Assembly: GCF_029395675.1 (NCBI RefSeq)
Contig: NZ_CP115184.1
Coordinates: forward strand, 2,852,001 to 2,916,000
Direction: 5' to 3'
DNA length: 64,000 bases
Source of the DNA: Janibacter cremeus
GTDB lineage: Bacteria; Actinomycetota; Actinomycetes; Actinomycetales; Dermatophilaceae
Below the pieces are notes generated by a model. That model worked only from the letters and a program-made list of their open reading frames with translations, was not told the origin of the DNA and made no database searches. Below, one piece after another: positions 1 through 64,000 of the stretch (its first letter is position 1; the number at the start of each line of letters is the position of its first letter). Position numbers and translations under genes: made by a program.

Positions 1-854
1 TCATGCTCGGTGCGACGAGCATCATCCTGCCCGCGCCGGAGCCGGCGACCGTGCTGCGCACCATCGCCGAGCACGGGGTGACGAAGTACTTCGCGCCGCC
101 GACGGTGTGGATCGGCCTGCTGCGGCACGCGGACTTCGACACCACCGACCTGTCCTCGCTGCGCAAGGGCTACTACGGCGCCTCCCCGATGCCGGTGGAG
201 GTCCTCAAGGAGATCCAGCAGCGGCTGCCCGATGTGGACCTGTGGAACTTCTACGGCCAGACCGAGCTCGCGCCGGTCGCGACGATCCTGCCGCCGCACG
301 AGCAGCTCTCGCACGCCGGCTCGGCGGGCTTCCCCGTGCTCAACGTCGAGACCAGGCTCGTCGACGACGACGGTGTCGAGGTGCCCGTCGGCGAGATCGG
401 CGAGGTCGTCCACCGCAGCCCGCAGATCGCGGCCGGCTACTGGCGCAACGGGGAGAAGACCGCCGAGGCTTTCCAAGGTGGCTGGTTCCACTCCGGCGAC
501 CTGGCGATCGCCGACGAGGACGGCCGGATCACGATCGTCGACCGCAAGAAGGACATGATCAAGACCGGTGGCGAGAACGTCGCCTCCCGCGAGGTCGAGG
601 AGGCGATCTACGCCCACCCGGACGTGGCGGAGGTCGCGGTCTTCGCCCTGCCGGATCCCAAGTGGGTCGAGGCGGTCACCGCGACCGTCGTCGCCAAGGA
701 GGGCTCGGCCCTCACCGTCGCCGCGATCGAGGAGCACTGCGCCGGTGTGCTGGCCCCCTTCAAGCGGCCCAAGCGGATCGAGGTCCTGCCCGAGCTGCCG
801 AAGAACCCGAGCGGCAAGATCCTCAAGCGCGAGCTGCGGGAGCGCTTCAGCTGA
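1..854 (+). CDS. acyl-CoA synthetase (AMP-forming), C-terminal part only
   Basis: The gene enters from the left edge, so its start is not visible; about 283 residues remain. Adenylate-forming enzymes activate a carboxylic acid with ATP and transfer it to CoA. Visible family motifs are YGQTE (visible residues 84-88), the HSGDLA and DRKKDMIKTGGENV hinge region, and the C-terminal PSGKILKRELRE, whose lysine (visible residue 272) is the adenylation lysine of the family. The A3 nucleotide-binding loop would lie upstream of the window. The substrate cannot be told from this half; the whole reads like the long/medium-chain fatty acyl-CoA ligase group. It ends shortly before an oppositely oriented, less GC-rich gene. 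Confidence 0.93.
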   Translation, partial: MLGATSIILPAPEPATVLRTIAEHGVTKYFAPPTVWIGLLRHADFDTTDLSSLRKGYYGASPMPVEVLKEIQQRLPDVDLWNFYGQTELAPVATILPPHEQLSHAGSAGFPVLNVETRLVDDDGVEVPVGEIGEVVHRSPQIAAGYWRNGEKTAEAFQGGWFHSGDLAIADEDGRITIVDRKKDMIKTGGENVASREVEEAIYAHPDVAEVAVFALPDPKWVEAVTATVVAKEGSALTVAAIEEHCAGVLAPFKRPKRIEVLPELPKNPSGKILKRELRERFS

Positions 855-891
855 TGCACTTTGGCAGCCAAAGGGCCCAGTGTCAGGTTAG

Positions 892-2658
892 TTAAACGTC
901 GGTGTCGCCAAACAGGGACTCCTGCAGAGCCTTTGCGCTGAGGCGATACCTGGTGCGCTTGTTGCCGCGACCTGGCTCGGTTGGCTCAACGCTGCCTTCT
1001 CCCTTCAAGGTTCGTAGCCAGTGCTCAGCAGTCTTAGGATTCAGGGCCAGAAGTTCGCTGATCTCCGTCTTCGACAACTCTTTATGCAGTTCGAGCAGGT
1101 CTAGGATTTGGCGCCTTCGATTGGGGCGAGCTCGCCGGCCACGCTCTTGAGCAGTGATTGCATACTCCGACAGGGTGTAGCGAGCAGCGCCGCGAGTGCC
1201 CGCCTGAGCAACGAGTTCGCGGGCAACTAGGTCTTGCAACTCGAATGTCGCAACCCGACTGTCGGTTATGCCCGTGGCCGCGCGGTATCTTCCGTTATCC
1301 ATCACTTCTCCGCGTCGCATGAGAGCCAGGCCGGTGCACTGTGAGTCGCGAAGGCCCTCTCGGCCCAATAGCCGCAACCAAGCAAGAGTTTCATCATCGA
1401 GCAGAGTGTGGTTTGGGAGTATGACCTCGAAGGCTGTCGTTGAGTCTTTGAATCTTGGTGGACTCATCCCCGCGTGGCGCAATGCGGTCAGCATTGCTCG
1501 GATGCCAGACCCGCGATTCTCGCAAACCGTGCGGTCTTCTTCCGGTACCTCAACTTCTTCGAGCAGCTTCAGGAGGAGACTGTTGCGGGCGGAAGATCGG
1601 CCCTCCTCGCCAAGGCGATCAATGTCGACGGCGCCAAAGAGGCCCCCAGCATTCATGATGCGGAGTCGATCCGGGTACATCTCGATCTGCACCTGAATGC
1701 CGCGCGAACCTGGGCTCAGATCACGGTGAACGAGTGCGTTCACGACGGCTTCGCGCAGTGCCTCGGGTGGGTATTCCCACATGTCCCGACGCCCCTCGCC
1801 CGTAATGAGCGCGCGTCGACTCATGTTTCTCCGAATGGCGCTCAGTGTATCCCAGACCATGGATGGAATTGGCCCATCAATGGACACATTATCCAAGAAT
1901 CTAACGCCCGTTGATGTGCTGTCACCAGAAGCAGTGGGATAGTGAACGAATGTCACGTTCAACTGTGGAAAGAACTGTTGAGGGTAGCGGCCCAGCGCAA
2001 GCAACCCTGCTAACGTGGGCCGCTCCTTTCCATCAGGGTCCAGACTGGTGACCCTCGTCATTCGCAGAATTACGTCAGCGCGTTCGTCAGCAAAAATGCG
2101 AGGGCTGTTCTCGCGCGTGCGACCTACATAAGTTTCGACGGCAGTGGGATCCAAGTCGTCCATCGACGCATTGGTGACGACCTCGTGATCGAACTTCGGC
2201 TGGCCCCGATCAGCCACGATCTGTTGCACTTCCTCGGAGGTCAGGCGGCGATCGCTTTCACCAACTCGGATGTAACTGCCGCGCTCCTTGCCAAGGGAGC
2301 GGACGTAGCAAGGCTTTTGCTCCTTGGTGATCTCCCGGATGTCCGCAACGAGAACGGTGCGCCCGTCGACCTCCGCCATTTCGATCTCCGGTGTCAGCGG
2401 GGGCGCGATATCCTCGCGGCACATTGAAGTGAGGTCGGCCATCATTTTCGCGGGGTCCTCAAGCCCGATGGCAACGAACCCGGACGCTTCGTCCAGCCCC
2501 AGGACCAGAGCTCCGCCGCCGGGTGTATTGGAGAAACTCGACAGCGTCTCGCGGACGCTCTTGGGGAGTCCACCTGCTGCCCGCTTGACCTCAACTGCCG
2601 TTGCCTCTGCGCCGAACTTGCGAAGTTCTGCCACGAGGGCGCCGATGTCATTTGGCAC
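892..2658 (-). CDS. AlbA_2 / GHKL ATP-binding regulator with winged-helix C-terminus
   Basis: 588 residues. The N-terminal ~130 residues look like a Schlafen AlbA_2 (putative DNA-binding) domain: EVKRAAGGLPKSV, then FSNTPGGGALVLGLDE. Residues ~290-420 form a GHKL-type ATP-binding fold, with the N box EALREAVVNALVHRD, NAGG and a glycine-rich NRGSGIRAM. The C-terminus (after ~480) has winged-helix character (KTEISELLALNPKTAEHWL). The start is GTG at 2656-2658, with TAGGAG 5-6 nt upstream. These proteins are often called RecG-like or transcriptional regulators; some sit in defence or stress islands, and the actual role here is unknown. Base composition is visibly less GC-rich than the neighbours, which suggests horizontal acquisition. 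Its promoter region carries repeated TTAGGAGGA motifs, so autoregulation is likely (inference). Confidence 0.85.
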   Translation of the reverse strand: MPNDIGALVAELRKFGAEATAVEVKRAAGGLPKSVRETLSSFSNTPGGGALVLGLDEASGFVAIGLEDPAKMMADLTSMCREDIAPPLTPEIEMAEVDGRTVLVADIREITKEQKPCYVRSLGKERGSYIRVGESDRRLTSEEVQQIVADRGQPKFDHEVVTNASMDDLDPTAVETYVGRTRENSPRIFADERADVILRMTRVTSLDPDGKERPTLAGLLALGRYPQQFFPQLNVTFVHYPTASGDSTSTGVRFLDNVSIDGPIPSMVWDTLSAIRRNMSRRALITGEGRRDMWEYPPEALREAVVNALVHRDLSPGSRGIQVQIEMYPDRLRIMNAGGLFGAVDIDRLGEEGRSSARNSLLLKLLEEVEVPEEDRTVCENRGSGIRAMLTALRHAGMSPPRFKDSTTAFEVILPNHTLLDDETLAWLRLLGREGLRDSQCTGLALMRRGEVMDNGRYRAATGITDSRVATFELQDLVARELVAQAGTRGAARYTLSEYAITAQERGRRARPNRRRQILDLLELHKELSKTEISELLALNPKTAEHWLRTLKGEGSVEPTEPGRGNKRTRYRLSAKALQESLFGDTDV

Positions 2659-2685
2659 AGCTACTCCTAGCTACGGTGCGGCTCC

Positions 2686-2782
2686 TTAGGAGGACAAGAC
2701 TAGGGTCAAGGAGGATGGGAGGGGGTTTGAGGGTCTAGCGGTCCTCCTAAGCTGTCCTCCTAACTCGGTCAAGTTAGGAGGA
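2686..2782 (-). promoter_or_regulatory. iteron-like operator cluster upstream of the AlbA_2 gene
   Basis: Four exact copies of TTAGGAGGA or its complement lie at 2686-2694 (+), 2742-2750 (-), 2755-2763 (-) and 2774-2782 (+); a weaker AAGGAGGA is at 2708-2715. The last two copies face each other and form a perfect 11-bp inverted repeat (2755-2765 with 2772-2782, 6-nt loop). The cluster begins 28 bp before the GTG of the AlbA_2 gene, where an operator would be expected. The hairpin could also act as an RNA element. Confidence 0.6.
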
Positions 2783-3124
2783 GCCATCAGCCCGCCCGCC
2801 GCCCCCACCTGATGGGTTGACACCTTGAGCTCCGCGTCGCGGGATCTTTCAGAGCTCGCGCACGAGGTGGTTCTCCACGACCGTGTGGCCGAGGTGGACT
2901 CTCCAAGCGCTCAAGTCCACTGGATCGGATGCTCGATAGCGCCTCGGCTGTGGTCACCGCTTCGGCGTTGTAGCCCTCGCGTGGAGATCGGGAGGTCAGG
3001 ACGATGTGCTCGTCGTGCAGAACGTCCGACGGTTTAGTCGGGCACACTGCTCCCTTTGCGGTAGCAGGGTCCGGCCGTCGGTCTCCGTAGGTCGGCGGGT
3101 GTAGTTTCCGAGTTCAAAGTTCGC
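2783..3124. other. intergenic stretch with no recognised gene
   Basis: About 340 bp between the operator cluster and DUF1697. The short reading frames on both strands give low-complexity, family-less peptides. The only structure seen is a 7-bp inverted repeat (2894-2900 with 2914-2920). It may be a decayed remnant of the same inserted island. Confidence 0.5.
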
Positions 3125-3130
3125 GAGACT
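3125..3130 (+). promoter_or_regulatory. -10-like hexamer GAGACT, leaderless spacing to DUF1697
   Basis: GAGACT is followed by 7 nt and then the ATG at 3138. There is no Shine-Dalgarno sequence. The element shares AGACTGG with several other starts in this window. Confidence 0.55.
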
Positions 3131-3137
3131 GGCTGAC

Positions 3138-3677
3138 ATGCCCGCCTACGTCGCCTTCCTCCGGGCGATCAACCTCGGCGCCCGCCGGAAGTTCCCCAAG
3201 GCCGACCTGCAGCGCGTCGTCGAGTCGGTCGGCACCGGGGTGCAGGTGCACCTCAACACCGGCAACGTGCTGCTGACGAGCCGGCAGCGCTCGACGGAGG
3301 CGGTGGCGCGGACGCTCGAGCGGTCCTTCGCCGCCGACCGTGGGTTCGAGGTGCCCACCGTCGTGCTCACGCTCGACGAGCTGGCGGGCGTCGCCGTGGA
3401 GGCCGACGCGGTGGCGGGGGAGGCCCCCTTCGCCGTCGGGGCGCACTACGTCTCCTTCCTCAGGGAGGAGCCGGGCGCGGAGGCGGTCGCAGCCTTCACC
3501 GCACGGGAGGCGAAGGGGGAGACCGCCGTGGTCCGCGGCCGCACCGTGCACCTCATGGTCGCCGAGGGCGGGGCCTACCACGCCGCGAAGCTGCCCGCCG
3601 CCGTCGAGCGCGACCTGGGCGTCGCGACGAACCGCAACCTCACGGTGGTGAGGGAGCTGGCGCGGCGCTGGACCTGA
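3138..3677 (+). CDS. DUF1697 family protein
   Basis: 179 residues, close to the usual family size. The opening AYVAFLRAINLGARRKFPKADL followed by HLNTGNVLLTS is the hallmark of DUF1697, a widespread soluble protein family of unknown biochemical function. The C-terminal TVVRELARRW is also typical. The gene stands alone between the AlbA_2 island and a methyltransferase on the other strand. Its ATG has no ribosome-binding site but has a -10-like hexamer 7 nt upstream, so a leaderless transcript is likely. Function unknown. Confidence 0.9.
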   Translation: MPAYVAFLRAINLGARRKFPKADLQRVVESVGTGVQVHLNTGNVLLTSRQRSTEAVARTLERSFAADRGFEVPTVVLTLDELAGVAVEADAVAGEAPFAVGAHYVSFLREEPGAEAVAAFTAREAKGETAVVRGRTVHLMVAEGGAYHAAKLPAAVERDLGVATNRNLTVVRELARRWT

Positions 3678-3705
3678 GTGCGTCCACACCGCGCCCAGCG
3701 GCACC

Positions 3706-4758
3706 TCAGACGGGTCGACGACCGTGGGTCACCGCGTGCACCGGGTTGAGCTGGAACCAGCCCAGCTCGGTGAAACCGTGCCGGGTGAGCAGCTCGTCGT
3801 AGGCCACGCGCGGCAGCAGCTGGTCGTCGATCTGCGCCTCGAAGAACTGCACTCCCGACATCAGCCGCCCGGGGACGGACCGCAGTCCTTCGTCCGTGTC
3901 CGGGAAGGGGAAGTCGGAGATGACGAACCACCCTCCCGGCTTGAGCGCGGCGCGCACCCGCTCGGTGACCCGATCGATGTCACGGCACTCGTGCATGGAG
4001 ATGTTGTTGATGACCACGTCGACCGGCTCGTCGAGGGTCATGTCCTCGAGTGGGCTGACGACGAGCTCGATCCGGTCGGTGAGGCCGGCCGAGTCCACTG
4101 CTTCCCGGGCGCGGCCGATCGAGTGCGCGTCCCCGTCCACGCCCATGACCGTCGCCTCGGGATAGGTCGTCGCGAGCCGGACCACGCCGACCCCCGCTCC
4201 GCAGGCGGTGTCCAGGACCCGGCCGCCGGCGTGCAGCGCGTCCTCCAGCCCGGGAACCTGCGCCAGCCCGGCGCCGAGGAGGCGCGTGTAGAACGGCCGG
4301 CCCGTGCGCTCGACCGAGGCGATCCACTCGGGGCTCGTCTCGTCCCACCACATCCGTTCGCCGGTCGTGAGGTTCTCCGCGAAGCGTCCGAACATCTCCG
4401 GCTGCGCCACTGCCATGACCATGCCGCCGACGAAGGCAGGCGAGGACTCGTCGAAGAGCAGCATCTCCATGTGCGGGGCGAGCGTGTACCCGTCGCCGCT
4501 GCGGTCGAGGACGCCGGCACCGAAGGCGGCCCGGCACCAGACGGACACGTAGAGGTCATCCATGCCCAGAGCGTCCGCGAGCGTGTCCGGCGTCACCGAC
4601 GGATTGGCGGCGATGGCCCGCAGCAGGCCGGACGTCAGGCCTATCTGCAGGACGCGGGTGGCCATGTACCCGGCCAGGTGGGTCTGCAGGACGCCTGCCT
4701 GCTCCGGGACCGTGGGTCCGGTCGTGGTCTCCGTGGGGGTCATTCCTGTCGTCGTCAT
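3706..4758 (-). CDS. class I SAM-dependent methyltransferase (O-methyltransferase-like)
   Basis: 350 residues. Residues ~20-110 form a winged-helix-like dimerisation region (LQTHLAGYMATRVLQIGLTSGLLRAI). A Rossmann methyltransferase domain follows: motif I VLDTACGAGVGVVRLA, the acidic loop VMGVDGDAHSIGRA, and VDVVINNISMHECRD. A late KPGGWFVISDFPFPD is typical of this fold. The substrate is unknown. The ATG at 4756-4758 follows GGAGG. It is divergent from an HxlR-type regulator 154 bp away, which probably controls it. A second methyltransferase of similar architecture (18748-19851) also sits divergent from a regulator, so the two may do parallel jobs. Confidence 0.85.
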   Translation of the reverse strand: MTTTGMTPTETTTGPTVPEQAGVLQTHLAGYMATRVLQIGLTSGLLRAIAANPSVTPDTLADALGMDDLYVSVWCRAAFGAGVLDRSGDGYTLAPHMEMLLFDESSPAFVGGMVMAVAQPEMFGRFAENLTTGERMWWDETSPEWIASVERTGRPFYTRLLGAGLAQVPGLEDALHAGGRVLDTACGAGVGVVRLATTYPEATVMGVDGDAHSIGRAREAVDSAGLTDRIELVVSPLEDMTLDEPVDVVINNISMHECRDIDRVTERVRAALKPGGWFVISDFPFPDTDEGLRSVPGRLMSGVQFFEAQIDDQLLPRVAYDELLTRHGFTELGWFQLNPVHAVTHGRRPV

Positions 4759-4828
4759 GGCGAGCCTCCTGCGTGCTGGTCGGTCGTTCCAGCGTCCTGC
4801 TCACCCGTGGTCGCGGGATAGTTCCGGG

Positions 4829-4886
4829 TCTGTACCGAACCGCTACACGATCTGTACTTGGCGACGTCCCGGGGCGCGAGTAGCGT
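4829..4886 (+). promoter_or_regulatory. hxlR-type promoter with paired TCTGTAC operator repeats
   Basis: TCTGTAC occurs at 4829-4835 and again at 4851-4857, exactly 22 bp (two helical turns) apart. The second copy abuts a -35-like TTGGCG (4858-4863), which is 17 bp before a -10-like TAGCGT (4881-4886). The regulator's ATG is at 4913. The repeats lie between the two divergent genes, so one dimeric regulator could control both. Confidence 0.5.
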
Positions 4887-4912
4887 CGACACCACCGGAG
4901 GAGGCGGGGCCA

Positions 4913-5611
4913 ATGGCGGGATACGGCCAGTTCTGCCCCATCGCCAAGACGATGGAGGTCCTGGACGAGCGGTGGACCGTGCTGATCGTGCGGGAGTTGT
5001 TGTGCGGCAGCCACCACTTCAACGAGCTGCGGCGCGGCGTGCCTCGGATGTCACCCGCGCTCCTGTCCAAGCGCCTGCGCAGTCTCGCCAAGGCGGGGAT
5101 CGTGCTCCGCCGTGACGACGGCAACCGGATCCGCTACGAGCTGACCCCTGGCGGCAGGGCGCTGGGCCCCGTGGTCATGGCTCTCGGGGAGTGGGGCGTG
5201 CAATGGCGCAGCCAGCTGGGCGAGGAGGACTTCGACCCAACGCTGCTCATGTGGGACGTCCACCGCAACCTCGACCTCGATGCGATGCCGGGTGGCAGGG
5301 TGGTGCTGGGTTTCACGTTCCCGGATGTCGAGGCCGCCCACCGGGACTGGTGGATCGTCGTCGAGGACCGGGGACTGGTCGACCTGTGCGACTTCGATCC
5401 CGGCTTTCCCGTCGACGTGCGCGTGGTCTGCGACCTTCCGACCCTCGTGCACGTCTGGCGCGGCGACCTCGACTGGAGCAGTGCCCTAAGCAGCGGCGGG
5501 GTCACCCTCGAGGGCCCGACCGACCTTCGCCGCGCCCTGCGGCGGTGGCTCAAGCTCTCGCCCTTCGCCTCGGTGGCGAGGGAGACCGGCTCCTCCGCCG
5601 CCGGCCGTTGA
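4913..5611 (+). CDS. HxlR-family regulator fused to an SCP2-like domain
   Basis: 232 residues. The N-terminal ~105 residues are an HxlR winged helix: FCPIAKTMEVLDERWTVLIV with the conserved cysteine (Cys8), then FNELRRGVPRMSPALLSKRL. The C-terminal half (~120-225) resembles an SCP2 sterol-carrier fold (VWRGDLDWSSAL, VTLEGPTDLRRALRRWLKLS). It may bind a hydrophobic ligand and act as the sensor. The chosen ATG follows GGAGGAGG (4897-4904) at 8 nt; a longer in-frame start exists but would run through the promoter. It is divergent from the 3706-4758 methyltransferase. Confidence 0.87.
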   Translation: MAGYGQFCPIAKTMEVLDERWTVLIVRELLCGSHHFNELRRGVPRMSPALLSKRLRSLAKAGIVLRRDDGNRIRYELTPGGRALGPVVMALGEWGVQWRSQLGEEDFDPTLLMWDVHRNLDLDAMPGGRVVLGFTFPDVEAAHRDWWIVVEDRGLVDLCDFDPGFPVDVRVVCDLPTLVHVWRGDLDWSSALSSGGVTLEGPTDLRRALRRWLKLSPFASVARETGSSAAGR

Positions 5612-5624
5612 CGCCCCGGGTGGG

Positions 5625-5645
5625 TCCACCGGGTGCGCCGGTGGA
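5625..5645 (+). terminator. hairpin after the HxlR gene
   Basis: TCCACCGG pairs perfectly with CCGGTGGA across a 5-nt loop, 14 bp past the HxlR stop and before the converging UbiB gene. There is no T-run, as is usual in high-GC actinobacteria. Confidence 0.5.
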
Positions 5646-5674
5646 ATCGATGCACAACCGGTCGGGCGGGTCGG

Positions 5675-7330
5675 TCACTGGTCGTCCTGCGACGAGGGGT
5701 GGTACCGGGCGACCTTGCGGTCGGTGAGCACGATGTGGACGCCGAGCGCGACCGCCGCCAGCACGGCGACGACGAAGAAGAGCATCGCGATCGCCGGGAA
5801 GCCCAGGAAGGTCACCTCGGTCTCCACGCGCATCATCATCGCGGCACCGATGATCGTCGCCGCGATGATCAGGCCGAGGGTGAGCCGGTTGGCGATGCGC
5901 TGGAGCACCAGGTGCAGCCGCTGCTCGTCGATCGCGTCGACGTGCAGGCGCATCTCGCCGCGGGCGAGCGAGTCGAGGATCCGGTTGGCCCGCTTGGGCA
6001 GGTGCGCGGTGAACTCCTTGGCCTCGATCGCGGCGGCGAGCAGGCCTCCGGGGGAGGTCTTCAGCGACGAGGCGAAGATGTCGGAGACGTTGTCACGGAT
6101 CGCGTCGGCCGGGGAGAAGTCCGGGTCGAGGTGCGAGGTGGTCTGGTCGAGGTTGAGCAGGGCCTTGCCGATCATCGCCATCTCGGCCGGCGGGCGCAGC
6201 CCGTGGGTCCCGGAGAGGCGGGAGAGCTCGACGAGCAGCCGACCGGCCTCGAGGTCGGGGCCGCTGGCCATGGCCTCGCTGACCAGGTGGGCGACGTCGT
6301 CGCGGAAGCCGGCCGCGTCGTAGTCGTCGAGCGCGTGCCCCATGTCGCCCAGGACGGCGGCGGCCTCCTCCCCGTCCCCGTCGTTGATCGCGAGCAGCAG
6401 CTTGGTCACGTGCGTCTGCACGCGTTGCGGCACGGTCGCGATCATCCCCAGGTCGAGCAGCGCGAGCCGCCCGTCCTCGGTGACCAGCAGGTTGCCGGGG
6501 TGGGGGTCGGCGTGCAGCACGCCGTCGTCGAGGATCATCTGCAGGTAGCAGTGGAAGAGCTGCTCCACGAGCGGCCGGGCGTCGAGGTCGATGAGTGCCA
6601 GCGGTCCCAGATCGGTCACCTTGCGGCCCTCGATGTGCTCCATCGTCAGCACCCGCGTCGTCGTCAGCTGCAGCAGGGGCTCGGGCACGACCAGCCGGTC
6701 GTGCTCACCGGTCAGCTCGATGAACCGCAGCAGGTTGCGTGCCTCCCGGCGGTAGTCGAGCTCGTCGACGAGCGAGCGCCGGAACTGGTGGAGCAGCTGG
6801 TTGAGGCCGTAGGAGCTGCCGACGCTGGTGTGCTTGTCGACGAGACCGGTGACCTTGTCCAGCACGTCCATGTCGCCGCGGATCGTCGCCCGCACGTCCG
6901 GGCGCTGCACCTTGACGACGACGTCGCGGCCCGAGCGGGTCGTCGCCCGGTGCACCTGCCCGAGCGAGGCCGCCGCGAGCGGCTCCTCGTCGAAGAAGGC
7001 GAAGGCGTCCTTGATCCGCGTCCCGAGCTCTCCCTCGACGATCTCGCGGACCTCGTCGAAGGGGAAGGGCTCGACCGTGTCCTGCAGTCGGGTGAGCGCG
7101 TCGGTGTACGACGGAGGCAGCAGGTCGAAGCGCGTCGAGAGCAGCTGGCCCATCTTGATGTATGTCGGGCCCATCTTCTCGAGGTCGTTGGCGAAGGCCT
7201 GCGCCCGTGCGTCGGAGCCCTCGGGCAGGTCGTCGCCCTCGGTGAGGCCGTCCACCTGCGCCCCGGCCAGCAGGTCGCTGCGGGCGTGCCGGAGCAGGAG
7301 TCGGACGAGGTCGGTGTAGCGGCTGCTCAT
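5675..7330 (-). CDS. ABC1/UbiB-family atypical protein kinase
   Basis: 551 residues. The fold is marked by the KxGQ motif (YIKMGQLLSTRFDLLP), the alanine-rich loop EEPLAAASLGQVHRA, the VAIK-like lysine in VVVKVQRP, the catalytic DPHPGNLL and the metal-binding LLDLGM. Two membrane helices close the protein (LIIAATIIGAAMMM and AIAMLFFVVAVLAAVALG). UbiB/COQ8-like proteins have ATPase activity linked to quinone or other lipid handling; the substrate in actinobacteria is not established. The start is ATG 7328-7330. A longer frame running over purS and purQ is antisense read-through. It is divergent from the purSQL operon. Confidence 0.9.
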   Translation of the reverse strand: MSSRYTDLVRLLLRHARSDLLAGAQVDGLTEGDDLPEGSDARAQAFANDLEKMGPTYIKMGQLLSTRFDLLPPSYTDALTRLQDTVEPFPFDEVREIVEGELGTRIKDAFAFFDEEPLAAASLGQVHRATTRSGRDVVVKVQRPDVRATIRGDMDVLDKVTGLVDKHTSVGSSYGLNQLLHQFRRSLVDELDYRREARNLLRFIELTGEHDRLVVPEPLLQLTTTRVLTMEHIEGRKVTDLGPLALIDLDARPLVEQLFHCYLQMILDDGVLHADPHPGNLLVTEDGRLALLDLGMIATVPQRVQTHVTKLLLAINDGDGEEAAAVLGDMGHALDDYDAAGFRDDVAHLVSEAMASGPDLEAGRLLVELSRLSGTHGLRPPAEMAMIGKALLNLDQTTSHLDPDFSPADAIRDNVSDIFASSLKTSPGGLLAAAIEAKEFTAHLPKRANRILDSLARGEMRLHVDAIDEQRLHLVLQRIANRLTLGLIIAATIIGAAMMMRVETEVTFLGFPAIAMLFFVVAVLAAVALGVHIVLTDRKVARYHPSSQDDQ

Positions 7331-7383
7331 GGCCCCATCCTGCCGAGGATCGAACCGCAGGGGTGAGCCGGGGTCGGGCCAAC

Positions 7384-7389
7384 TAGACT
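7384..7389 (+). promoter_or_regulatory. purS: -10-like TAGACT of the purSQL operon
   Basis: TAGACT sits 41 bp before the purS GTG, leaving room for a short leader with AGGAGA at 7419-7424. No clear -35 is visible. Confidence 0.4.
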
Positions 7390-7430
7390 CTTCGGCGGAC
7401 GCACCCCCCTTCGCACCCAGGAGACGCCCC

Positions 7431-7721
7431 GTGGGACGCATCGTCGTCGACGTCATGCTCAAGCCCGAGATCCTCGATCCCCAGGGCCAGGCCGTGCGCG
7501 GTGCGCTGCCGCGCCTGGGGCTGGACCAGTTCACCGACGTGCGGCAGGGGAAGCGCTTCGTGCTCTCCGTCGACGGCGAGGTCACCGAGACGCACCTTGC
7601 CAGCGCCCGCGAGGCCGCCGAGACACTCCTGTCCAACCCGGTCATCGAGGACGTCGTCAACGTCCACGAGCTGACGACGGACGAGCCCGAGCAGGCTCCG
7701 ATCACCGGGGCGGGCGCGTGA
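7431..7721 (+). CDS. purS: phosphoribosylformylglycinamidine synthase subunit PurS
   Basis: 96 residues, the normal size. It is the small scaffold that joins PurQ and PurL in the split FGAM synthase (fourth step of purine synthesis). GRIVVDVMLKPEILDPQGQA and QGKRFVLSV are characteristic, as is the C-terminal pairing segment ETLLSNPVIEDV. The GTG start is chosen because AGGAGA lies 6 nt upstream and the product then begins at the family's normal position. Its TGA overlaps the purQ GTG (GTGA), indicating translational coupling. Confidence 0.96.
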   Translation: MGRIVVDVMLKPEILDPQGQAVRGALPRLGLDQFTDVRQGKRFVLSVDGEVTETHLASAREAAETLLSNPVIEDVVNVHELTTDEPEQAPITGAGA

Positions 7722-8385
7722 AGATCGGCGTCATCACCTTCCCCGGCAGCCTCGACGACGCCGACGCCCGCCGCGCCGTGCGCATCGCCGGCGGCGAGCC
7801 GCTCGCCCTCTGGCACGGCGACGCGGACCTCCACTCGGTCGACGCGGTCGTCATCCCGGGCGGGTTCTCCTACGGGGACTACCTGCGCGCCGGTGCCATC
7901 GCCCGCTTCGCCCCGGTCATGGGCGAGGTCATCACGGCAGCGAAGGGGGGTCTGCCGGTCCTCGGGATCTGCAACGGCTTCCAGATCCTCACCGAGTGCC
8001 ACCTCCTGCCGGGATCGATGATCCAGAACGACCACCGCAGGTTCCTCTGCCGGGACCAGGTCCTGCGCGTCGAGAACGCCGCGACGGCGTGGACGACCGG
8101 TTTCGAGGCCGACCAGGAGATCACCGTGGTCCTGAAGAACCAGGACGGCCAGTTCGTCGCCGACAGGGAGACCCTCGACCGCCTCGAGGGGGAGGGGCAG
8201 GTCGCCTTCCGCTACGTCGGCGTCAACCCCAACGGCTCCTCACGTGACATCGCCGGCATCAGCAACGAGCGCGGCAACGTGGTCGGCCTCATGCCGCACC
8301 CCGAGCACGCCGTCGAGGAGGGCTTTGGCCCGGGACTCGACGGCCGCACCGTCTTCACGTCCGTCCTCGAGCAGGTGGTGTCCGC

Positions 8386-8389
<4 letters not shown>
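7718..8389 (+). CDS. purQ: FGAM synthase glutaminase subunit PurQ
   Basis: 223 residues. It is a class I glutamine amidotransferase that delivers ammonia to PurL. The nucleophile Cys85 lies in [13 protein letters not shown], and the catalytic His-Glu pair is in [10 protein letters not shown] near the C-terminus. The GTG start overlaps the purS stop, and the gene ends in a GTGA overlap with purL, so purS, purQ and purL are translated as a unit. Confidence 0.97.
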
Positions 8390-10679
<2,290 letters not shown>

Positions 10680-10683
<4 letters not shown>

Positions 10684-11351
10684 GCGCGGTGGGTTCGGGC
10701 TGGCTGGTCGTCTTCGACTGCGACGGCGTGCTCGTCGACAGCGAGCGGCTCAACATCCAGACGTGGACCGCGATGATGATCGACGCCGGCGTCGACTTCA
10801 CCGAGGACGATGCCGTGCAGGCCTTCGTCGGCAAGGCCTACGCCGACAACCGGGTCACGATGGCCGAGATGACCGGAGCGGTCCCGGACCCCGAGTGGGA
10901 GAGGCGGTGGCGCGCGGAGTTCGCGCGCAGCCACGAGCGGCTCGAGCCGATCGAGGGTGCGCGGGAGGCCGTCGTCGCCGTCCAGGACGTCGGGCACGCG
11001 GTGTGCGTCGCCTCGGGGTCGATCCGGCGGGCCATCGGCAGCAAGCTGACCACCGCCGGACTGGTCGACCTCTTCCCCGAGGAGGCCCGCTTCAGTGCCG
11101 AGCAGGTCGAGCACGGCAAGCCGGCCCCGGACGTCTTCCTCGCCGCCGCCGAGTCGATGGGCTTCGCGCCCGAGCGGTGCGTCGTCGTCGAGGACAGCAG
11201 GGCCGGTGTGGAGGCCGCGCGCGCGGCCGGGATGACGGTCGTGGGTTACTTCAGCGACATCACCCCCCATCACTGGCTGGACGACTCGGACGCGATCATC
11301 GACGACATGGCGGACCTCCCCTCGGTCATCGCGCGCCTGACCCACACCTGA
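10680..11351 (+). CDS. HAD-superfamily phosphatase, beta-phosphoglucomutase-like
   Basis: 223 residues. HAD motif I is [11 protein letters not shown] (nucleophile Asp13, Asp15), motif II is CVASGS, motif III is the lysine in [11 protein letters not shown], and motif IV is [17 protein letters not shown]. The cap lies between motifs I and II, as in subfamily IA (beta-phosphoglucomutase / phosphoglycolate phosphatase group). The GTG overlaps the purL stop (GTGA); a second GTG 9 nt further in is possible. Coupling to purL suggests a sugar-phosphate or nucleotide housekeeping role, but the substrate is not visible. Confidence 0.88.
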
Positions 11352-11364
11352 CACCCCCGCACTT

Positions 11365-11417
11365 CGCAGGAGCCTAAGCAGTTGCGCACCGGCGACGCAG
11401 GAGCCTAAGCAGTTGCG
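11365..11417. repeat. tandem 22-bp direct repeat, period 31 bp
   Basis: Bases 11365-11386 recur exactly at 11396-11417 (core AGGAGCCTAAGCAGTTGCG). A 9-nt spacer separates them, and CGAAGGGGG follows at once. The pair lies between the 3' ends of the HAD gene and the converging ABC importer. There are only two units, so it is not a CRISPR. It looks like an intergenic repeat element that may occur elsewhere in the genome. Confidence 0.75.
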
Positions 11418-11441
11418 AAGGGGGCGGGGCCGGGTCTCCGT

Positions 11442-12206
11442 TCAGAGCACCTTGGACAGGAAGTCCTGTGTGCGCGACTCCTGCGGGTTGGACAGGATCT
11501 CCCGGGGGTCGCCCTGCTCGACGACGACGCCATCGTCCATGAAGACGAGGCGGTCACCGACCTCACGGGCGAAGCCCATCTCGTGGGTGACGACCATCAT
11601 CGTCATGCCCTCGTTGGCCAGCGTGCGCATGACCTCGAGGACGTCACCGACGAGCTCGGGGTCCAGTGCGCTGGTCGGCTCGTCGAAGAGCATCATGTCC
11701 GGGTCCATGGACAGGGCCCGCGCGATGGCGATGCGCTGCTGCTGACCCCCGGAGAGCTGGTTCGGGTAGGCGCTCTCCCGGCCGGCCATCCCGACCTTCT
11801 CGAGGTTGCGGCGCGCCACTTCCTCCGCCTCGGCCGTCTTGCGTCCCTTGACCCGCTTCTGGGCGAGGGTGAGGTTGCGCAGGACGTTCAGGTGCGGGAA
11901 GAGGTTGAACTGCTGGAAGACGATGCCGATCCGCGTGCGGACCTGCTCGAGGTTGGTCTCCGGGTCGGTGATGTCGACGCCCTCGACGAGGATCGTCCCG
12001 CTCGTGGGTTCCTCGAGTCGGTTGACGCAGCGCAGCAGCGTGGACTTGCCCGACCCGGAGGGGCCGATCACGCAGACGACCTCACCCTGGTCGACGTGGA
12101 AGTCGATGCCCTTGAGGACCTCGTTCTTGCCGAAGGACTTGTGCAGGTCCCGCACGGCGATGGCCGGGGTTCCGCCCGGACGTGGGTTCGCGCTCACCGG
12201 GCTCAC
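11442..12206 (-). CDS. polar amino acid ABC transporter, ATP-binding protein (GlnQ type)
   Basis: 254 residues. Walker [11 protein letters not shown]-loop [11 protein letters not shown], signature [15 protein letters not shown], Walker [12 protein letters not shown] and the H-loop [12 protein letters not shown] are all intact. The sequence matches the GlnQ/GluA group that powers uptake of glutamine, glutamate or other polar amino acids. The GTG start overlaps the TGA of the permease gene upstream, so the two are translationally coupled. It is last in the operon. Confidence 0.94.
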
Positions 12207-12988
12207 TGTCCCATCTTCTGACGTCGTTCCATGTACGCCACCAGCTGGGTCAGCGGCAGCGTGATGACCAGGTAGCCCGCGGCCGCCATGAGCAGCGGGG
12301 TCGCACTGGCGGTCTGCGAGACCATGTCGCGGGCGAAGGTCGTCAGCTCGCGGTCCCCGAGTGCCATGCCGGCCATGAAGAGCAGCGAGGTGTCCTTGAT
12401 GATGATCACCAGCTCGTTGGTCAGCGGTGGCGTGATGATCCGGAAGGCCTGCGGCAGCACGACCGAGACCATCGTCCAGGTGGGGCTCATGCCCAGCGAC
12501 TTCGCGGCCTCGACCTGCCCCTTCGGGACGGCCTGGATGCCCGCGCGGATGGTTTCGGCGATGTAGGCGGCGGAGACGATGATCAGGGCCAGCAGACCGG
12601 CACCGACGCTGCCGCCCGGGGGCCGCCAGTTGAAGGCGACCGGGACGGCGAAGGCGAAGCCGAAGATCACCAGCAGGGCCGGCAGCCCGCGGAAGAGCTC
12701 GATGTAGGCCGTCGACACCCAGCGGTAGGGCGCGACCGGCGAGAGCTTCATCAGGGCGAGGACGAGGCCGAGCGCCAGTCCGCCGAGGAAGGCGATGAAG
12801 GTGTAGAGGACGGTGTTCTTGGCCGCGGTGGTCACGATCACCGGCCAGGAGGCCTGCGCCGAGCCCGCGTCGAGGAAGCTGTTGCGGGCTGCTTCCCAGT
12901 CGGCCACGAGGAGGACGAGGACGACCGCCACCACGAAGAGGGCGTAGAGGGTTCCGCGGAACAGGCGTCTGCGGGTGGAGGGTTTCAC
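12203..12988 (-). CDS. polar amino acid ABC transporter permease
   Basis: 261 residues with an N-terminal membrane helix ([16 protein letters not shown]) and the HisM/GlnP-type core. The EAA loop is [31 protein letters not shown], and [16 protein letters not shown] precedes it. As the only permease in the operon it presumably forms a homodimer. The GTG start follows GGAAGG. A strong hairpin (13021-13051) lies between this gene and the binding-protein gene. Confidence 0.93.
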
Positions 12989-13020
12989 GTGTTGACCTTC
13001 CGGTGGTTACCTACCGAGGG

Positions 13021-13051
13021 CTGTGGCCCGGGTGCGGGACCCGGGCCACAG
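13021..13051 (-). terminator. perfect 13-bp hairpin between binding protein and permease genes
   Basis: 13021-13033 pairs without mismatch with 13039-13051 across a 5-nt loop, 5 bp after the binding-protein stop. It probably terminates or 3'-stabilises part of the message so that the binding protein is made in excess over the membrane parts. Confidence 0.75.
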
Positions 13052-13056
13052 GTGGA

Positions 13057-13848
13057 TCACTTCTCGGTGAAGTACGTGTCGTAGATCTCCTGGTACTTGC
13101 CGCTGTCGCGCAGCGAGGCCAGCTCCTTGTCGACCGCCGTGAGCAGCTCCTCGCTGCCCTCCTCCTTGACGGCGAAGCCGTACTGCTCGTCGGTGTCGTA
13201 CTCCTCGACGATGGTGAAGGCGCCCTCGTCGGTGTGCAGGATGTTCACCGGGAGGTCCTGCAGGACGGCGTCGACGCCACCGGACTGAAGTGCCGGGAAG
13301 AGCTCGGCGTCGCTCGGGTAGGCCTTGGTCTCGGTGTCCTCGGGGACGTTGTCCTGGGCGTACTTCTGGCCGGTGGTGCCCTGCTGGACACCGACGGTCT
13401 TGCCGGCCAGGTCCTCGATGGACTTGATGTCCGAGTCCTTGGGCACGAGCAGCGACTGGAGCGAGTCGTAGTACGGCTCGGAGAAGTCGAGGTTCTTCTC
13501 CCGCTCCTCGGTGATCGTCATGGCGCTCGCGCCGATGTCGCAGGTACCGGCCGCCAGCGCGGACCCGCTCTGCAGGCCCTCGAAGCCGACGTCCTTGATC
13601 TCCAGCTCGAGGTCGAGCCCCGAGGCGATCTCCGTCATCAGGTCCATGTCGAAGCCGGTGTACTCGCCGTCCTTCTCGAACTCGAAGGGCGGGTAGGGGA
13701 TGTCGGAGCACACCGTGAGGGTCCCGGACTGGATGAGGCCGAGGCCGGCATCGTCGCCGCCACCGCCGGAGTCGTCGCTGCTTCCGCCGCAGGCCGTCAG
13801 GGCCAGCGTGGAGGCTGCGAGGAGAGCGAGGGGAAGTCGTGCTCGCAT
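13057..13848 (-). CDS. polar amino acid ABC transporter substrate-binding lipoprotein
   Basis: 263 residues. The lipoprotein signal ends in LALTAC (Cys20), followed by a Gly/Ser/Asp linker. The mature part is an SBP_bac_3 fold: TLTVCSDIPYPPFEFEKDGEYTG, FDMDLMTEIA and CDIGASAMTITEER are typical of glutamate/glutamine or basic amino acid binders. It is the first gene of the three-gene operon. Ligand identity cannot be fixed from sequence; the glutamate/glutamine group is the best guess. Confidence 0.93.
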   Translation of the reverse strand: MRARLPLALLAASTLALTACGGSSDDSGGGGDDAGLGLIQSGTLTVCSDIPYPPFEFEKDGEYTGFDMDLMTEIASGLDLELEIKDVGFEGLQSGSALAAGTCDIGASAMTITEEREKNLDFSEPYYDSLQSLLVPKDSDIKSIEDLAGKTVGVQQGTTGQKYAQDNVPEDTETKAYPSDAELFPALQSGGVDAVLQDLPVNILHTDEGAFTIVEEYDTDEQYGFAVKEEGSEELLTAVDKELASLRDSGKYQEIYDTYFTEK

Positions 13849-14059
13849 GGGAGCCGCCTTTCATGGGTCAATGGATCGCAAGCGTGGGTGCAGCATATGG
13901 TTCGACGAGATGGTCGAGGGGCGAGGTCGTCCCGGTCGGTCGACCGTCGCGGCTCGCCCCGCGCATCACCCCTGAAGTGCGTGTCGCCCGCCGGGAGAGC
14001 AGGGGCAGGCGTGACCTTATCAGCGGCTCGTGTGGGTCAGGTCACAACTCGATCTCCAT

Positions 14060-14083
14060 CGGGGCCCATGGGGCCGGGCCCCG
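14060..14083 (-). terminator. hairpin after the spermidine-synthase-like gene
   Basis: CGGGGCCC (14060-14067) pairs with GGGCCCCG (14076-14083), just past the stop of the gene at 14095-14928. Confidence 0.55.
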
Positions 14084-14094
14084 TCCCGGCCGGG

Positions 14095-14928
14095 TCAGCG
14101 GGCCCGCCAGACCCCCGGGTCGGGAGCGACCGGCGAAGGGCGGGAGTCGCCGTCCGTGATCGGCGTGCCGCCGTTGGTGCGTCGGGTCAGCGCCGGCCCG
14201 GAGAGCACACCGGAGGGGAAGGGCCACCGGCCCACCTGCCGGCGCAGCTCGTCGGCGTCGATCGGCCGGGGCGAGGCGAGCAGGACGGTGTTGCCGTAGC
14301 GCCGCCCCTTCATCACGTCGCGCATCGCGACGAGCGCCACCTGACCCGAGGGACCGAAGACCGCCAGCAGACCGGCGACGACGTCCTTGACGTGCCGCCA
14401 TCCCGGCTCGTCCGGGCAGTTCATCGCCACCAGGCCCTCCGGCCTCAGGACGCGGGCGACCTCGGCGAAGAACTCGACCGTCTGCAGGTCGGGCGGGACC
14501 CTCCCTTCGTCGAAGGCGTCCACGAGCACCACGTGCGCGGACGCGTCCTTGAGGGCGGCCACCCCCGCGCGTCCGAGCTGGGGGCGCACCCGGATGCGGT
14601 GCCCGCGCGGCAGCGGCAGCTCCTCGCGCACGGCGGCGGTGAGCCGTTCGTCCGGCTCGAGCACGATCTGCGGGGAGCCGGGCCGCGTGGCGTGCACCCA
14701 CCGCGGGAGGCTCAGGCCGGCCCCACCGACGTGGGTGACCCCGATCGGGTCGGGGCCGGGGAAGGTCGCGTCGATCGCGGCAGCCATGTGCTGCACGTAC
14801 TCGAAGACGAGGTGCTCGGGGTCGGCGACGTCGACGTGGCTCTGCGGGTGCCCGTCGCGCATCACCGTCACCCCGCCGTGCTCGTCCGGCACGAACTCGA
14901 TCCCAGCCACCCGCTGATCCTCCCTCAC
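14095..14928 (-). CDS. spermidine synthase-like methyltransferase-fold protein
   Basis: 277 residues. The order of motifs resembles the spermidine-synthase/fused-MFS group common in actinobacteria: HVDVADPEHLVFEYVQHM, then GVTHVGGAGLSLPRW (the nucleotide loop), VLEPDERL, and VVLVDAFDEGRVP. The fold binds decarboxylated SAM or SAM. The canonical GGGDG loop is altered to HVGGAGL, so true polyamine synthesis is uncertain. It stands alone downstream of the 5'-nucleotidase with a strong terminator between them. Confidence 0.8.
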   Translation of the reverse strand: MREDQRVAGIEFVPDEHGGVTVMRDGHPQSHVDVADPEHLVFEYVQHMAAAIDATFPGPDPIGVTHVGGAGLSLPRWVHATRPGSPQIVLEPDERLTAAVREELPLPRGHRIRVRPQLGRAGVAALKDASAHVVLVDAFDEGRVPPDLQTVEFFAEVARVLRPEGLVAMNCPDEPGWRHVKDVVAGLLAVFGPSGQVALVAMRDVMKGRRYGNTVLLASPRPIDADELRRQVGRWPFPSGVLSGPALTRRTNGGTPITDGDSRPSPVAPDPGVWRAR

Positions 14929-14946
14929 CTGCCCAGGCGGACAGGA

Positions 14947-14988
14947 CGAAGGGGGTCACGCACCCGATCTGGTGCGTGACCCCCTTCG
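14947..14988 (-). terminator. perfect 18-bp terminator hairpin after the 5'-nucleotidase
   Basis: 14947-14964 pairs fully with 14971-14988 around a 6-nt loop, 8 bp past the nucleotidase stop. The ends of the stem are the CGAAGGGGG/CCCCCTTCG 9-mer that is over-represented across this window. Confidence 0.85.
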
Positions 14989-14996
14989 CCGGGGTG

Positions 14997-17135
14997 CTAC
15001 CTGTTGTTGCCCTGGCCGGGCCGGACCTCGGTGTCGTTGCCCTTGCCGGGACGGTCACCGTCCCGGCCCTCGCCGGGGCGGTCACCGAGGCGGTTGCCCT
15101 TGCCGGGGCGCTCGGCGGCGTTGCCCTTGCCGGGGCGCTCGGTCCCGGCAGCGGCCACCGTCACGGGGAAGGTCGCCGTCGTCCCGCTCGGCGAGGCCAT
15201 GAGCGTCACCGTCGCGTCCCCGACGAGCTCGGGCACGGTGAAGGTGATCTCGGCGGTGCCGTTGCGCGTCGGCAGCCCCTCGATCAGCCCGGTGGTGATC
15301 GGGAAGGTCCCGACGGACGTCTCCCCGGCGAGGACCTCCACCTCGGTGCTGGTCGGTGCGTCGACCGAGGTCAGGTCGAAGCCGGAGGCGGTGAAGGAGA
15401 CCTCCTCACCGGCGACGAGCTCGCGCGGCTGGTCGTCGACCGCGACCGCGCGCTTGGCGAAGTCCGGCGCGACGACCTCGCGCGACTCGAAGTGGTCGAC
15501 GAAGGCATCGGTGTCGATGAGGCCGCTGTCGGTGAGGTTGCTCCCCTCCGCGAGGACGGTGAAGTTGTCGCCACCGCTGAGGAGGAAGGAGCCGGAGGTG
15601 ACGGTGTACGTCCCTGCCGGGTCGATCGGCGCCCCGTCGACCGTCACGGAGGTGATGCGCTCGCCCTCGGCGGCGTCCGGGTCCCAGGTGTAGGAGACGT
15701 TCTCCGAGACGCCCAGCTTGAGGAAGGGGCGCGACGCGTCGGCCGGCTGCCACTGCTGCTCGAGCACCCGGACGAACTGCTCACCGGTGAGGTCGACGGT
15801 CATCAGGGTGTTGGCGAAGGGGTTGATCGCAGCGGCCTCGGCGAAGGTCACCTCACCGGGGGCCTCCTCGCGGGTTGGTGCGTAGTAGAGCTCGTCGCGC
15901 AGGCCGCCGGGGTTCATGATGCCGATGTCGGCCCCGGGGCGGCCCTCCTGGTTCATCGCGTCCAGCCAGATGTCGGCGGTGAGGTTGCCCAGCGTCGACT
16001 CGCGCATCCGGTCGTCGCGGTCGTCGTCGACGGGGACGGCGGTCGTGATGTCGTCGGAGACCGTGCCGATGACCTCCCGGCCGATCACCTCGGCGTCGGC
16101 GACGGCGGCGTCGACGATGCTCGCGGCCGCGTCGAACTCGGGGTCACCGGCGCAGGCGTCGAAGGACTCGAGGGTGGGCAGGTTGGTCGCGGAGTACTCG
16201 GTCACCTCGCCGGTGGCGGGGTCGAAGCCCAGCTGGACCTGGCCGACGGGGTCGCCGTAGGAGCCGGACTGGATGACCGGGCGGGTGCCGCCGTCGGGGT
16301 CGGCGCCGTCCCACGCGTACTCCTGGTGGGTGTGGCCGGTGAAGATCGCGTCGACCTCTCCGGAGGTGTTGGTCACGATGTCCGCGAAGGCACCGCCGGC
16401 CGCCACCTGCTCCTCGAGGGTCGTGCCGGCGGTGGCGCCCTCGTGGTACTCGGCGAGGAGGACATCGGCCTCGCCATTGGCGGCGTCGCCGTCGCTCAGC
16501 TGCGCGGCGACCCGGTTGACGGCCGCGACCGGGTCGCCGAACTCGATCTCGGTGATGCCGGCCGGCGAGACGAGCGAGGACGTCTCCTCGGTGACGGCGC
16601 CGATGACGGCGACGTCGAGCCCGTTGATGCTCTGGATCGAGTACTCGTCCAGCGCCGGGGTGGTCGTGCCGGCCGCGTAGACGTTCGCGCCGAGGTGGTC
16701 GAAGTCGGCCGTGTCGGCCACCCGTCCCGTCAGGTCGGCGAAGCCGCCGTCGAACTCGTGGTTGCCGACGGCGCTCGCCCGCAGGTCGAGCGCGTCGAGG
16801 AACTCGATCGTCGGGGTGTCCTGCTGCGAGGAGGAGACGAAGGGGGAGGCCCCGATGTTGTCGCCCGAGGACAGCAGCATCGTGCTCTCCTCACCGAGCG
16901 AGGACTTGGCCGACTCGATGGTGCAGGCGACGTTCTTGCCGAGGGCGCCGGTGCCGTTGCCGTCGATGCGGCCGTGGAAGTCGTTGATGTTGAGCAGGTT
17001 GATGGCCGTGAGGGCCGGGTCGATCCCGCCCGGGTCGACCGGGTCCGCGGCGTGGGCGGCGCCGCCGGTGGCGACGAGCGCGATGGTCGCGCTCGCACCG
17101 GCGAGCAGCGACGCACCCCGTGACGTGATGGGCAT
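14997..17135 (-). CDS. secreted 5'-nucleotidase / 2',3'-cyclic phosphodiesterase
   Basis: 712 residues. A Sec signal peptide ends near AHA (residue ~28). The metallophosphatase domain shows NINDFHGRID, SSGDNIGASPF, the metal ligand motif VGNHEFDGG and IFTGHTHQEYAW. The C-terminal 5'-nucleotidase domain shows NPGGLRDELYYA and SGGDNFTVLAEG. An Ig-like stretch follows. The last ~48 residues hold five copies of RPG(K/E/Q)G(N/R), a basic glycine-rich tail in place of an LPXTG anchor. The ATG at 17133-17135 follows GGGAGGA. It likely salvages extracellular nucleotides for phosphate and nucleosides. Strong stand-alone terminator. Confidence 0.94.
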   Translation of the reverse strand: MPITSRGASLLAGASATIALVATGGAAHAADPVDPGGIDPALTAINLLNINDFHGRIDGNGTGALGKNVACTIESAKSSLGEESTMLLSSGDNIGASPFVSSSQQDTPTIEFLDALDLRASAVGNHEFDGGFADLTGRVADTADFDHLGANVYAAGTTTPALDEYSIQSINGLDVAVIGAVTEETSSLVSPAGITEIEFGDPVAAVNRVAAQLSDGDAANGEADVLLAEYHEGATAGTTLEEQVAAGGAFADIVTNTSGEVDAIFTGHTHQEYAWDGADPDGGTRPVIQSGSYGDPVGQVQLGFDPATGEVTEYSATNLPTLESFDACAGDPEFDAAASIVDAAVADAEVIGREVIGTVSDDITTAVPVDDDRDDRMRESTLGNLTADIWLDAMNQEGRPGADIGIMNPGGLRDELYYAPTREEAPGEVTFAEAAAINPFANTLMTVDLTGEQFVRVLEQQWQPADASRPFLKLGVSENVSYTWDPDAAEGERITSVTVDGAPIDPAGTYTVTSGSFLLSGGDNFTVLAEGSNLTDSGLIDTDAFVDHFESREVVAPDFAKRAVAVDDQPRELVAGEEVSFTASGFDLTSVDAPTSTEVEVLAGETSVGTFPITTGLIEGLPTRNGTAEITFTVPELVGDATVTLMASPSGTTATFPVTVAAAGTERPGKGNAAERPGKGNRLGDRPGEGRDGDRPGKGNDTEVRPGQGNNR

Positions 17136-17267
17136 GGGTGTCCTCCCGAGAGCAGTGGCGTGGTGCGCCCGCGAGCGGCGCACGCGAAGGACTGTGCCGC
17201 ATCCGGGTGGCTCTCGCAGGACGAAGGGCGTCCGGGGGCTTGCGGGGAGATGAATGATCGGCGGTGG

Positions 17268-17273
17268 GAGACT
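17268..17273 (+). promoter_or_regulatory. -10-like GAGACT, leaderless spacing
   Basis: GAGACT plus 6 nt precedes the ATG at 17280. There is no Shine-Dalgarno. Same GGGAGACTGG string as in front of purF. Confidence 0.55.
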
Positions 17274-17279
17274 GGGGCC

Positions 17280-17675
17280 ATGGCTGCACGACGGCGGATC
17301 CCCGTGGACACCGGTCGGACCGCACTGCGCGCGTGGGCCGGGGCGCAGGAGCCGACCGCCGTGGAGCGGGCCACCCTCGCGACCGCCGTGCGCTACACGA
17401 TGGAGGAGCTCGCCCAGCGCGCCCCCGGCCGCAGCGTCGAGGTGCGGGTGCCCCCCTTCGCCGCGACGCAGTGCGTGGAGGGCCCGGTGCACACCCGCGG
17501 GACCCCACCGGCTGTCGTCGAGACCGACCCGCAGACGTGGCTGGCGCTCGCGGTCGGTGACCGCACGTGGTCCGAGGCGGTCGACGAAGGGAGCGTCCGG
17601 GTCAGCGGTCAGCGCACCGACCTCTCCGGCTACCTGCCGCTCACCGCCGAAGGGAGCCGAGCAGCTCGTCCATGA
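17280..17675 (+). CDS. sterol-carrier-like protein (bacterial SCP ortholog)
   Basis: 131 residues. RIPVDTGRTALRAWAGAQ at the start, the central VEVRVPPFAATQCV and the closing SGQRTDLSGYLPL are typical of the small actinobacterial SCP-like family, which shares the SCP2 fold of lipid-binding proteins. No ligand is known. The first methionine after the -10-like GAGACT is taken as the start. The last 35 bp overlap the end of the converging oxidoreductase gene. Confidence 0.82.
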   Translation: MAARRRIPVDTGRTALRAWAGAQEPTAVERATLATAVRYTMEELAQRAPGRSVEVRVPPFAATQCVEGPVHTRGTPPAVVETDPQTWLALAVGDRTWSEAVDEGSVRVSGQRTDLSGYLPLTAEGSRAARP

Positions 17676-18687
17676 CCGCCAGGATCGTCACGGTCTCGTC
17701 GAGCGGCATGACCGGTGACTCGGTCTCGCCGGCGGCCACGCGCAGCGCCACCTCGACCGCCTCGTGGCGCAGCCCGCGGTGCTGCTCGATCGGGTCGCCG
17801 GTCATCGTGTCGAGCACGACCCCGTCGGCGCCGACGAGGCGCATCGTCGTCGGCATGTAGAACTTCGTCTCCAGCTCGAGGCGGGCCCACGTGCCGTTGA
17901 CCGAGGCCGTCGTCGGGGTGCTCGCGGACATGTCGGTCGAGAGGGAGGCGACCGCGCCGCTCGGCCCCTGGGCCACGAAGGCGAAGCGCCGGTCGACGCC
18001 GAGGTCGGTCACGTCACCCAGCCCCGTGGTTCGCTCGAGCCCGCCGAGGGTGAGCGAGGCGAAGGACAGCGGGTAGATGCCCAGGTCGAGCATGGCCCCT
18101 CCCGCGAGGGCCGGGTCGGAGAGGCGCCGGGGACCGTCCGGCCACAGCCGGATGCCGTGGTCGGCGAGCACCGTGCTCACCTCACCGAGCAGCCCGAGAT
18201 CGAGCACCTGCCGCAGCACGTCGACGTGCGGCAGGAAGCGCGTCCACATCGCCTCCATGCAGAAGACACCCGCCTCGCGGGCGGCCGCGACGATCTGCCG
18301 GGCCTCGTCGGCGGTGGGTGCCATCGGCTTCTCGACGAGGACGTGCTTGCCGGCCGCGATCGCCAGCAGTGCGTGCTCGAGGTGCTCGCTGTGCGGGCTG
18401 GCGACGTAGACGACGTCGACGTCCGGGTCGGCGACGAGCGAGGGGTAGTCCGCGTGGGCGCGGGCGCCGGGGGCGTGCTCGGCGACGAAGGCCCGCGCCC
18501 GCTCCCCGTCGCGGGAACCGACGGCGACGACCTCCTGCGTGGTGCCGCTGAGGGAGAAGGCCATCTGCGAGGCGATCCAGCCCGCGCCGAGCAGGCCCCA
18601 GCGCAGGCGGGGCCCGGTGGTGGGGTCGGGGGTCCGCGGGGACGGGAGCGTCATCCCGGGGACGTCGGCGTGCGGGCGCTGGTCCAT
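17641..18687 (-). CDS. Gfo/Idh/MocA-family NAD(P)-dependent oxidoreductase
   Basis: 348 residues. The N-terminal Rossmann fold is clear: LRWGLLGAGWIASQMA, VVAVGSRDGERARAF, DVVYVASPHSEHLEHAL and the catalytic KHVLVEKPMAP. The C-terminal alpha/beta domain follows (GGAMLDLGIYPLSFA). Members oxidise or reduce sugars, inositols or related polyols. The closest style is the dihydrodiol-dehydrogenase/glucose-fructose oxidoreductase branch. The first methionine is used; a start at residue 12 is possible. Its 3' end overlaps the SCP-like gene by 35 bp. Confidence 0.9.
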   Translation of the reverse strand: MDQRPHADVPGMTLPSPRTPDPTTGPRLRWGLLGAGWIASQMAFSLSGTTQEVVAVGSRDGERARAFVAEHAPGARAHADYPSLVADPDVDVVYVASPHSEHLEHALLAIAAGKHVLVEKPMAPTADEARQIVAAAREAGVFCMEAMWTRFLPHVDVLRQVLDLGLLGEVSTVLADHGIRLWPDGPRRLSDPALAGGAMLDLGIYPLSFASLTLGGLERTTGLGDVTDLGVDRRFAFVAQGPSGAVASLSTDMSASTPTTASVNGTWARLELETKFYMPTTMRLVGADGVVLDTMTGDPIEQHRGLRHEAVEVALRVAAGETESPVMPLDETVTILAVMDELLGSLRR

Positions 18688-18747
18688 GCGGTCAACCTAC
18701 GACGTCAGGCGCGGTGGCCGACGGCCAAGGTGTGTGTGCAGCGTCGG

Positions 18748-19851
18748 TCAGGGGGTCGGTGAGGCCTCCATGACGAGGTTGACGTCGCTCTCGGCGGCCA
18801 CCCGGACCGAGCCGAAGCCGGCCTGCTGCAGCACCTCGCGCAACCTGCGCGCGCCCGCCCCGGCACCCAGGGCCAGCCCGACGGGCTGGGAGAGGGAGTT
18901 GGGCGTGCACATGAAGGTCGAGGCCGCGAAGCTGATCGGCGCCAGCGGCACGGTGGCCAGGGTCGTGGCGAGGTCGTCACCGGCGCGCGGCTCCACGAGC
19001 ACGAGGGTGCCGTCCGCGGCCAGCGCCCGGCGGGCGTGCGCTGCCGCGCCGACGGGGTCGCCGAGGTCGTGGAAGGCGTCGAAGAAGGCGATGACGTCGA
19101 CCCCCTCGTCCCGGTACCCGTGGCAGTCGCTGACCTCGAAGCGCGTCCGGTCGGCCAGACCGGCCTCGGCCGCTCGCTGCCGGGCGACCTCCACCGACCC
19201 CGCGTGCACGTCGTACCCGATGAACCGGGACCGGGGAAATGCCTCGGCGAGCACCAGCAGCGGCGCCCCGTGGCCGCACCCGACGTCGACGAGGGTGGCA
19301 CCCGCTCGCAGCTTCTCCTCCACCCCGGTCAGGGCCGGGACCCACTGGTCGACGAGGTTGGCCCGGTAGCCCACCCGGAAGAAGCGCTCCGTCGACTCGA
19401 AGGTCGCCGTATCCTGCTCGCCCCAGGGGATGCCCCTCCCGGTGCGGAAGGCGTCACCCACCTGCTCCGTCCGGCGGTGCATGCCCGTGATGAGCCCGGC
19501 GGCTCCGATCATGCTCGCCGGGGAGTCGTCCGTGGCCAGGACGGCGGCATGCTCCGGCGGGAGGGTGAAGGTCTCGCCCTCCGCCGAGTACACGACGAAA
19601 CCGACCGCGGCCTGCTGCGCGAGCCATTCACGTACGTACCGCTCCGACAGCCCGGTGCGCTCGGCCAGCTCGCCCGACGTCGTCGCCCGGCCATCGGCCA
19701 TGGCTGCGTAGAGCCCGACCCGGTCACCGACCACCATCATCGCGGCGGTCGCCCCGCCGGCCAGCATCCCGCCCACCTGCTGGGCGAACTCACCCACCCT
19801 GTCCATGTCGAGTGTCGTCGGGTCCATCGGCGTGTCGATCGTTCCGGTCAT
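18748..19851 (-). CDS. class I SAM-dependent methyltransferase with winged-helix N-terminus
   Basis: 367 residues. The N-terminal ~110 residues form a winged helix (ATTSGELAERTGLSERYVREWLAQ) that usually mediates dimerisation or substrate recognition. The SAM domain has motif I TLVDVGCGHGAPLLVLAEAF, the acidic SRFIGYDVHAGSV and VDVIAFFDAFHDLGDP. Related proteins are often annotated as rRNA- or natural-product methyltransferases, but no substrate can be assigned. The ATG follows GAGGAGGA. It is divergent from a SARP/AfsR-type regulator with shared operator repeats in the 84-bp gap, and is probably its target. Confidence 0.87.
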   Translation of the reverse strand: MTGTIDTPMDPTTLDMDRVGEFAQQVGGMLAGGATAAMMVVGDRVGLYAAMADGRATTSGELAERTGLSERYVREWLAQQAAVGFVVYSAEGETFTLPPEHAAVLATDDSPASMIGAAGLITGMHRRTEQVGDAFRTGRGIPWGEQDTATFESTERFFRVGYRANLVDQWVPALTGVEEKLRAGATLVDVGCGHGAPLLVLAEAFPRSRFIGYDVHAGSVEVARQRAAEAGLADRTRFEVSDCHGYRDEGVDVIAFFDAFHDLGDPVGAAAHARRALAADGTLVLVEPRAGDDLATTLATVPLAPISFAASTFMCTPNSLSQPVGLALGAGAGARRLREVLQQAGFGSVRVAAESDVNLVMEASPTP

Positions 19852-19877
19852 GGCGTCCTCCTCGGTCCGTGCCGCCC

Positions 19878-19929
19878 ATCGTCCGCGGAGGTCCTTTCAC
19901 GGGACTTTCACGGCGCGATCGGGCAGAGT
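19878..19929. promoter_or_regulatory. bidirectional SARP-type operator/promoter
   Basis: CTTTCACGG occurs at 19894-19902 and 19905-19913, an exact direct repeat with the 11-bp period typical of SARP binding sites. Ten nt to the right lies CAGAGT (19924-19929), a -10-like hexamer 6 nt from the regulator GTG. Ten nt to the left, on the other strand, lies GACGAT (19878-19883), toward the methyltransferase. The layout suits one activator driving both genes. Confidence 0.65.
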
Positions 19930-19935
19930 GGGAGG

Positions 19936-22821
19936 GTGCCGAAGGTGCACATCGGCGTGCTGGGGCCGCTGGGGGTGAGCGTCGACGGACGGACGGTGGC
20001 GGTGCCACCGGGGCGTCGACGCAGGGTGCTCGCGTGCCTGGCCGTCCACCGCGGCCGTCCCGTGCCGGTGGACTCGCTCATCGAGGCCGCTTGGGGTGAG
20101 GACCTGCCCCACGACCCGGTCGCCGCGCTGCACACCGTCATCTCCCGGCTGCGCACCGTCGTGGGTGATGCGATCGCCGGTGCCGGTCCGGCCGGGTACG
20201 TGCTGGACGTGCCGGCGGAGGGGGTCGATGCCGGTGAGTTCGAGGCCCGGTTGGCCGGGGCGGAGCAGGCCGGGCCGAAGGGGGCCGCCCACCTGCTCGA
20301 GGAGGCACTGGCACTGTGGCGGGGGCCGGCCTACGCGGAGGTGCGGGAGGCCCCCTTCGTCATGGTGGAGGCGATGCGCTTGGAGGGCCTGCGGGCCGAC
20401 GCGACCGAGCGGCTCGCGGCCCTGGCCGTCGACGCCGGTGATCCCGTCACCGCGGTCGGGCTGACCGAGGCGCTCCTCGCCGAGGAGCCCTTCCGCGAGC
20501 GGGCCATCGAGACGCTCGTGACCGCGCTCTACCGCGACGGCCGTGCGGCGGACGCCCTCGCCGAGTGCCGTCGGTACCGCGCCCGGCTCGCGGACGAGCT
20601 CGGGCTGGACCCGGCCCCCACGCTGCGCCGGCTGGAGCAGCAGGTCCTCGGCCACGACCTGCCCGATGCCCCGCCCTCGCGACCGCCGGTGTGGCTGGAC
20701 ACGTCCGCGGCCTTCATCGGCCGTGAGGACGAGCTGGCCGACCTCGTGGCCGCCGTCGTGCGCAACCGGCTCACCGTCGTCACCGGTCCCGGTGGTGTCG
20801 GCAAGTCCCGTCTGGCGGCCGAGGCGCTGCCCCTGCTCCACGACCGGCTCGCGCTGCCAGCGCGCGTCGCCGAGCTGGCGTCCGTCACCCCCGGCGGCGT
20901 CGCGCTCGCCGTCGCGACCTCGCTGGGGCTGCGTCCCGACGGGGTCTCCGGGGCCGCGGGCGCCGTCGTCGACCGGCTCGAGCCGCGTGGCGGTCTGCTC
21001 GTGATCGACAACTGCGAGCACGTGGTCGACGAGGTCGCGGTGCTGGCGCGGCGATTGGTCACCCGGTGCCCGGATGTGCGCGTGCTGGCCACGAGCCGCC
21101 GACGTCTCGGGGTGGACCACGAGCAGGTGGTGCCCCTGGCGCCACTGGCGGTCCCCGCGGCCGACGTGCGCGGGTCGGGCCTGACGGCATCGGTCCGTCT
21201 CCTCACCCACCGGGTGCGGCGGCTGGCGCCGACCTTCGCGCTCACCCCGGACAACGCCACGGAGGCGGAGGAGCTGTGCCGACGGCTCGACGGGTTGCCC
21301 CTCGCCCTGGAGCTGGCCGCCGCACGCGTGGCCACCCGTGGCCTCGACGAGGTGCTGGGCTCCGTCGAGGGCTTCGCCCGCGACCCGGTCGACGGGCTCG
21401 AGGACGTCGTCGCCTGGTCGTACCGGCTGCTGACGCCCGAGCAGCAGGCACTGCTCTCCCGGCTGTCGGTCTTCGTCGGGGACTTCACCACCGAGGAGGT
21501 CCGGGGACTCGTGGCGCGGCTGCCGGGCGAGCACCGTGACGTGGGGGCGGACCTCGCGGAGCTGGTCGAGTCCTCGCTCGTCTCCTGTCACGACCGCGGG
21601 AGGGGGATCCGCTACCGCCTGCTCATGATCGTGCGGGCCTTCGCCACGGAGCGGCTGCGTGACCCGGACGCGGTCCGGGTGGCCCATGCGGGCCGGGTCG
21701 CCGACGTCGCCTCCGGCGTCGCCCGGGACTGGCTGCACGTCGACGGAGCGGAGATCGACGGGCGGCTGCGGGCAGCCGCCCCGGAGATGGTGTCCGCCGT
21801 CCGCTGGGCACTGGACGCAGGACGCATCGACCTGGCCGCATCGATCGCGGCCGACGTGGCGTCGTGCATGCACTGGACACCCGGGGTGGAGCTGAGCGAC
21901 CTCTTCATCGAGGCCGCCGAGCGAGGGGCGGCGAGCCCGCACCCCCGGCTGGCCGCAGGGGTCGCGGCCGGGGCCTTCTTCGTGGTCGAGCGCGGGGACC
22001 TGGCCGGCGCGCGCCGTCTGGCGCAGGCGGCGGTGGCGATGGCCGACGGTGACGAACCGGCGCTCGCGGACCTCGCCCTCGCGGTCGCCGCCATGTACGG
22101 CGGTGACGAGGTGGGGACCGTCCACTGGTTCTCGCGCATGGCCCGGGCGCCGGGACTGCTCGTGGAGGCCAGCTCCTCGCTCGCGCTGAGTGCCTGCTAC
22201 CACGGGGACATGGTCGCCGCCCGTGACCACCTGGAGGTCGCGCTCGCCGCCGGGGCCTGCGTGGCCGACGCGTCGTCCGCGTTCGCCCACTTCGCTGCCG
22301 GGGAGATCGCGCTGGCGCAGGACCCGGCCCGGGGGGCGGCGCTCCTGCGGCAGGCCGCGCAGGAGGCCGACCGGGTCGGCGCGGAGCAGGTCGGTCGGGT
22401 CGCCCGCGTGGCGCTCCTCGCGGCCACGACCCGGCACGGCGCCCCCGAGGAGGCGGTCCACCTCGCATCGTGGCTGCTGGCCGACCTCGCGGCGAAGGGG
22501 GCGTGGCCGCAGCTGTGGACCACGCTGCGGTTGAGCGCCGAGCTGCTCGCGTCGCGCGGCAGGGCGGCGGAGGCGGCCTTCGTCCTCGAGGCGACCGGGG
22601 TCGGGCAGTCGGCGCCGCCGCTGGTCGGCGAGGACGTCGACCGGTACGCGGCCCTGACCCTGGACCTCGGGACGCGGTTGGGTGCGCCCGCCGTCGCCGG
22701 CATCCGGCAGCTCGCGTCGGCCACGTCCCGGGCGCACGTGGTCCGCAGGACGGAGGCGGTGCTGCGTGAGATGACGGCGCCTCGGTCCCCGTCCGGCGCC
22801 CCGCCTACGATGGAGTCGTGA
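19936..22821 (+). CDS. SARP/AfsR-type transcriptional regulator with BTAD and NB-ARC-like ATPase
   Basis: 961 residues. The N-terminus is an OmpR-like winged helix (VHIGVLGPLGVSVDG to ISRLRTVVG). Residues ~95-240 are the bacterial transcriptional activator domain (EALALWRGPAYAEV, ALAECRRYRARLADELGLDP). An AAA/NB-ARC-like ATPase follows: Walker A GPGGVGKS (284-291), Walker B LLVIDN (354-359) and RRLDGLPLALELAAARV. TPR-like helices make up the rest. The GTG start gives the family's usual beginning. GGGAGG directly abuts it, so either the transcript is leaderless or translation starts at GTG 19945. It probably autoregulates and drives the divergent methyltransferase. Confidence 0.92.
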   Translation: MPKVHIGVLGPLGVSVDGRTVAVPPGRRRRVLACLAVHRGRPVPVDSLIEAAWGEDLPHDPVAALHTVISRLRTVVGDAIAGAGPAGYVLDVPAEGVDAGEFEARLAGAEQAGPKGAAHLLEEALALWRGPAYAEVREAPFVMVEAMRLEGLRADATERLAALAVDAGDPVTAVGLTEALLAEEPFRERAIETLVTALYRDGRAADALAECRRYRARLADELGLDPAPTLRRLEQQVLGHDLPDAPPSRPPVWLDTSAAFIGREDELADLVAAVVRNRLTVVTGPGGVGKSRLAAEALPLLHDRLALPARVAELASVTPGGVALAVATSLGLRPDGVSGAAGAVVDRLEPRGGLLVIDNCEHVVDEVAVLARRLVTRCPDVRVLATSRRRLGVDHEQVVPLAPLAVPAADVRGSGLTASVRLLTHRVRRLAPTFALTPDNATEAEELCRRLDGLPLALELAAARVATRGLDEVLGSVEGFARDPVDGLEDVVAWSYRLLTPEQQALLSRLSVFVGDFTTEEVRGLVARLPGEHRDVGADLAELVESSLVSCHDRGRGIRYRLLMIVRAFATERLRDPDAVRVAHAGRVADVASGVARDWLHVDGAEIDGRLRAAAPEMVSAVRWALDAGRIDLAASIAADVASCMHWTPGVELSDLFIEAAERGAASPHPRLAAGVAAGAFFVVERGDLAGARRLAQAAVAMADGDEPALADLALAVAAMYGGDEVGTVHWFSRMARAPGLLVEASSSLALSACYHGDMVAARDHLEVALAAGACVADASSAFAHFAAGEIALAQDPARGAALLRQAAQEADRVGAEQVGRVARVALLAATTRHGAPEEAVHLASWLLADLAAKGAWPQLWTTLRLSAELLASRGRAAEAAFVLEATGVGQSAPPLVGEDVDRYAALTLDLGTRLGAPAVAGIRQLASATSRAHVVRRTEAVLREMTAPRSPSGAPPTMES
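22806..22811 (+). promoter_or_regulatory. -10-like TACGAT, leaderless spacing, inside the regulator 3' end
   Basis: TACGAT plus 6 nt precedes the GTG at 22818. It would allow the small membrane protein to be made independently of the regulator. Confidence 0.45.
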
Positions 22822-23048
22822 GCAGCAAGCGACCGAGCCACCCGAAGCCCATTCCCTTCATCGTCACGGGGGCGATCGTCGGCTTCATCGTCTTCGGCGT
22901 CGTCTCGCTGCTCGGGCCCACCACGGACGAGGGCTACAACATCACCTACGACCCGGGCACGGCCCTGGGGTTCATGAGCGTGGTCGGCCTGTGCCTCGGC
23001 GGTCTCGTCGGTGCCGTCGTCGCGGCGCTGTTCACCTACCGCAAGTAG
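22818..23048 (+). CDS. small two-helix membrane protein, conserved hypothetical
   Basis: 76 residues. Two hydrophobic helices are visible: IPFIVTGAIVGFIVFGVVSLL, then FMSVVGLCLGGLVGAVVAALF. A short polar loop (GPTTDEGYNITYDPGT) lies between them, and both ends are basic. The GTG overlaps the regulator stop (GTGA). Similar small proteins are frequent next to purF in actinobacteria; no function is known. Calling it real rests on the helices, the coupling and a good -10-like hexamer. Confidence 0.78.
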   Translation: MSSKRPSHPKPIPFIVTGAIVGFIVFGVVSLLGPTTDEGYNITYDPGTALGFMSVVGLCLGGLVGAVVAALFTYRK

Positions 23049-23095
23049 GCGACGGGAGGCGGACGACCGCTCTGTGCCCGCCCCGGCGGCTGTGG

Positions 23096-23101
23096 GAGAC
23101 T
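23096..23101 (+). promoter_or_regulatory. purF: -10-like GAGACT of purF, leaderless spacing
   Basis: GAGACT plus 7 nt precedes the purF GTG at 23109. No Shine-Dalgarno is present. Confidence 0.55.
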
Positions 23102-23108
23102 GGACCTC

Positions 23109-24641
23109 GTGCCACGCGGAGACGGACAGCTGTCCCATGACCTGATCCCCGGGGAGAAGGGCCCCCAGGACGCCTGCGGCGTCTTCGGAGTCTGGGCCCC
23201 CGGTGAGGACGTCGCGAAACTGACCTACTACGGCCTCTACGCCCTGCAGCACCGCGGGCAGGAGTCGGCCGGCATCGCGACCTCGAACGGTCAGCAGATC
23301 CTCGTCTACAAGGACATGGGCCTGGTCTCCCAGGTCTTCGACGAGCGGAGCCTGTCCACGCTGCGGGGCCACATCGCCGTCGGGCACTGCCGCTACTCGA
23401 CGACCGGCGGGTCGACGTGGGAGAACGCCCAGCCGACGCTGGGCGGGCACGCGACCGGCACCGTCGCCCTCGCCCACAACGGCAACCTCGTCAACTCCGC
23501 CGAGCTGCGCCAGCTCGTCGAGGAGCGCGGGGACGAGATCCCCGGCGACGACGGCCGGATCCACCGGATCACCGACGGTGAGCTGCGCCGCGGCAACACC
23601 TCGGACACGGCCCTGGTCACTGCACTCCTCGCGCACGACCCGGAGCTCGGCCTCGAGACCGCCGCGATGGGCCTGCTGCCCAAGCTGCGGGGAGCCTTCT
23701 GCTTCGTCTTCATGGAGGAGAACACCCTCTACGCCGCCCGCGACCCGCAGGGCCTGCGCCCCCTCGTGATCGGCCGCCTCGAGCGTGGCTGGGTCGTCGC
23801 CTCCGAGACCGCCGCGCTCGACATCGTCGGCGCCTCGTTCGTCCGCGAGGTCGAGCCGGGTGAGCTGGTCGCCATCGACGAGGACGGGCTGCGCACCCGG
23901 CAGTTCGCCGAGCCGGCCCGCAAGGGCTGCGTCTTCGAGTACGTCTACCTCGCGCGCCCCGACACGACGATCAACGGCCGCACCGTCCACGAGGCGCGCG
24001 TCGAGATGGGCGCCACCCTCGCCCGCGAGCACCCGGTCGAGGCGGACCTGGTCATGCCGACCCCGGAGTCCGGCACCCCGGCGGCCATCGGCTACGCGCA
24101 GGAGTCGGGCATCCCCTTCGGCCAGGGCCTGGTGAAGAACGCCTACGTCGGACGCACCTTCATCCAGCCGAGCCAGACGATCCGTCAGCTCGGCATCCGT
24201 CTGAAGCTCAACCCCCTCAAGCACGTCATCAAGGGCAAGCGCCTCGTCGTCGTCGACGACTCCATCGTGCGCGGCAACACCCAGCGCGCCCTGGTCCGGA
24301 TGCTGCGCGAGGCGGGTGCCGCCGAGATCCACGTGCGCATCTCCTCGCCGCCGATCAAGTGGCCGTGCTTCTTCGGCATCGACTTCGCCACGCGCGCCGA
24401 GCTCATCGCCACCGGGCTCGAGGTCAGCGAGATCGCGACCTCCCTCGGCGCCGACTCCCTGGGCTACATCAGCGAGGAGGGGATGGTCGCGGCCTCGGCC
24501 CAGCCGGCCGACCAGCTGTGCACGGCCTGCTTCTCCGGTGTCTACCCCATGGAGCTGCCCTCCGAGGACCGTCTCGGCAAGGGTCTCCTCGAGCTCGAGT
24601 TCGGTCCCTCGGGCAATCCGGCGGAAGCGGTTCGTCCATGA
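23109..24641 (+). CDS. purF: amidophosphoribosyltransferase PurF
   Basis: 510 residues. It catalyses the committed step of purine synthesis, PRPP plus glutamine to phosphoribosylamine. A 22-residue propeptide precedes the nucleophile Cys23 in DACGVFGVW, which must be freed by processing. The glutaminase domain shows GHCRYSTTGGSTWENAQP. The PRTase domain has the PRPP loop VVVDDSIVRGNT. Cysteines in KGCVFEYVY, KWPCFFGID and LCTACFSG match the Fe-S-cluster-bearing (Bacillus-type) enzyme. The stop overlaps the purM ATG (ATGA). Confidence 0.97.
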   Translation: MPRGDGQLSHDLIPGEKGPQDACGVFGVWAPGEDVAKLTYYGLYALQHRGQESAGIATSNGQQILVYKDMGLVSQVFDERSLSTLRGHIAVGHCRYSTTGGSTWENAQPTLGGHATGTVALAHNGNLVNSAELRQLVEERGDEIPGDDGRIHRITDGELRRGNTSDTALVTALLAHDPELGLETAAMGLLPKLRGAFCFVFMEENTLYAARDPQGLRPLVIGRLERGWVVASETAALDIVGASFVREVEPGELVAIDEDGLRTRQFAEPARKGCVFEYVYLARPDTTINGRTVHEARVEMGATLAREHPVEADLVMPTPESGTPAAIGYAQESGIPFGQGLVKNAYVGRTFIQPSQTIRQLGIRLKLNPLKHVIKGKRLVVVDDSIVRGNTQRALVRMLREAGAAEIHVRISSPPIKWPCFFGIDFATRAELIATGLEVSEIATSLGADSLGYISEEGMVAASAQPADQLCTACFSGVYPMELPSEDRLGKGLLELEFGPSGNPAEAVRP

Positions 24642-25756
24642 CCTCCCAGCAGTCCCCGATCACCTACGCCGCCGCGGGTGTCGACGTCGAGGCCGGTGAC
24701 AAGGCCGTGGACCTGATGAAGGAGTCGGTCCGCAGGGCCACCCGACCGGAGGTCCTCGGGGGCCTCGGGGGCTTCGCCGGCATGTTCGACGCCAGCGCCC
24801 TGCAGGGCATGCGCCGGCCGGTGCTCGCCACCTCCACCGACGGGGTCGGGACCAAGGTCGCGATCGCGCAGGCGCTGGACAGGCACGACACGATCGGCCA
24901 GGACCTCGTCGGCATGGTCGTCGACGACATCGTCGTCTGCGGCGCCGAGCCGCTCTTCATGACCGACTACATCGCGACCGGCAAGGTCGTCCCCGAGCGC
25001 ATCGCGGCGATCGTCGCGGGCATCGCGAAGGGGTGCGAGCTCGCCGGTGTCGCGCTCGTCGGCGGCGAGACCGCAGAGCACCCCGGACTGCTCGACCCGG
25101 ACGAGTACGACGTGGCCGGTGCGGCCACCGGCGTCGTCGAGCACGACGCCGTCCTCGGGCCGGACCGCGTGGTCGCGGGCGACGCGGTCCTCGCCTTCGC
25201 CTCCTCGGGCCTGCACTCCAACGGCTACTCCCTCGTCAGGAGGGTCATCGCCTCCGCCGGGTGGGAGCTCGACCGGCACGTCGACGAGCTGGGCCGCACC
25301 CTCGGTGAGGAGCTGCTCGAGCCGACTCGCATCTACACGCGTGCGCTGCTCGACCTCGTCCGCTCCCCGGACGTCGACGTCCACGCGCTGAGCCACGTCA
25401 CCGGTGGCGGCCTGGCCGCCAACCTCGCACGGGTGCTGCCCACCGGCACGCTGGCCCGCGTCGAGCGCTCGACCTGGACGCCGCCGGCGATCTTCTCGCT
25501 CCTCGGCGCGCTCGGCTCCGTCCCGCGGCCCGACCTGGAACGCACGCTGAACATGGGCGTCGGCTTCGTCGCGGCGCTGCCGCAGGGTGATGTCGACGCC
25601 GCCATCGCCCGTGCCGGTGCCGCCGGCATCGACGCCTGGGTCCTGGGCGAGGTCAGCGACGCCGCGACGGCCGGGATCGAGTCCGGGACCGAGATCGTCC
25701 AGGGCGCCAAGGGCGTGGACGGCGGAGCCGTCCAGGTCATCGGGGAGTACGCCTGA
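24638..25756 (+). CDS. purM: phosphoribosylformylglycinamidine cyclo-ligase PurM
   Basis: 372 residues. AIR synthetase, the fifth step of purine synthesis. Motifs include ITYAAAGVDVEAGDKAVDLM at the N-terminus, ATSTDGVGTKVAIA, GMVVDDIVVCGAEPLFMTDY, LVGGETAEHPGLL and the late HVTGGGLAANLARVLP. ATG overlaps the purF stop. The next gene appears to begin within the purM stop as CTGA, or 63 bp later at GTG. Confidence 0.97.
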   Translation: MTSQQSPITYAAAGVDVEAGDKAVDLMKESVRRATRPEVLGGLGGFAGMFDASALQGMRRPVLATSTDGVGTKVAIAQALDRHDTIGQDLVGMVVDDIVVCGAEPLFMTDYIATGKVVPERIAAIVAGIAKGCELAGVALVGGETAEHPGLLDPDEYDVAGAATGVVEHDAVLGPDRVVAGDAVLAFASSGLHSNGYSLVRRVIASAGWELDRHVDELGRTLGEELLEPTRIYTRALLDLVRSPDVDVHALSHVTGGGLAANLARVLPTGTLARVERSTWTPPAIFSLLGALGSVPRPDLERTLNMGVGFVAALPQGDVDAAIARAGAAGIDAWVLGEVSDAATAGIESGTEIVQGAKGVDGGAVQVIGEYA

Positions 25757-26358
25757 CACCCGCCACGCGGGTCCTCGTCGCAGATGCCGACGAGCACCGT
25801 CGTGACGCCCTCGTCGCCGTGCTCGGTGCGGACCCGGACCTGGAGATGGTCGAGCCGGCTGCGACGGCCGCCGAGATCGCCGCGACCCCGCACGTGGACG
25901 TCATCGTGCTCGTCGGGGGGCTCGGCGCCGGCACCATCGAGGTGCTGTCCTCCACGCGGACACCCGATGCTCCCGCCTGGGTCTGCCTCGCCGAGGACGG
26001 CGTGCCCCCCGAGAGCGTCATCGCCGCGGGCGCGCGCGGCTGCCTCGTCATGTCGAGCACCCCGCTGCAGATCGGTGCCGCCATCCGTGCAGCCGCACGC
26101 GGCGAGCGCGCCGATCTGGACCACCCGGTGACCGGGCCCCTTGTCCAGCGCACCCCTCGAGCGACCCCGCCGCTGTCGCAGCGGGAGGTCGAGGTGCTGC
26201 GTCTGGTGGACGCGGGCCTGGGCAACAGGCAGGTGGCCGAGCGGCTCTACCTGAGCCTCTCGAGCGTGAAGTCACACCTGTCGCACACGTACGGCCGGCT
26301 CGGCGTGTCCGGGCGTGCCGCCGCGGCCGCCGAAGCGCGTCGTCAGGGGCTGATCTGA
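25753..26358 (+). CDS. LuxR-type DNA-binding response-regulator-like protein
   Basis: 201 residues if read from CTG 25753, 179 from GTG 25819. The upstream codons between purM and the GTG encode TRVLVADADEHRRDALVAV, which looks like the first strand and helix of a receiver domain; the GTG start would cut this off. No ATG, GTG or TTG lies in frame there, so CTG (as CTGA over the purM stop) is proposed. The receiver looks degenerate. The C-terminal LuxR helix-turn-helix is clear (LSQREVEVLRLVDAGLGNRQVAERLYLSLSSVKSHLSH). Target genes are unknown. Confidence 0.75.
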   Translation: MTPATRVLVADADEHRRDALVAVLGADPDLEMVEPAATAAEIAATPHVDVIVLVGGLGAGTIEVLSSTRTPDAPAWVCLAEDGVPPESVIAAGARGCLVMSSTPLQIGAAIRAAARGERADLDHPVTGPLVQRTPRATPPLSQREVEVLRLVDAGLGNRQVAERLYLSLSSVKSHLSHTYGRLGVSGRAAAAAEARRQGLI

Positions 26359-26386
26359 GCCCTCAGGCGTGGACCTGACGGAGGGC
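26359..26386. terminator. hairpin between converging LuxR-type and DUF3073 genes
   Basis: GCCCTCAGG can fold back on CCTG and GAGGGC with a small interior bulge. It fills the gap between two 3' ends, so it may end both transcripts. Confidence 0.45.
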
Positions 26387-26412
26387 AGCGCCACTCCGCC
26401 GGGCGGTGGGTT

Positions 26413-26604
26413 CTACCGCTCCACGTCGGACCACGACTCGTCGTCGTCGTCCACGTGGTGCTCGTCGTCGTGCGCACGCTCGGTGCGTCCGTGCGACTTG
26501 CCGTGAAGTTCCGCCTCCAGCGCTCGCAGGTCGGTGTCCGGCGAGTAGTACTTCAGCTCGCGGGCAACCTTGGTCTGCTTCGCCTTCGCTCGGCCGCGCC
26601 CCAT
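26413..26604 (-). CDS. DUF3073 family small protein
   Basis: 63 residues. GRGRAKAKQTKVARELKYYS followed by a strongly acidic/histidine tail (HDDEHHVDDDDESW) is the DUF3073 pattern, found almost only in actinobacteria and commonly near purM. It is soluble, basic at the N-terminus and acidic at the C-terminus. No function is known. GAGGGGG precedes the ATG, and a -10-like TAGCGT lies further up (26631-26636 on the complement). Confidence 0.93.
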   Translation of the reverse strand: MGRGRAKAKQTKVARELKYYSPDTDLRALEAELHGKSHGRTERAHDDEHHVDDDDESWSDVER

Positions 26605-26832
26605 GGCGTGACCCCCTCATACGCTAGTGCGGGCCGACTCGGATCACCCCGCGTCCCCGATGGGGATGCGGAACTGAGCAGAGTGGACCCGGATCTGTGT
26701 GGTTTCTCGTGGTCCCACGGTACATGGTTCCGGCTCGAAGTGCCCCATCGGGCCACGGCACCGGAGTGTCCTCCCCGGACCCCCACGACGCGTGCAGGGC
26801 CGCCCCGTTCCTGCCGCCGCGAGACGCCTCGA
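26605..26832. other. intergenic stretch, nothing recognised
   Basis: About 230 bp between the DUF3073 start and the end of the ABC ATPase gene. It contains the DUF3073 promoter; otherwise no gene, RNA or strong hairpin is seen. Confidence 0.5.
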
Positions 26833-28611
26833 CTACTGCGCTCGGGAGACGTCGGCCGGTGCCTGCGCGGGGGAGACGAGCTCGCCCAGGGACTGCCGCA
26901 GATCGGGTGGCAGCGCCTCCATCGACCCGGAGAGCACGATCTGCGAGGGCGCGAGCCGCTCCAGGTGGTCACGTACGAGGTCGGGCAGGCGACCGGAGGT
27001 GATGAGCAGCACCGGGGTACCGGTGTGCCCGGAGGCGGCCGTGACGGTGAGCATCTCGAACGCGGAGGCGCCCGAGACGATGACCCGCCCGCCGGGCTCG
27101 ACGTCCTCCCACAGGGCGGCGGCCCTGGCCATCGGGCCTCCCTGCGCGGCGAACTCGACCTCCGCACCGGTGGCCTGCCGCAGGCGGTCGATGACGTCGG
27201 TCGGCCACTCCTCCTCGTAGCCGAGCAGGGCCAGTCGCCGTGGCTGCACGTCCGCGAGCGCGGCGGCGAGCTCGTCGCCCGGGCTCCCGGCGTCGCACAC
27301 GACCACCGCGCGACCGGTCCTGGCCGCCTGCAGCGAGGCCACGGGCGTGCCCCCGGAGTTGTCCGGGTGGGCCACGTACACGGTGGAGCTGTCCCTCGGG
27401 GGGAAGGCCCTCAGGAGCCGGGCGGCGGTCCGCGGCGGGTCGTCCTCGCCGAGCCTCTCGACCGTCCCGCTGACGAGCTCCTCGATGCGGCCGTACGTCT
27501 GCGAGCTCACCTGCTCCTCGCCGCCGACGACGATGACGCGCTCGGGGGCGAGGCGGCCGAGCTCGTCGCGAGTGGCCGCGGGGATGGCGCCCGGGCGCAC
27601 CCAGAGCATGGGCCGGCCGAGCTGGGCGGCGACCGGAGCCACCATCCGCGCCATGGACATGGACTGCACGCTGACGAGGAAGCACTCCCTGACACCGGGG
27701 GCCCAGGTGGCCCGGCTGATCTCCTGGGAGGTCTGGAAGCGTGTGGGGCCCGTCCAGCGAACCGTGCCGGGGACGTCCGGCTCGTCGGGGGCGTCGTCCT
27801 TGCGTGGCTTCTGCTTGGGCAGGGTCGCCTCGTAGGCGCGCAGGACGTCCTCCGTGGGGCCGTCCATGATCAGGCGGCCCTGGTCCATCCACAGGACCCG
27901 GTCGCAGATCTCGCGGATGTTGGAGTTGGAGTGGGAGACGAGGAAGACGGTGCCGGCCGCCTCCCTGATCGCCTCGATGCGCTCGGCGCTCTTCTGCCGG
28001 AAGGAGGCGTCGCCGGTGGCGAGGGCCTCGTCGATCATCAGCACGTCGGGAGCCGCCGCCGTGGAGATCGCGAACCGCAGCCGCGCACCCATACCGGAGG
28101 AGTAGGTGCTCATCGGCAGGTGCACGGCATCGCCGATCCCGGAGAACTCGACGATGTCGTCGAACTTCTCGTCGATCTCGGCGGTGCTCAGCCCGAGCGC
28201 CTGGCCGCCGACGTAGATGTTGCGTTCGCCACTGAGCTTGTTGATGAGCACGGCGTTGACGCCGAGCAGGGAGGGCTCGCCCGCGACCCAGACCTTGCCC
28301 TTGGCCGGTGGGATCAGGCCGGTCACGGCCCGCAGGAGGGTGGACTTGCCCGAGCCGTTGCGGCCGATGATCCCGATCGACTCACCATGGCGAGCGATGA
28401 AGCTGACGTCCTTGACGGCGCGGACCTCGCGGGTGCGTTCGCCCGTGCCCGGACGGAGCAGCCGGCGGAGGGAGCGCCCTTCGTCCTGTCGGCCGGGGGT
28501 CCCGCGGCGGTCGCCGCCGAGGACCTGGTAGGTCACGCTGAGGTGACTGACGATGACGGTGGGGGCCGCCTCCGGTGAGGCGTCGTCGACGGTGGGGTCG
28601 GGCTCAGCCAC
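26833..28611 (-). CDS. TagH/Wzt-like polysaccharide ABC exporter ATPase with CWB2-like C-terminal repeats
   Basis: 592 residues, twice the ATPase size. Residues ~15-265 form the nucleotide-binding domain: Walker A GRNGSGKST (83-91), signature YSSGMGARL (170-178), Walker B VLMIDE (190-195) and H-loop VSHSNS. Residues ~283-592 consist of three tandem modules that resemble cell-wall-binding repeat 2 (CWB2). Examples are RWTGPTRFQTSQEISR, then PMLWVRPGAIPAATRDELGRL and ERVIVVGGEEQVSS in module 1; RLALLGYEEEWP in module 2; and PVLLITSGRLP with QIVLSGSMEALP in module 3. CWB2 normally works outside the cell. By analogy with the Wzt C-terminal domain it may recognise the polymer to be exported. Its 5' end lies just downstream of the permease gene, overlapping it by 8 bp. 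Confidence 0.88.
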   Translation of the reverse strand: MAEPDPTVDDASPEAAPTVIVSHLSVTYQVLGGDRRGTPGRQDEGRSLRRLLRPGTGERTREVRAVKDVSFIARHGESIGIIGRNGSGKSTLLRAVTGLIPPAKGKVWVAGEPSLLGVNAVLINKLSGERNIYVGGQALGLSTAEIDEKFDDIVEFSGIGDAVHLPMSTYSSGMGARLRFAISTAAAPDVLMIDEALATGDASFRQKSAERIEAIREAAGTVFLVSHSNSNIREICDRVLWMDQGRLIMDGPTEDVLRAYEATLPKQKPRKDDAPDEPDVPGTVRWTGPTRFQTSQEISRATWAPGVRECFLVSVQSMSMARMVAPVAAQLGRPMLWVRPGAIPAATRDELGRLAPERVIVVGGEEQVSSQTYGRIEELVSGTVERLGEDDPPRTAARLLRAFPPRDSSTVYVAHPDNSGGTPVASLQAARTGRAVVVCDAGSPGDELAAALADVQPRRLALLGYEEEWPTDVIDRLRQATGAEVEFAAQGGPMARAAALWEDVEPGGRVIVSGASAFEMLTVTAASGHTGTPVLLITSGRLPDLVRDHLERLAPSQIVLSGSMEALPPDLRQSLGELVSPAQAPADVSRAQ

Positions 28612-29512
28612 GGCCGTACCTCATCTCCGCCTGCCAGAAGACGACCAGCCCCACGCCGGCGGCGCCGACGGCCCAGGCCGCCATGATGAGCCAGTCGGAG
28701 AGCACGACGGGCTCGCCGTTGAGCAGCGACTGCCGGCCGGTGGTGAGCATGAGGGCGAAGGGTTGCATCGTCAGCACCTCCTGCACGACCACGGGCGCTC
28801 CCTGCACGTAGTGCACGACGGGGAAGAAGACCCCGGAGACGTAGCGCAGCAGGCGCACGACGACCGGGATGAGGTTGGCGATGTCCTGCGAGGCGTTGAC
28901 CAAGCGGGCCGCGATGAAGGCGAAACCGACCAGTGCCAGACCCTGCATCGCGACCGCCACCGGGAAGAGCAGCCACTCCCAGTCGGGTCGCTCCCCGGTG
29001 GCGAACATCAGCACGAAGAGCAGCCCGAAGGCCGGGATCGAGGCCAGGAACTCGGTGAGGGTCACCGAGATCGGCAGCAGGGCCCGGGGGAAGTGCAGCG
29101 TGCGCACCAGGCTGATCTTGCCGGTGATCGCCTTCGCCCCGCGGGTGACGACCGAGGAGGTGAAGGCGAACATGACGACACCGATGCCGAGGAACCCGAC
29201 GAAGTTCTCGATGCCCCCTCGCGTCCCCAGCAGCAGGCCGAAGATCAGGTAGTAGCTCGCGATGAGCAGTGCCGGGTTGAGCACCGACCAGAGCTGACCG
29301 AGGTGGTTCGCCTCGTTCTTCGCGTACGACTCGGCCGACGAGAGCGTCCAGAGGAAGGAGCGGCGCTGCCACAGGTCGCTGACGTACCGGTGCAGCGGGG
29401 GGCGCTCGCTGAGCGCCCGCAGACCGTGACGGTCCGCCAGCTCCCGTGCCTCCTCGACGGTCGGCGCAGGGGGAAGGGAGGCCCGCCCGACTGCCTGGGC
29501 GACGTCAGCCAC
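28604..29512 (-). CDS. TagG/Wzm-like ABC-2 polysaccharide export permease
   Basis: 302 residues. After a cytosolic N-terminus (VSDLWQRRSFLWTLSSAES) come about six membrane helices, such as LIASYYLIFGLLLG, FLGIGVVMFAFTSS and a late LIMAAWAVGAAGVGLVVFW, as in ABC-2 exporters of teichoic acids and O-antigens. GTG 29510-29512 is chosen because GAAGGA lies at the right distance; longer in-frame starts would run through the divergent promoter. It overlaps the ATPase gene by 8 bp, so the pair is coupled. It sits head-to-head with the first glycerophosphotransferase fusion. Confidence 0.9.
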   Translation of the reverse strand: MADVAQAVGRASLPPAPTVEEARELADRHGLRALSERPPLHRYVSDLWQRRSFLWTLSSAESYAKNEANHLGQLWSVLNPALLIASYYLIFGLLLGTRGGIENFVGFLGIGVVMFAFTSSVVTRGAKAITGKISLVRTLHFPRALLPISVTLTEFLASIPAFGLLFVLMFATGERPDWEWLLFPVAVAMQGLALVGFAFIAARLVNASQDIANLIPVVVRLLRYVSGVFFPVVHYVQGAPVVVQEVLTMQPFALMLTTGRQSLLNGEPVVLSDWLIMAAWAVGAAGVGLVVFWQAEMRYGRG

Positions 29513-29615
29513 ACTTGGTCCTTCTCGTTGGTCGTACCCCGTGTGCACGGGGCGGTCGGGGCTCGCCCGGTGCCTGACGGGGATCATACCGACCGGTTCC
29601 ACCGGCACGGTGGAG

Positions 29616-29638
29616 CGAAGGGGGTGGCGCCCCCTTCG
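29616..29638. repeat. inverted CGAAGGGGG / CCCCCTTCG hairpin upstream of a promoter
   Basis: A perfect 9-bp inverted repeat (29616-29624 with 29630-29638, 5-nt loop) lies immediately before the ACCATAGACTGG promoter element, in the gap between the divergent exporter and fusion genes. It could be an operator or a terminator. Confidence 0.55.
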
Positions 29639-29642
29639 ACCA

Positions 29643-29648
29643 TAGACT
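29643..29648 (+). promoter_or_regulatory. -10-like TAGACT of the first glycerophosphotransferase fusion
   Basis: The string ACCATAGACTGG (29639-29650) is repeated exactly in front of tagD (37494-37505), which suggests co-regulation of the two genes. Confidence 0.5.
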
Positions 29649-29681
29649 GGTCCGCCGGACGGCCCGGGACGAAAGGTGGAC

Positions 29682-32222
29682 ATGGCGAAGCTGAGGAAGG
29701 CGGTGGCGACCCTGCGTCGCGCCCGCCGCATTCCCCGGGCGCAATGGGTGGCCCACTGGCGGTCCCGACCGATCGAGAGCGACACCGTCCTCTACGAGGC
29801 GACCTTCGGCGCCGGGCTGGTCGACAGCCCCTACGCGATCTTCCGTCACCTGGTCGACGCCCCGGACCTCGCGCACCTGCGCCACGTGTGGGTCGTGGCC
29901 GACGACGAGCGCCGCCGACGCGCCCGCGAGCACCTGGCCTCGCTCGGTCTGCACGAGCCGCGGGTCCGTGTCGTCGGTCACCGCACCCCCGGGTACTTCC
30001 GCCACCTGGCGACGGCGGCCTTCCTGGTCAACAACTCGACCTTCCCCGCGGAGTTCGGCAAGCGTGCGGGCCAGACCTACGTCAACACCTGGCACGGCAC
30101 GCCGCTGAAGGCGATGGGCTACGACATCCCCGGGGGCGCGCTGGGCGCGGCCAATGTCATCCGCAACTTCCTCGCGGCGGACCACCTGGTCTCCTCGGGG
30201 CCCTACATGACGGACACCATGTACCGGCGGGCCTACCGCCTGGACGGGATCGCGCCCGGGACGGTGCTCGAGGTCGGCGTGCCCCGCACCGACGTGCAGG
30301 TGGGTGTCACCGACGCGCGTCGTCGCGAGGTGCGCGAGCGCCTTGCTGCCGGCGGTGCGGCGGTGGACGGGACGCGACGCACGGTCCTCGTGGCGCCGAC
30401 CTGGCGGGGTGAGGCCTTCGCGGACCCGCGGCTCGATGCGGATGCCGTGGTGGGGCTGGTCACCGGCCTGCGGGAGGCGCTCGACGACGACTGGCAGGTC
30501 CTCGTCAAGGTGCACCCGGTGGTGCACGCGCAGGCGGGGGACCTCCCTTCGCTCCGGGGGGTGCTGGTGCCGGCGGACGTCCCGGCGAACGAGGTGCTCA
30601 CGATCACCGACCACCTGGTCACGGACTACTCGAGCATCCTCTTCGACGCGCTCGCCGACCCCGGCGTCCCGATCACCTTCCACGTGCCCGACCGGTCCGC
30701 GTACGCGACGGCGCGACCGCTGTACCTGCCGGCCGAGGAGCTGCCGGGGCGCGTGTGCGAGACCGTGGAGGCCACGGCCGCGGACGTGGCCGCGGGGGGA
30801 GCGCGCGCAGGGGTGCGCCACGAGTGGGCGGCGCGGTACGCCCCCTTCGCCGACGGCCGGGCCACCGAGCGGTTGGTGGACGTTGTCTGGCGGGGCCGGA
30901 CCCCCACGGTGGGTCGTTGCACGTCCCTGTCGGAGCGGATGCACGAGGGCGAGCGGGTCCCGCGGCTGCTCATCCACGGGGGATCCCTCCAGCGCAACGG
31001 CGTGACGTCGTCGCTCATCGCGCTCCTCGGGCACCTCGACCTGGACCGTCTCGACGTGTCCATCGCCTGGGGGCCGGCGCGCAGGGCCGACCCGCACGCG
31101 TTCGCGGAGTCGATCGACGACCGGATCCGGCTGCTTCCCCGGGTGGGAGGTCTCAACGGGCCGAAGCGGGTGGTGTGGTCGCGGCGCCTGCTCGAGCGGC
31201 TCGGTGCCGGCGGCCGGCTGGTGCCGATGCCCTCCCTCGTCCGCCTCCTGCAGGAGGAGTGGACGCGGTGCTTCGGCTCCGCGCAGTTCGACCACGTCAT
31301 CGACTTCGGTGGGTACTCGCCCTACTGGGCGCTCCTGATGTCGCGGGGGGTCGCGCCGGAGCCCGTGCGGTCCCACTCGATCTGGCTGCACAACGACCTG
31401 GCTGCGGAAGTGGCCAGCACCGCGGAGCACGGCAGGACGAGGGCGCACCACCTCGAGCAGGTGTTCAGCCTCTACGACCGCTACGACCGGCTGGTCTCGG
31501 TGTCCGAGCCGCTCTCCCGGGTCAACGGGCGGTCGCTGCGCAGGTACGCCGGCGGCGCGAGCTTCCGCAGCGCGCGCAACGTCATCGACGACTCGCGGGT
31601 GCGCTCGCTGGCACGCGTCCCCCTCGAGGAGATCGGTCTGGCCGAGGACGTGGTGGCCGCTCTGCGTGACGAGGGCACGGTGACCTTCGTGACGGCGGGC
31701 CGCCTGACCCACGAGAAGAACCAGGCGCGCCTCGTCCGGGCGGCAGCGGCCACGCGCGCCGCCGGGCACGACGTCACCGTGGTGATCATGGGGTCCGGGC
31801 CCCTCGCGGACGACCTCCGGGCGCTCACGGTCGAGCTGGGGCTGGAGCGGTCGGTCTTCCTGACGGGCCAGGTGGCCAACCCCTTCCCCGTCGTGGCGGC
31901 CGCGGACTACTTCGCCCTCACGAGCGAGCACGAGGGGCTGCCGATGGTCATCCTCGAGGCCCTGGCGCTGTCCACCCCGGTGCTGACCACGCAGTTCTCG
32001 TCCGTCGAGGGGGTCGTTCCCCCGGGGTGCGGCCTGGTGGTTGCGCGCGATGACGAGTCGGTCGCCCGTGCCATGATGGGGCTCGTCTCCGAGCGTCCTG
32101 GCTTCACGGCCCTGGATGTCGACGCCTACAACGCCACGGCTCTCGAGGAGTTCGCGGCAGCGGTCGGCCTCGGGGACGATCTGCGTACGCCAGCCATGCC
32201 CCGACCCACAGGACACACGTGA
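29682..32222 (+). CDS. bifunctional CDP-glycerol glycerophosphotransferase-like / GT4 glycosyltransferase
   Basis: 846 residues. Residues ~25-400 form a TagB/TagF-type polyol-phosphate transferase (PF04464 style) with NTWHGTPLKAMG (135-146) and VTDYSSILFD (313-322). Residues ~425-835 form a GT-B glycosyltransferase of family 4: IHGGSLQRNGVTSSL, GRLTHEKN (673-680) and SEHEGLPMVILEA (748-760). It could add a polyol phosphate and a sugar to a growing wall polymer. The ATG with AAAGG 5 nt upstream is preferred over a GTG two codons earlier. Its stop overlaps the start of the next gene (GTGA). It is paralogous to the protein at 33182-35776. Confidence 0.9.
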   Translation: MAKLRKAVATLRRARRIPRAQWVAHWRSRPIESDTVLYEATFGAGLVDSPYAIFRHLVDAPDLAHLRHVWVVADDERRRRAREHLASLGLHEPRVRVVGHRTPGYFRHLATAAFLVNNSTFPAEFGKRAGQTYVNTWHGTPLKAMGYDIPGGALGAANVIRNFLAADHLVSSGPYMTDTMYRRAYRLDGIAPGTVLEVGVPRTDVQVGVTDARRREVRERLAAGGAAVDGTRRTVLVAPTWRGEAFADPRLDADAVVGLVTGLREALDDDWQVLVKVHPVVHAQAGDLPSLRGVLVPADVPANEVLTITDHLVTDYSSILFDALADPGVPITFHVPDRSAYATARPLYLPAEELPGRVCETVEATAADVAAGGARAGVRHEWAARYAPFADGRATERLVDVVWRGRTPTVGRCTSLSERMHEGERVPRLLIHGGSLQRNGVTSSLIALLGHLDLDRLDVSIAWGPARRADPHAFAESIDDRIRLLPRVGGLNGPKRVVWSRRLLERLGAGGRLVPMPSLVRLLQEEWTRCFGSAQFDHVIDFGGYSPYWALLMSRGVAPEPVRSHSIWLHNDLAAEVASTAEHGRTRAHHLEQVFSLYDRYDRLVSVSEPLSRVNGRSLRRYAGGASFRSARNVIDDSRVRSLARVPLEEIGLAEDVVAALRDEGTVTFVTAGRLTHEKNQARLVRAAAATRAAGHDVTVVIMGSGPLADDLRALTVELGLERSVFLTGQVANPFPVVAAADYFALTSEHEGLPMVILEALALSTPVLTTQFSSVEGVVPPGCGLVVARDDESVARAMMGLVSERPGFTALDVDAYNATALEEFAAAVGLGDDLRTPAMPRPTGHT

Positions 32223-33037
32223 CCGAGCGAGACCCTCGAGCCGGACGCCCTTCGCTGGAGGAGCTGCGTGCGGTGGCGCAGCCGCCGTCGGTGGTCGGCC
32301 GACGCAACTCCGAGCACTGGGCGGGCACGCTCTACCTGCGGCGGATGTCCCTCCACTTCACCCGGCTGATCCTGCCGACGGGGATCTCGGCCAACGGCGT
32401 CACCTGGCTGATGATCCTCGTCGGCGTCATCGGCGCCGCCGTCCTGATGATCCCCTCGTGGTGGGCGGTCCTCGCCTGTGCGCTCCTCATGCAGTTCCAG
32501 ATCCTCATCGACTGCTCGGACGGTGAGGTCGCCCGCTGGCGCGGGACGTCATCCCCGATGGGCGTCTACCTCGACCGGGTGGGCCACTACGTCACGGAGG
32601 CGGCCCTGCCCATCGCGCTCGGTGTCCACGTCGACGGTGGTCCCGGCTCCATCGGCGGGTGGACCACGATCGGCGCGCTCACCGCGTGCGTGGTCCTGCT
32701 CAAGAAGTCCTTCGGCGACATCGTGCACGTCGCCCGCCACTACGCCGGCCTGCCGAAGGGGGACGAGGACGCCCAGGTCGCGGCCTCCCGCTCCGCCGGG
32801 CTGCGGTCCGCGCGCAGCCTGCTGCGGTTCTTCCCCTTCTTCCGCGCGTTCGTCGCGATCGAGTTCTCCCTCATCACGCTCGCCGCGGCGACCCTCGGTC
32901 TGCTCCTGTCGGCCACGGGCGTCGTGGGCGAGGGCGTCGTCCTGCGGTGGTGGCTGCTCCTCTCGCTGCCCCTGGCCCTGGCCACGGCCGGTGGCTTCCT
33001 GCTGATGATCGTCACCTCGCGTCGCTTCGACGGCTGA
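32219..33037 (+). CDS. CDP-alcohol phosphotransferase family membrane protein, variant active site
   Basis: 272 residues with about six membrane helices. The CDP-alcohol motif is nearly complete: Asp98, Asp101-Gly102, Ala105-Arg106, Gly115 and Asp119, but the last conserved aspartate is His123 (LDRVGHY). In known enzymes that residue helps activate the acceptor hydroxyl, so chemistry or acceptor may differ. Family members join CDP-linked lipids or polyols to an alcohol. Placed between two polyol-phosphate transferase fusions and coupled to the first by GTGA, it may prime or modify the surface polymer rather than make a bulk phospholipid. Confidence 0.87.
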   Translation: MTERDPRAGRPSLEELRAVAQPPSVVGRRNSEHWAGTLYLRRMSLHFTRLILPTGISANGVTWLMILVGVIGAAVLMIPSWWAVLACALLMQFQILIDCSDGEVARWRGTSSPMGVYLDRVGHYVTEAALPIALGVHVDGGPGSIGGWTTIGALTACVVLLKKSFGDIVHVARHYAGLPKGDEDAQVAASRSAGLRSARSLLRFFPFFRAFVAIEFSLITLAAATLGLLLSATGVVGEGVVLRWWLLLSLPLALATAGGFLLMIVTSRRFDG

Positions 33038-33102
33038 CTGGCAGGAGGCGACCGGCGAGCGCCGGGTGCTGCCCGCGACGGCGGTGTCGAACGCCCGGCC
33101 GA

Positions 33103-33134
33103 GCGACGGACGGGCATAATTGCCCGTCGGTCGC
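33103..33134 (+). promoter_or_regulatory. 14-bp imperfect hairpin containing a -10-like CATAAT
   Basis: 33103-33116 pairs with 33121-33134, with one mismatch and a TAAT loop. CATAAT (33115-33120) resembles a -10 element, so the palindrome may be an operator over the promoter of the following gene. It could also serve as the terminator of the preceding gene. AAAACATC follows rather than a T-run. Confidence 0.5.
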
Positions 33135-33181
33135 AAAACATCTTCGGCCCGGACGGGTCGTCGGACTGTAGGAGGATGGAA

Positions 33182-35776
33182 TTGCGCGTTGTCGACGCCG
33201 TGAAGACCCTGAAGAGCGCCCGCCGCGTCGGGTCGCAGGAGTGGCGCGCCTACTGGCACGAGCGCCCCCTGGACGACAACAGCGTCTTCTACGAGTCCTT
33301 CGCCGGCAACGGAGTGCTGTGCAACCCGGAGGCGGTCTTCCGGGCGCTGGTCGACGACCCCGAGTTCGCCCACCTGACGCACGTCTGGTCGTTGTCGCCG
33401 CAGATGTGGACCTCGGGGATCCGGGCAGAGTTCGCGCAGCACCCGCGGGTGCGCTTCGTGCGGTACAAGTCGCCCCAGTACTACCGGGCCCTGTCCACGT
33501 CCCGGTACCTGTTCAACAACGCGACCTTCCCTCCGGAATTCATCAAGCGCGACGGTCAGGTCTACGTCAACACCTGGCACGGAACCCCGTTCAAGACGAT
33601 GGGATACGACGAGCCGGGAGGCGGCCCGAACGCCCGCAACGTCATCCGCAACTTCCTCTCCGCCGACTACCTGCTCGCAGCGAACCGATTCATGGCCGAG
33701 CGGATGTACGAGGAGGCCTATCGGCTGACCAACATCCACCCCGGACGGATCATCACCGAGGGCTCGCCGCGCGTGGACCGGCAGTTCCTGGACGAGGCGG
33801 GCCGTGACCGGGTGCGTGGCCGGCTCACGGCGGCCGGTGTCGCGCTCGGTGATGACCAGAAGGTCGTGCTCTACGCCCCGACGTGGCGTGGGGAGTCCTT
33901 CCAGCAGCCGGCCAATGACGTCGTGCTGCTCGCGAAGCGGGTCCGCGAGCTCAAGCGCCAGCTTCCGTCGGAGCAGCAGGTGCTGCTACGGGTGCACCAG
34001 CAGGTGTACACCTTCGCGCTCGAGCACCCGGAGCTGTCCGACATCCTCGTCCCGAACGAGATCCCGAGCAACGAGGTGCTCGGGATCACCGACGTGCTCG
34101 TGACCGACTACTCCAGCATCTTCTTCGACTTCCTCGCCACGGGACGGCCCATCGTCTTCTTCGCGCCGGACATGAGCGCCTACGACGGATACCGCGGCCT
34201 CTACCTCGACACCAAGCACCTGCCCGGACCACTCGTGCGGACGGCCGGCCAGCTCGCACGGGTCCTCGTGGCCGATGGGTCCGGCGCGGAGGACGACCCG
34301 GCGGTCAGCCACCGCGATGCCTATGACGCCGCCCGCGAACGCTTCGCCTCCCGGGAGGACGGCCGGGCCTGCGAGCGGATCATCGATGTCGTGCTCCGAG
34401 GCAGCACGCGCGACCACGACGTCCGTCCCGTGCGGTCTGACGGACGCACCCGGGTGCTGATGTACCTCGGTGGCATGCGCTCCAACGGCATCACGACCTC
34501 GGCGCTGAACCTGCTGAACAACATCGACCACGATCGCTACGACGTCTCCGTGTTCTACCAGTACTCCGGGTCGGACGAGATACGGGCCAACGAGGCCAGG
34601 ATCCATCCACGGGTGCGCGTCCTCCCGCGCATCGGGGCGATGCTGTGGTCACTGCGGACCGAGGGCCAGCGGACGAAGGCGCTCCAGGGCGGCGAGCGCG
34701 TCCGTGAGGAGTCCCTCGATCAGGCGGAGCGCATGTTCGCGCACGAGTGGCGGCGGTGCTTCGGGCTGGCGGAGTTCGACCACATCGTCGACTTCAGTGG
34801 CTACGCCGCCTTCTGGGCCCTGCTGCTGCGCCAGGGGGCGGCGCAGAGCCACTCGATCTGGCTGCACAACGACCTCAAGGCCGACCAGATGCGGGAGGTG
34901 GACGGTCGCCGACCCCACGAGGCGAACCTCGGGTCGGTGTTCAACGCCTATGCCGGCTACGACCACCTCGTCTCGGTCTCCTCGGCACTGATGGAGATCA
35001 ACCGGGCGAACCTCGCGGAGGCCGCGCCGGCCGAGAAGCACACCTTCGCCCGCAACACCATCGATGCCGGCTACATCTCCCGGATGGCCTACGGCGAGCG
35101 GAACGAGGCCGGTGAGGAGCCCACGGCGGCGACGGTGCCGGCCGGCGACCTCTCCTTCGCTGTCCGGACGCTCGCGGACGTGCACGGACTGGACCCGCTC
35201 GAGGCCGCCGTGGAGCGCCACCGCACGGTCAGTGAGGTGATCCCGCCTGCGGACGGGGTGCGCACGTTCGTCACGGTCGGTCGGCTGTCGCCGGAGAAGA
35301 ACCACGAGCGCCTCATCCGCGCCTTCGCCCTCGTCCACCAGGACAACCCGGCCACCCGACTGGTCATCATCGGCGGGGGGCCCCTCGAGGGCTACCTCGT
35401 CGAGGTGGTGCGTGACCTGGGGCTGAGCGACGCCGTGACCATCGCCGGTCAGCGGAGCAACCCGCACGTCGTGCTGTCGAAGGCGGACGTCTTCGTCCTC
35501 TCCAGCGACTACGAGGGCCAGCCGATGGTGATCCTCGAGGCACGGGTGCTCGGACTGCCGGTGGTTGCGACGAAGTTCGACTCGGTCGGTGGCGCGCTGC
35601 CCGAGGGCGTCGGGCTCGTCGTGGAGCGTGACGAGGTGGCCCTGGCCGAAGGCATGCGGGCCGCCCTGCTCGGCGAGGTGCCGAACCCGGCGTTCGACGC
35701 AGCCGCATACAACGCGGAGGCGACGGAGGACTTCTACCGGGTGCTCGGGTCGGCGCCGGTCTCCCGCGAGGCCTGA
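33182..35776 (+). CDS. second bifunctional glycerophosphotransferase-like / GT4 fusion
   Basis: 864 residues, the same two-domain plan as the protein at 29682-32222. It has NTWHGTPFKTMG, VTDYSSIFFD, then MRSNGITTSALNLL, VGRLSPEKNHERLIRAF and SSDYEGQPMVILEA in the GT4 half. Start: GGAGG at 33171-33175 directly touches an ATG at 33176, which is too close, but is 6 nt from TTG 33182. TTG also gives an N-terminus matching the paralog (RVVDAVKTL versus KLRKAVATL), so TTG is chosen. The inserted region between the two domains differs most between the paralogs, suggesting different substrates. Confidence 0.9.
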   Translation: MRVVDAVKTLKSARRVGSQEWRAYWHERPLDDNSVFYESFAGNGVLCNPEAVFRALVDDPEFAHLTHVWSLSPQMWTSGIRAEFAQHPRVRFVRYKSPQYYRALSTSRYLFNNATFPPEFIKRDGQVYVNTWHGTPFKTMGYDEPGGGPNARNVIRNFLSADYLLAANRFMAERMYEEAYRLTNIHPGRIITEGSPRVDRQFLDEAGRDRVRGRLTAAGVALGDDQKVVLYAPTWRGESFQQPANDVVLLAKRVRELKRQLPSEQQVLLRVHQQVYTFALEHPELSDILVPNEIPSNEVLGITDVLVTDYSSIFFDFLATGRPIVFFAPDMSAYDGYRGLYLDTKHLPGPLVRTAGQLARVLVADGSGAEDDPAVSHRDAYDAARERFASREDGRACERIIDVVLRGSTRDHDVRPVRSDGRTRVLMYLGGMRSNGITTSALNLLNNIDHDRYDVSVFYQYSGSDEIRANEARIHPRVRVLPRIGAMLWSLRTEGQRTKALQGGERVREESLDQAERMFAHEWRRCFGLAEFDHIVDFSGYAAFWALLLRQGAAQSHSIWLHNDLKADQMREVDGRRPHEANLGSVFNAYAGYDHLVSVSSALMEINRANLAEAAPAEKHTFARNTIDAGYISRMAYGERNEAGEEPTAATVPAGDLSFAVRTLADVHGLDPLEAAVERHRTVSEVIPPADGVRTFVTVGRLSPEKNHERLIRAFALVHQDNPATRLVIIGGGPLEGYLVEVVRDLGLSDAVTIAGQRSNPHVVLSKADVFVLSSDYEGQPMVILEARVLGLPVVATKFDSVGGALPEGVGLVVERDEVALAEGMRAALLGEVPNPAFDAAAYNAEATEDFYRVLGSAPVSREA

Positions 35777-35810
35777 ACCGGCCACGCGGGAGGCGGCAGC
35801 CGCAGCCGAC

Positions 35811-36440
35811 TCACCCCTCGTACCCGAACCTCGCGTAGTCCTCGCCGTACATGTCGTGCACGAGGTCACGCATCCCCGGCGTGACCTCGACGTCCTTGCT
35901 GGCGTACTTCGTCGTGGAGCTGCCCTCGCGCACCCGCGGAAGCTGCTCCGGGAGTCCGAGGTCCCACTTCTTGTTCAGGGCGGCCGCCATCTGGTCCAGG
36001 CCGTCCTCGAAGCGGAAGACCTCAGCGCGGTCGACCAGGAAGTCGACCTGCGGTCGCAGGTGGTTGTCGAAGAGGAAGGGATCCTTCGCGTACCGGGCGA
36101 AGGAGCCGGCGGTCCACTTCTCGACCGACCGGCCGTCGATGGAGAACTCGGCCGTGCGGTGCCGCCACAGGTACTCGGACTTGATGCGCGCCATCGGGTC
36201 CCGCACGACCGTGAAGACACCGTCGAACCGCTCGATCCGGAAGAGCGCCTCCAGCATCTCGCGGTGCATGTGCTGGGGCGTGCACCGGCGGATGTCGTTC
36301 CATGACCTGCGGCCGACCCGGCCGTCGCGGTAGAGCGTGTCCCACCCGGCATCGGCAAAGGCCCGCTCGATGCTGGAGCCACCTGTCTTGGGGATGTGGA
36401 TGAAGAGGAACTTGCGTTCGCCCTGACGGAATACAGGCAT
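35811..36440 (-). CDS. sulfotransferase family protein
   Basis: 209 residues. The PAPS 5'-phosphosulfate loop is FIHIPKTGGSSIERAF (PKTGGSS at 17-23), and the 3'-phosphate site is VVRDPMARIKSEYLWR. This is the Sulfotransfer_2-like pattern used on carbohydrates. The chosen ATG has AAGGG upstream; a -10-like TATAGT is at 36507-36512 (complement). It converges on the second fusion gene. In this locus it may sulfate the surface polymer. Confidence 0.85.
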   Translation of the reverse strand: MPVFRQGERKFLFIHIPKTGGSSIERAFADAGWDTLYRDGRVGRRSWNDIRRCTPQHMHREMLEALFRIERFDGVFTVVRDPMARIKSEYLWRHRTAEFSIDGRSVEKWTAGSFARYAKDPFLFDNHLRPQVDFLVDRAEVFRFEDGLDQMAAALNKKWDLGLPEQLPRVREGSSTTKYASKDVEVTPGMRDLVHDMYGEDYARFGYEG

Positions 36441-36506
36441 GGAGACCCTTCGGTAGTGGTGCGGTCGCCGGGCCTTCCGGCCGACGGCCGCTCGACGGTT
36501 ATCGGG

Positions 36507-36512
36507 ACTATA
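36507..36512 (-). promoter_or_regulatory. -10-like TATAGT upstream of the sulfotransferase
   Basis: TATAGT on the minus strand, about 67 bp before the ATG. No convincing -35 is seen. Confidence 0.4.
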
Positions 36513-36541
36513 TCGACACGACGTGCCGGTGCGGGTGGGGC

Positions 36542-37411
36542 TCAGAGGACGGGCGGGTGCCCGAGACGGGTGAGCGTCCAGACCGTCCTCCAGCGCATCG
36601 GGTCTCGTCCTCCGGGGCTCGTGCTCAGCCCTTCGCGGAAGCCCGCGAACCAGAAGCGCAGGTTGGTGGGCTGGCGCCAGGTGCGGGCGACCGTGATGGC
36701 TGCCCACGTTGCGACGTAGACCAGGGCCAGTGGCCACGGCAGGTTGCGGCGTGCGACCCACACGCGGTTGCGGGCGTTGAGCCGCCAGAAGAGGGCGTGC
36801 CGGGTGGCTTCGGTGGCCGGGTGGTGGATGAGCACGGACGGGTCGTACGTGAGCTCCCAGTCGTGGTCACGCAGGCGCCAGGCCAGCTCGATGCCCTCGT
36901 GCCCGAAGAAGAAGTTCCCGGGGAAGCCGCCCACCTCCTCGTACGCCGACCGCCTGAGCGCCACGACCCCTTCGCAGACGGAGAACGCGGGGCTGCCGAC
37001 GGTCGGGTCGCCGACGTGGGCGCGGGGGACCCAGCGCCGCAGGGTGACGCCCTCGGTGTCGGCGACCCGGGCGTGCACCAGGCCCAGCCGCTGCTCGGCG
37101 CGAAAGCGCGCCACGGTGTGCGCCAGGGCGGTGGTGTCGGGGAGCCAGGCGTCGTTGTCGAGGAAGAAGATGAACTCCGACGTGCCGTGCGCGACGCCGA
37201 TGTTGCGCCCCTCGGCGGGGCCGACGTTCTCCGGGAGGTGGACGGTGCGGACGTCGTCGGGGAACCCCACGGGATCCCAGCCGTTGCCGACCAGGATCGT
37301 GGTGACGTCCACGCCGGTCTGTGCCCGGGCCGACTCCAGGGCACGCAGCGTCTCGTCGCGACGGTCGCCCTGGCTGAGGACGACGACGTCGACGGACGGG
37401 TGCGGGGCCAT
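36542..37411 (-). CDS. GT2 glycosyltransferase, rhamnosyltransferase-like
   Basis: 289 residues. A GT-A fold: VDVVVLSQGDRRDETLRAL, NVGPAEGRNIGVAHG and the DxD-type metal site FFLDNDAWLP. The acceptor region has FFFGHEGIELAWRLRDHDW, the EDxELxxRL-like motif of rhamnosyl- and related transferases. C-terminal helices with aromatic residues suggest membrane association. ATG with GAGGAG upstream. It is divergent from tagD. The donor sugar is not deducible. Confidence 0.9.
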   Translation of the reverse strand: MAPHPSVDVVVLSQGDRRDETLRALESARAQTGVDVTTILVGNGWDPVGFPDDVRTVHLPENVGPAEGRNIGVAHGTSEFIFFLDNDAWLPDTTALAHTVARFRAEQRLGLVHARVADTEGVTLRRWVPRAHVGDPTVGSPAFSVCEGVVALRRSAYEEVGGFPGNFFFGHEGIELAWRLRDHDWELTYDPSVLIHHPATEATRHALFWRLNARNRVWVARRNLPWPLALVYVATWAAITVARTWRQPTNLRFWFAGFREGLSTSPGGRDPMRWRTVWTLTRLGHPPVL

Positions 37412-37497
37412 GGGGGCTCCTCTCGGGGGATCGACCTTCGACCCTACTGTGAACTCGCCCCCTCGGCCGCGTCCCGCGCCAGGATGCCGAGGAACCA

Positions 37498-37503
37498 TAG
37501 ACT
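37498..37503 (+). promoter_or_regulatory. tagD: -10-like TAGACT of tagD
   Basis: Lies within ACCATAGACTGG, the same 12-mer as in front of the first fusion gene; 42 bp before the tagD ATG. Confidence 0.5.
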
Positions 37504-37545
37504 GGGCGACTGCCAGCCCCGAGCGCCCGAGCGAGGTACCCACCC

Positions 37546-38007
37546 ATGCCCAAGACCGTCATCACGTACGGCACGTTCGATCTCTTCCACATCGGACACC
37601 TGAACATCATCAAGCGTCTGAGCGCGCTCGGGGACCGGCTCATCGTCGCCGTCTCGACCGACGAGTTCAACGCCATCAAGGGCAAAAGGCCGATCGTGCC
37701 CTTCGAGCAGCGCATGGAGATCGTCCAGAGCATCCGGTACGTGGACCTGGCCATCCCCGAGGACCGGTGGAGCCAGAAGCGGGAGGACATCGAGACCTAC
37801 GACGTCGACATCCTCGGTATGGGCGCCGACTGGGAGGGCAAGTTCGACGAGCTGTCCGACCAGGTGGAGCTGGTGTACCTGCCCCGCACCGACGGCATCT
37901 CCACCACGGAGATGAAGCGGATCCTCAGCGCCTTCGACGCCCGCCACGTCGAGGAGCTCAAGCGCACCATCGACAACATCGGGCAGATCGTCAAGGAGCT
38001 CAGCTGA
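37546..38007 (+). CDS. tagD: glycerol-3-phosphate cytidylyltransferase-like (CDP-glycerol synthesis)
   Basis: 153 residues, slightly longer than classic TagD (~130). The nucleotidyltransferase HxGH is HIGH (15-18) in YGTFDLFHIGHLNIIKRL, and the second signature is RTDGISTTEMK. It makes CDP-glycerol from CTP and glycerol-3-phosphate, the donor for the polyol-phosphate transferases encoded nearby. A related CDP-polyol is possible because substrate specificity in this family is subtle. The C-terminal extension (RHVEELKRTIDNIGQIVKEL) is helical. Confidence 0.92.
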   Translation: MPKTVITYGTFDLFHIGHLNIIKRLSALGDRLIVAVSTDEFNAIKGKRPIVPFEQRMEIVQSIRYVDLAIPEDRWSQKREDIETYDVDILGMGADWEGKFDELSDQVELVYLPRTDGISTTEMKRILSAFDARHVEELKRTIDNIGQIVKELS

Positions 38008-38115
38008 CCTCGTAGGTCCGGCGGGCGCAGCCGACCTCGTCGGAGGGGGCGAAGGGGGGACCCGCCGACGTGGCGGTCGTCCGGGAGTGCAGGGGAAGGG
38101 TCGGCGACGAGCCGA

Positions 38116-38192
38116 TGGTGGCCAGGGGCGGGGTCGAACCGCCGACCTTCCGATTTTCAGTCGGACGCTCGTACCAACTGAGCTACCTGGCC
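38116..38192 (-). tRNA. tRNA-Phe (anticodon GAA)
   Basis: Cloverleaf on the minus strand: acceptor GGCCAGG/CCTGGCC, anticodon loop CTGAAAA, T-loop GTTCGAC. The CCA end is encoded (38116-38118). Confidence 0.97.
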
Positions 38193-38218
38193 GAGCCGGT
38201 CCGTGGTGGACCAGCGAG

Positions 38219-38292
38219 CGACCGCGACGGGACTCGAACCCGCGACCTCCGCCGTGACAGGGCGGCGCGCTAACCAACTGCGCTACGCGGCC
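38219..38292 (-). tRNA. tRNA-Asp (anticodon GTC)
   Basis: Acceptor GGCCGCG/CGCGGTC, anticodon loop CTGTCAC with GTC, T-loop GTTCGAG. CCA is not encoded. Confidence 0.97.
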
Positions 38293-38327
38293 TTGTGGTG
38301 TGCAAGGCACTGCAAGACTTGCTTGCG

Positions 38328-38400
38328 TATCCCCAACGGGATTCGAACCCGTGCTACCGCCGTGAAAGGGCGGGGTCCTAGGCCGCTAGACGATGGGGAC
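38328..38400 (-). tRNA. tRNA-Glu (anticodon TTC)
   Basis: Acceptor GTCCCCA/TGGGGAT, anticodon loop CTTTCAC with TTC, T-loop GTTCGAA. First in the Glu-Asp-Phe transcription unit. Confidence 0.97.
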
Positions 38401-38465
38401 CCGTACTCGACGAACCCCTCGCTACGCAGCAGGCAGCAGCACCCGAATCCGTCGAGGACTCGGAA

Positions 38466-38495
38466 AGCATACGAGAGACATGGCTGATCGCCCAA
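38466..38495 (-). promoter_or_regulatory. possible promoter of the tRNA cluster
   Basis: On the minus strand TTGGGC (38490-38495) and TATGCT (38466-38471) are 18 bp apart, about 65 bp before tRNA-Glu. Confidence 0.4.
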
Positions 38496-38552
38496 ATCGG
38501 TCCCTCCCCGGGTGGTTGTCGGGCCATTTCCCGCGGATTCCTGCCCTTTTCG

Positions 38553-39602
38553 TCAGGACGAACGGGCCCACTCGCGCACCCTGTCGGCGTCCCAGGTCGT
38601 GACGATCCGCTCCATCGGCACCCCGAGGCGCTCGGCCCGCTCCGCGCCGTACACCTTCATCTCCAGCTGCCCGGGTGCGTGCGCGTCGGAGTCGATGGCG
38701 AAGAGGCACCCGGCCTCCAGGGCCAGCTCGATCAGCTCGTCCGGGGGGTCGCACCGCTCGGGTCGGGAGTTGATCTCGACGGCGACGTCGTGCTCCGCGC
38801 AGGCCTCGAAGACCGCGCGGGCGTCGAAGTCGCTCTGCGGGCGGGTGCCGCGTCCCCCGGTGACGAGGCGCCCCGTGCAGTGGCCGAGGACGTTGACCCG
38901 GGGGTTGCGCACCGCAGTGAGCATGCGCCGGGTCATCGCCCCCTTCGCCATGCGCAGCTTGGAGTGCACGGACGCGGTGACCAGGTCGAGCCGACCGAGC
39001 ATCTCCTCGCTCTGGTCGAGCGTGCCGTCGTCGAGGATGTCGACCTCGATCCCGGACATCAGGGTGAAGACATCGCCCACGGACTCGTCGATGCGTGCGA
39101 GCAGGCCCAGCTGCTGCGCGAGGCGTTGGGGCGACAGGCCGTTCGCGATCCGCAGTCGTGGCGAGTGGTCGGTCAGCACCATCCACTCCTGTCCCAGCTC
39201 GACGGCGGTGAGGACCATCTCGTCGATCGGGCTGCCGCCGTCCGACCAGTCGGAGTGCAGGTGGCAGTCGCCGATGACGGCGGCGGCGTACGCGTCGCCA
39301 CCCTCGACGAGCGGGCCGCCGTGCTCCTCCTGCTGCCGGACGAGGTAGTCGGGCAGCTCCCCGCGCACCGCCTGCCCGATGACGCCGGCGGTGGACTTCC
39401 CGATGCCGGGCAGCTCGGTCAGGGTGCCGTCCTCGGCCCGCTGGGCCACCTCCACCTCGCTCAGCTCGCGCACCACGCCGACGGCGCCCCGGAAGGCCTC
39501 CACCCGGCGACTGTGCTGCCGTGCGCGCTCCAGGAGGAAGCCGATGCGCCGCAGCGCCTCGACCGGGTCGACGGGCGCCGCGAGCGGAGTGAGGGGCTGC
39601 AT
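38553..39602 (-). CDS. PHP-domain phosphoesterase with helix-hairpin-helix N-terminus
   Basis: 349 residues. The N-terminal ~90 residues carry an HhH motif (LTELPGIGKSTAGVIGQAV), as in family X DNA polymerases. The PHP domain follows: IGDCHLHSDWSDGG, MVLTDHSPRLRIANGL, the metal site SGIEVDIL, and later VLGHCTGRL, AVEINSRPER and AIDSDAHAPGQL. It looks like the C-terminal part of bacterial PolX without the polymerase palm, so a metal-dependent phosphoesterase acting on nucleic acid ends is plausible. Its ATG has CAGACT 6 nt upstream and no ribosome-binding site. Confidence 0.88.
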   Translation of the reverse strand: MQPLTPLAAPVDPVEALRRIGFLLERARQHSRRVEAFRGAVGVVRELSEVEVAQRAEDGTLTELPGIGKSTAGVIGQAVRGELPDYLVRQQEEHGGPLVEGGDAYAAAVIGDCHLHSDWSDGGSPIDEMVLTAVELGQEWMVLTDHSPRLRIANGLSPQRLAQQLGLLARIDESVGDVFTLMSGIEVDILDDGTLDQSEEMLGRLDLVTASVHSKLRMAKGAMTRRMLTAVRNPRVNVLGHCTGRLVTGGRGTRPQSDFDARAVFEACAEHDVAVEINSRPERCDPPDELIELALEAGCLFAIDSDAHAPGQLEMKVYGAERAERLGVPMERIVTTWDADRVREWARSS

Positions 39603-39608
39603 GATCCC

Positions 39609-39614
39609 AGTCTG
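39609..39614 (-). promoter_or_regulatory. -10-like CAGACT, leaderless spacing, PHP gene
   Basis: CAGACT plus 6 nt precedes the ATG on the minus strand; shares AGACTGG with other starts here. Confidence 0.5.
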
Positions 39615-39630
39615 GCCGATCGAGCCGTCG

Positions 39631-42365
<2,735 letters not shown>

Positions 42366-42375
42366 GGACCGCGGC

Positions 42376-43500
42376 TCAGCGGCCGACCGTGAGGGTGGTG
42401 GACGCGTGGTGGTCCCACTCGCGCTGCGCCATGGCCGCGCCCGGGGCCGGGACGGGGACCGCCGGGCCGACCATCGGGATGCGGGCCCGGGCCAGTCGCA
42501 GGCCCATGGCCGGTTTTTCCACGTAGCGCCATGAGGCGAGCGCGAGCGGGAAGGTGAGCGCCATCGAGGCCAGGGCGAAGCCCCACACCGGGAGGAGCGC
42601 GCCGAGGCCGAGCATCGCGAGCAGCTGCTGGACGGGGTAGCCGTAGATGTAGAGACCGAAGGAGGCGTCCTCCTCCGCAGCGATCTGCGTCCGCCAAGTC
42701 GAGCCGATGTGCAGCAACAGGTACGTCAGCGGGATCGGTGTGGCGGCATGGAGGAGCGTCTCGGAGGTGAACCCGGCGGCCAGGACGGTCACCGCGGCGA
42801 GGCCGGCCACCGCGTGGGAGGTGCGGATCCGGTGACGCAGTGCGTAGGCCAGGACGCCGGCGAAGTAGAAGGAGAGCAGTCGCAGGCTGTCGTTGACCAT
42901 GTGCGCCGGGCCGTCGAGGTCCGGGACGGCCACGTAGGCCAGCGGGAGGACGGCGACGACGGCGCCGGCAGCCAGGGCGAGGTTGCGGCGCACCCAGAGC
43001 ACGCCGAGCAGCACGCCGCACACGATGTAGGCGATGAACTCGTGCATCAGCGACCACAGCGAGCGGTTCCAGTTGGCGCCCTCCGGCGAGGCCGCCAGGG
43101 TCTGCCCGATCTCCCGGTCGACGATGACCAGACCCGCGTTGTTGCGGATGTAGGCGAGGGCGTCCCCGGGGTCCCAGCTGACGCCGCTGAGCAGCGCCCC
43201 GAGCGGGGAGAAGAAGAGGGCGATGACGACCAGGCAGGCCCAGAATCCCGGGAAGATGCGCTGGGCGCGACGCGTGATGTAGTGGCGGAAGTCGTGGCGC
43301 AGCCGGCTGCCGGCGATGAGGAAGCCGGACAGCGCGAAGAAGCCGTTGACGCTGTTGGCCCCGATCCAGTGGAAGATGGTGTCGCCGTACCCCCCGATCG
43401 TCCACGAGTGGGCGAGGATCACTGCAGCCGCGAGCACGAGCCGGACAGCGTTGAGGGAGTTGTCGCGTCCGGCCAGCGCGGATCCGATCGTGCTGGCCAT
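42376..43500 (-). CDS. acyltransferase family 3 membrane O-acyltransferase
   Basis: 374 residues with about ten membrane helices. LNAVRLVLAAAVILAHSWTIGG holds the family histidine, and SVNGFFALSGFLIAGSRLRHDFRHYITRRAQRIFP is the classic Acyl_transf_3 segment. These enzymes acetylate or succinylate surface sugars, antibiotics or lipids. A proline-rich cytosolic tail ends the protein. The ATG at 43498-43500 has TACCAT 6 nt upstream and no ribosome-binding site. In this genome region an acylated surface glycan is a reasonable target. Confidence 0.9.
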   Translation of the reverse strand: MASTIGSALAGRDNSLNAVRLVLAAAVILAHSWTIGGYGDTIFHWIGANSVNGFFALSGFLIAGSRLRHDFRHYITRRAQRIFPGFWACLVVIALFFSPLGALLSGVSWDPGDALAYIRNNAGLVIVDREIGQTLAASPEGANWNRSLWSLMHEFIAYIVCGVLLGVLWVRRNLALAAGAVVAVLPLAYVAVPDLDGPAHMVNDSLRLLSFYFAGVLAYALRHRIRTSHAVAGLAAVTVLAAGFTSETLLHAATPIPLTYLLLHIGSTWRTQIAAEEDASFGLYIYGYPVQQLLAMLGLGALLPVWGFALASMALTFPLALASWRYVEKPAMGLRLARARIPMVGPAVPVPAPGAAMAQREWDHHASTTLTVGR

Positions 43501-43506
43501 GCGATG

Positions 43507-43512
43507 ATGGTA
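43507..43512 (-). promoter_or_regulatory. -10-like TACCAT, leaderless spacing, acyltransferase
   Basis: TACCAT on the minus strand, then 6 nt, then the ATG. Confidence 0.45.
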
Positions 43513-43601
43513 ACGAAAAGATAACGGCGTCGCAGGAGGAGAGACCACCTGCGGAGCCGGCGCGTCAGCACCTGGCGCGACCTCGATCGAAGGAGAGACA
43601 C

Positions 43602-44018
43602 ATGAAGCTCAGCCACATCCCCCTGCGCCTGGCCACCGGAGCCTTCATCCTCAACAGCGGGCTGTCCAAGCGCAACCTGCCCCCGGAGGCGGCCGGCGCC
43701 CTGCAGGGCATGGCCGCCAACGCGGTCCCCCGCGCGAAGGAGATGGAGCCGCAGGTCTTCGGTCGCACCCTCAGCACCGGGGAGATCGCCCTCGGCGCCG
43801 CGCTGCTCACCCCCTTCGTCCCCTCGGCCCTCGCCGGCGCCGCCCTGACCGCGTTCGGCGGGGGGCTGATCCAGATGTACCTCAACACCCCCGGCATGAC
43901 CGAGGAGGGCTCGCTGGTCAAGCCCACCCAGGACGGCACCGCCGTCGCCAAGGACATCTGGCTGGTCGGCGCCGGTCTGGCCCTGCTCATCGACGGGCTG
44001 ACCTCGAAGAAGAAGTAG
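43602..44018 (+). CDS. DoxX-like small membrane protein
   Basis: 138 residues. Helices are seen at LRLATGAFILNSGLSK, LGAALLTPFVPSALAGAALTAF and DIWLVGAGLALLIDGL, with a lysine end (SKKK). The plan resembles the DoxX/DoxD group, but the first part is divergent, so the assignment is at superfamily level. The ATG has AAGGAGAG upstream. An 18-bp terminator follows. Confidence 0.78.
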   Translation: MKLSHIPLRLATGAFILNSGLSKRNLPPEAAGALQGMAANAVPRAKEMEPQVFGRTLSTGEIALGAALLTPFVPSALAGAALTAFGGGLIQMYLNTPGMTEEGSLVKPTQDGTAVAKDIWLVGAGLALLIDGLTSKKK

Positions 44019-44040
44019 CACCGGGGCCGTTTCCCGCTGC

Positions 44041-44081
44041 GACGAGGGCACCGCGCACGCCACGTGCGCGGTGCCCTCGTC
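44041..44081. terminator. perfect 18-bp bidirectional terminator hairpin
   Basis: 44041-44058 pairs without mismatch with 44064-44081 across GCCAC, between the 3' ends of the DoxX-like gene and dadA. Confidence 0.85.
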
Positions 44082-44094
44082 CGTGCGGGGTCCG

Positions 44095-45351
44095 TCAGCG
44101 CAGGGGGTCGAAGGGGGTCAGCTCCGGCGCCGGACGGCCGGTCACCATGGTCTTGGCCAGGAGCTGCCCGGTGGCCGGGCCCAGGGTCATGCCCCACATG
44201 CCGTGGCCGCCGGCGATGTGCACGTGCGGCGACTTCGACGCGCCGATGAGCGGCAGGCCGTCGGGGGTGCAGGGGCGCGACCCGACCCACTCGTCCCGCC
44301 GGTCGTCGAGGTCGACGCCACTGAGGAAGGGGCGGGCCGCCTCGACGACCGCCTCGACGCGCCGATGGTCGAGCGCCGCCTCCGGCGGGCGGAACTCCAT
44401 CATCCCGGCCACGCGCAGCCGATCACCCAGCGGCGTGCAGGCCACCCGCTCGTTCGGCAGGTAGATCGGCCCGTGCGGGACGTGGTCGATCGGCACGCTG
44501 AAGCTGTAGCCCCGGCCGGCCTGGACGTGGGTGCGCACGCCGAAGGGGCGGGCCAGGTGGTCCAGCCACGTACCCGTGGCGACGACGACCCGGTCGAAGG
44601 TCTCGGTGCCCCCTCCCGCGATCGCCAGGCGGACCCCCTTCGCCTCGTCCGTGATGCCGGTGACGCGCGCGCCCTCGCGGACCTTGCCGCCGCGGGCACG
44701 CACGGAGTCCGCGAGCGCCTGGACGTACTCGATGGGGTTGAGGTAGCGCTGGCCGAGCAGGCGGATGCCGGCCCCGACCTCGTCGGAGAAGGTCGGCTCG
44801 ATCTCGCGCACCTGGTCGCCGGTGAGCTCCTCGAAGCCGACGTCCTGGCCGGAGGCGGCGATGTGCTCGAGCTCGGTGAGCAGGAACTCCGTCTCGGACC
44901 TGGTGCGGTACCCGGCGATGAACGAGGTCGCCTCGTGAACCGGTGAGCTGACGCCGCCCGCCTCGAGGGCGTCGAAGGCCGACAGGGCGCACTCGTTGAT
45001 CGGCACGAGCGAACGCATCGAGCGGGACCAGCGGCGCATCGTGCTGTTGCGGGTGAACGTCGCGAGGAAGCGCAGCAGACGCGGGTCCGCGGTCACCGGG
45101 ACGTAGACGGGCGACGAGGGGGAGACGACGGCCTTGATGCCGTAGGAGAGGACCGCAGGGTCCGGCAGGGGCGTCGACAGGCCGGGGGTGATCCACCCGG
45201 CGTTGCCCCACGAGGAGCCGGCCGCCACGCTGTCGCGGTCCAGGACCTCGACCTCCACGCCGTGCTCCTGGAGGAACCACGCGGTTGACAGTCCGACCAT
45301 GCCGGCGCCGATGACGGCGACCTTCGTGGGAGGGGGAGTGGGGGAGTTCAT
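44095..45351 (-). CDS. dadA: FAD-dependent D-amino acid dehydrogenase
   Basis: 418 residues. The N-terminal FAD loop is VAVIGAGMVGLSTAWFLQEHG, followed by EVLDRDSVAAGSSWGNAGWITPGL, typical of DadA. The C-terminal part has YLPNERVACTPLGDRLRVAGMMEF and the second FAD contact HVHIAGGHGMWGMTLGPATGQLLA. It oxidatively deaminates D-amino acids (classically D-alanine) and passes electrons to the respiratory chain. The ATG follows GAGAGG. It is divergent from a branched-chain-type amino acid importer, so the importer may bring in its substrate. Confidence 0.9.
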   Translation of the reverse strand: MNSPTPPPTKVAVIGAGMVGLSTAWFLQEHGVEVEVLDRDSVAAGSSWGNAGWITPGLSTPLPDPAVLSYGIKAVVSPSSPVYVPVTADPRLLRFLATFTRNSTMRRWSRSMRSLVPINECALSAFDALEAGGVSSPVHEATSFIAGYRTRSETEFLLTELEHIAASGQDVGFEELTGDQVREIEPTFSDEVGAGIRLLGQRYLNPIEYVQALADSVRARGGKVREGARVTGITDEAKGVRLAIAGGGTETFDRVVVATGTWLDHLARPFGVRTHVQAGRGYSFSVPIDHVPHGPIYLPNERVACTPLGDRLRVAGMMEFRPPEAALDHRRVEAVVEAARPFLSGVDLDDRRDEWVGSRPCTPDGLPLIGASKSPHVHIAGGHGMWGMTLGPATGQLLAKTMVTGRPAPELTPFDPLR

Positions 45352-45461
45352 CGCGTCCTCTCGACAGGGGCCCGGGGTCTCCGGCGGCCCACCGATCCAC
45401 TGTGCCGCAGATCACGTCGCCGTGGCAAAGCAGGGCGCGCCCCTCGGGGTCGGCCCATCTG

Positions 45462-45488
45462 TTGACAGCGCACGCCGGCTTCCATAAC
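45462..45488 (+). promoter_or_regulatory. livJ: sigma70-like promoter of the liv operon
   Basis: A perfect -35 TTGACA (45462-45467), 15 bp, then a -10-like CATAAC (45483-45488). The spacing is short, which often means an activator or tight control. The first gene's ATG is at 45549. Confidence 0.6.
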
Positions 45489-45500
45489 CTCGGTCCACAC

Positions 45501-45522
45501 CTGAACTTGAACCCGAGTTCAG
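45501..45522 (+). promoter_or_regulatory. palindromic operator CTGAACT-N8-AGTTCAG
   Basis: A perfect 7-bp inverted repeat just downstream of the -10, where a repressor dimer would block transcription. Confidence 0.6.
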
Positions 45523-45548
45523 GGCGCATCTCAACGAGGAGAGACACG

Positions 45549-46757
45549 ATGGCTGCAGCTTTGTCGAACCGCACGATCCGCTGTGTCGCCACCATGGCCA
45601 GTGGTGGTCTGGTGGCCACCCTGGCAGCGTGTGGAGGCGCGGGAGGGGGCGGTGGCTCCGACTCCGGCACGATCACCATCGGGTACTCCGCCGGCATCAG
45701 CGGTGGCGCCGCCGAGTACGGCAAGAACGTCCAGAACGGCCTGCAGATGGCCATCGACGAGGTCAACGAGGAGGGCGTGACGGTCGATGGCACCGAGTAC
45801 ACCGTCGAGCTCGAGAGCCTCGACGACCAGTACCAGCCGGGGACGACCGGGACCAACGCCCAGCGACTCGTCGAGCAGGACGGCGCCACCGTCGTGTTCA
45901 TCCCCCACGCCGGTGGGATCAAGGCGGCGCAGGAGCTGAACTCCGGACGCACCGAGTTCCTCATCGGTGCCTACAGCTCGGACCCGGAGATTGTGGAGGG
46001 CGGCAACCCGCTCACCGTGATGATCCCGCCGTCCTTCACCAGCTACATCGACCCGTTCATCAGCAAGGTCGACACCCAGGGCAAGGGCAAGCTGGGGCTC
46101 CTGGCCACCTCGAGCGAGTTCGGCCAGCAGTGGACCAAGGCAGCGACGGCAGCCTGGGAGGACGCTGGTGGCGAGGTCATGGCGAACAACAACATCAACT
46201 ACGGCACCGTCTCCGACTTCGCCGGCCCGGTGTCCAAGACGCTGTCCGGCAACCCGGACGTGATCCTCGTCGGAGGGCCCTCGCAGCCCACCGCCATCAT
46301 CATCGAGGAGGCGCGCAAGCAGGGCTATGACGGCTCCTTCATGATCCTCGACCAGGCGAAGTTCGAGGAGATGGAGGAGTTCACCGACCCGAAGAACCTC
46401 AACAACTCGGTCGGGATCGCTCCGCTGACGGCGTTCGAGGGCACCGAGGACTTCATCTCGCGCTACCAGGAGAAGTACTCGTCGGACAAGCCGGTCAACG
46501 CGGACATCGCGCTGAACTACCAGGCGCTGCCGATCTTCATCAAGGCGATGGAGACCGCCGGGACCGTCGACGACCCGGCTGCCATCCGCGAGGCCATCGG
46601 CGAGAGCATCGACAAGGTCGACCCGAAGTTCCGGGTGGCCTTCGCGCCCGACCGCGTCACCGACAACGGGCACCTCCTCGCGGACGACCTCCAGGCGGCC
46701 TACCGCAACGAGCAGGGACAGTACGAGTCCTTCCCGATCGACCAGCCCAAGGAATGA
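45549..46757 (+). CDS. livJ: branched-chain-type amino acid ABC transporter substrate-binding lipoprotein
   Basis: 402 residues. A lipoprotein signal ends in LAAC (Cys28), followed by a glycine-rich linker. The mature fold is periplasmic-binding type I: ITIGYSAGISGGAAEYGKNVQNGLQMAIDEVN, YQPGTTGTNAQRLV, VVFIPHAGGI and the later DVILVGGPSQPTAIII. Such proteins bind leucine-type amino acids, amides or urea; the ligand here is not fixed. The ATG follows GAGGAGAGA. First gene of a five-gene operon. Confidence 0.92.
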   Translation: MAAALSNRTIRCVATMASGGLVATLAACGGAGGGGGSDSGTITIGYSAGISGGAAEYGKNVQNGLQMAIDEVNEEGVTVDGTEYTVELESLDDQYQPGTTGTNAQRLVEQDGATVVFIPHAGGIKAAQELNSGRTEFLIGAYSSDPEIVEGGNPLTVMIPPSFTSYIDPFISKVDTQGKGKLGLLATSSEFGQQWTKAATAAWEDAGGEVMANNNINYGTVSDFAGPVSKTLSGNPDVILVGGPSQPTAIIIEEARKQGYDGSFMILDQAKFEEMEEFTDPKNLNNSVGIAPLTAFEGTEDFISRYQEKYSSDKPVNADIALNYQALPIFIKAMETAGTVDDPAAIREAIGESIDKVDPKFRVAFAPDRVTDNGHLLADDLQAAYRNEQGQYESFPIDQPKE

Positions 46758-46764
46758 GCAGCGG

Positions 46765-47631
46765 ATGACGCTCTTCATCCAGCAGCTGATCAACGGCCTG
46801 GCGCTGGGCGGCATCTACTGCCTGGCCGCCGTAGGGCTGACCCTCGTCTTCGGGGTGCTGGGCTTTCCCAACCTCGCCCACGGCGCGCTCTTCATGCTCG
46901 GCGGGTACTTCACGTACTCACTGCTCGTCGACGTCGGCCTGCCCTACGTGGTGGCGATCGTGTGCGCTGCGCTCGTCCTCGCCGTCGTCGGGGTGCTCTT
47001 CGAGCGGCTCATCTTCCATCCGCTTCGGAAGGCGCCGCACACCCACCACATGATCGCGACGATCGGCGTGATGTTCTTCCTCATCGCCGTGGTCCAGGAG
47101 GTCTGGGGCACGGGCTTCCTGCGCATGGACTCCCCCTTCGCCGGTCGGATGACGGTCGTGGGGGCGCAGATCTCCTCGCAGCGGGTCATCATCATCGTGA
47201 CGGCCATGGTCGTGCTCATCGCCCTGACCTGGTTCCTCAAGAAGTCCGTCCACGGCCAGGCGATCGAGGCCGTCGAGCAGGACCGCACGGGTGCCACGCT
47301 CGTCGGGATCAACCCGGGCGTGGTCTCCATGGTGACCTTCGCGGTGTCCTTCGCGCTGGTGGCCGTCTCGGCGGGACTGGTCGCGCCGATCCAGCTCCTC
47401 TCGCCCACCATGGGCGAGTCGCTGAACCTGATCGTCTTCGCGATCATCATCCTCGGTGGGCTGGGTTCCCTCCCCGGGGCGATCATCGGCGGTTTCGTCA
47501 TCGCCATCGCCGAGGTGATGGCCTCGACCTACATCTCCGTGGCAGCAGGTGAGGCGGCGATCTTCATCCTCCTCATGGGCGTCCTGGCGGTCAAGCCGAC
47601 GGGACTGTTCGGAATGGTGGAGCAGCGATGA
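46765..47631 (+). CDS. livH: branched-chain amino acid ABC transporter permease LivH
   Basis: 288 residues with about eight helices. FIQQLINGLALGGIYCLAAVGLTLVFG at the start, FPNLAHGALFMLGGYFTYSL and the loop VSAGLVAPIQLLSPTMGESLNLIVFAIIILGGLGSLPGA are characteristic of LivH. It follows the binding protein by 7 bp, and its stop overlaps the livM ATG. Confidence 0.94.
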   Translation: MTLFIQQLINGLALGGIYCLAAVGLTLVFGVLGFPNLAHGALFMLGGYFTYSLLVDVGLPYVVAIVCAALVLAVVGVLFERLIFHPLRKAPHTHHMIATIGVMFFLIAVVQEVWGTGFLRMDSPFAGRMTVVGAQISSQRVIIIVTAMVVLIALTWFLKKSVHGQAIEAVEQDRTGATLVGINPGVVSMVTFAVSFALVAVSAGLVAPIQLLSPTMGESLNLIVFAIIILGGLGSLPGAIIGGFVIAIAEVMASTYISVAAGEAAIFILLMGVLAVKPTGLFGMVEQR

Positions 47632-48659
47632 TGGAGAAGATCAACCCCCGCCTCCTCGGCGTCGCGCTCGTCGCGCTCGCGCTGCTCGCGGCGCCGCTCG
47701 TCCTCAACGACCAGCCCTACCTGATCCGGGTGACCACGACGGCGGCGATCTACGCGATCGCCGCCTACGGGATGAACATCATCCTCGGCCTGACCGGGCA
47801 GCTGTCCCTGGCACACGGTGCGTTCTTCGGTGTCGGTGCCTACATCGTGGGACTGCTGACGACGGACCACGACTGGTCCTTCTGGGGCTCCTTCCTGCTC
47901 GCCATCGTCGCGACCACGGCCCTGGGGTACGCCTCGGGACTGATCGCGTTGCGGACGCAGGGTGCGTACTTCGCGATCTTCACGATGGCCCTGGGCTTCC
48001 TCATCTTCATCGTCGTCACCCGGTGGGAGTCGGTCACGCACGCCCACTCGGGCGTGAGCGGCGTGAAGTACCCGGAGAACATCGGGCCGATCGACTTCAC
48101 GCAGCCGACGACCATGTACTACTTCGTGCTGTTCATCCTCGGTGGTGCCGCGTACACGACCCACGCGCTGCTGCGGTCCAATGCGGGCCGCTCCCTCGTG
48201 GCCATCCGCACGTCCGAGGACCTCGCCCGGTCCATCGGGGTCAACGTCGCCGTCAGCAAGCAGCTCGCCTTCACGGCGTCGGCCGGCATCGCGGGGCTGG
48301 CAGGTGGTCTCTTCGCCTCCCTGACCGGATTCATCGGTCCCGACTCGGCCGCCATCGACGTCACCTTCGAGTTCCTGCTCTTCCTGCTCATCGGTGGCAT
48401 GGGGACGGTCATGGGCCCGGTCATCGGGAGCCTGCTCGTGGCGTTCCTCTTCGAGATGCTGCAGGACCTGCAGTCCTACCGGTTCATCGTCCTGGGGCCG
48501 ATCATCGTCCTGCTCGTCATCTTCGCGCCGAAGGGGATCGTCGGGTACCTCAACGACCTGATCCCCGCCCGTCGCCGACGGCGGCAGCGTGCGGCGGCAC
48601 GGGCAGAGGACGCGCACGAGGCGACATCCGCCACCCGGACGAAGGAAGAGGTGCTCTGA
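47628..48659 (+). CDS. livM: branched-chain amino acid ABC transporter permease LivM
   Basis: 343 residues, about nine helices. The family signature AYGMNIILGLTGQLSLAHGAFFGVGAYIVGLL is followed by IALRTQGAYFAIFTMALGF and the cytosolic GRSLVAIRTSEDLARSIGVNV loop that contacts the ATPases. It ends with a basic tail (PARRRRRQRAAARAEDA). Two adjacent ATGs are available at the start. The TGA overlaps the livG ATG (TGATG). Confidence 0.94.
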   Translation: MMEKINPRLLGVALVALALLAAPLVLNDQPYLIRVTTTAAIYAIAAYGMNIILGLTGQLSLAHGAFFGVGAYIVGLLTTDHDWSFWGSFLLAIVATTALGYASGLIALRTQGAYFAIFTMALGFLIFIVVTRWESVTHAHSGVSGVKYPENIGPIDFTQPTTMYYFVLFILGGAAYTTHALLRSNAGRSLVAIRTSEDLARSIGVNVAVSKQLAFTASAGIAGLAGGLFASLTGFIGPDSAAIDVTFEFLLFLLIGGMGTVMGPVIGSLLVAFLFEMLQDLQSYRFIVLGPIIVLLVIFAPKGIVGYLNDLIPARRRRRQRAAARAEDAHEATSATRTKEEVL

Positions 48660-49438
48660 TGCTGCTCCAGGTACGCGGGCTCAGCAAGAGGTTCGGTGGC
48701 CTCGACGCGGTCAAGGACGTCGACTTCGACGTCCCGGAGGGGCAGATCACGGCGATCATCGGGCCCAACGGTGCCGGCAAGTCGACGCTGTTCAACCTGC
48801 TGGCGGGCTTCTACCGACCGACGTCCGGGACCGTCACCTTCGACGGCACGGACATCACCGGCATGAAGCCCCACCGGACGGTCCGTGCCGGGATCGCGCG
48901 CACCTTCCAGACAACGCATCTCTTCGACGGCGCCACGGTCCTCGAGAACGTCCTGGCCGCGTGTGTCGTGCGGGGCAGGTCCAACCCCCTGGACGCGGTG
49001 TTCCACACGCCGCGGTACCGGCGGGACGAGCGGGCGAGCCTCGAGAAGTCGATGGAGGAGCTGGAGTTCGTCGGCGCCGCCCACCTGCGCGACGAGCTCG
49101 CCTCGACCCTCCCGCAGGAGACGCAGAAGCGGATCTCGATCGCCCTCGCCCTGGCCACCGAGCCGCGCCTGCTGCTCCTGGACGAGCCGGCCGCCGGGAC
49201 CACCGATGAGGAGACCGAGTCCTTCGGCGAGCTCATCCGGCAGATCGTCCGGCGCGGGATCACGGTCTGCCTCGTCGAGCACAAGATGTCCATGGTGATG
49301 GGCCTCGCCGACCAGATCGTCGTCCTCGACCACGGCCAACGCATCGCCCTGGGCAGCCCGGAGGAGATCAAGAAGGACCCGCTCGTCATCGAGGCCTACC
49401 TCGGGGCCGACGCGAGCACGACAGGAGCCTCATCATGA
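48659..49438 (+). CDS. livG: branched-chain amino acid ABC transporter ATPase LivG
   Basis: 259 residues. Walker A GPNGAGKST, LivG-specific GIARTFQTTHLFDGATVLENV, Walker B LLLLDEPAAGTTDEE and H-loop CLVEHKMSMVM. The usual LSxGQQ signature is replaced by LPQETQKRISIALAL, an odd departure in the helical domain (STLPQETQ instead of LSYGQQR). This could weaken its ATPase role and leave LivF as the main motor. Start codon overlaps the livM stop; the stop overlaps the livF ATG. Confidence 0.92.
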   Translation: MLLQVRGLSKRFGGLDAVKDVDFDVPEGQITAIIGPNGAGKSTLFNLLAGFYRPTSGTVTFDGTDITGMKPHRTVRAGIARTFQTTHLFDGATVLENVLAACVVRGRSNPLDAVFHTPRYRRDERASLEKSMEELEFVGAAHLRDELASTLPQETQKRISIALALATEPRLLLLDEPAAGTTDEETESFGELIRQIVRRGITVCLVEHKMSMVMGLADQIVVLDHGQRIALGSPEEIKKDPLVIEAYLGADASTTGASS

Positions 49439-50142
49439 TGACCATCACCGGGCTCAGCGCCGGCTACGGCGCCGGGAACGTCCTGCACTCCGTCGACATC
49501 ACCGTCCCCGCCGGTGAGCTGACGGTCATCCTCGGGTCGAACGGCTCCGGCAAGTCGACGCTGTTCCGCACCGTGAGCGGGGTGCTCCGCCCGACCGGCG
49601 GCCGGATCGAGTTCGCGGGTGAGGACACCACGAGGAGCAGCACGGCCGCGCTGGTGCGCAAGGGGCTGGCGCACTGCCCGGAGGGGCGACACCTCTTCCC
49701 GCGCATGTCGGTGGAGAAGAACCTCGTGCTCGGTGCCTACGCCGGCCGTCGGCGCAAGGACCGCGTCCGCACGCTCCTGGAGCGGACCTACGAGCTGTTC
49801 CCGGTGCTCAGGGACAAGAGCAAGCAGTCCGCGGGGTCGTTGTCCGGAGGCCAGCAGCAGATGGTGGCCATCGGTCGTGCCCTGATGTCCGACCCGACGA
49901 TGCTGATCCTCGACGAGCCGTCGATGGGTCTCGCACCGCTGGTCACCCAGCAGGTCTTCGACGCCATCGTCGGGATCAACCGGGAGGGCATCGGCGTGCT
50001 CCTGGCCGAGCAGAACGCGACGTCCGCCCTGCGCATCGCCTCGTCGGGCTACGTCATGGCCGAGGGCCGGGTCGTCCTGTCGGGCGCGGCCGAGCAGCTC
50101 GCGGGGGATCCCGCCGTGCAGCAGGCCTACCTCGGGGTGTGA
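49435..50142 (+). CDS. livF: branched-chain amino acid ABC transporter ATPase LivF
   Basis: 235 residues, the normal LivF size. Walker A GSNGSGKST, KGLAHCPEGRHLFPRMSVEKNL, a complete signature SLSGGQQQMVAIGRAL, Walker B MLILDEPSMGLAP and the LLAEQNATSALRIA switch. Completes the LivJHMGF importer. Only 25 bp separate it from the 3' end of a converging GT2 gene. Confidence 0.95.
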   Translation: MMTITGLSAGYGAGNVLHSVDITVPAGELTVILGSNGSGKSTLFRTVSGVLRPTGGRIEFAGEDTTRSSTAALVRKGLAHCPEGRHLFPRMSVEKNLVLGAYAGRRRKDRVRTLLERTYELFPVLRDKSKQSAGSLSGGQQQMVAIGRALMSDPTMLILDEPSMGLAPLVTQQVFDAIVGINREGIGVLLAEQNATSALRIASSGYVMAEGRVVLSGAAEQLAGDPAVQQAYLGV

Positions 50143-50167
50143 CGCCCGGCCGCCGACCCGGTGGTGA

Positions 50168-51073
50168 TCAGACGAAGGGGGGTCGCCCCAGGCGGGTCAT
50201 GGTGGCCACCGTCCGCCAGCCCAGCGGTCGACGAGCGGGACGGGTCCGCCACGCCTCCCGGTACCCGGCGAGGACGTCACGCAGTGGCTGGCACCGCACG
50301 GCGCAGACGACCGTCCAGATGAGCAGGTGCGCCACGAAGAGCGGCAGCGGCAGCGACCGCCAGGCCATCCACAGACGGTTGCGGGCGAGGAACCACATGT
50401 AGCGGGAGTGCCGCGACGGGGGCGTCCGGGGGTGGAAGGCGGCCAGGTCGGCGGAGTACCAGATGCCCCAGCCGCGATCCATGAGGCGCCAGGCCAGGTC
50501 CGACTCCTCCATGGCGTAGAAGAAGCGGGGGTCGAAGCCGTCGACCCCCTCGAACGCACTCGTGCGCACCGCGCAGGCCGCGCCGATGAAGTGGGTGACC
50601 TGGCCCGAGCGGTGTGCCGAGCGTCGGCCGACACGGGGGACGTGCCGCCGTTGCGTCCGGCCCGTCTCGTCGACGATCCGCATCGCCATGGCGCCCAGGT
50701 CGGGGTCCTCGTCGAAGCGCTCGAGGACCGACGCCAGGTGGTCCTCGCCCTGTAGCTCCGCGTCGTCGTCGAGGAAGACCACGACGTCCGCATCGGTCGC
50801 GGCGACGCCGATGTTGCGGCCGGCCGGGACGCCGACGTTCTCCGGCAGCACGATCAGCTGGTCGGCCGGGTCGAGCTGCGGTGGGCGGCCCCCGTTGACC
50901 ACGAGGACGAGGTGCGGGTCCACGCCGCGCTGGGCGCGGACGGAGGCCAGCGCCCGGGCCAGCTCGGGACGATCGCCCTGGGTGAGCACCACGACGGTGA
51001 GTCGGGGGCGAAGGGGGCGGGGCACCTCCTCCCACGGTTCGACCTGCTCCCTCACCAGGGTCGCGCTGGTCAC
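50168..51073 (-). CDS. GT2 glycosyltransferase (copy A, second gene of pair)
   Basis: 301 residues. GT-A fold: LTVVVLTQGDRPELARALASVRA, LPENVGVPAGRNIGVAATDADVV and the metal site FLDDDAELQ. The acceptor motif FYAMEESDLAWRLMDRGW is of the rhamnosyl-/galactofuranosyltransferase type. The C-terminus has membrane-hugging aromatic helices. GTG 51071-51073 overlaps the stop of the upstream GT2 (GTGA). The middle (about 50451-50820) is ~95% identical to the copy-B gene at 57608-58537. It most likely extends a surface polymer; the copy-B pair lies beside glf, which hints at galactofuranose. Confidence 0.9.
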   Translation of the reverse strand: MTSATLVREQVEPWEEVPRPLRPRLTVVVLTQGDRPELARALASVRAQRGVDPHLVLVVNGGRPPQLDPADQLIVLPENVGVPAGRNIGVAATDADVVVFLDDDAELQGEDHLASVLERFDEDPDLGAMAMRIVDETGRTQRRHVPRVGRRSAHRSGQVTHFIGAACAVRTSAFEGVDGFDPRFFYAMEESDLAWRLMDRGWGIWYSADLAAFHPRTPPSRHSRYMWFLARNRLWMAWRSLPLPLFVAHLLIWTVVCAVRCQPLRDVLAGYREAWRTRPARRPLGWRTVATMTRLGRPPFV

Positions 51074-51996
51074 GCCCCCACCTCCACGCCTCGGGGGATC
51101 CGGGCCACGCACCGGGCGGCCTCGCGCGCCTGCCGACCGGCGGGGAGCCACCGGCCCGCCCGGGCCAGGTCGAGGGCCGAGCGTCCGGCGAAGTAGACCG
51201 AGTGGGCCAGCGCCCGCCGCACCGTCGGTGCGCGGCGCGACGGAGGGATGTGGGTGGAGATCACGTCGATGGCCTGCACGCGTTCCCGGACGTTGGCGCC
51301 GGTGCGCACGAGTGTGGAGGTGTGCGAGGCCTGGTGGCGGCGGTATCGGGCGAGGACCTCGTCGACGAAGAGCACGGGGCCGTGTGCCGCCAGGCGGGTC
51401 CACATCTCCCAGTCGGCCGCGTGGGGGAGGTCCGTGCGGTAGCCGCCGACCTTGGCGTAGGCCGAGCGTCGCACGACGATGCCCGGGGCGCGCACGCGGT
51501 TGGACACCGCGAAGGTGTCGAGGGCCTCGGTCCAGATGCCCGTCCCGTGTCGGTAGGACCGTGTGGTGTAGAGGTGGTTGCCGTCGGCGTCGATGTCCTG
51601 GGCGCGGCAGACGGCTGCGACTGCGCGGGAGGGCAGCAGCGCCTCCTCCATGGTGGTGTAGAAGCCGGGAAGGATCTCGTCGTCACCGTGGAGCAGGTGG
51701 ACGAGCTCTCCCTGGGCGAGGGCGATGCACCGGTTGAAGGTCGCCACGGCGCCGCGGTTGGGTGAGTGGCGCACGTAGCGCACTCGTCCGGCTCCGACCT
51801 GCTCGACCACCCGGTCGGGGGCGTCGTCGGAGGCGTCGTCGACGACGATGATCTCGGCGTCGTCGCGGTGCCCGAGCTGGGCGACCACCTCGGGCAGGGC
51901 CCGGGCGAGCAGGTCGGCGCAGTCGTGGACGGGGATGACGACGGACCAGCGAAGGGGGGTCGGGTCCACCGTCGCGACGGTCGGGGTCGGGGCCAT
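51070..51996 (-). CDS. GT2 glycosyltransferase (copy A, first gene of pair)
   Basis: 308 residues. GT-A fold: RWSVVIPVHDCADLLARALPEV, EIIVVDDASDDAPDRVVEQV, RGAVATFNRCIALAQGELVHLLHGDDEILP, and later YRTDLPHAADWEMWTRLAAHG (catalytic DWEMW motif). ATG 51994-51996 is chosen. The region 51267-51951, which covers most of the protein, is base-for-base identical to 58731-59415 in copy B, while both ends differ. The TAGCAT promoter element present in copy B is missing here. Confidence 0.9.
   Translation of the reverse strand: MAPTPTVATVDPTPLRWSVVIPVHDCADLLARALPEVVAQLGHRDDAEIIVVDDASDDAPDRVVEQVGAGRVRYVRHSPNRGAVATFNRCIALAQGELVHLLHGDDEILPGFYTTMEEALLPSRAVAAVCRAQDIDADGNHLYTTRSYRHGTGIWTEALDTFAVSNRVRAPGIVVRRSAYAKVGGYRTDLPHAADWEMWTRLAAHGPVLFVDEVLARYRRHQASHTSTLVRTGANVRERVQAIDVISTHIPPSRRAPTVRRALAHSVYFAGRSALDLARAGRWLPAGRQAREAARCVARIPRGVEVGA
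51267..51951. repeat. 685-bp identical tract, copy A
   Basis: Identical to 58731-59415 in the same orientation (offset 7464). No mismatch was seen on line-by-line reading. Boundaries are abrupt and lie inside the GT2 genes, as in a recent gene-conversion tract. Confidence 0.92.
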
Positions 51997-52132
51997 GCAG
52001 CAAGGTTCGACTCCCGGGGCCAACTCGAGGTGAACCGTTCAGGTGCAACAGGTGTCGGTTCGTGGACCCTTTCGTGCACCTGTCCGTGAGTGGCCGTCTC
52101 GGGTACTCACGCCTGCCTACGGTTGCCGCGTG

Positions 52133-52241
52133 CTTGCTGCCGGTGAACCTGCTGACGATCAACCACCTGTTCGGGGCCGCGATGCGTCTCGATGAGGCCC
52201 CCGAGTTCATCGCGGAGCAGGCCGACCAGGACATTGAGGAG
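52133..52241 (+). pseudogene. glf (UDP-galactopyranose mutase) remnant
   Basis: About 110 bp align without gaps to 59961-60069 inside the intact glf (offset 7828) and encode LLPVNLLTINHLFGAAMR and FIAEQADQDIEE. There is no homology to the rest of glf on either side. It lies next to copy A of the GT2 pair just as intact glf lies next to copy B, so it is the stump of a deleted duplicate. Confidence 0.85.
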
Positions 52242-52371
52242 TCCCGCCCCGAAGCCACATCAGGCCTGGGTGGCGAGAGTTCGCAGGACGTTCACAGCGC
52301 GTTCGCGGGGTCACGCACATGGGCCGGTCTAGAGTCGAATTTCCTTCTGCACGAGACACATCGGGACTTGC

Positions 52372-53172
52372 ATGCCTCTTCCTAATTTCCTCATCGTCGG
52401 TAGTCAGAAGAGTGGGACGAGCTGGCTCCACCGCAGTTTGGGCCGCTCGAAACACATCTTCGCCTCGCAGGTGAAGGAGCTGAACTTCTTCAACCAGACG
52501 GACTTCGACGCACCCGAGAAGCTGGCCGCCTTCCGCGAGCACTTCCCGAAGCAGGACCTGCCCGGGGTGGAGTACTACCTCGAAAGCACGCCGCACTACT
52601 TCCGGGCTCGTCCGACGACAGCCAGGAACATCCGCTCCCTGCTGGGCTCGCCGGAGATGGTCGCGGTCTTCCGGCACCCGGTCGACCGGTACGAGTCCGC
52701 GTACATCCACCACATGATGAGGGGGCGCTTCCCCTACACCCCCGTCATCGACGAGCTCACGGACGAGTACTCGGTGCTCTCCCTCGGGCGGTACGCCGAG
52801 GCCCTGGAGAGCTGGTGGAGCATCCACCCGCAGCTCAAGCCCATGCTCTACGACGACCTGCTGCGCGACCCGCTGGGCTTCGTCACCGAGGTCATGGACC
52901 ACCTCGGGTTGACCTCCGACATCACCATGGACGACGTGACCTTCCGCGCCAACGACAAGACGAGGAAGAAGTCGCGGCTCGGCTCCGAGTGGGAGGAGAT
53001 GCCGAGTCTGGACCCGGGGCTGCGCCACCGGCTGCAGGAGGAGTACGCCGAGGACACGCGCCGTCTCGAGGACCTCCTCGGCCGCGACCTCAGGGCGTGG
53101 CAGGAGGGCGTGGCAGGAGGGGGTGGCCAGCCGGTAACCGCGACGGTCGGCTCCCGGGCGCAGGAGTTGTGA
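52372..53172 (+). CDS. sulfotransferase domain protein
   Basis: 266 residues. The PAPS loop is NFLIVGSQKSGTSWLHRSL, and the 3'-phosphate site is VFRHPVDRYESAYIHHMM. KELNFFN and YLESTPHYF are typical of heparan-sulfate-type sulfotransferases (Sulfotransfer_1/3). The first ~40 codons are less GC-rich than the rest, and no clear ribosome-binding site precedes the ATG, so the 5' end may be a recombination joint with the glf remnant region. It probably sulfates a surface glycan. Confidence 0.87.
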   Translation: MPLPNFLIVGSQKSGTSWLHRSLGRSKHIFASQVKELNFFNQTDFDAPEKLAAFREHFPKQDLPGVEYYLESTPHYFRARPTTARNIRSLLGSPEMVAVFRHPVDRYESAYIHHMMRGRFPYTPVIDELTDEYSVLSLGRYAEALESWWSIHPQLKPMLYDDLLRDPLGFVTEVMDHLGLTSDITMDDVTFRANDKTRKKSRLGSEWEEMPSLDPGLRHRLQEEYAEDTRRLEDLLGRDLRAWQEGVAGGGGQPVTATVGSRAQEL

Positions 53173-53206
53173 TTGACGTCGGTCGGCGCCGGGTAGGGCA
53201 CGGCAC

Positions 53207-55468
53207 ATGGATCCCACAGAGCCTGGTGAAGCGAAGAAGGAGACGGTCTCGAAGGGGGCCGGCGGGGCAGCGCCTGCCGATGAGGTGCCCGGCGTCCCCG
53301 GAGCCGCACCAGCCCCGGTCGATGAACCCGTGGACCCCCGGCCGCCACTGCCGACGAAGTCCGATCAGGCCGCGCCGAGGGGGGTCACGCCGACGGGAGC
53401 CGAGACCGGGACCGGACCCGAGGCAGCGGCACAGCAGGGCGCGTACCTGACCACGTCCCAGGGGGCCCGGCTGCGGGACAGTGACCACTCCCTCAAGGCC
53501 GGGCGTCGGGGGCCGACCCTCTTGCAGGACCACCACCTGCGGGAGAAGATCACCCACTTCGACCACGAGCGGATACCGGAGCGGGTCGTGCACGCCCGGG
53601 GCGCCGGAGCGCATGGGGTGTTCGAGGGGTACGGCAACGCCGGAGACGTCACCACCGCAGGCTTCCTGGCCGCAGGCAAGAGGACCGACGTCTTCGTGCG
53701 GTTCTCCACCGTGCTCGGCTCGCGCGGTTCGGCGGACACGGTGCGCGACACCCGCGGGTTCGCGACCAAGTTCTACACCGAGGAGGGCACGTTCGACCTG
53801 GTTGGCAACAACATGCCGGTCTTCTTCATCCAGGACGGGATCAAGTTCCCCGACGTCGTCCATGCCGCCAAGCCGCATCCGGACCGGGAGATCCCGCAGG
53901 CCCAGAGCGCGCACGACACCTTCTGGGACTTCGTCTCACTGCACACCGAGGCGCAGCACCACACGATGTGGAACATGTCCGACCGTGGGATCCCGCGCTC
54001 GTACCGGATGATGGAGGGCTTTGGCGTCCACACCTTCCGGTTGACCAATGCCGAGGGCGTCACGTCCCTGGTGAAGTTCCACTGGAAGCCCAAGCTCGGG
54101 GTGCACTCCTTGACGTGGGAGGAGGCCCAGATGCTCGGCGGCATGGATCCCGACTTCCACCGCCGGGACCTCTACGACGCCATCGAGTCCGGCGCCTTCC
54201 CCGAGTGGGAGCTCGGGATCCAGGTCTTCCCGGACAATGACGAGGAGACCTTCGAGGGGATCGACCTGCTGGACCCGACGAAGATCGTCCCGGAGGAGCT
54301 CGCGCCCGTTCAGCGGATCGGCCGGATGACCCTCAACGCGAATCCGACGAACTACTTCAGCGAGACCGAGCAGGTCGCCTTCCACGTCGGTCATCTCCCG
54401 CCGGGGATCGACGTCACGAACGACCCTTTGCTGCAGGTCAGGTTGTTCTCCTACGTCGACACCCAGCTCACGCGTCTCGGCGGCCCGAACTTCTCGCAGC
54501 TGCCGATCAATCGCCCGCACGCCCCCGTCAACGACATGCTGCGCGACGGGTTCGGTCAGCAGGGTTCTCACGCCGGTGTGGCACCGTACACACCCAACTC
54601 CCTGGACGGTGGCTGCCCGCTCTTCGCCGGTTCCGATGTCCCCGCATTCGACGACGTGCCGGTGCGTGTGGCCGAGGACAGGAAGGTCCGCGCCAACCCG
54701 GCCTCCTTCGAGGACCACTTCAGCCAGGCCCGGCTGTTCTGGAACAGCATGACTCCGGTGGAGAAGGAGCACATCATCCGCGCGTACACCTTCGAGCTGG
54801 GCAAGTGCTACGAGCAGGGGATCAAGGAACGGCAAGTGCAGCAGCTGGCCAACATCGACCCGGTGCTCTGCGCCGAGGTCGCGACCGGTCTGGGGCTTCC
54901 CGCGCCCGGGCCCACCGTCCCTCTCACCGACGAGGCACCCAGCCCGGCGCTCTCGCAGGTCGCAGGGGAGTGGCCCCCGGACGGCAGGACGGTAGGGATC
55001 CTGCTCGACCCGAGCGGGGATCTCGAAGGGCTGGATGAGCTGCGGCGAGCCGTCTTCGCTGCCGACATGGTTCCCCTGCTCATCGCGCCGCACGGCGGGA
55101 CGGTGGCCGGTCTTCCTGTCCAGCGGACCTTCGCGACCGGTCGCTCGGTCGAGTTCGACGCACTCCTGCTGGCTGGCTGCCCGGCAGCGGCCCCGGACGC
55201 CATCGCTGCCCGCGACGAGAAGGCCGGCAGGGCGGAGACCTCCGCGCTCGACCCGCGCGCCCTGCTGCTGCTCGAGGAGTGCTGGCGGCACGGAAAGGCC
55301 ATCGGCGCGTGGGGTGCAGGCCTCAGGGCACTCGAGCAGGCCCGGCTCGAGGGCACGAGCGGAGTGGTGACCGACGAGAGCGCCGACGCGGTGTTCACCG
55401 CAGTTCAGGGGCTCATGAAGGGGCACCGGGTCTGGGAGCGGTTCCCGTCGTCCGCCGACGTGGGGTGA
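53207..55468 (+). CDS. katE: large-subunit (clade 2) catalase with DJ-1/PfpI-like C-terminus
   Basis: 753 residues, the HPII size. The distal His is in RIPERVVHARGAGAHG, the Asn in FDLVGNNMPVFF, and the core RFSTVLGSRGSADTVRD. The proximal heme Tyr lies in RLFSYVDTQ, with TRLGGPNFSQLPINRP following. A flexible 90-residue N-terminus precedes the core. The C-terminal ~160 residues resemble the flavodoxin/DJ-1 domain of HPII (RTVGILLDPSGDLEGLDELR, APHGGTVAGLPVQRTFATG). It breaks down hydrogen peroxide. A stress gene placed between two glycosyltransferase copies, unrelated to them in function. Confidence 0.95.
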   Translation: MDPTEPGEAKKETVSKGAGGAAPADEVPGVPGAAPAPVDEPVDPRPPLPTKSDQAAPRGVTPTGAETGTGPEAAAQQGAYLTTSQGARLRDSDHSLKAGRRGPTLLQDHHLREKITHFDHERIPERVVHARGAGAHGVFEGYGNAGDVTTAGFLAAGKRTDVFVRFSTVLGSRGSADTVRDTRGFATKFYTEEGTFDLVGNNMPVFFIQDGIKFPDVVHAAKPHPDREIPQAQSAHDTFWDFVSLHTEAQHHTMWNMSDRGIPRSYRMMEGFGVHTFRLTNAEGVTSLVKFHWKPKLGVHSLTWEEAQMLGGMDPDFHRRDLYDAIESGAFPEWELGIQVFPDNDEETFEGIDLLDPTKIVPEELAPVQRIGRMTLNANPTNYFSETEQVAFHVGHLPPGIDVTNDPLLQVRLFSYVDTQLTRLGGPNFSQLPINRPHAPVNDMLRDGFGQQGSHAGVAPYTPNSLDGGCPLFAGSDVPAFDDVPVRVAEDRKVRANPASFEDHFSQARLFWNSMTPVEKEHIIRAYTFELGKCYEQGIKERQVQQLANIDPVLCAEVATGLGLPAPGPTVPLTDEAPSPALSQVAGEWPPDGRTVGILLDPSGDLEGLDELRRAVFAADMVPLLIAPHGGTVAGLPVQRTFATGRSVEFDALLLAGCPAAAPDAIAARDEKAGRAETSALDPRALLLLEECWRHGKAIGAWGAGLRALEQARLEGTSGVVTDESADAVFTAVQGLMKGHRVWERFPSSADVG

Positions 55469-55648
55469 CGGACGTGAGTTCGTTGACGTAGCGCAGTATT
55501 CGTGTTTACGGTGTAAGCGCCGTTGTTCAGTGCGCTGGCCGCGGGGAGAAATGGTCCTCGCTCGGGCAGGCGCATGCGGGATGCCGGGAGATTCCCCCCG
55601 GTCCGACGCGAATTCAGAGCACACGACAACCAACGACAAGGAGTACCC

Positions 55649-56029
55649 ATGCGGTATGACGAGTTCCTGGCCGCCGTCGCGAACCACGGCGGGCCGGCCG
55701 ACCGTGAGCACGCGGACGAGGCCACCCGTACGGTCCTGGCGGATCTGGGGAAGCGGCTGGCCGGCAACGAGCCGCGCGACCTGGCCGCCCAGCTTCCCAG
55801 CGAGATGCAGCAGCCGCTGCTGGAGCACAACGGGGAGCAGGAGACGGATGACGACCTCGACGCCTTCCTGCGCAGGGTGGCCGAGCACGAGGGGCGCGGC
55901 TGCGACCCGGAGCAGGCGATGGCACATGCTCGGGCCGTGCTCTCCACGATGGCCGGTTTCGTGTCGGCCGGTGAGATCGCTGACCTGCGCTCCCAGCTGC
56001 CGGCCGGGTTCGGCACTCTCTTCGAGTGA
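55649..56029 (+). CDS. DUF2267 family protein
   Basis: 126 residues. RYDEFLAAVANHGGPADREHADEATRTVL and LAGNEPRDLAAQLPSEMQQPLL are the hallmark of DUF2267, a soluble helical family of unknown function often found near stress genes. The ATG with AAGGAG (55638-55643) is chosen over longer frames. A weak TTGACG/TTTACG promoter candidate lies at 55483-55510. It may share stress regulation with katE; this is inference. Confidence 0.9.
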   Translation: MRYDEFLAAVANHGGPADREHADEATRTVLADLGKRLAGNEPRDLAAQLPSEMQQPLLEHNGEQETDDDLDAFLRRVAEHEGRGCDPEQAMAHARAVLSTMAGFVSAGEIADLRSQLPAGFGTLFE

Positions 56030-56054
56030 CCCGCTCGATGCTCTGCTGACAGGA

Positions 56055-56088
56055 CGGCGCCGGACCGCGACCACGCGGCCCGGCGCCG
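56055..56088 (+). terminator. strong hairpin after DUF2267
   Basis: CGGCGCCGG pairs with CCGGCGCCG, then one mismatch, then CCGCG with CGCGG around an ACCA loop; 25 bp past the stop. Confidence 0.75.
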
Positions 56089-56213
56089 CCCCTCTGTCTG
56101 TGGCCGCCCCCGCGAAGCCCTGGGCTCGGCGGGCGGCGTTCGGCGGGTAACCTTTGCCCGGGATCGGACCAGTCGATTCTCCCCGGAGAAGTTCCAACTG
56201 AAGTCCCGTCCCC

Positions 56214-56286
56214 GGGCCTCTAGCTCAATTGGCAGAGCTGCGGACTTTTAATCCGTAGGTTGTGGGTTCGAGTCCCACGGGGCCCA
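56214..56286 (+). tRNA. tRNA-Lys (anticodon TTT)
   Basis: Acceptor GGGCCTC/GGGGCCC, anticodon loop CTTTTAA, T-loop GTTCGAG, discriminator A. CCA is not encoded. Confidence 0.97.
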
Positions 56287-56372
56287 CAGCCATCTCGCCC
56301 CGCACTCCCAGATGGACGTGCTGCCATGTGCGGGGGCTCGACGGCCCCGCCCACCAAGCCCGAGGAGCGACC

Positions 56373-57575
56373 ATGACCGGAGCACTCGTCCTGGACATCG
56401 TCCTGCTCCTCGCGCTCGCCGCCTACGTGAGCGGCATGTACCGCACCGGCCTCGTCGCCGGCGCCTTCTCCCTCGTCGGCTTCCTCGGTGGCGGCCTGCT
56501 CGCACTCTGGGGTCTCCCCGGGATCCTCGCCCGCTCTGACCTGGCCGGCGGGGACCCCCTTCGCAGCGGGGTGCTGCTCGTCGTCGGCGTCCTCATCGCC
56601 GCCGCCCTCGGCCAGTCGCTCGGCGCGATGATCGGCCTGCGTCTGCGCTCGTGGGTGCGCTTTCGCCCGGCTCGCGCGCTCGACTCGCTCCTGGGCGGAG
56701 TCGCCGCCCTCCTCGTCGGCGCCACCGTCGCGTGGCTGGCGGCCTCGGCCGTCGTCGGTGCCTTCCCCGGCGCCGCGCAGCCGGTGGCCGGTTCGAAGGT
56801 CATCCAGACGATCGACCGGGCGATGCCGGCGCCCGCGGACCGGGTGCTCGGCAGCGTCTACCAGGCACTGGGCGCCAACGACTTCCCGCGCGTCTTCACC
56901 GGCGTCCGGCCAGAGGCGATCCGCCCGGTCGAGCCGCCCGGGCCGGGTGTCGCCGAGGGCCCGGGCATCCAGCAGGCGGCCGATTCCGTGGTCAAGGTGA
57001 CCGGCCTGGCGGCCGGGTGCGGCCGCGGTCAGACCGGCAGTGGCTGGGTGGCGGCGCCCCGCCGGGTCGTGACCAACGCGCACGTCGTGGCCGGCGTGGA
57101 CCAGCCCTCGGTCCAGGTCGCCGGGAGCGGTCAGACCTACCAGGCCACCACGGTCGCCTTCGACCCGCGGCGCGATGTCGCCGTCCTCGCCGTGCCCGAC
57201 CTGACGGCCCCGGCGCTGCCCACGGGTGAGAGGCAGTCGCACGGTGACGAGGTGGTCGTCGCCGGCTTCCCCCTCGGCGGCCCGTACGACCTCGAGGCCG
57301 GTCGCGTCCGTGAGCTCCTCACCGCACGAGGAGCAGGCATCGACGGGACCCCAGGTGTCGACCGGCAGGTCTACGCGGTCAACACCCGGGTGGAGCAGGG
57401 GAACTCCGGAGGCCCCCTGCTGTCACCGACCGGTCAGGTCGTCGGCACGATCTTCGCGAAGTCCCAAGCGAACCGGGACACGGGGTACGCGCTCACCCTG
57501 GAGGAGACCCGGCCGGTGCTCGACCGCGCAGCCCGGGCCACCGAGCCCGTGTCCACGGGGTCCTGCGCGGCCTAG
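56373..57575 (+). CDS. MarP-like membrane serine protease (CvpA + trypsin domain)
   Basis: 400 residues. Four N-terminal helices form a CvpA/colicin-V-production-like domain (residues 1-130). The periplasmic trypsin-fold protease follows with His237 (TNAHVVAG), Asp268 (RRDVAVLAV) and Ser345 (GNSGGPLL). MarP of Mycobacterium tuberculosis has this same plan and protects against acid by cleaving envelope targets. Two cysteines (Cys216 and near the end) could form the regulatory disulfide described for MarP. GAGGAG precedes the ATG. Confidence 0.92.
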   Translation: MTGALVLDIVLLLALAAYVSGMYRTGLVAGAFSLVGFLGGGLLALWGLPGILARSDLAGGDPLRSGVLLVVGVLIAAALGQSLGAMIGLRLRSWVRFRPARALDSLLGGVAALLVGATVAWLAASAVVGAFPGAAQPVAGSKVIQTIDRAMPAPADRVLGSVYQALGANDFPRVFTGVRPEAIRPVEPPGPGVAEGPGIQQAADSVVKVTGLAAGCGRGQTGSGWVAAPRRVVTNAHVVAGVDQPSVQVAGSGQTYQATTVAFDPRRDVAVLAVPDLTAPALPTGERQSHGDEVVVAGFPLGGPYDLEAGRVRELLTARGAGIDGTPGVDRQVYAVNTRVEQGNSGGPLLSPTGQVVGTIFAKSQANRDTGYALTLEETRPVLDRAARATEPVSTGSCAA

Positions 57576-57607
57576 GGGTCGTCGAGCACGCCGCAAGGTG
57601 ATGGTGC

Positions 57608-58537
57608 TCAGACGAAGGGGGGTCGGCCCAGGCGTGTCATGGTGACCACCGTGCGCCACCGCATTGGCCGGCGCCGAGGTCGCGCGGCCCAGGCCTCCCG
57701 GTACCCAGTGAGGATGTCGCGCAGTGACTGGCACCGCACGGCGCAGACGGCCGTCCACGTCACCATGTGTGCCACGAACACGGGGCCGGGCAGGGAGCGC
57801 CAGGCCATCCACAGCCGGTTGCGTGCCTGCAGGCGCAGGTGGTTGGCGTGCCGTGACGGCGCGGTGTGGGGGTGGAAGGCGGTCAGGTCGGCGGAGTACC
57901 AGACGGACCAGCCGCGATCCATGAGGCGCCAGGCCAGGTCCGACTCCTCCATGGCGTAGAAGAAGCGCGGGTCGAAGCCGCCGACCCCCTCGAACGCACT
58001 CGTGCGCACCGCGCAGGCCGCGCCGATGAAGTGGGTGACCTGGCCCGAGCGGTGTGCCGAGCGCCGGCCGACACGGGGGACGTGCCGCCGTTGCGTCCGG
58101 CCCGTCTCGTCGACGATCCGCATCGCCATGGCACCCAGGTCGGGGTCCTCGTCGAAGCGCTCCAGGACCGACGCCAAGTGGTCCTCCCCCTGCAGCTCCG
58201 CGTCGTCGTCGAGGAAGAACACCACCTCGGCATCGGTCGCGGCGACGCCGAGGTTGCGGCCGCCGGGGATCCCGGCGTTGTCAGGCAGGACGATGAGGCG
58301 GTCGGAAGGGTCAGGATCGGGGGGGTCAGCCCCGTTGACGACCAGCACGAGGTGCGGGTCCACGCCACGCTGGGCACGGACCGAGGCGATGGCCCGGCTC
58401 AGCTCTGCTGGGCGGGTGCACTGAGTGAGCACCACGACGGCGATGCGCGGCTGCGTGCGGTCAGAGGTTGATGGAGGCGTGTGGGAGAGAGCCGCCGCCA
58501 TTGCTACACCGTCCTTCAGTGCGTTCTGCACGGTCAC
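57608..58537 (-). CDS. GT2 glycosyltransferase (copy B, second gene of pair)
   Basis: 309 residues. Same fold and motifs as the copy-A gene at 50168-51073: VLPDNAGIPGGRNLGVAATDAEVVFF, FFLDDDAELQ and FYAMEESDLAWRLMDRGW. The GTG at 58535-58537 overlaps the upstream GT2 stop (GTGA), exactly as in copy A, so it is preferred over the in-frame ATG 12 codons later. The N-terminus is 8 codons longer than in copy A. Central DNA is ~95% identical to copy A; both ends are diverged, so sugar specificity may differ. Confidence 0.9.
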   Translation of the reverse strand: MTVQNALKDGVAMAAALSHTPPSTSDRTQPRIAVVVLTQCTRPAELSRAIASVRAQRGVDPHLVLVVNGADPPDPDPSDRLIVLPDNAGIPGGRNLGVAATDAEVVFFLDDDAELQGEDHLASVLERFDEDPDLGAMAMRIVDETGRTQRRHVPRVGRRSAHRSGQVTHFIGAACAVRTSAFEGVGGFDPRFFYAMEESDLAWRLMDRGWSVWYSADLTAFHPHTAPSRHANHLRLQARNRLWMAWRSLPGPVFVAHMVTWTAVCAVRCQSLRDILTGYREAWAARPRRRPMRWRTVVTMTRLGRPPFV

Positions 58538-59463
58538 CGGGGCACCTTGAGTCCGCGGGGGAGCAGGGTGACGCACCGTGCCGCCTCGCGAGCCTGCTGG
58601 CCCGCAGTGGGCCAGTCGCCGGAGCGGGCGCAGGTCAGCGCGGACCGCCCCGCGAAGTAGGCGGAGTAGGCCAGTGCCCGGCGGACCACGGCCGGGCGAC
58701 GTCCGGGGGTGACGTGCGCACTGACCACCCCGATGGCCTGCACGCGTTCCCGGACGTTGGCGCCGGTGCGCACGAGTGTGGAGGTGTGCGAGGCCTGGTG
58801 GCGGCGGTATCGGGCGAGGACCTCGTCGACGAAGAGCACGGGGCCGTGTGCCGCCAGGCGGGTCCACATCTCCCAGTCGGCCGCGTGGGGGAGGTCCGTG
58901 CGGTAGCCGCCGACCTTGGCGTAGGCCGAGCGTCGCACGACGATGCCCGGGGCGCGCACGCGGTTGGACACCGCGAAGGTGTCGAGGGCCTCGGTCCAGA
59001 TGCCCGTCCCGTGTCGGTAGGACCGTGTGGTGTAGAGGTGGTTGCCGTCGGCGTCGATGTCCTGGGCGCGGCAGACGGCTGCGACTGCGCGGGAGGGCAG
59101 CAGCGCCTCCTCCATGGTGGTGTAGAAGCCGGGAAGGATCTCGTCGTCACCGTGGAGCAGGTGGACGAGCTCTCCCTGGGCGAGGGCGATGCACCGGTTG
59201 AAGGTCGCCACGGCGCCGCGGTTGGGTGAGTGGCGCACGTAGCGCACTCGTCCGGCTCCGACCTGCTCGACCACCCGGTCGGGGGCGTCGTCGGAGGCGT
59301 CGTCGACGACGATGATCTCGGCGTCGTCGCGGTGCCCGAGCTGGGCGACCACCTCGGGCAGGGCCCGGGCGAGCAGGTCGGCGCAGTCGTGGACGGGGAT
59401 GACGACGGACCAGCGCGGTCGGTCCGTGGACCCCACCGCCGCGATGGTGGGTACCTGAGCCAT
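58534..59463 (-). CDS. GT2 glycosyltransferase (copy B, first gene of pair)
   Basis: 309 residues. From RWSVVIPVHDC to ERVQAI it is identical in DNA and protein to the copy-A gene (51070-51996); the first ~20 and last ~65 residues differ. The ATG at 59461-59463 has TAGCAT 6 nt upstream and no ribosome-binding site, so it is probably leaderless. It lies head-to-head with glf, whose product makes UDP-galactofuranose, so a galactofuranosyl role for the pair is plausible. Confidence 0.9.
   Translation of the reverse strand: MAQVPTIAAVGSTDRPRWSVVIPVHDCADLLARALPEVVAQLGHRDDAEIIVVDDASDDAPDRVVEQVGAGRVRYVRHSPNRGAVATFNRCIALAQGELVHLLHGDDEILPGFYTTMEEALLPSRAVAAVCRAQDIDADGNHLYTTRSYRHGTGIWTEALDTFAVSNRVRAPGIVVRRSAYAKVGGYRTDLPHAADWEMWTRLAAHGPVLFVDEVLARYRRHQASHTSTLVRTGANVRERVQAIGVVSAHVTPGRRPAVVRRALAYSAYFAGRSALTCARSGDWPTAGQQAREAARCVTLLPRGLKVPR
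58731..59415. repeat. 685-bp identical tract, copy B
   Basis: Direct-repeat partner of 51267-51951. Confidence 0.92.
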
Positions 59464-59469
59464 GCAGGC

Positions 59470-59475
59470 ATGCTA
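59470..59475 (-). promoter_or_regulatory. -10-like TAGCAT, leaderless spacing, copy-B GT2 pair
   Basis: TAGCAT on the minus strand, 6 nt before the ATG. Copy A has no matching hexamer at this place. Confidence 0.5.
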
Positions 59476-59685
59476 GTGGCCCTCGGGAGAATGTGGTGTG
59501 CGCCATGCCGGTGCGGGCACGCCGTGGCGTGTTCATTTTCCTTTCGGCGTCCATGCACGCGTGGGTCCACGCCGTGGCGCCTCTCGTGGCTAGGGTGATG
59601 CCGTGAAGACGTTGCCCGGCACCGCCCCCTGTCCAGTCTCCGTAGCCGCACCGGCTGTCCGCGTCGACCACCGGGGGGTGTCGCG

Positions 59686-60828
59686 ATGAGGTTCGGCATC
59701 GCCGGCGCCGGCTTCTCCGGAGCGGTCATCGCCCGCGAGCTCGCCGAGGCGGGCCACGAGGCGGTCGTCTTCGAGTCGCGCGCCCACATCGCCGGGAACT
59801 GCTACACCGAGAGGGACCCCGAGAGCGGGGTGATGATCCACCGCTACGGACCGCACATCTTCCACACCGGCGACGAGCGGGTGTGGGAGTACATCACCCG
59901 GTTCGGCACGATGATGCCGTACAACCACCGGGTGCGCACGACCGTTGGTGGCCGGACCTACCTGTTGCCGGTGAACCTGCTGACGATCAACCAACTGTTC
60001 GGGACCGCGATGCGTCCCGACGAGGCCCGCGAGTTCATCGCGGAGCAGGCCGACCAGGACATCGAGGAGCCGCAGAACTTCGAGGAGCAGGCGTTGAAGT
60101 TCATGGGCCGCACGCTCTACGACGCCTTCTTCCACGGATACACGCGCAAGCAGTGGGGCCTGCACCCGCGCGAGATCCCGGCGTCGGTGCTCAAGCGCCT
60201 GCCGCTGCGCTTCAGCTACGAGGACTCCTACTTCAACCACCCGCACCAGGCCATCCCCCGCGACGGCTACACCGCCATCGTCGCCGCCATCCTCGACCAC
60301 CCGGGGATCGAGGTGCGGCTGTCGACGCCGTACACCGCCGCGGACCGCTCGCAGTTCGACCACTCCGTCTGGACGGGACAGCTGGACGCATGGTTCGACC
60401 ACGAGCTCGGTCGTCTGCGCTACCGGACGCTCGACTTCGAGGAGATCCGGGCGACGGGGGACTACCTGGGGTGCTCGGTGATGAACTTCGGCGACGTGGA
60501 CGTGCCCTACACGCGCATCGCGGAGCACAAGCACTTCGCTCCGTGGGAGGAGCACGAGGACACGGTGTGCTTCCGCGAGTACAGCCGGCTGGCCGAGGAC
60601 GATGACATCCCGTACTACCCGATCCGCATGGCGAACGACAAGACGCTGCTTAGCAAGTACGTCGAGGCGGCCCGTGCCGAGTCGGGCGTGACCTTCGTGG
60701 GGCGGCTCGGCACCTACCGCTACCTCGACATGGACGTCACGATCGGTGAGGCCCTAGCCGCGGCCGACGGGATCCTCGAGGCGATCGGCAGCTCGCGACC
60801 GATCCCCTCGCTCTTCGTCGACGCCTGA
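59686..60828 (+). CDS. glf: UDP-galactopyranose mutase
   Basis: 380 residues, the family size. The FAD loop is FGIAGAGFSGAVIARELAEAG, followed by RAHIAGNCYTERD, GPHIFHTGDERVWEYI and the signature QWGLHPREIPASVLKRLPLRF. VPYTRIAEHKHF and EYSRLAEDDDIPYYPI complete the active site. It converts UDP-galactopyranose to UDP-galactofuranose for wall galactan or glycans. The ATG is used; GGGGGG lies ahead. Its last 75 bp overlap the end of a converging GT2 gene. Confidence 0.96.
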   Translation: MRFGIAGAGFSGAVIARELAEAGHEAVVFESRAHIAGNCYTERDPESGVMIHRYGPHIFHTGDERVWEYITRFGTMMPYNHRVRTTVGGRTYLLPVNLLTINQLFGTAMRPDEAREFIAEQADQDIEEPQNFEEQALKFMGRTLYDAFFHGYTRKQWGLHPREIPASVLKRLPLRFSYEDSYFNHPHQAIPRDGYTAIVAAILDHPGIEVRLSTPYTAADRSQFDHSVWTGQLDAWFDHELGRLRYRTLDFEEIRATGDYLGCSVMNFGDVDVPYTRIAEHKHFAPWEEHEDTVCFREYSRLAEDDDIPYYPIRMANDKTLLSKYVEAARAESGVTFVGRLGTYRYLDMDVTIGEALAAADGILEAIGSSRPIPSLFVDA

Positions 60829-62109
60829 GGGCGAGCCACACCCGGAGGGGGCGGCGCCCGACTCGAGCCGACGCTCGATGTCGTTCAGCCGCTCCTCGAT
60901 CCGGCGCAGCCGCCGGTCGATGACCACCAGACCGAAGAGCACGTCCCGCCCGCCTGAGTCGGGTGCCTTGCTGCGGGCCCGGGTGAGGTACCCGGACAGC
61001 CGGCCGCTCGGCGCCGAGTTGCGCAGGTAACGGCTCGTCAGCACCGCTGTGTGCCGCAGTCCGGAGTGGCGCAGGTGGAAGGCCGCGGTGACCACGGGGT
61101 TGTCCGAGCCCGGTCGCGTGGACAGGGCACGCGCGAAGGTCCCGAACTCACGCTTGGCCACGGCGGTGCTCAGCCGCTGGGCGGTCGCCCCCTTGTTGTT
61201 CTCCTGCAACGCACGTCGGACGGTCTCGAGGGAGTACTGGGCGAAGATCGGCACGAGGACGTCGAAGAGCCGGCGCCGCAGCTCGGGCGGTGTCCGGCGG
61301 GAGATCCACTCCATCTGGGAGATCACCCAGCCCAGGAGGGGCCCCTGGTAGAGGTCCAGCAGCCCTCGTGCGGCCAGCCACGTGTGGATCGTGTCGTGGT
61401 GGTGGAAGATGTGGAACAGCCGCTCGTCGGCCGTGGCCATCGTCTGGCCGCTGCGGGCCACGCGGTGGTAGCACAGCACCTCGGGGACGATCGCGATCGA
61501 CGCGGCGGAGACGACCGTGAACCAGTGGAAGGGGTTGTCCTCGAAGAACCCCTCGCTCACGGGGAAGCGGATCGAGTGCTTCTCGAGGAGCTCGCGTCGG
61601 TACAGCTTGCGCCACGGCACGGCGATGAAGCGCAGGAACGTGTGGCTCGTGGGCACGTCGAGCTCGTAGTACGGCTCGGTCAGGGGCGCCCACCGGTGCG
61701 CGTCGGCCGGGGCGCGGCGCTCGCCCGTGGCGTCGACCTCCTCCTGGTAGTCGCACATCGCCAGGTCGGCCCCGTGGGAGACGGCCGCGGTGTGCAGCCG
61801 CTCGAACATCGTCGGCTCGATGTGGTCGTCACCATCGACGAAGCCGACCCAGGTACCGGTCGCGCGATCGAGACCGATGTTGGCGGGCGTGGCGACGCCG
61901 CCGGGGCTGTTCTCGCTCTGGAGGACGGGGACGAAGCGGGGGTCACCCTCGCAGAACCGGGCGATGCGCTCGGGCGTCGAGTCGCTGGACCCGTCGTCGA
62001 CCACGATCACCTCGATGTCGGTGAACGTCTGAGCAGCCACGCTCGCGAGGCACTGCTCGATGTAGTCCTCGATGTTGTACGTGGTGACGATGATGCTGAG
62101 TTCGGCCAC
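60754..62109 (-). CDS. GT2 glycosyltransferase with C-terminal coiled coil
   Basis: 451 residues. GT-A domain: LSIIVTTYNIEDYIEQCLASVAAQTFTDIEVIVVDDGSSDSTPER, then TPANIGLDRATGTWVGFVDGDDHIEP (metal site) and a WRKLYRRELLEKHSIRFPV acceptor part, close to teichoic-acid-type transferases. After residue ~300 the C-terminus is helical, with a short coiled coil (RRLRRIEERLNDIERRL) and a polar tail that is read over the 3' end of glf. GTG start with AAGGGG 6 nt upstream. Confidence 0.88.
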   Translation of the reverse strand: MAELSIIVTTYNIEDYIEQCLASVAAQTFTDIEVIVVDDGSSDSTPERIARFCEGDPRFVPVLQSENSPGGVATPANIGLDRATGTWVGFVDGDDHIEPTMFERLHTAAVSHGADLAMCDYQEEVDATGERRAPADAHRWAPLTEPYYELDVPTSHTFLRFIAVPWRKLYRRELLEKHSIRFPVSEGFFEDNPFHWFTVVSAASIAIVPEVLCYHRVARSGQTMATADERLFHIFHHHDTIHTWLAARGLLDLYQGPLLGWVISQMEWISRRTPPELRRRLFDVLVPIFAQYSLETVRRALQENNKGATAQRLSTAVAKREFGTFARALSTRPGSDNPVVTAAFHLRHSGLRHTAVLTSRYLRNSAPSGRLSGYLTRARSKAPDSGGRDVLFGLVVIDRRLRRIEERLNDIERRLESGAAPSGCGSPSGVDEERGDRSRAADRLEDPVGRG

Positions 62110-62130
62110 AGCGATCCCCTTTCTGAGGTG

Positions 62131-63090
62131 TCAGGTCTGCGCGCGGCGCACGATGCGGCTGGCCAGTCCGGCGTCCTGCCTGAACCGGATGCGGTGGAAG
62201 TCGCTGAGGTCGATGCGCAGCACGTGCTCATGCACGCGCAGGTTGAACTCGTCCCGGACGTCCGGCGTGATGCGTTCGGAGGCCCACCCGGTCACCCGCG
62301 TGACGAGGTCCCAGTACTGCCGGGCGAACTGCCGCCGCTTCATCGGTCGGGCCTCGAGCTCGGTGTAGGTCTCGTCGAGGGCGTCGATGAGACTCAACCT
62401 GGCCCGGCTCTCACGATTGGTCAGGTTGCGCCCCCCTTCCCCGACGATGTGGGTGCACAGGGGCTGGTCGAGCAGCAGGATGGTCTCCGCGTCGACGAGG
62501 GTGAGCCAGTGGCCCAGGACGTCGTTGTGGACCTGGGTGGCGCCGTACCTCAGGCCGGTGCGGCGGTAGTGGTCGGTGCGCGCGATCTTGTTCCACGGGT
62601 AGTTGGTGAAGCCGAGCAGCTGCGGCACCTCGTCGAGGCGGGCGAGCCGTCGCGGCGAGGTGACGTACTGCTCCCACACCGCGACGTCGAAGGAATTCAT
62701 GCCCTCGGCGGTCGTACCGGCCCGCCGGTACCGGTAGGGGAGCATCGCCACACTCGCCCCGCTGTCGTCGAGCGCCCCGAGGGCCGCGGTGAGGGCCTCG
62801 GGATGGATCTCGTCGTCGGCGTCGAAGAAGAGGACGTACCGCCCGGAAGCCCGGGCGAAACCGTGGTTGCGAGCGACCCCGGCGCCGTGGTTGTGGGGGA
62901 GGCGCACGAGCACCAGGCGGGGATCGTCGATCGCGCTCACCCGCTCCACCGAGTCGTCGCTGGAGTCGTCATCGACGACGATCACCTCGACCGCCACCGA
63001 GTCGATCGAGAGGAAGGACTCGACCACTCCCGAGACCGTCGCGCTGGCGTTGTGCATCGGGATGATGACCGACAGGTCCGCTCTGCTCAT
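62131..63090 (-). CDS. GT2 glycosyltransferase
   Basis: 319 residues. LSVIIPMHNASATVSGVVESFLSID, VEVIVVDDDSSDDSVERV, GAGVARNHGFARASGRYVLFFDADDEIHP (metal site) and FTNYPWNKIARTDHYRRTGLRYG. It resembles the preceding GT2 in plan but lacks its coiled-coil tail. AGGAAG lies upstream of the ATG. 21 bp separate it from the next gene downstream (60754-62109), so the two are likely co-transcribed. Polymer and sugar unknown. Confidence 0.9.
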   Translation of the reverse strand: MSRADLSVIIPMHNASATVSGVVESFLSIDSVAVEVIVVDDDSSDDSVERVSAIDDPRLVLVRLPHNHGAGVARNHGFARASGRYVLFFDADDEIHPEALTAALGALDDSGASVAMLPYRYRRAGTTAEGMNSFDVAVWEQYVTSPRRLARLDEVPQLLGFTNYPWNKIARTDHYRRTGLRYGATQVHNDVLGHWLTLVDAETILLLDQPLCTHIVGEGGRNLTNRESRARLSLIDALDETYTELEARPMKRRQFARQYWDLVTRVTGWASERITPDVRDEFNLRVHEHVLRIDLSDFHRIRFRQDAGLASRIVRRAQT

Positions 63091-63142
63091 CGATGTTTGC
63101 TACTTCCTGCCGTGGGGCTGGGCCGGTGCGTGCGCGGTCAGC

Positions 63143-64000
63143 CTATCGGGGTCGACGGGTGGTCGCGCGGAGCGTGTGGAGACGGCGTGTGGCCGCGTGC
63201 CCTTGGTCGAGGACGGCGCGTGCTCCCCGCAGGATCGTCGGCCCGCCGGGCAGCTCGCGAACCCGCTCCTTGGCGGACTCGGCCGGCGTGGGCCGGGGCC
63301 GTGTTGCCGGTTGTGGGCGTCCTGCTCGGCCGTTCCCGACCATGACCGAGGCCACGACCGCTTCGACCGCGGTGTCGATGGGCATGGAGTCGGGGACGGG
63401 GACCTCGCCCGGTTCGGTCGTGCCGACGGGCGCGTGGAGCGAGGCGAGGTCGCCGATGACGTTCACCCGACTGTCGGCGATGCGGTCCGCGATCTCACGA
63501 CCGTAGGTCGCGGCTCGCTCGGCTGCCCACTGCGGGAGCAGGATCCGGCGCTGCTCACCCCGCACTTCCGGCTCGGTGCGCAGCATGCGGGCCACGGCCT
63601 GGCGGCGATAGGCCAGGGCGTACTCGCGGAAGGGGACGCCGTTGCGCCTGAACGCCTCGTTCTGCCGGCGGAAGAACTCCGCCTCCGCCGGCGACAGGGA
63701 CCGGTTCGCCGCGCCGCCGTCCGCATCGGCGTGCGCGAGCATCCCCGACGGCAGATCGAGCAGGCGTTCGAGCGACGCAGGGACCCTGGTCGGGTCCGTC
63801 TTGTCAGCGATGATCACGGTCACGCGGTCCGGGCCGAGAAGTCGCTCCCATCGCTCGACCATCCCGGCCTGGTCGCTCTGCCGGTCCCACTGCTCGTCGC
63901 GCCGGAGTCCGGGCGGAGCTGCCAGGGCGTCGCGCAGCCACGTCTCGAACGGAGGCGTGACCCGGCCGTTCTTGACGATCTCCTGCCAGTACGAGCCCAG
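63143..64000 (-). CDS. sulfotransferase-like protein, 5' end outside the window
   Basis: 285 residues are visible; the start lies beyond the right edge. SYWQEIVKNGRVTPPFETWL, QAGMVERWERLLGPDRVTVIIADKTDP and LLDLPSGML match the middle and end of an actinobacterial sulfotransferase-like family in which a sulfotransferase fold is followed by a long basic tail. The PAPS loop itself is not visible, so the assignment is inferred from style and context. If right, it is the third sulfotransferase in the surface-glycan gene set. Confidence 0.62.
   Translation of the reverse strand: MGSYWQEIVKNGRVTPPFETWLRDALAAPPGLRRDEQWDRQSDQAGMVERWERLLGPDRVTVIIADKTDPTRVPASLERLLDLPSGMLAHADADGGAANRSLSPAEAEFFRRQNEAFRRNGVPFREYALAYRRQAVARMLRTEPEVRGEQRRILLPQWAAERAATYGREIADRIADSRVNVIGDLASLHAPVGTTEPGEVPVPDSMPIDTAVEAVVASVMVGNGRAGRPQPATRPRPTPAESAKERVRELPGGPTILRGARAVLDQGHAATRRLHTLRATTRRPR

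Follow-up and report, generated by a model that had tools for sequence, protein, structure and literature searches.

The carbohydrate-binding domain (CBD) of Wzt is the best studied case of an ABC exporter checking its polymer before export, and the CWB2 module usually grips wall polymers on the exterior of the cell. The Wzt CBD, a jelly roll fused after the ATPase, recognizes a terminal cap; capped O antigen depends on it for export, and the domain also works when supplied in trans (PMC9445017). PSII, an anionic polymer, is bound by the CWB2 repeats of SlpA and Cwp2, and a gene for a predicted CDP-glycerol glycerophosphotransferase lies in the locus proposed for PSII (PMC4973711). According to the same source, anchoring in C. 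difficile needs three CWB2 repeats, and replacement of the PILL motif of Cwp66 in even one repeat abolishes it.

The window analyzed here, a 64,000-nucleotide stretch of Janibacter cremeus (contig NZ_CP115184.1, positions 2,852,001 to 2,916,000), encodes an exporter ATPase that ends in a CWB2 trimer (Table 1). Like Wzt with a CBD, it is a type-V exporter ATPase followed in the same chain by an additional soluble domain, but here that domain is a CWB2 alpha/beta trimer and not a jelly roll, and the gene lies in an actinobacterial wall locus. The wall teichoic acid exporters TagGH and TarGH are similar in both ATPase and permease, and the locus contains TarF-like glycerophosphotransferases; unlike them, the J. 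cremeus ATPase falls short of the TagH equivalog cut-offs and carries the added tail. With the C. difficile surface proteins Cwp6, Cwp8, and SlpA, the tail shares its fold, its three tandem modules, and, in the first and third of these, a PxLL-like motif, but it is fused to an ATPase, no hydrophobic membrane segment was seen, and the motif table shows none in module 2. Whereas CWB2 proteins are classed as extracytoplasmic and wall-anchored, the J. cremeus protein is predicted from hydropathy to be neither. We found no mention of this fusion in the open-access literature searched.

Domain organization and exporter locus

An earlier note on this DNA had described a TagH/Wzt-like ATPase followed by three tandem CWB2-like modules that would face inward, and the domain assignments were borne out. 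Besides the ABC_tran match, a PDB search gave TagH, TarH, and Wzt as the closest solved ATPases. By its NCBIfam and PDB matches, the ATPase is of the polysaccharide-exporter type; its scores against the two NCBIfam TagH equivalogs, 170.4 bits (cut-off 538) and 169.2 bits (cut-off 320), reach neither cut-off. The profile search of the tail that the note had proposed gave a significant PF04122 match in module 1, above the curated cut-off (36.7 against 24.9 bits).

In an AlphaFold model, the tail consists of three tandem modules in a pseudo-threefold trimer, with strands alternating with helices. A fold comparison, also proposed in the note, returned the CWB2 fold, and the top matches for the tail were all C. 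difficile surface proteins. The model was built on an alignment of 10 sequences and is confident for the tail fold, with low confidence in the ATPase half; a run on the tail alone with no alignment (mean pLDDT 44.4) was left out of the evidence. The modeled alpha/beta trimer and the fold matches rule out a Wzt-type beta-sandwich, and the PF04122 score, the genus-wide occurrence, and the fold match rule out chance or artefact. The net charges of modules 1, 2, and 3 are +2, -4, and -6, which sum to -8.

Hydropathy averaged over 19 residues peaks at 1.32, and the protein is hydrophilic both at its N-terminus and in the linker that joins the tail to the ATPase. With no hydrophobic membrane segment seen, the tail is predicted from hydropathy to be cytosolic; as a prediction, the inward orientation claimed earlier is right.

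Table 1. The fused exporter and its neighbors, in coordinates of the window
Feature	Position	Strand	Basis
ABC exporter ATPase with C-terminal CWB2 trimer, 592 aa	26833..28611	-	profile matches, model, fold match
TagH/TarH/Wzt-type nucleotide-binding domain, residues 1-265	27817..28611	-	ABC_tran 66-197; TagH and TarH are best PDB matches
CWB2 module 1, residues 283-378	27478..27765	-	PF04122 285-372, 36.7 bits; model
CWB2 module 2, degenerate, without PILL-like motif, residues 379-482	27166..27477	-	model, fold match, motif table
CWB2 module 3, residues 483-580	26872..27165	-	model and fold match; PF04122 scores module 3 in relatives, e.g. L069, L070
ABC-2 permease ORF, TarG-like	28604..29785	-	ABC2_membrane; best PDB matches TarG 6jbh_C (1.9e-13), 9cfp_A (1.6e-14)
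Glycerophosphotransferase (PF04464) with GT4	29676..32222	+	TarF is best NCBIfam match, under equivalog cut-off
CDP-alcohol phosphatidyltransferase family protein	32219..33037	+	PF01066
Second glycerophosphotransferase (PF04464) with GT4	33176..35776	+	TarF is best NCBIfam match, under cut-off
Sulfotransferase family protein	35811..36761	-	PF03567
GT2 glycosyltransferase	36542..37543	-	PF00535

The permease and ATPase ORFs overlap by 8 bases in an operon-like arrangement, both on the minus strand. From its gene content, the exporter locus of J. cremeus reads as teichoic-acid-like.

PF04464 and GT4 are joined in each of the two large proteins flanking the CDP-alcohol phosphatidyltransferase gene, possibly as a bifunctional polymerase and decorating enzyme. 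A sulfotransferase family gene (35811-36761) lies inside the polymer locus, and the wall polymer could be sulfated. Near the exporter, on the opposite strand, a 179-aa ORF at 25819-26358, though short, has a match to LuxR-type response regulators that covers most of it.

Distribution and origin of the fusion

A survey of other actinobacteria, as the note had suggested, found the fusion in both the Dermatophilaceae and the Coriobacteriia. Matches spanning the ATPase and the tail occur in 26 of 186 Dermatophilaceae genomes: all 16 from Janibacter, where the matches are open and full-length, and 10 from four other genera. One more genome (G112, row L072), in which the match is ended by a contig boundary, was left out of the fused count. 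The named records with the same fusion are Janibacter (L021-L029). Among the matches listed in an order-level survey of 396 genomes, the full-span rows are all from Dermatophilaceae; in a phylum-level survey, also of 396 genomes, three from outside the family match well into the tail (G901, G611, and G831). The Coriobacteriia (197 genomes) have a match at 1e-60 in 109 and a full-span match in 17. Each of these 17 tails was recognized as CWB2 by a local HMM (rows L113-L132, duplicates included; E values from 7.6e-26 to 7.2e-8), and a Pfam scan agreed for both of the Coriobacteriia tails scanned.

Other kinds of tail exist as well. The exporter ATPases L044, L037, and L038 have tails of 424, 231, and 205 residues with no match to the local CWB2 HMM.

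A phylogenetic tree of 116 ATPase domains contained the fused proteins in two far-apart parts. The best tree forcing them together was 253.6 log-likelihood units worse (p-AU 2e-101), and we reject one fused clade on this tree, in which distant rows are long-branched, the contig-cut L072 was scored as unfused, and many losses or transfers would still be accommodated. Within the Dermatophilaceae, a few unfused rows are interspersed with the fused proteins or adjoin them, which allows for losses of the tail, or for its repeated gain, in that family.

We also placed 54 CWB2 trimers on a quickly built tree: 24 tails came from the 26 fused Dermatophilaceae and 13 from the 17 fused Coriobacteriia, and the other 17 trimers belong to surface proteins of L146-L153 with three local module matches each. 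The Dermatophilaceae tails grouped with Dermatophilaceae surface CWB2 proteins and the Coriobacteriia tails with those of G901 (SH-aLRT 97), a result weakened by the difference in composition between the two classes. The simplest reading of these sequences would be separate capture of local CWB2 proteins in the two classes. Two Coriobacteriia, G1051 and G1058, have an unfused exporter with CWB2 genes about 5 kb away, illustrating a possible route to fusion.

Polymer genes beside fused and unfused exporters

In 24 of the 26 fused Dermatophilaceae, an anionic-polymer gene lies within 4 kb of the exporter, either a PF04464 glycerophosphotransferase (9) or a UDP-sugar dehydrogenase (15). As for the remaining two, the nearest dehydrogenase on the same contig is about 23 kb away in G035, and the polymer genes of G015 are on other contigs. 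A neighbor of either kind suggests an anionic product. A UDP-sugar dehydrogenase is also found within 4 kb at all 10 unfused Dermatophilaceae loci examined; fused exporters thus share the link to anionic-polymer genes with unfused ones, which export with no tail, and we dropped these genes as tail-specific evidence. The glycerophosphotransferase was likewise dropped as a constant partner, given that just 8 of the 16 Janibacter genomes have any PF04464 match.

The tail is kept in both settings, the Janibacter clade of J. cremeus having glycerophosphotransferases in place of the dehydrogenase. Together with the dehydrogenase beside tail-less exporters, this indicates that export does not require the tail. 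The dehydrogenase at every unfused locus examined suggests that the ancestral exporter probably moved a uronate-containing polymer and did so without a tail. The tail would then have been retained as the J. cremeus clade gained glycerophosphotransferases at the locus, an ordering that we infer. As an add-on, it may read a part shared by the polymers, such as the linkage unit, or it may have re-specialized.

Retention next to different polymer genes could also be caused by a scaffolding role, in which the tail pairs two ATPases or docks cytosolic polymer-making enzymes at the exporter and binds no polymer. The absence of the wall-anchoring motif from module 2 fits such a role, as does the tiling of CWB2 trimers in the C. 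difficile S-layer (PMC8881574). Enzyme docking, however, would be expected to track the enzymes, and these change; the tail-less Dermatophilaceae relatives also do without any such scaffold. We consider this explanation unlikely.

Sequence evolution of the tail

Two residues, R285 and P334, never vary among the 26 aligned fusions; G288, R291, and P533 are at least 90% conserved. These residues map to the start of module 1 and, in modules 1 and 3, to the proline of the PxLL-like motif. The mean frequency of the top residue is 0.52-0.58 in the modules versus 0.86 in the ATPase. The dN/dS values of the tail in five orthologue pairs were 0.26, 0.40, 0.35, 0.62, and 0.48, and those of the ATPase were 0.11-0.19. 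Being above the ATPase values but below 1, they point to fast yet constrained evolution, as expected of a specificity domain.

The same pattern would be compatible with a regulatory tail that responds to a small cytosolic ligand, for example a precursor in nucleotide-activated form, by adjusting the ATPase, and extra domains on ATPases are often regulatory, as in MalK (PMC11466899). CWB2 has neither a known ligand pocket nor known small-molecule binding, however, and the top fold matches of the tail lead to surface proteins, so that we regard a sensory role as improbable.

Relationship to surface CWB2 proteins

The one-contig genome of J. cremeus has a sole PF04122 match, the fused exporter gene. 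No PF04122 match outside the exporter was found in 16 of the 17 fused Coriobacteriia, at a search sensitivity that missed several of their own tails. The same search gave no match, exporter tails included, in 8 of 14 fused Coriobacteriia and none in 8 of 16 Janibacter; since the exporter tails themselves were missed, the absence of another CWB2 gene means that none was detected at that sensitivity. The exception among the fused Coriobacteriia is G901, with nine matches about 16-20 kb from the exporter. Because the tail is kept where no other PF04122 match was found, surface anchoring does not explain it there.

Of 16 fused Dermatophilaceae genomes, 7 encode a surface CWB2 protein at a distance of 0.6-8 kb from the exporter, five of the seven being from one genus; none of 10 unfused genomes does. 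This count used stretches of more than 8 kb and left out both L026 (6 kb) and L161, which is cut by a contig end. Elsewhere in their genomes, the unfused L158-L160 and L162-L165, seven in all, carry 8-31 PF04122 matches.

The difference in neighborhood and the CWB2 genes of G901, which begin about 16 kb from its exporter, could reflect a tail that couples polymer export to the surface CWB2 proteins of neighboring genes. Such coupling seems to us highly doubtful, given the lack of detected partners in J. cremeus and nearly all fused Coriobacteriia and the nearby CWB2 genes of the unfused exporters in G1051 and G1058.

Janibacter anophelis (G012; L152/L027), with 6-7 PF04122 matches, is a Janibacter member with surface CWB2 genes. 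One of its genes (L152:3999-5591), 6.6 kb from the fused exporter, encodes a canonical three-module surface CWB2 protein. In one Dermatophilaceae genus (L146, L149, and L150), genes for surface CWB2 proteins that carry amidase or SpoIID domains lie within a few kb of the fused exporter, an arrangement like that in Bacillus subtilis, where lytB and lytC are close to the tag genes.

That the tail is a passenger left over from an accidental fusion is very improbable: the modules are weakly conserved, module 2 is degenerate, and tail-less relatives are placed near the fused clade, but the matches are open and full-length throughout Janibacter, dN/dS is below 1 in all five pairs, an intact fold is confidently predicted, and a second fused clade exists.

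Proposed function

From the domain make-up, predicted fold, gene context, and distribution, all obtained by computation, we propose that the ATPase and permease form a two-gene ABC exporter for a lipid-linked anionic wall polymer, which is probably teichoic-acid-like in J. cremeus. The CWB2 trimer, predicted to be cytosolic, would bind the exported polymer, or its end or linkage unit, and suitable chains so bound would be brought to the channel or certified for it. The part of the Wzt jelly-roll CBD would be played by a fold unrelated to it and acquired from a surface CWB2 protein.

Recognition is supported by the CWB2 fold and sequence, the overlap with a TarG-like permease gene, the two TarF-like neighbors, the retention in 16 of 16 Janibacter, the fused clades of two classes with tails nearer to local surface CWB2 proteins, and the dN/dS pattern. 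Counting against a simple recognition model are the missing motif in module 2, although every PILL is needed in Cwp66, and the net charge of -8, which does not suggest an anion binder, though net charge does not judge charge patches. Export selectivity, as put forward in the earlier note, is the best fit to the locus, the separate fusions, and the evolution of the tail; it sits less well with the tail-less exporters at the same kind of locus and with the occurrence of the tail in both polymer-gene settings. Weighing these, we hold a cytosolic polymer-recognition tail, equivalent in role to the Wzt CBD, to be somewhat better than an even prospect.

A broader and more tentative proposal, to which we give slightly less than an even chance, is that CWB2 trimers serve generally as readers of anionic wall polymers, and that exporters in two actinobacterial classes separately captured one from a neighboring gene for a surface protein as a cytosolic export checkpoint, convergent in function with the Wzt CBD and in some lineages outliving the surface CWB2 proteins. 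If this is true, a second, unrelated domain at the same place would make cytosolic checking a recurring design, extended to the wall polymers of monoderm bacteria, and the fused tail would be a soluble domain for asking what a CWB2 trimer recognizes.
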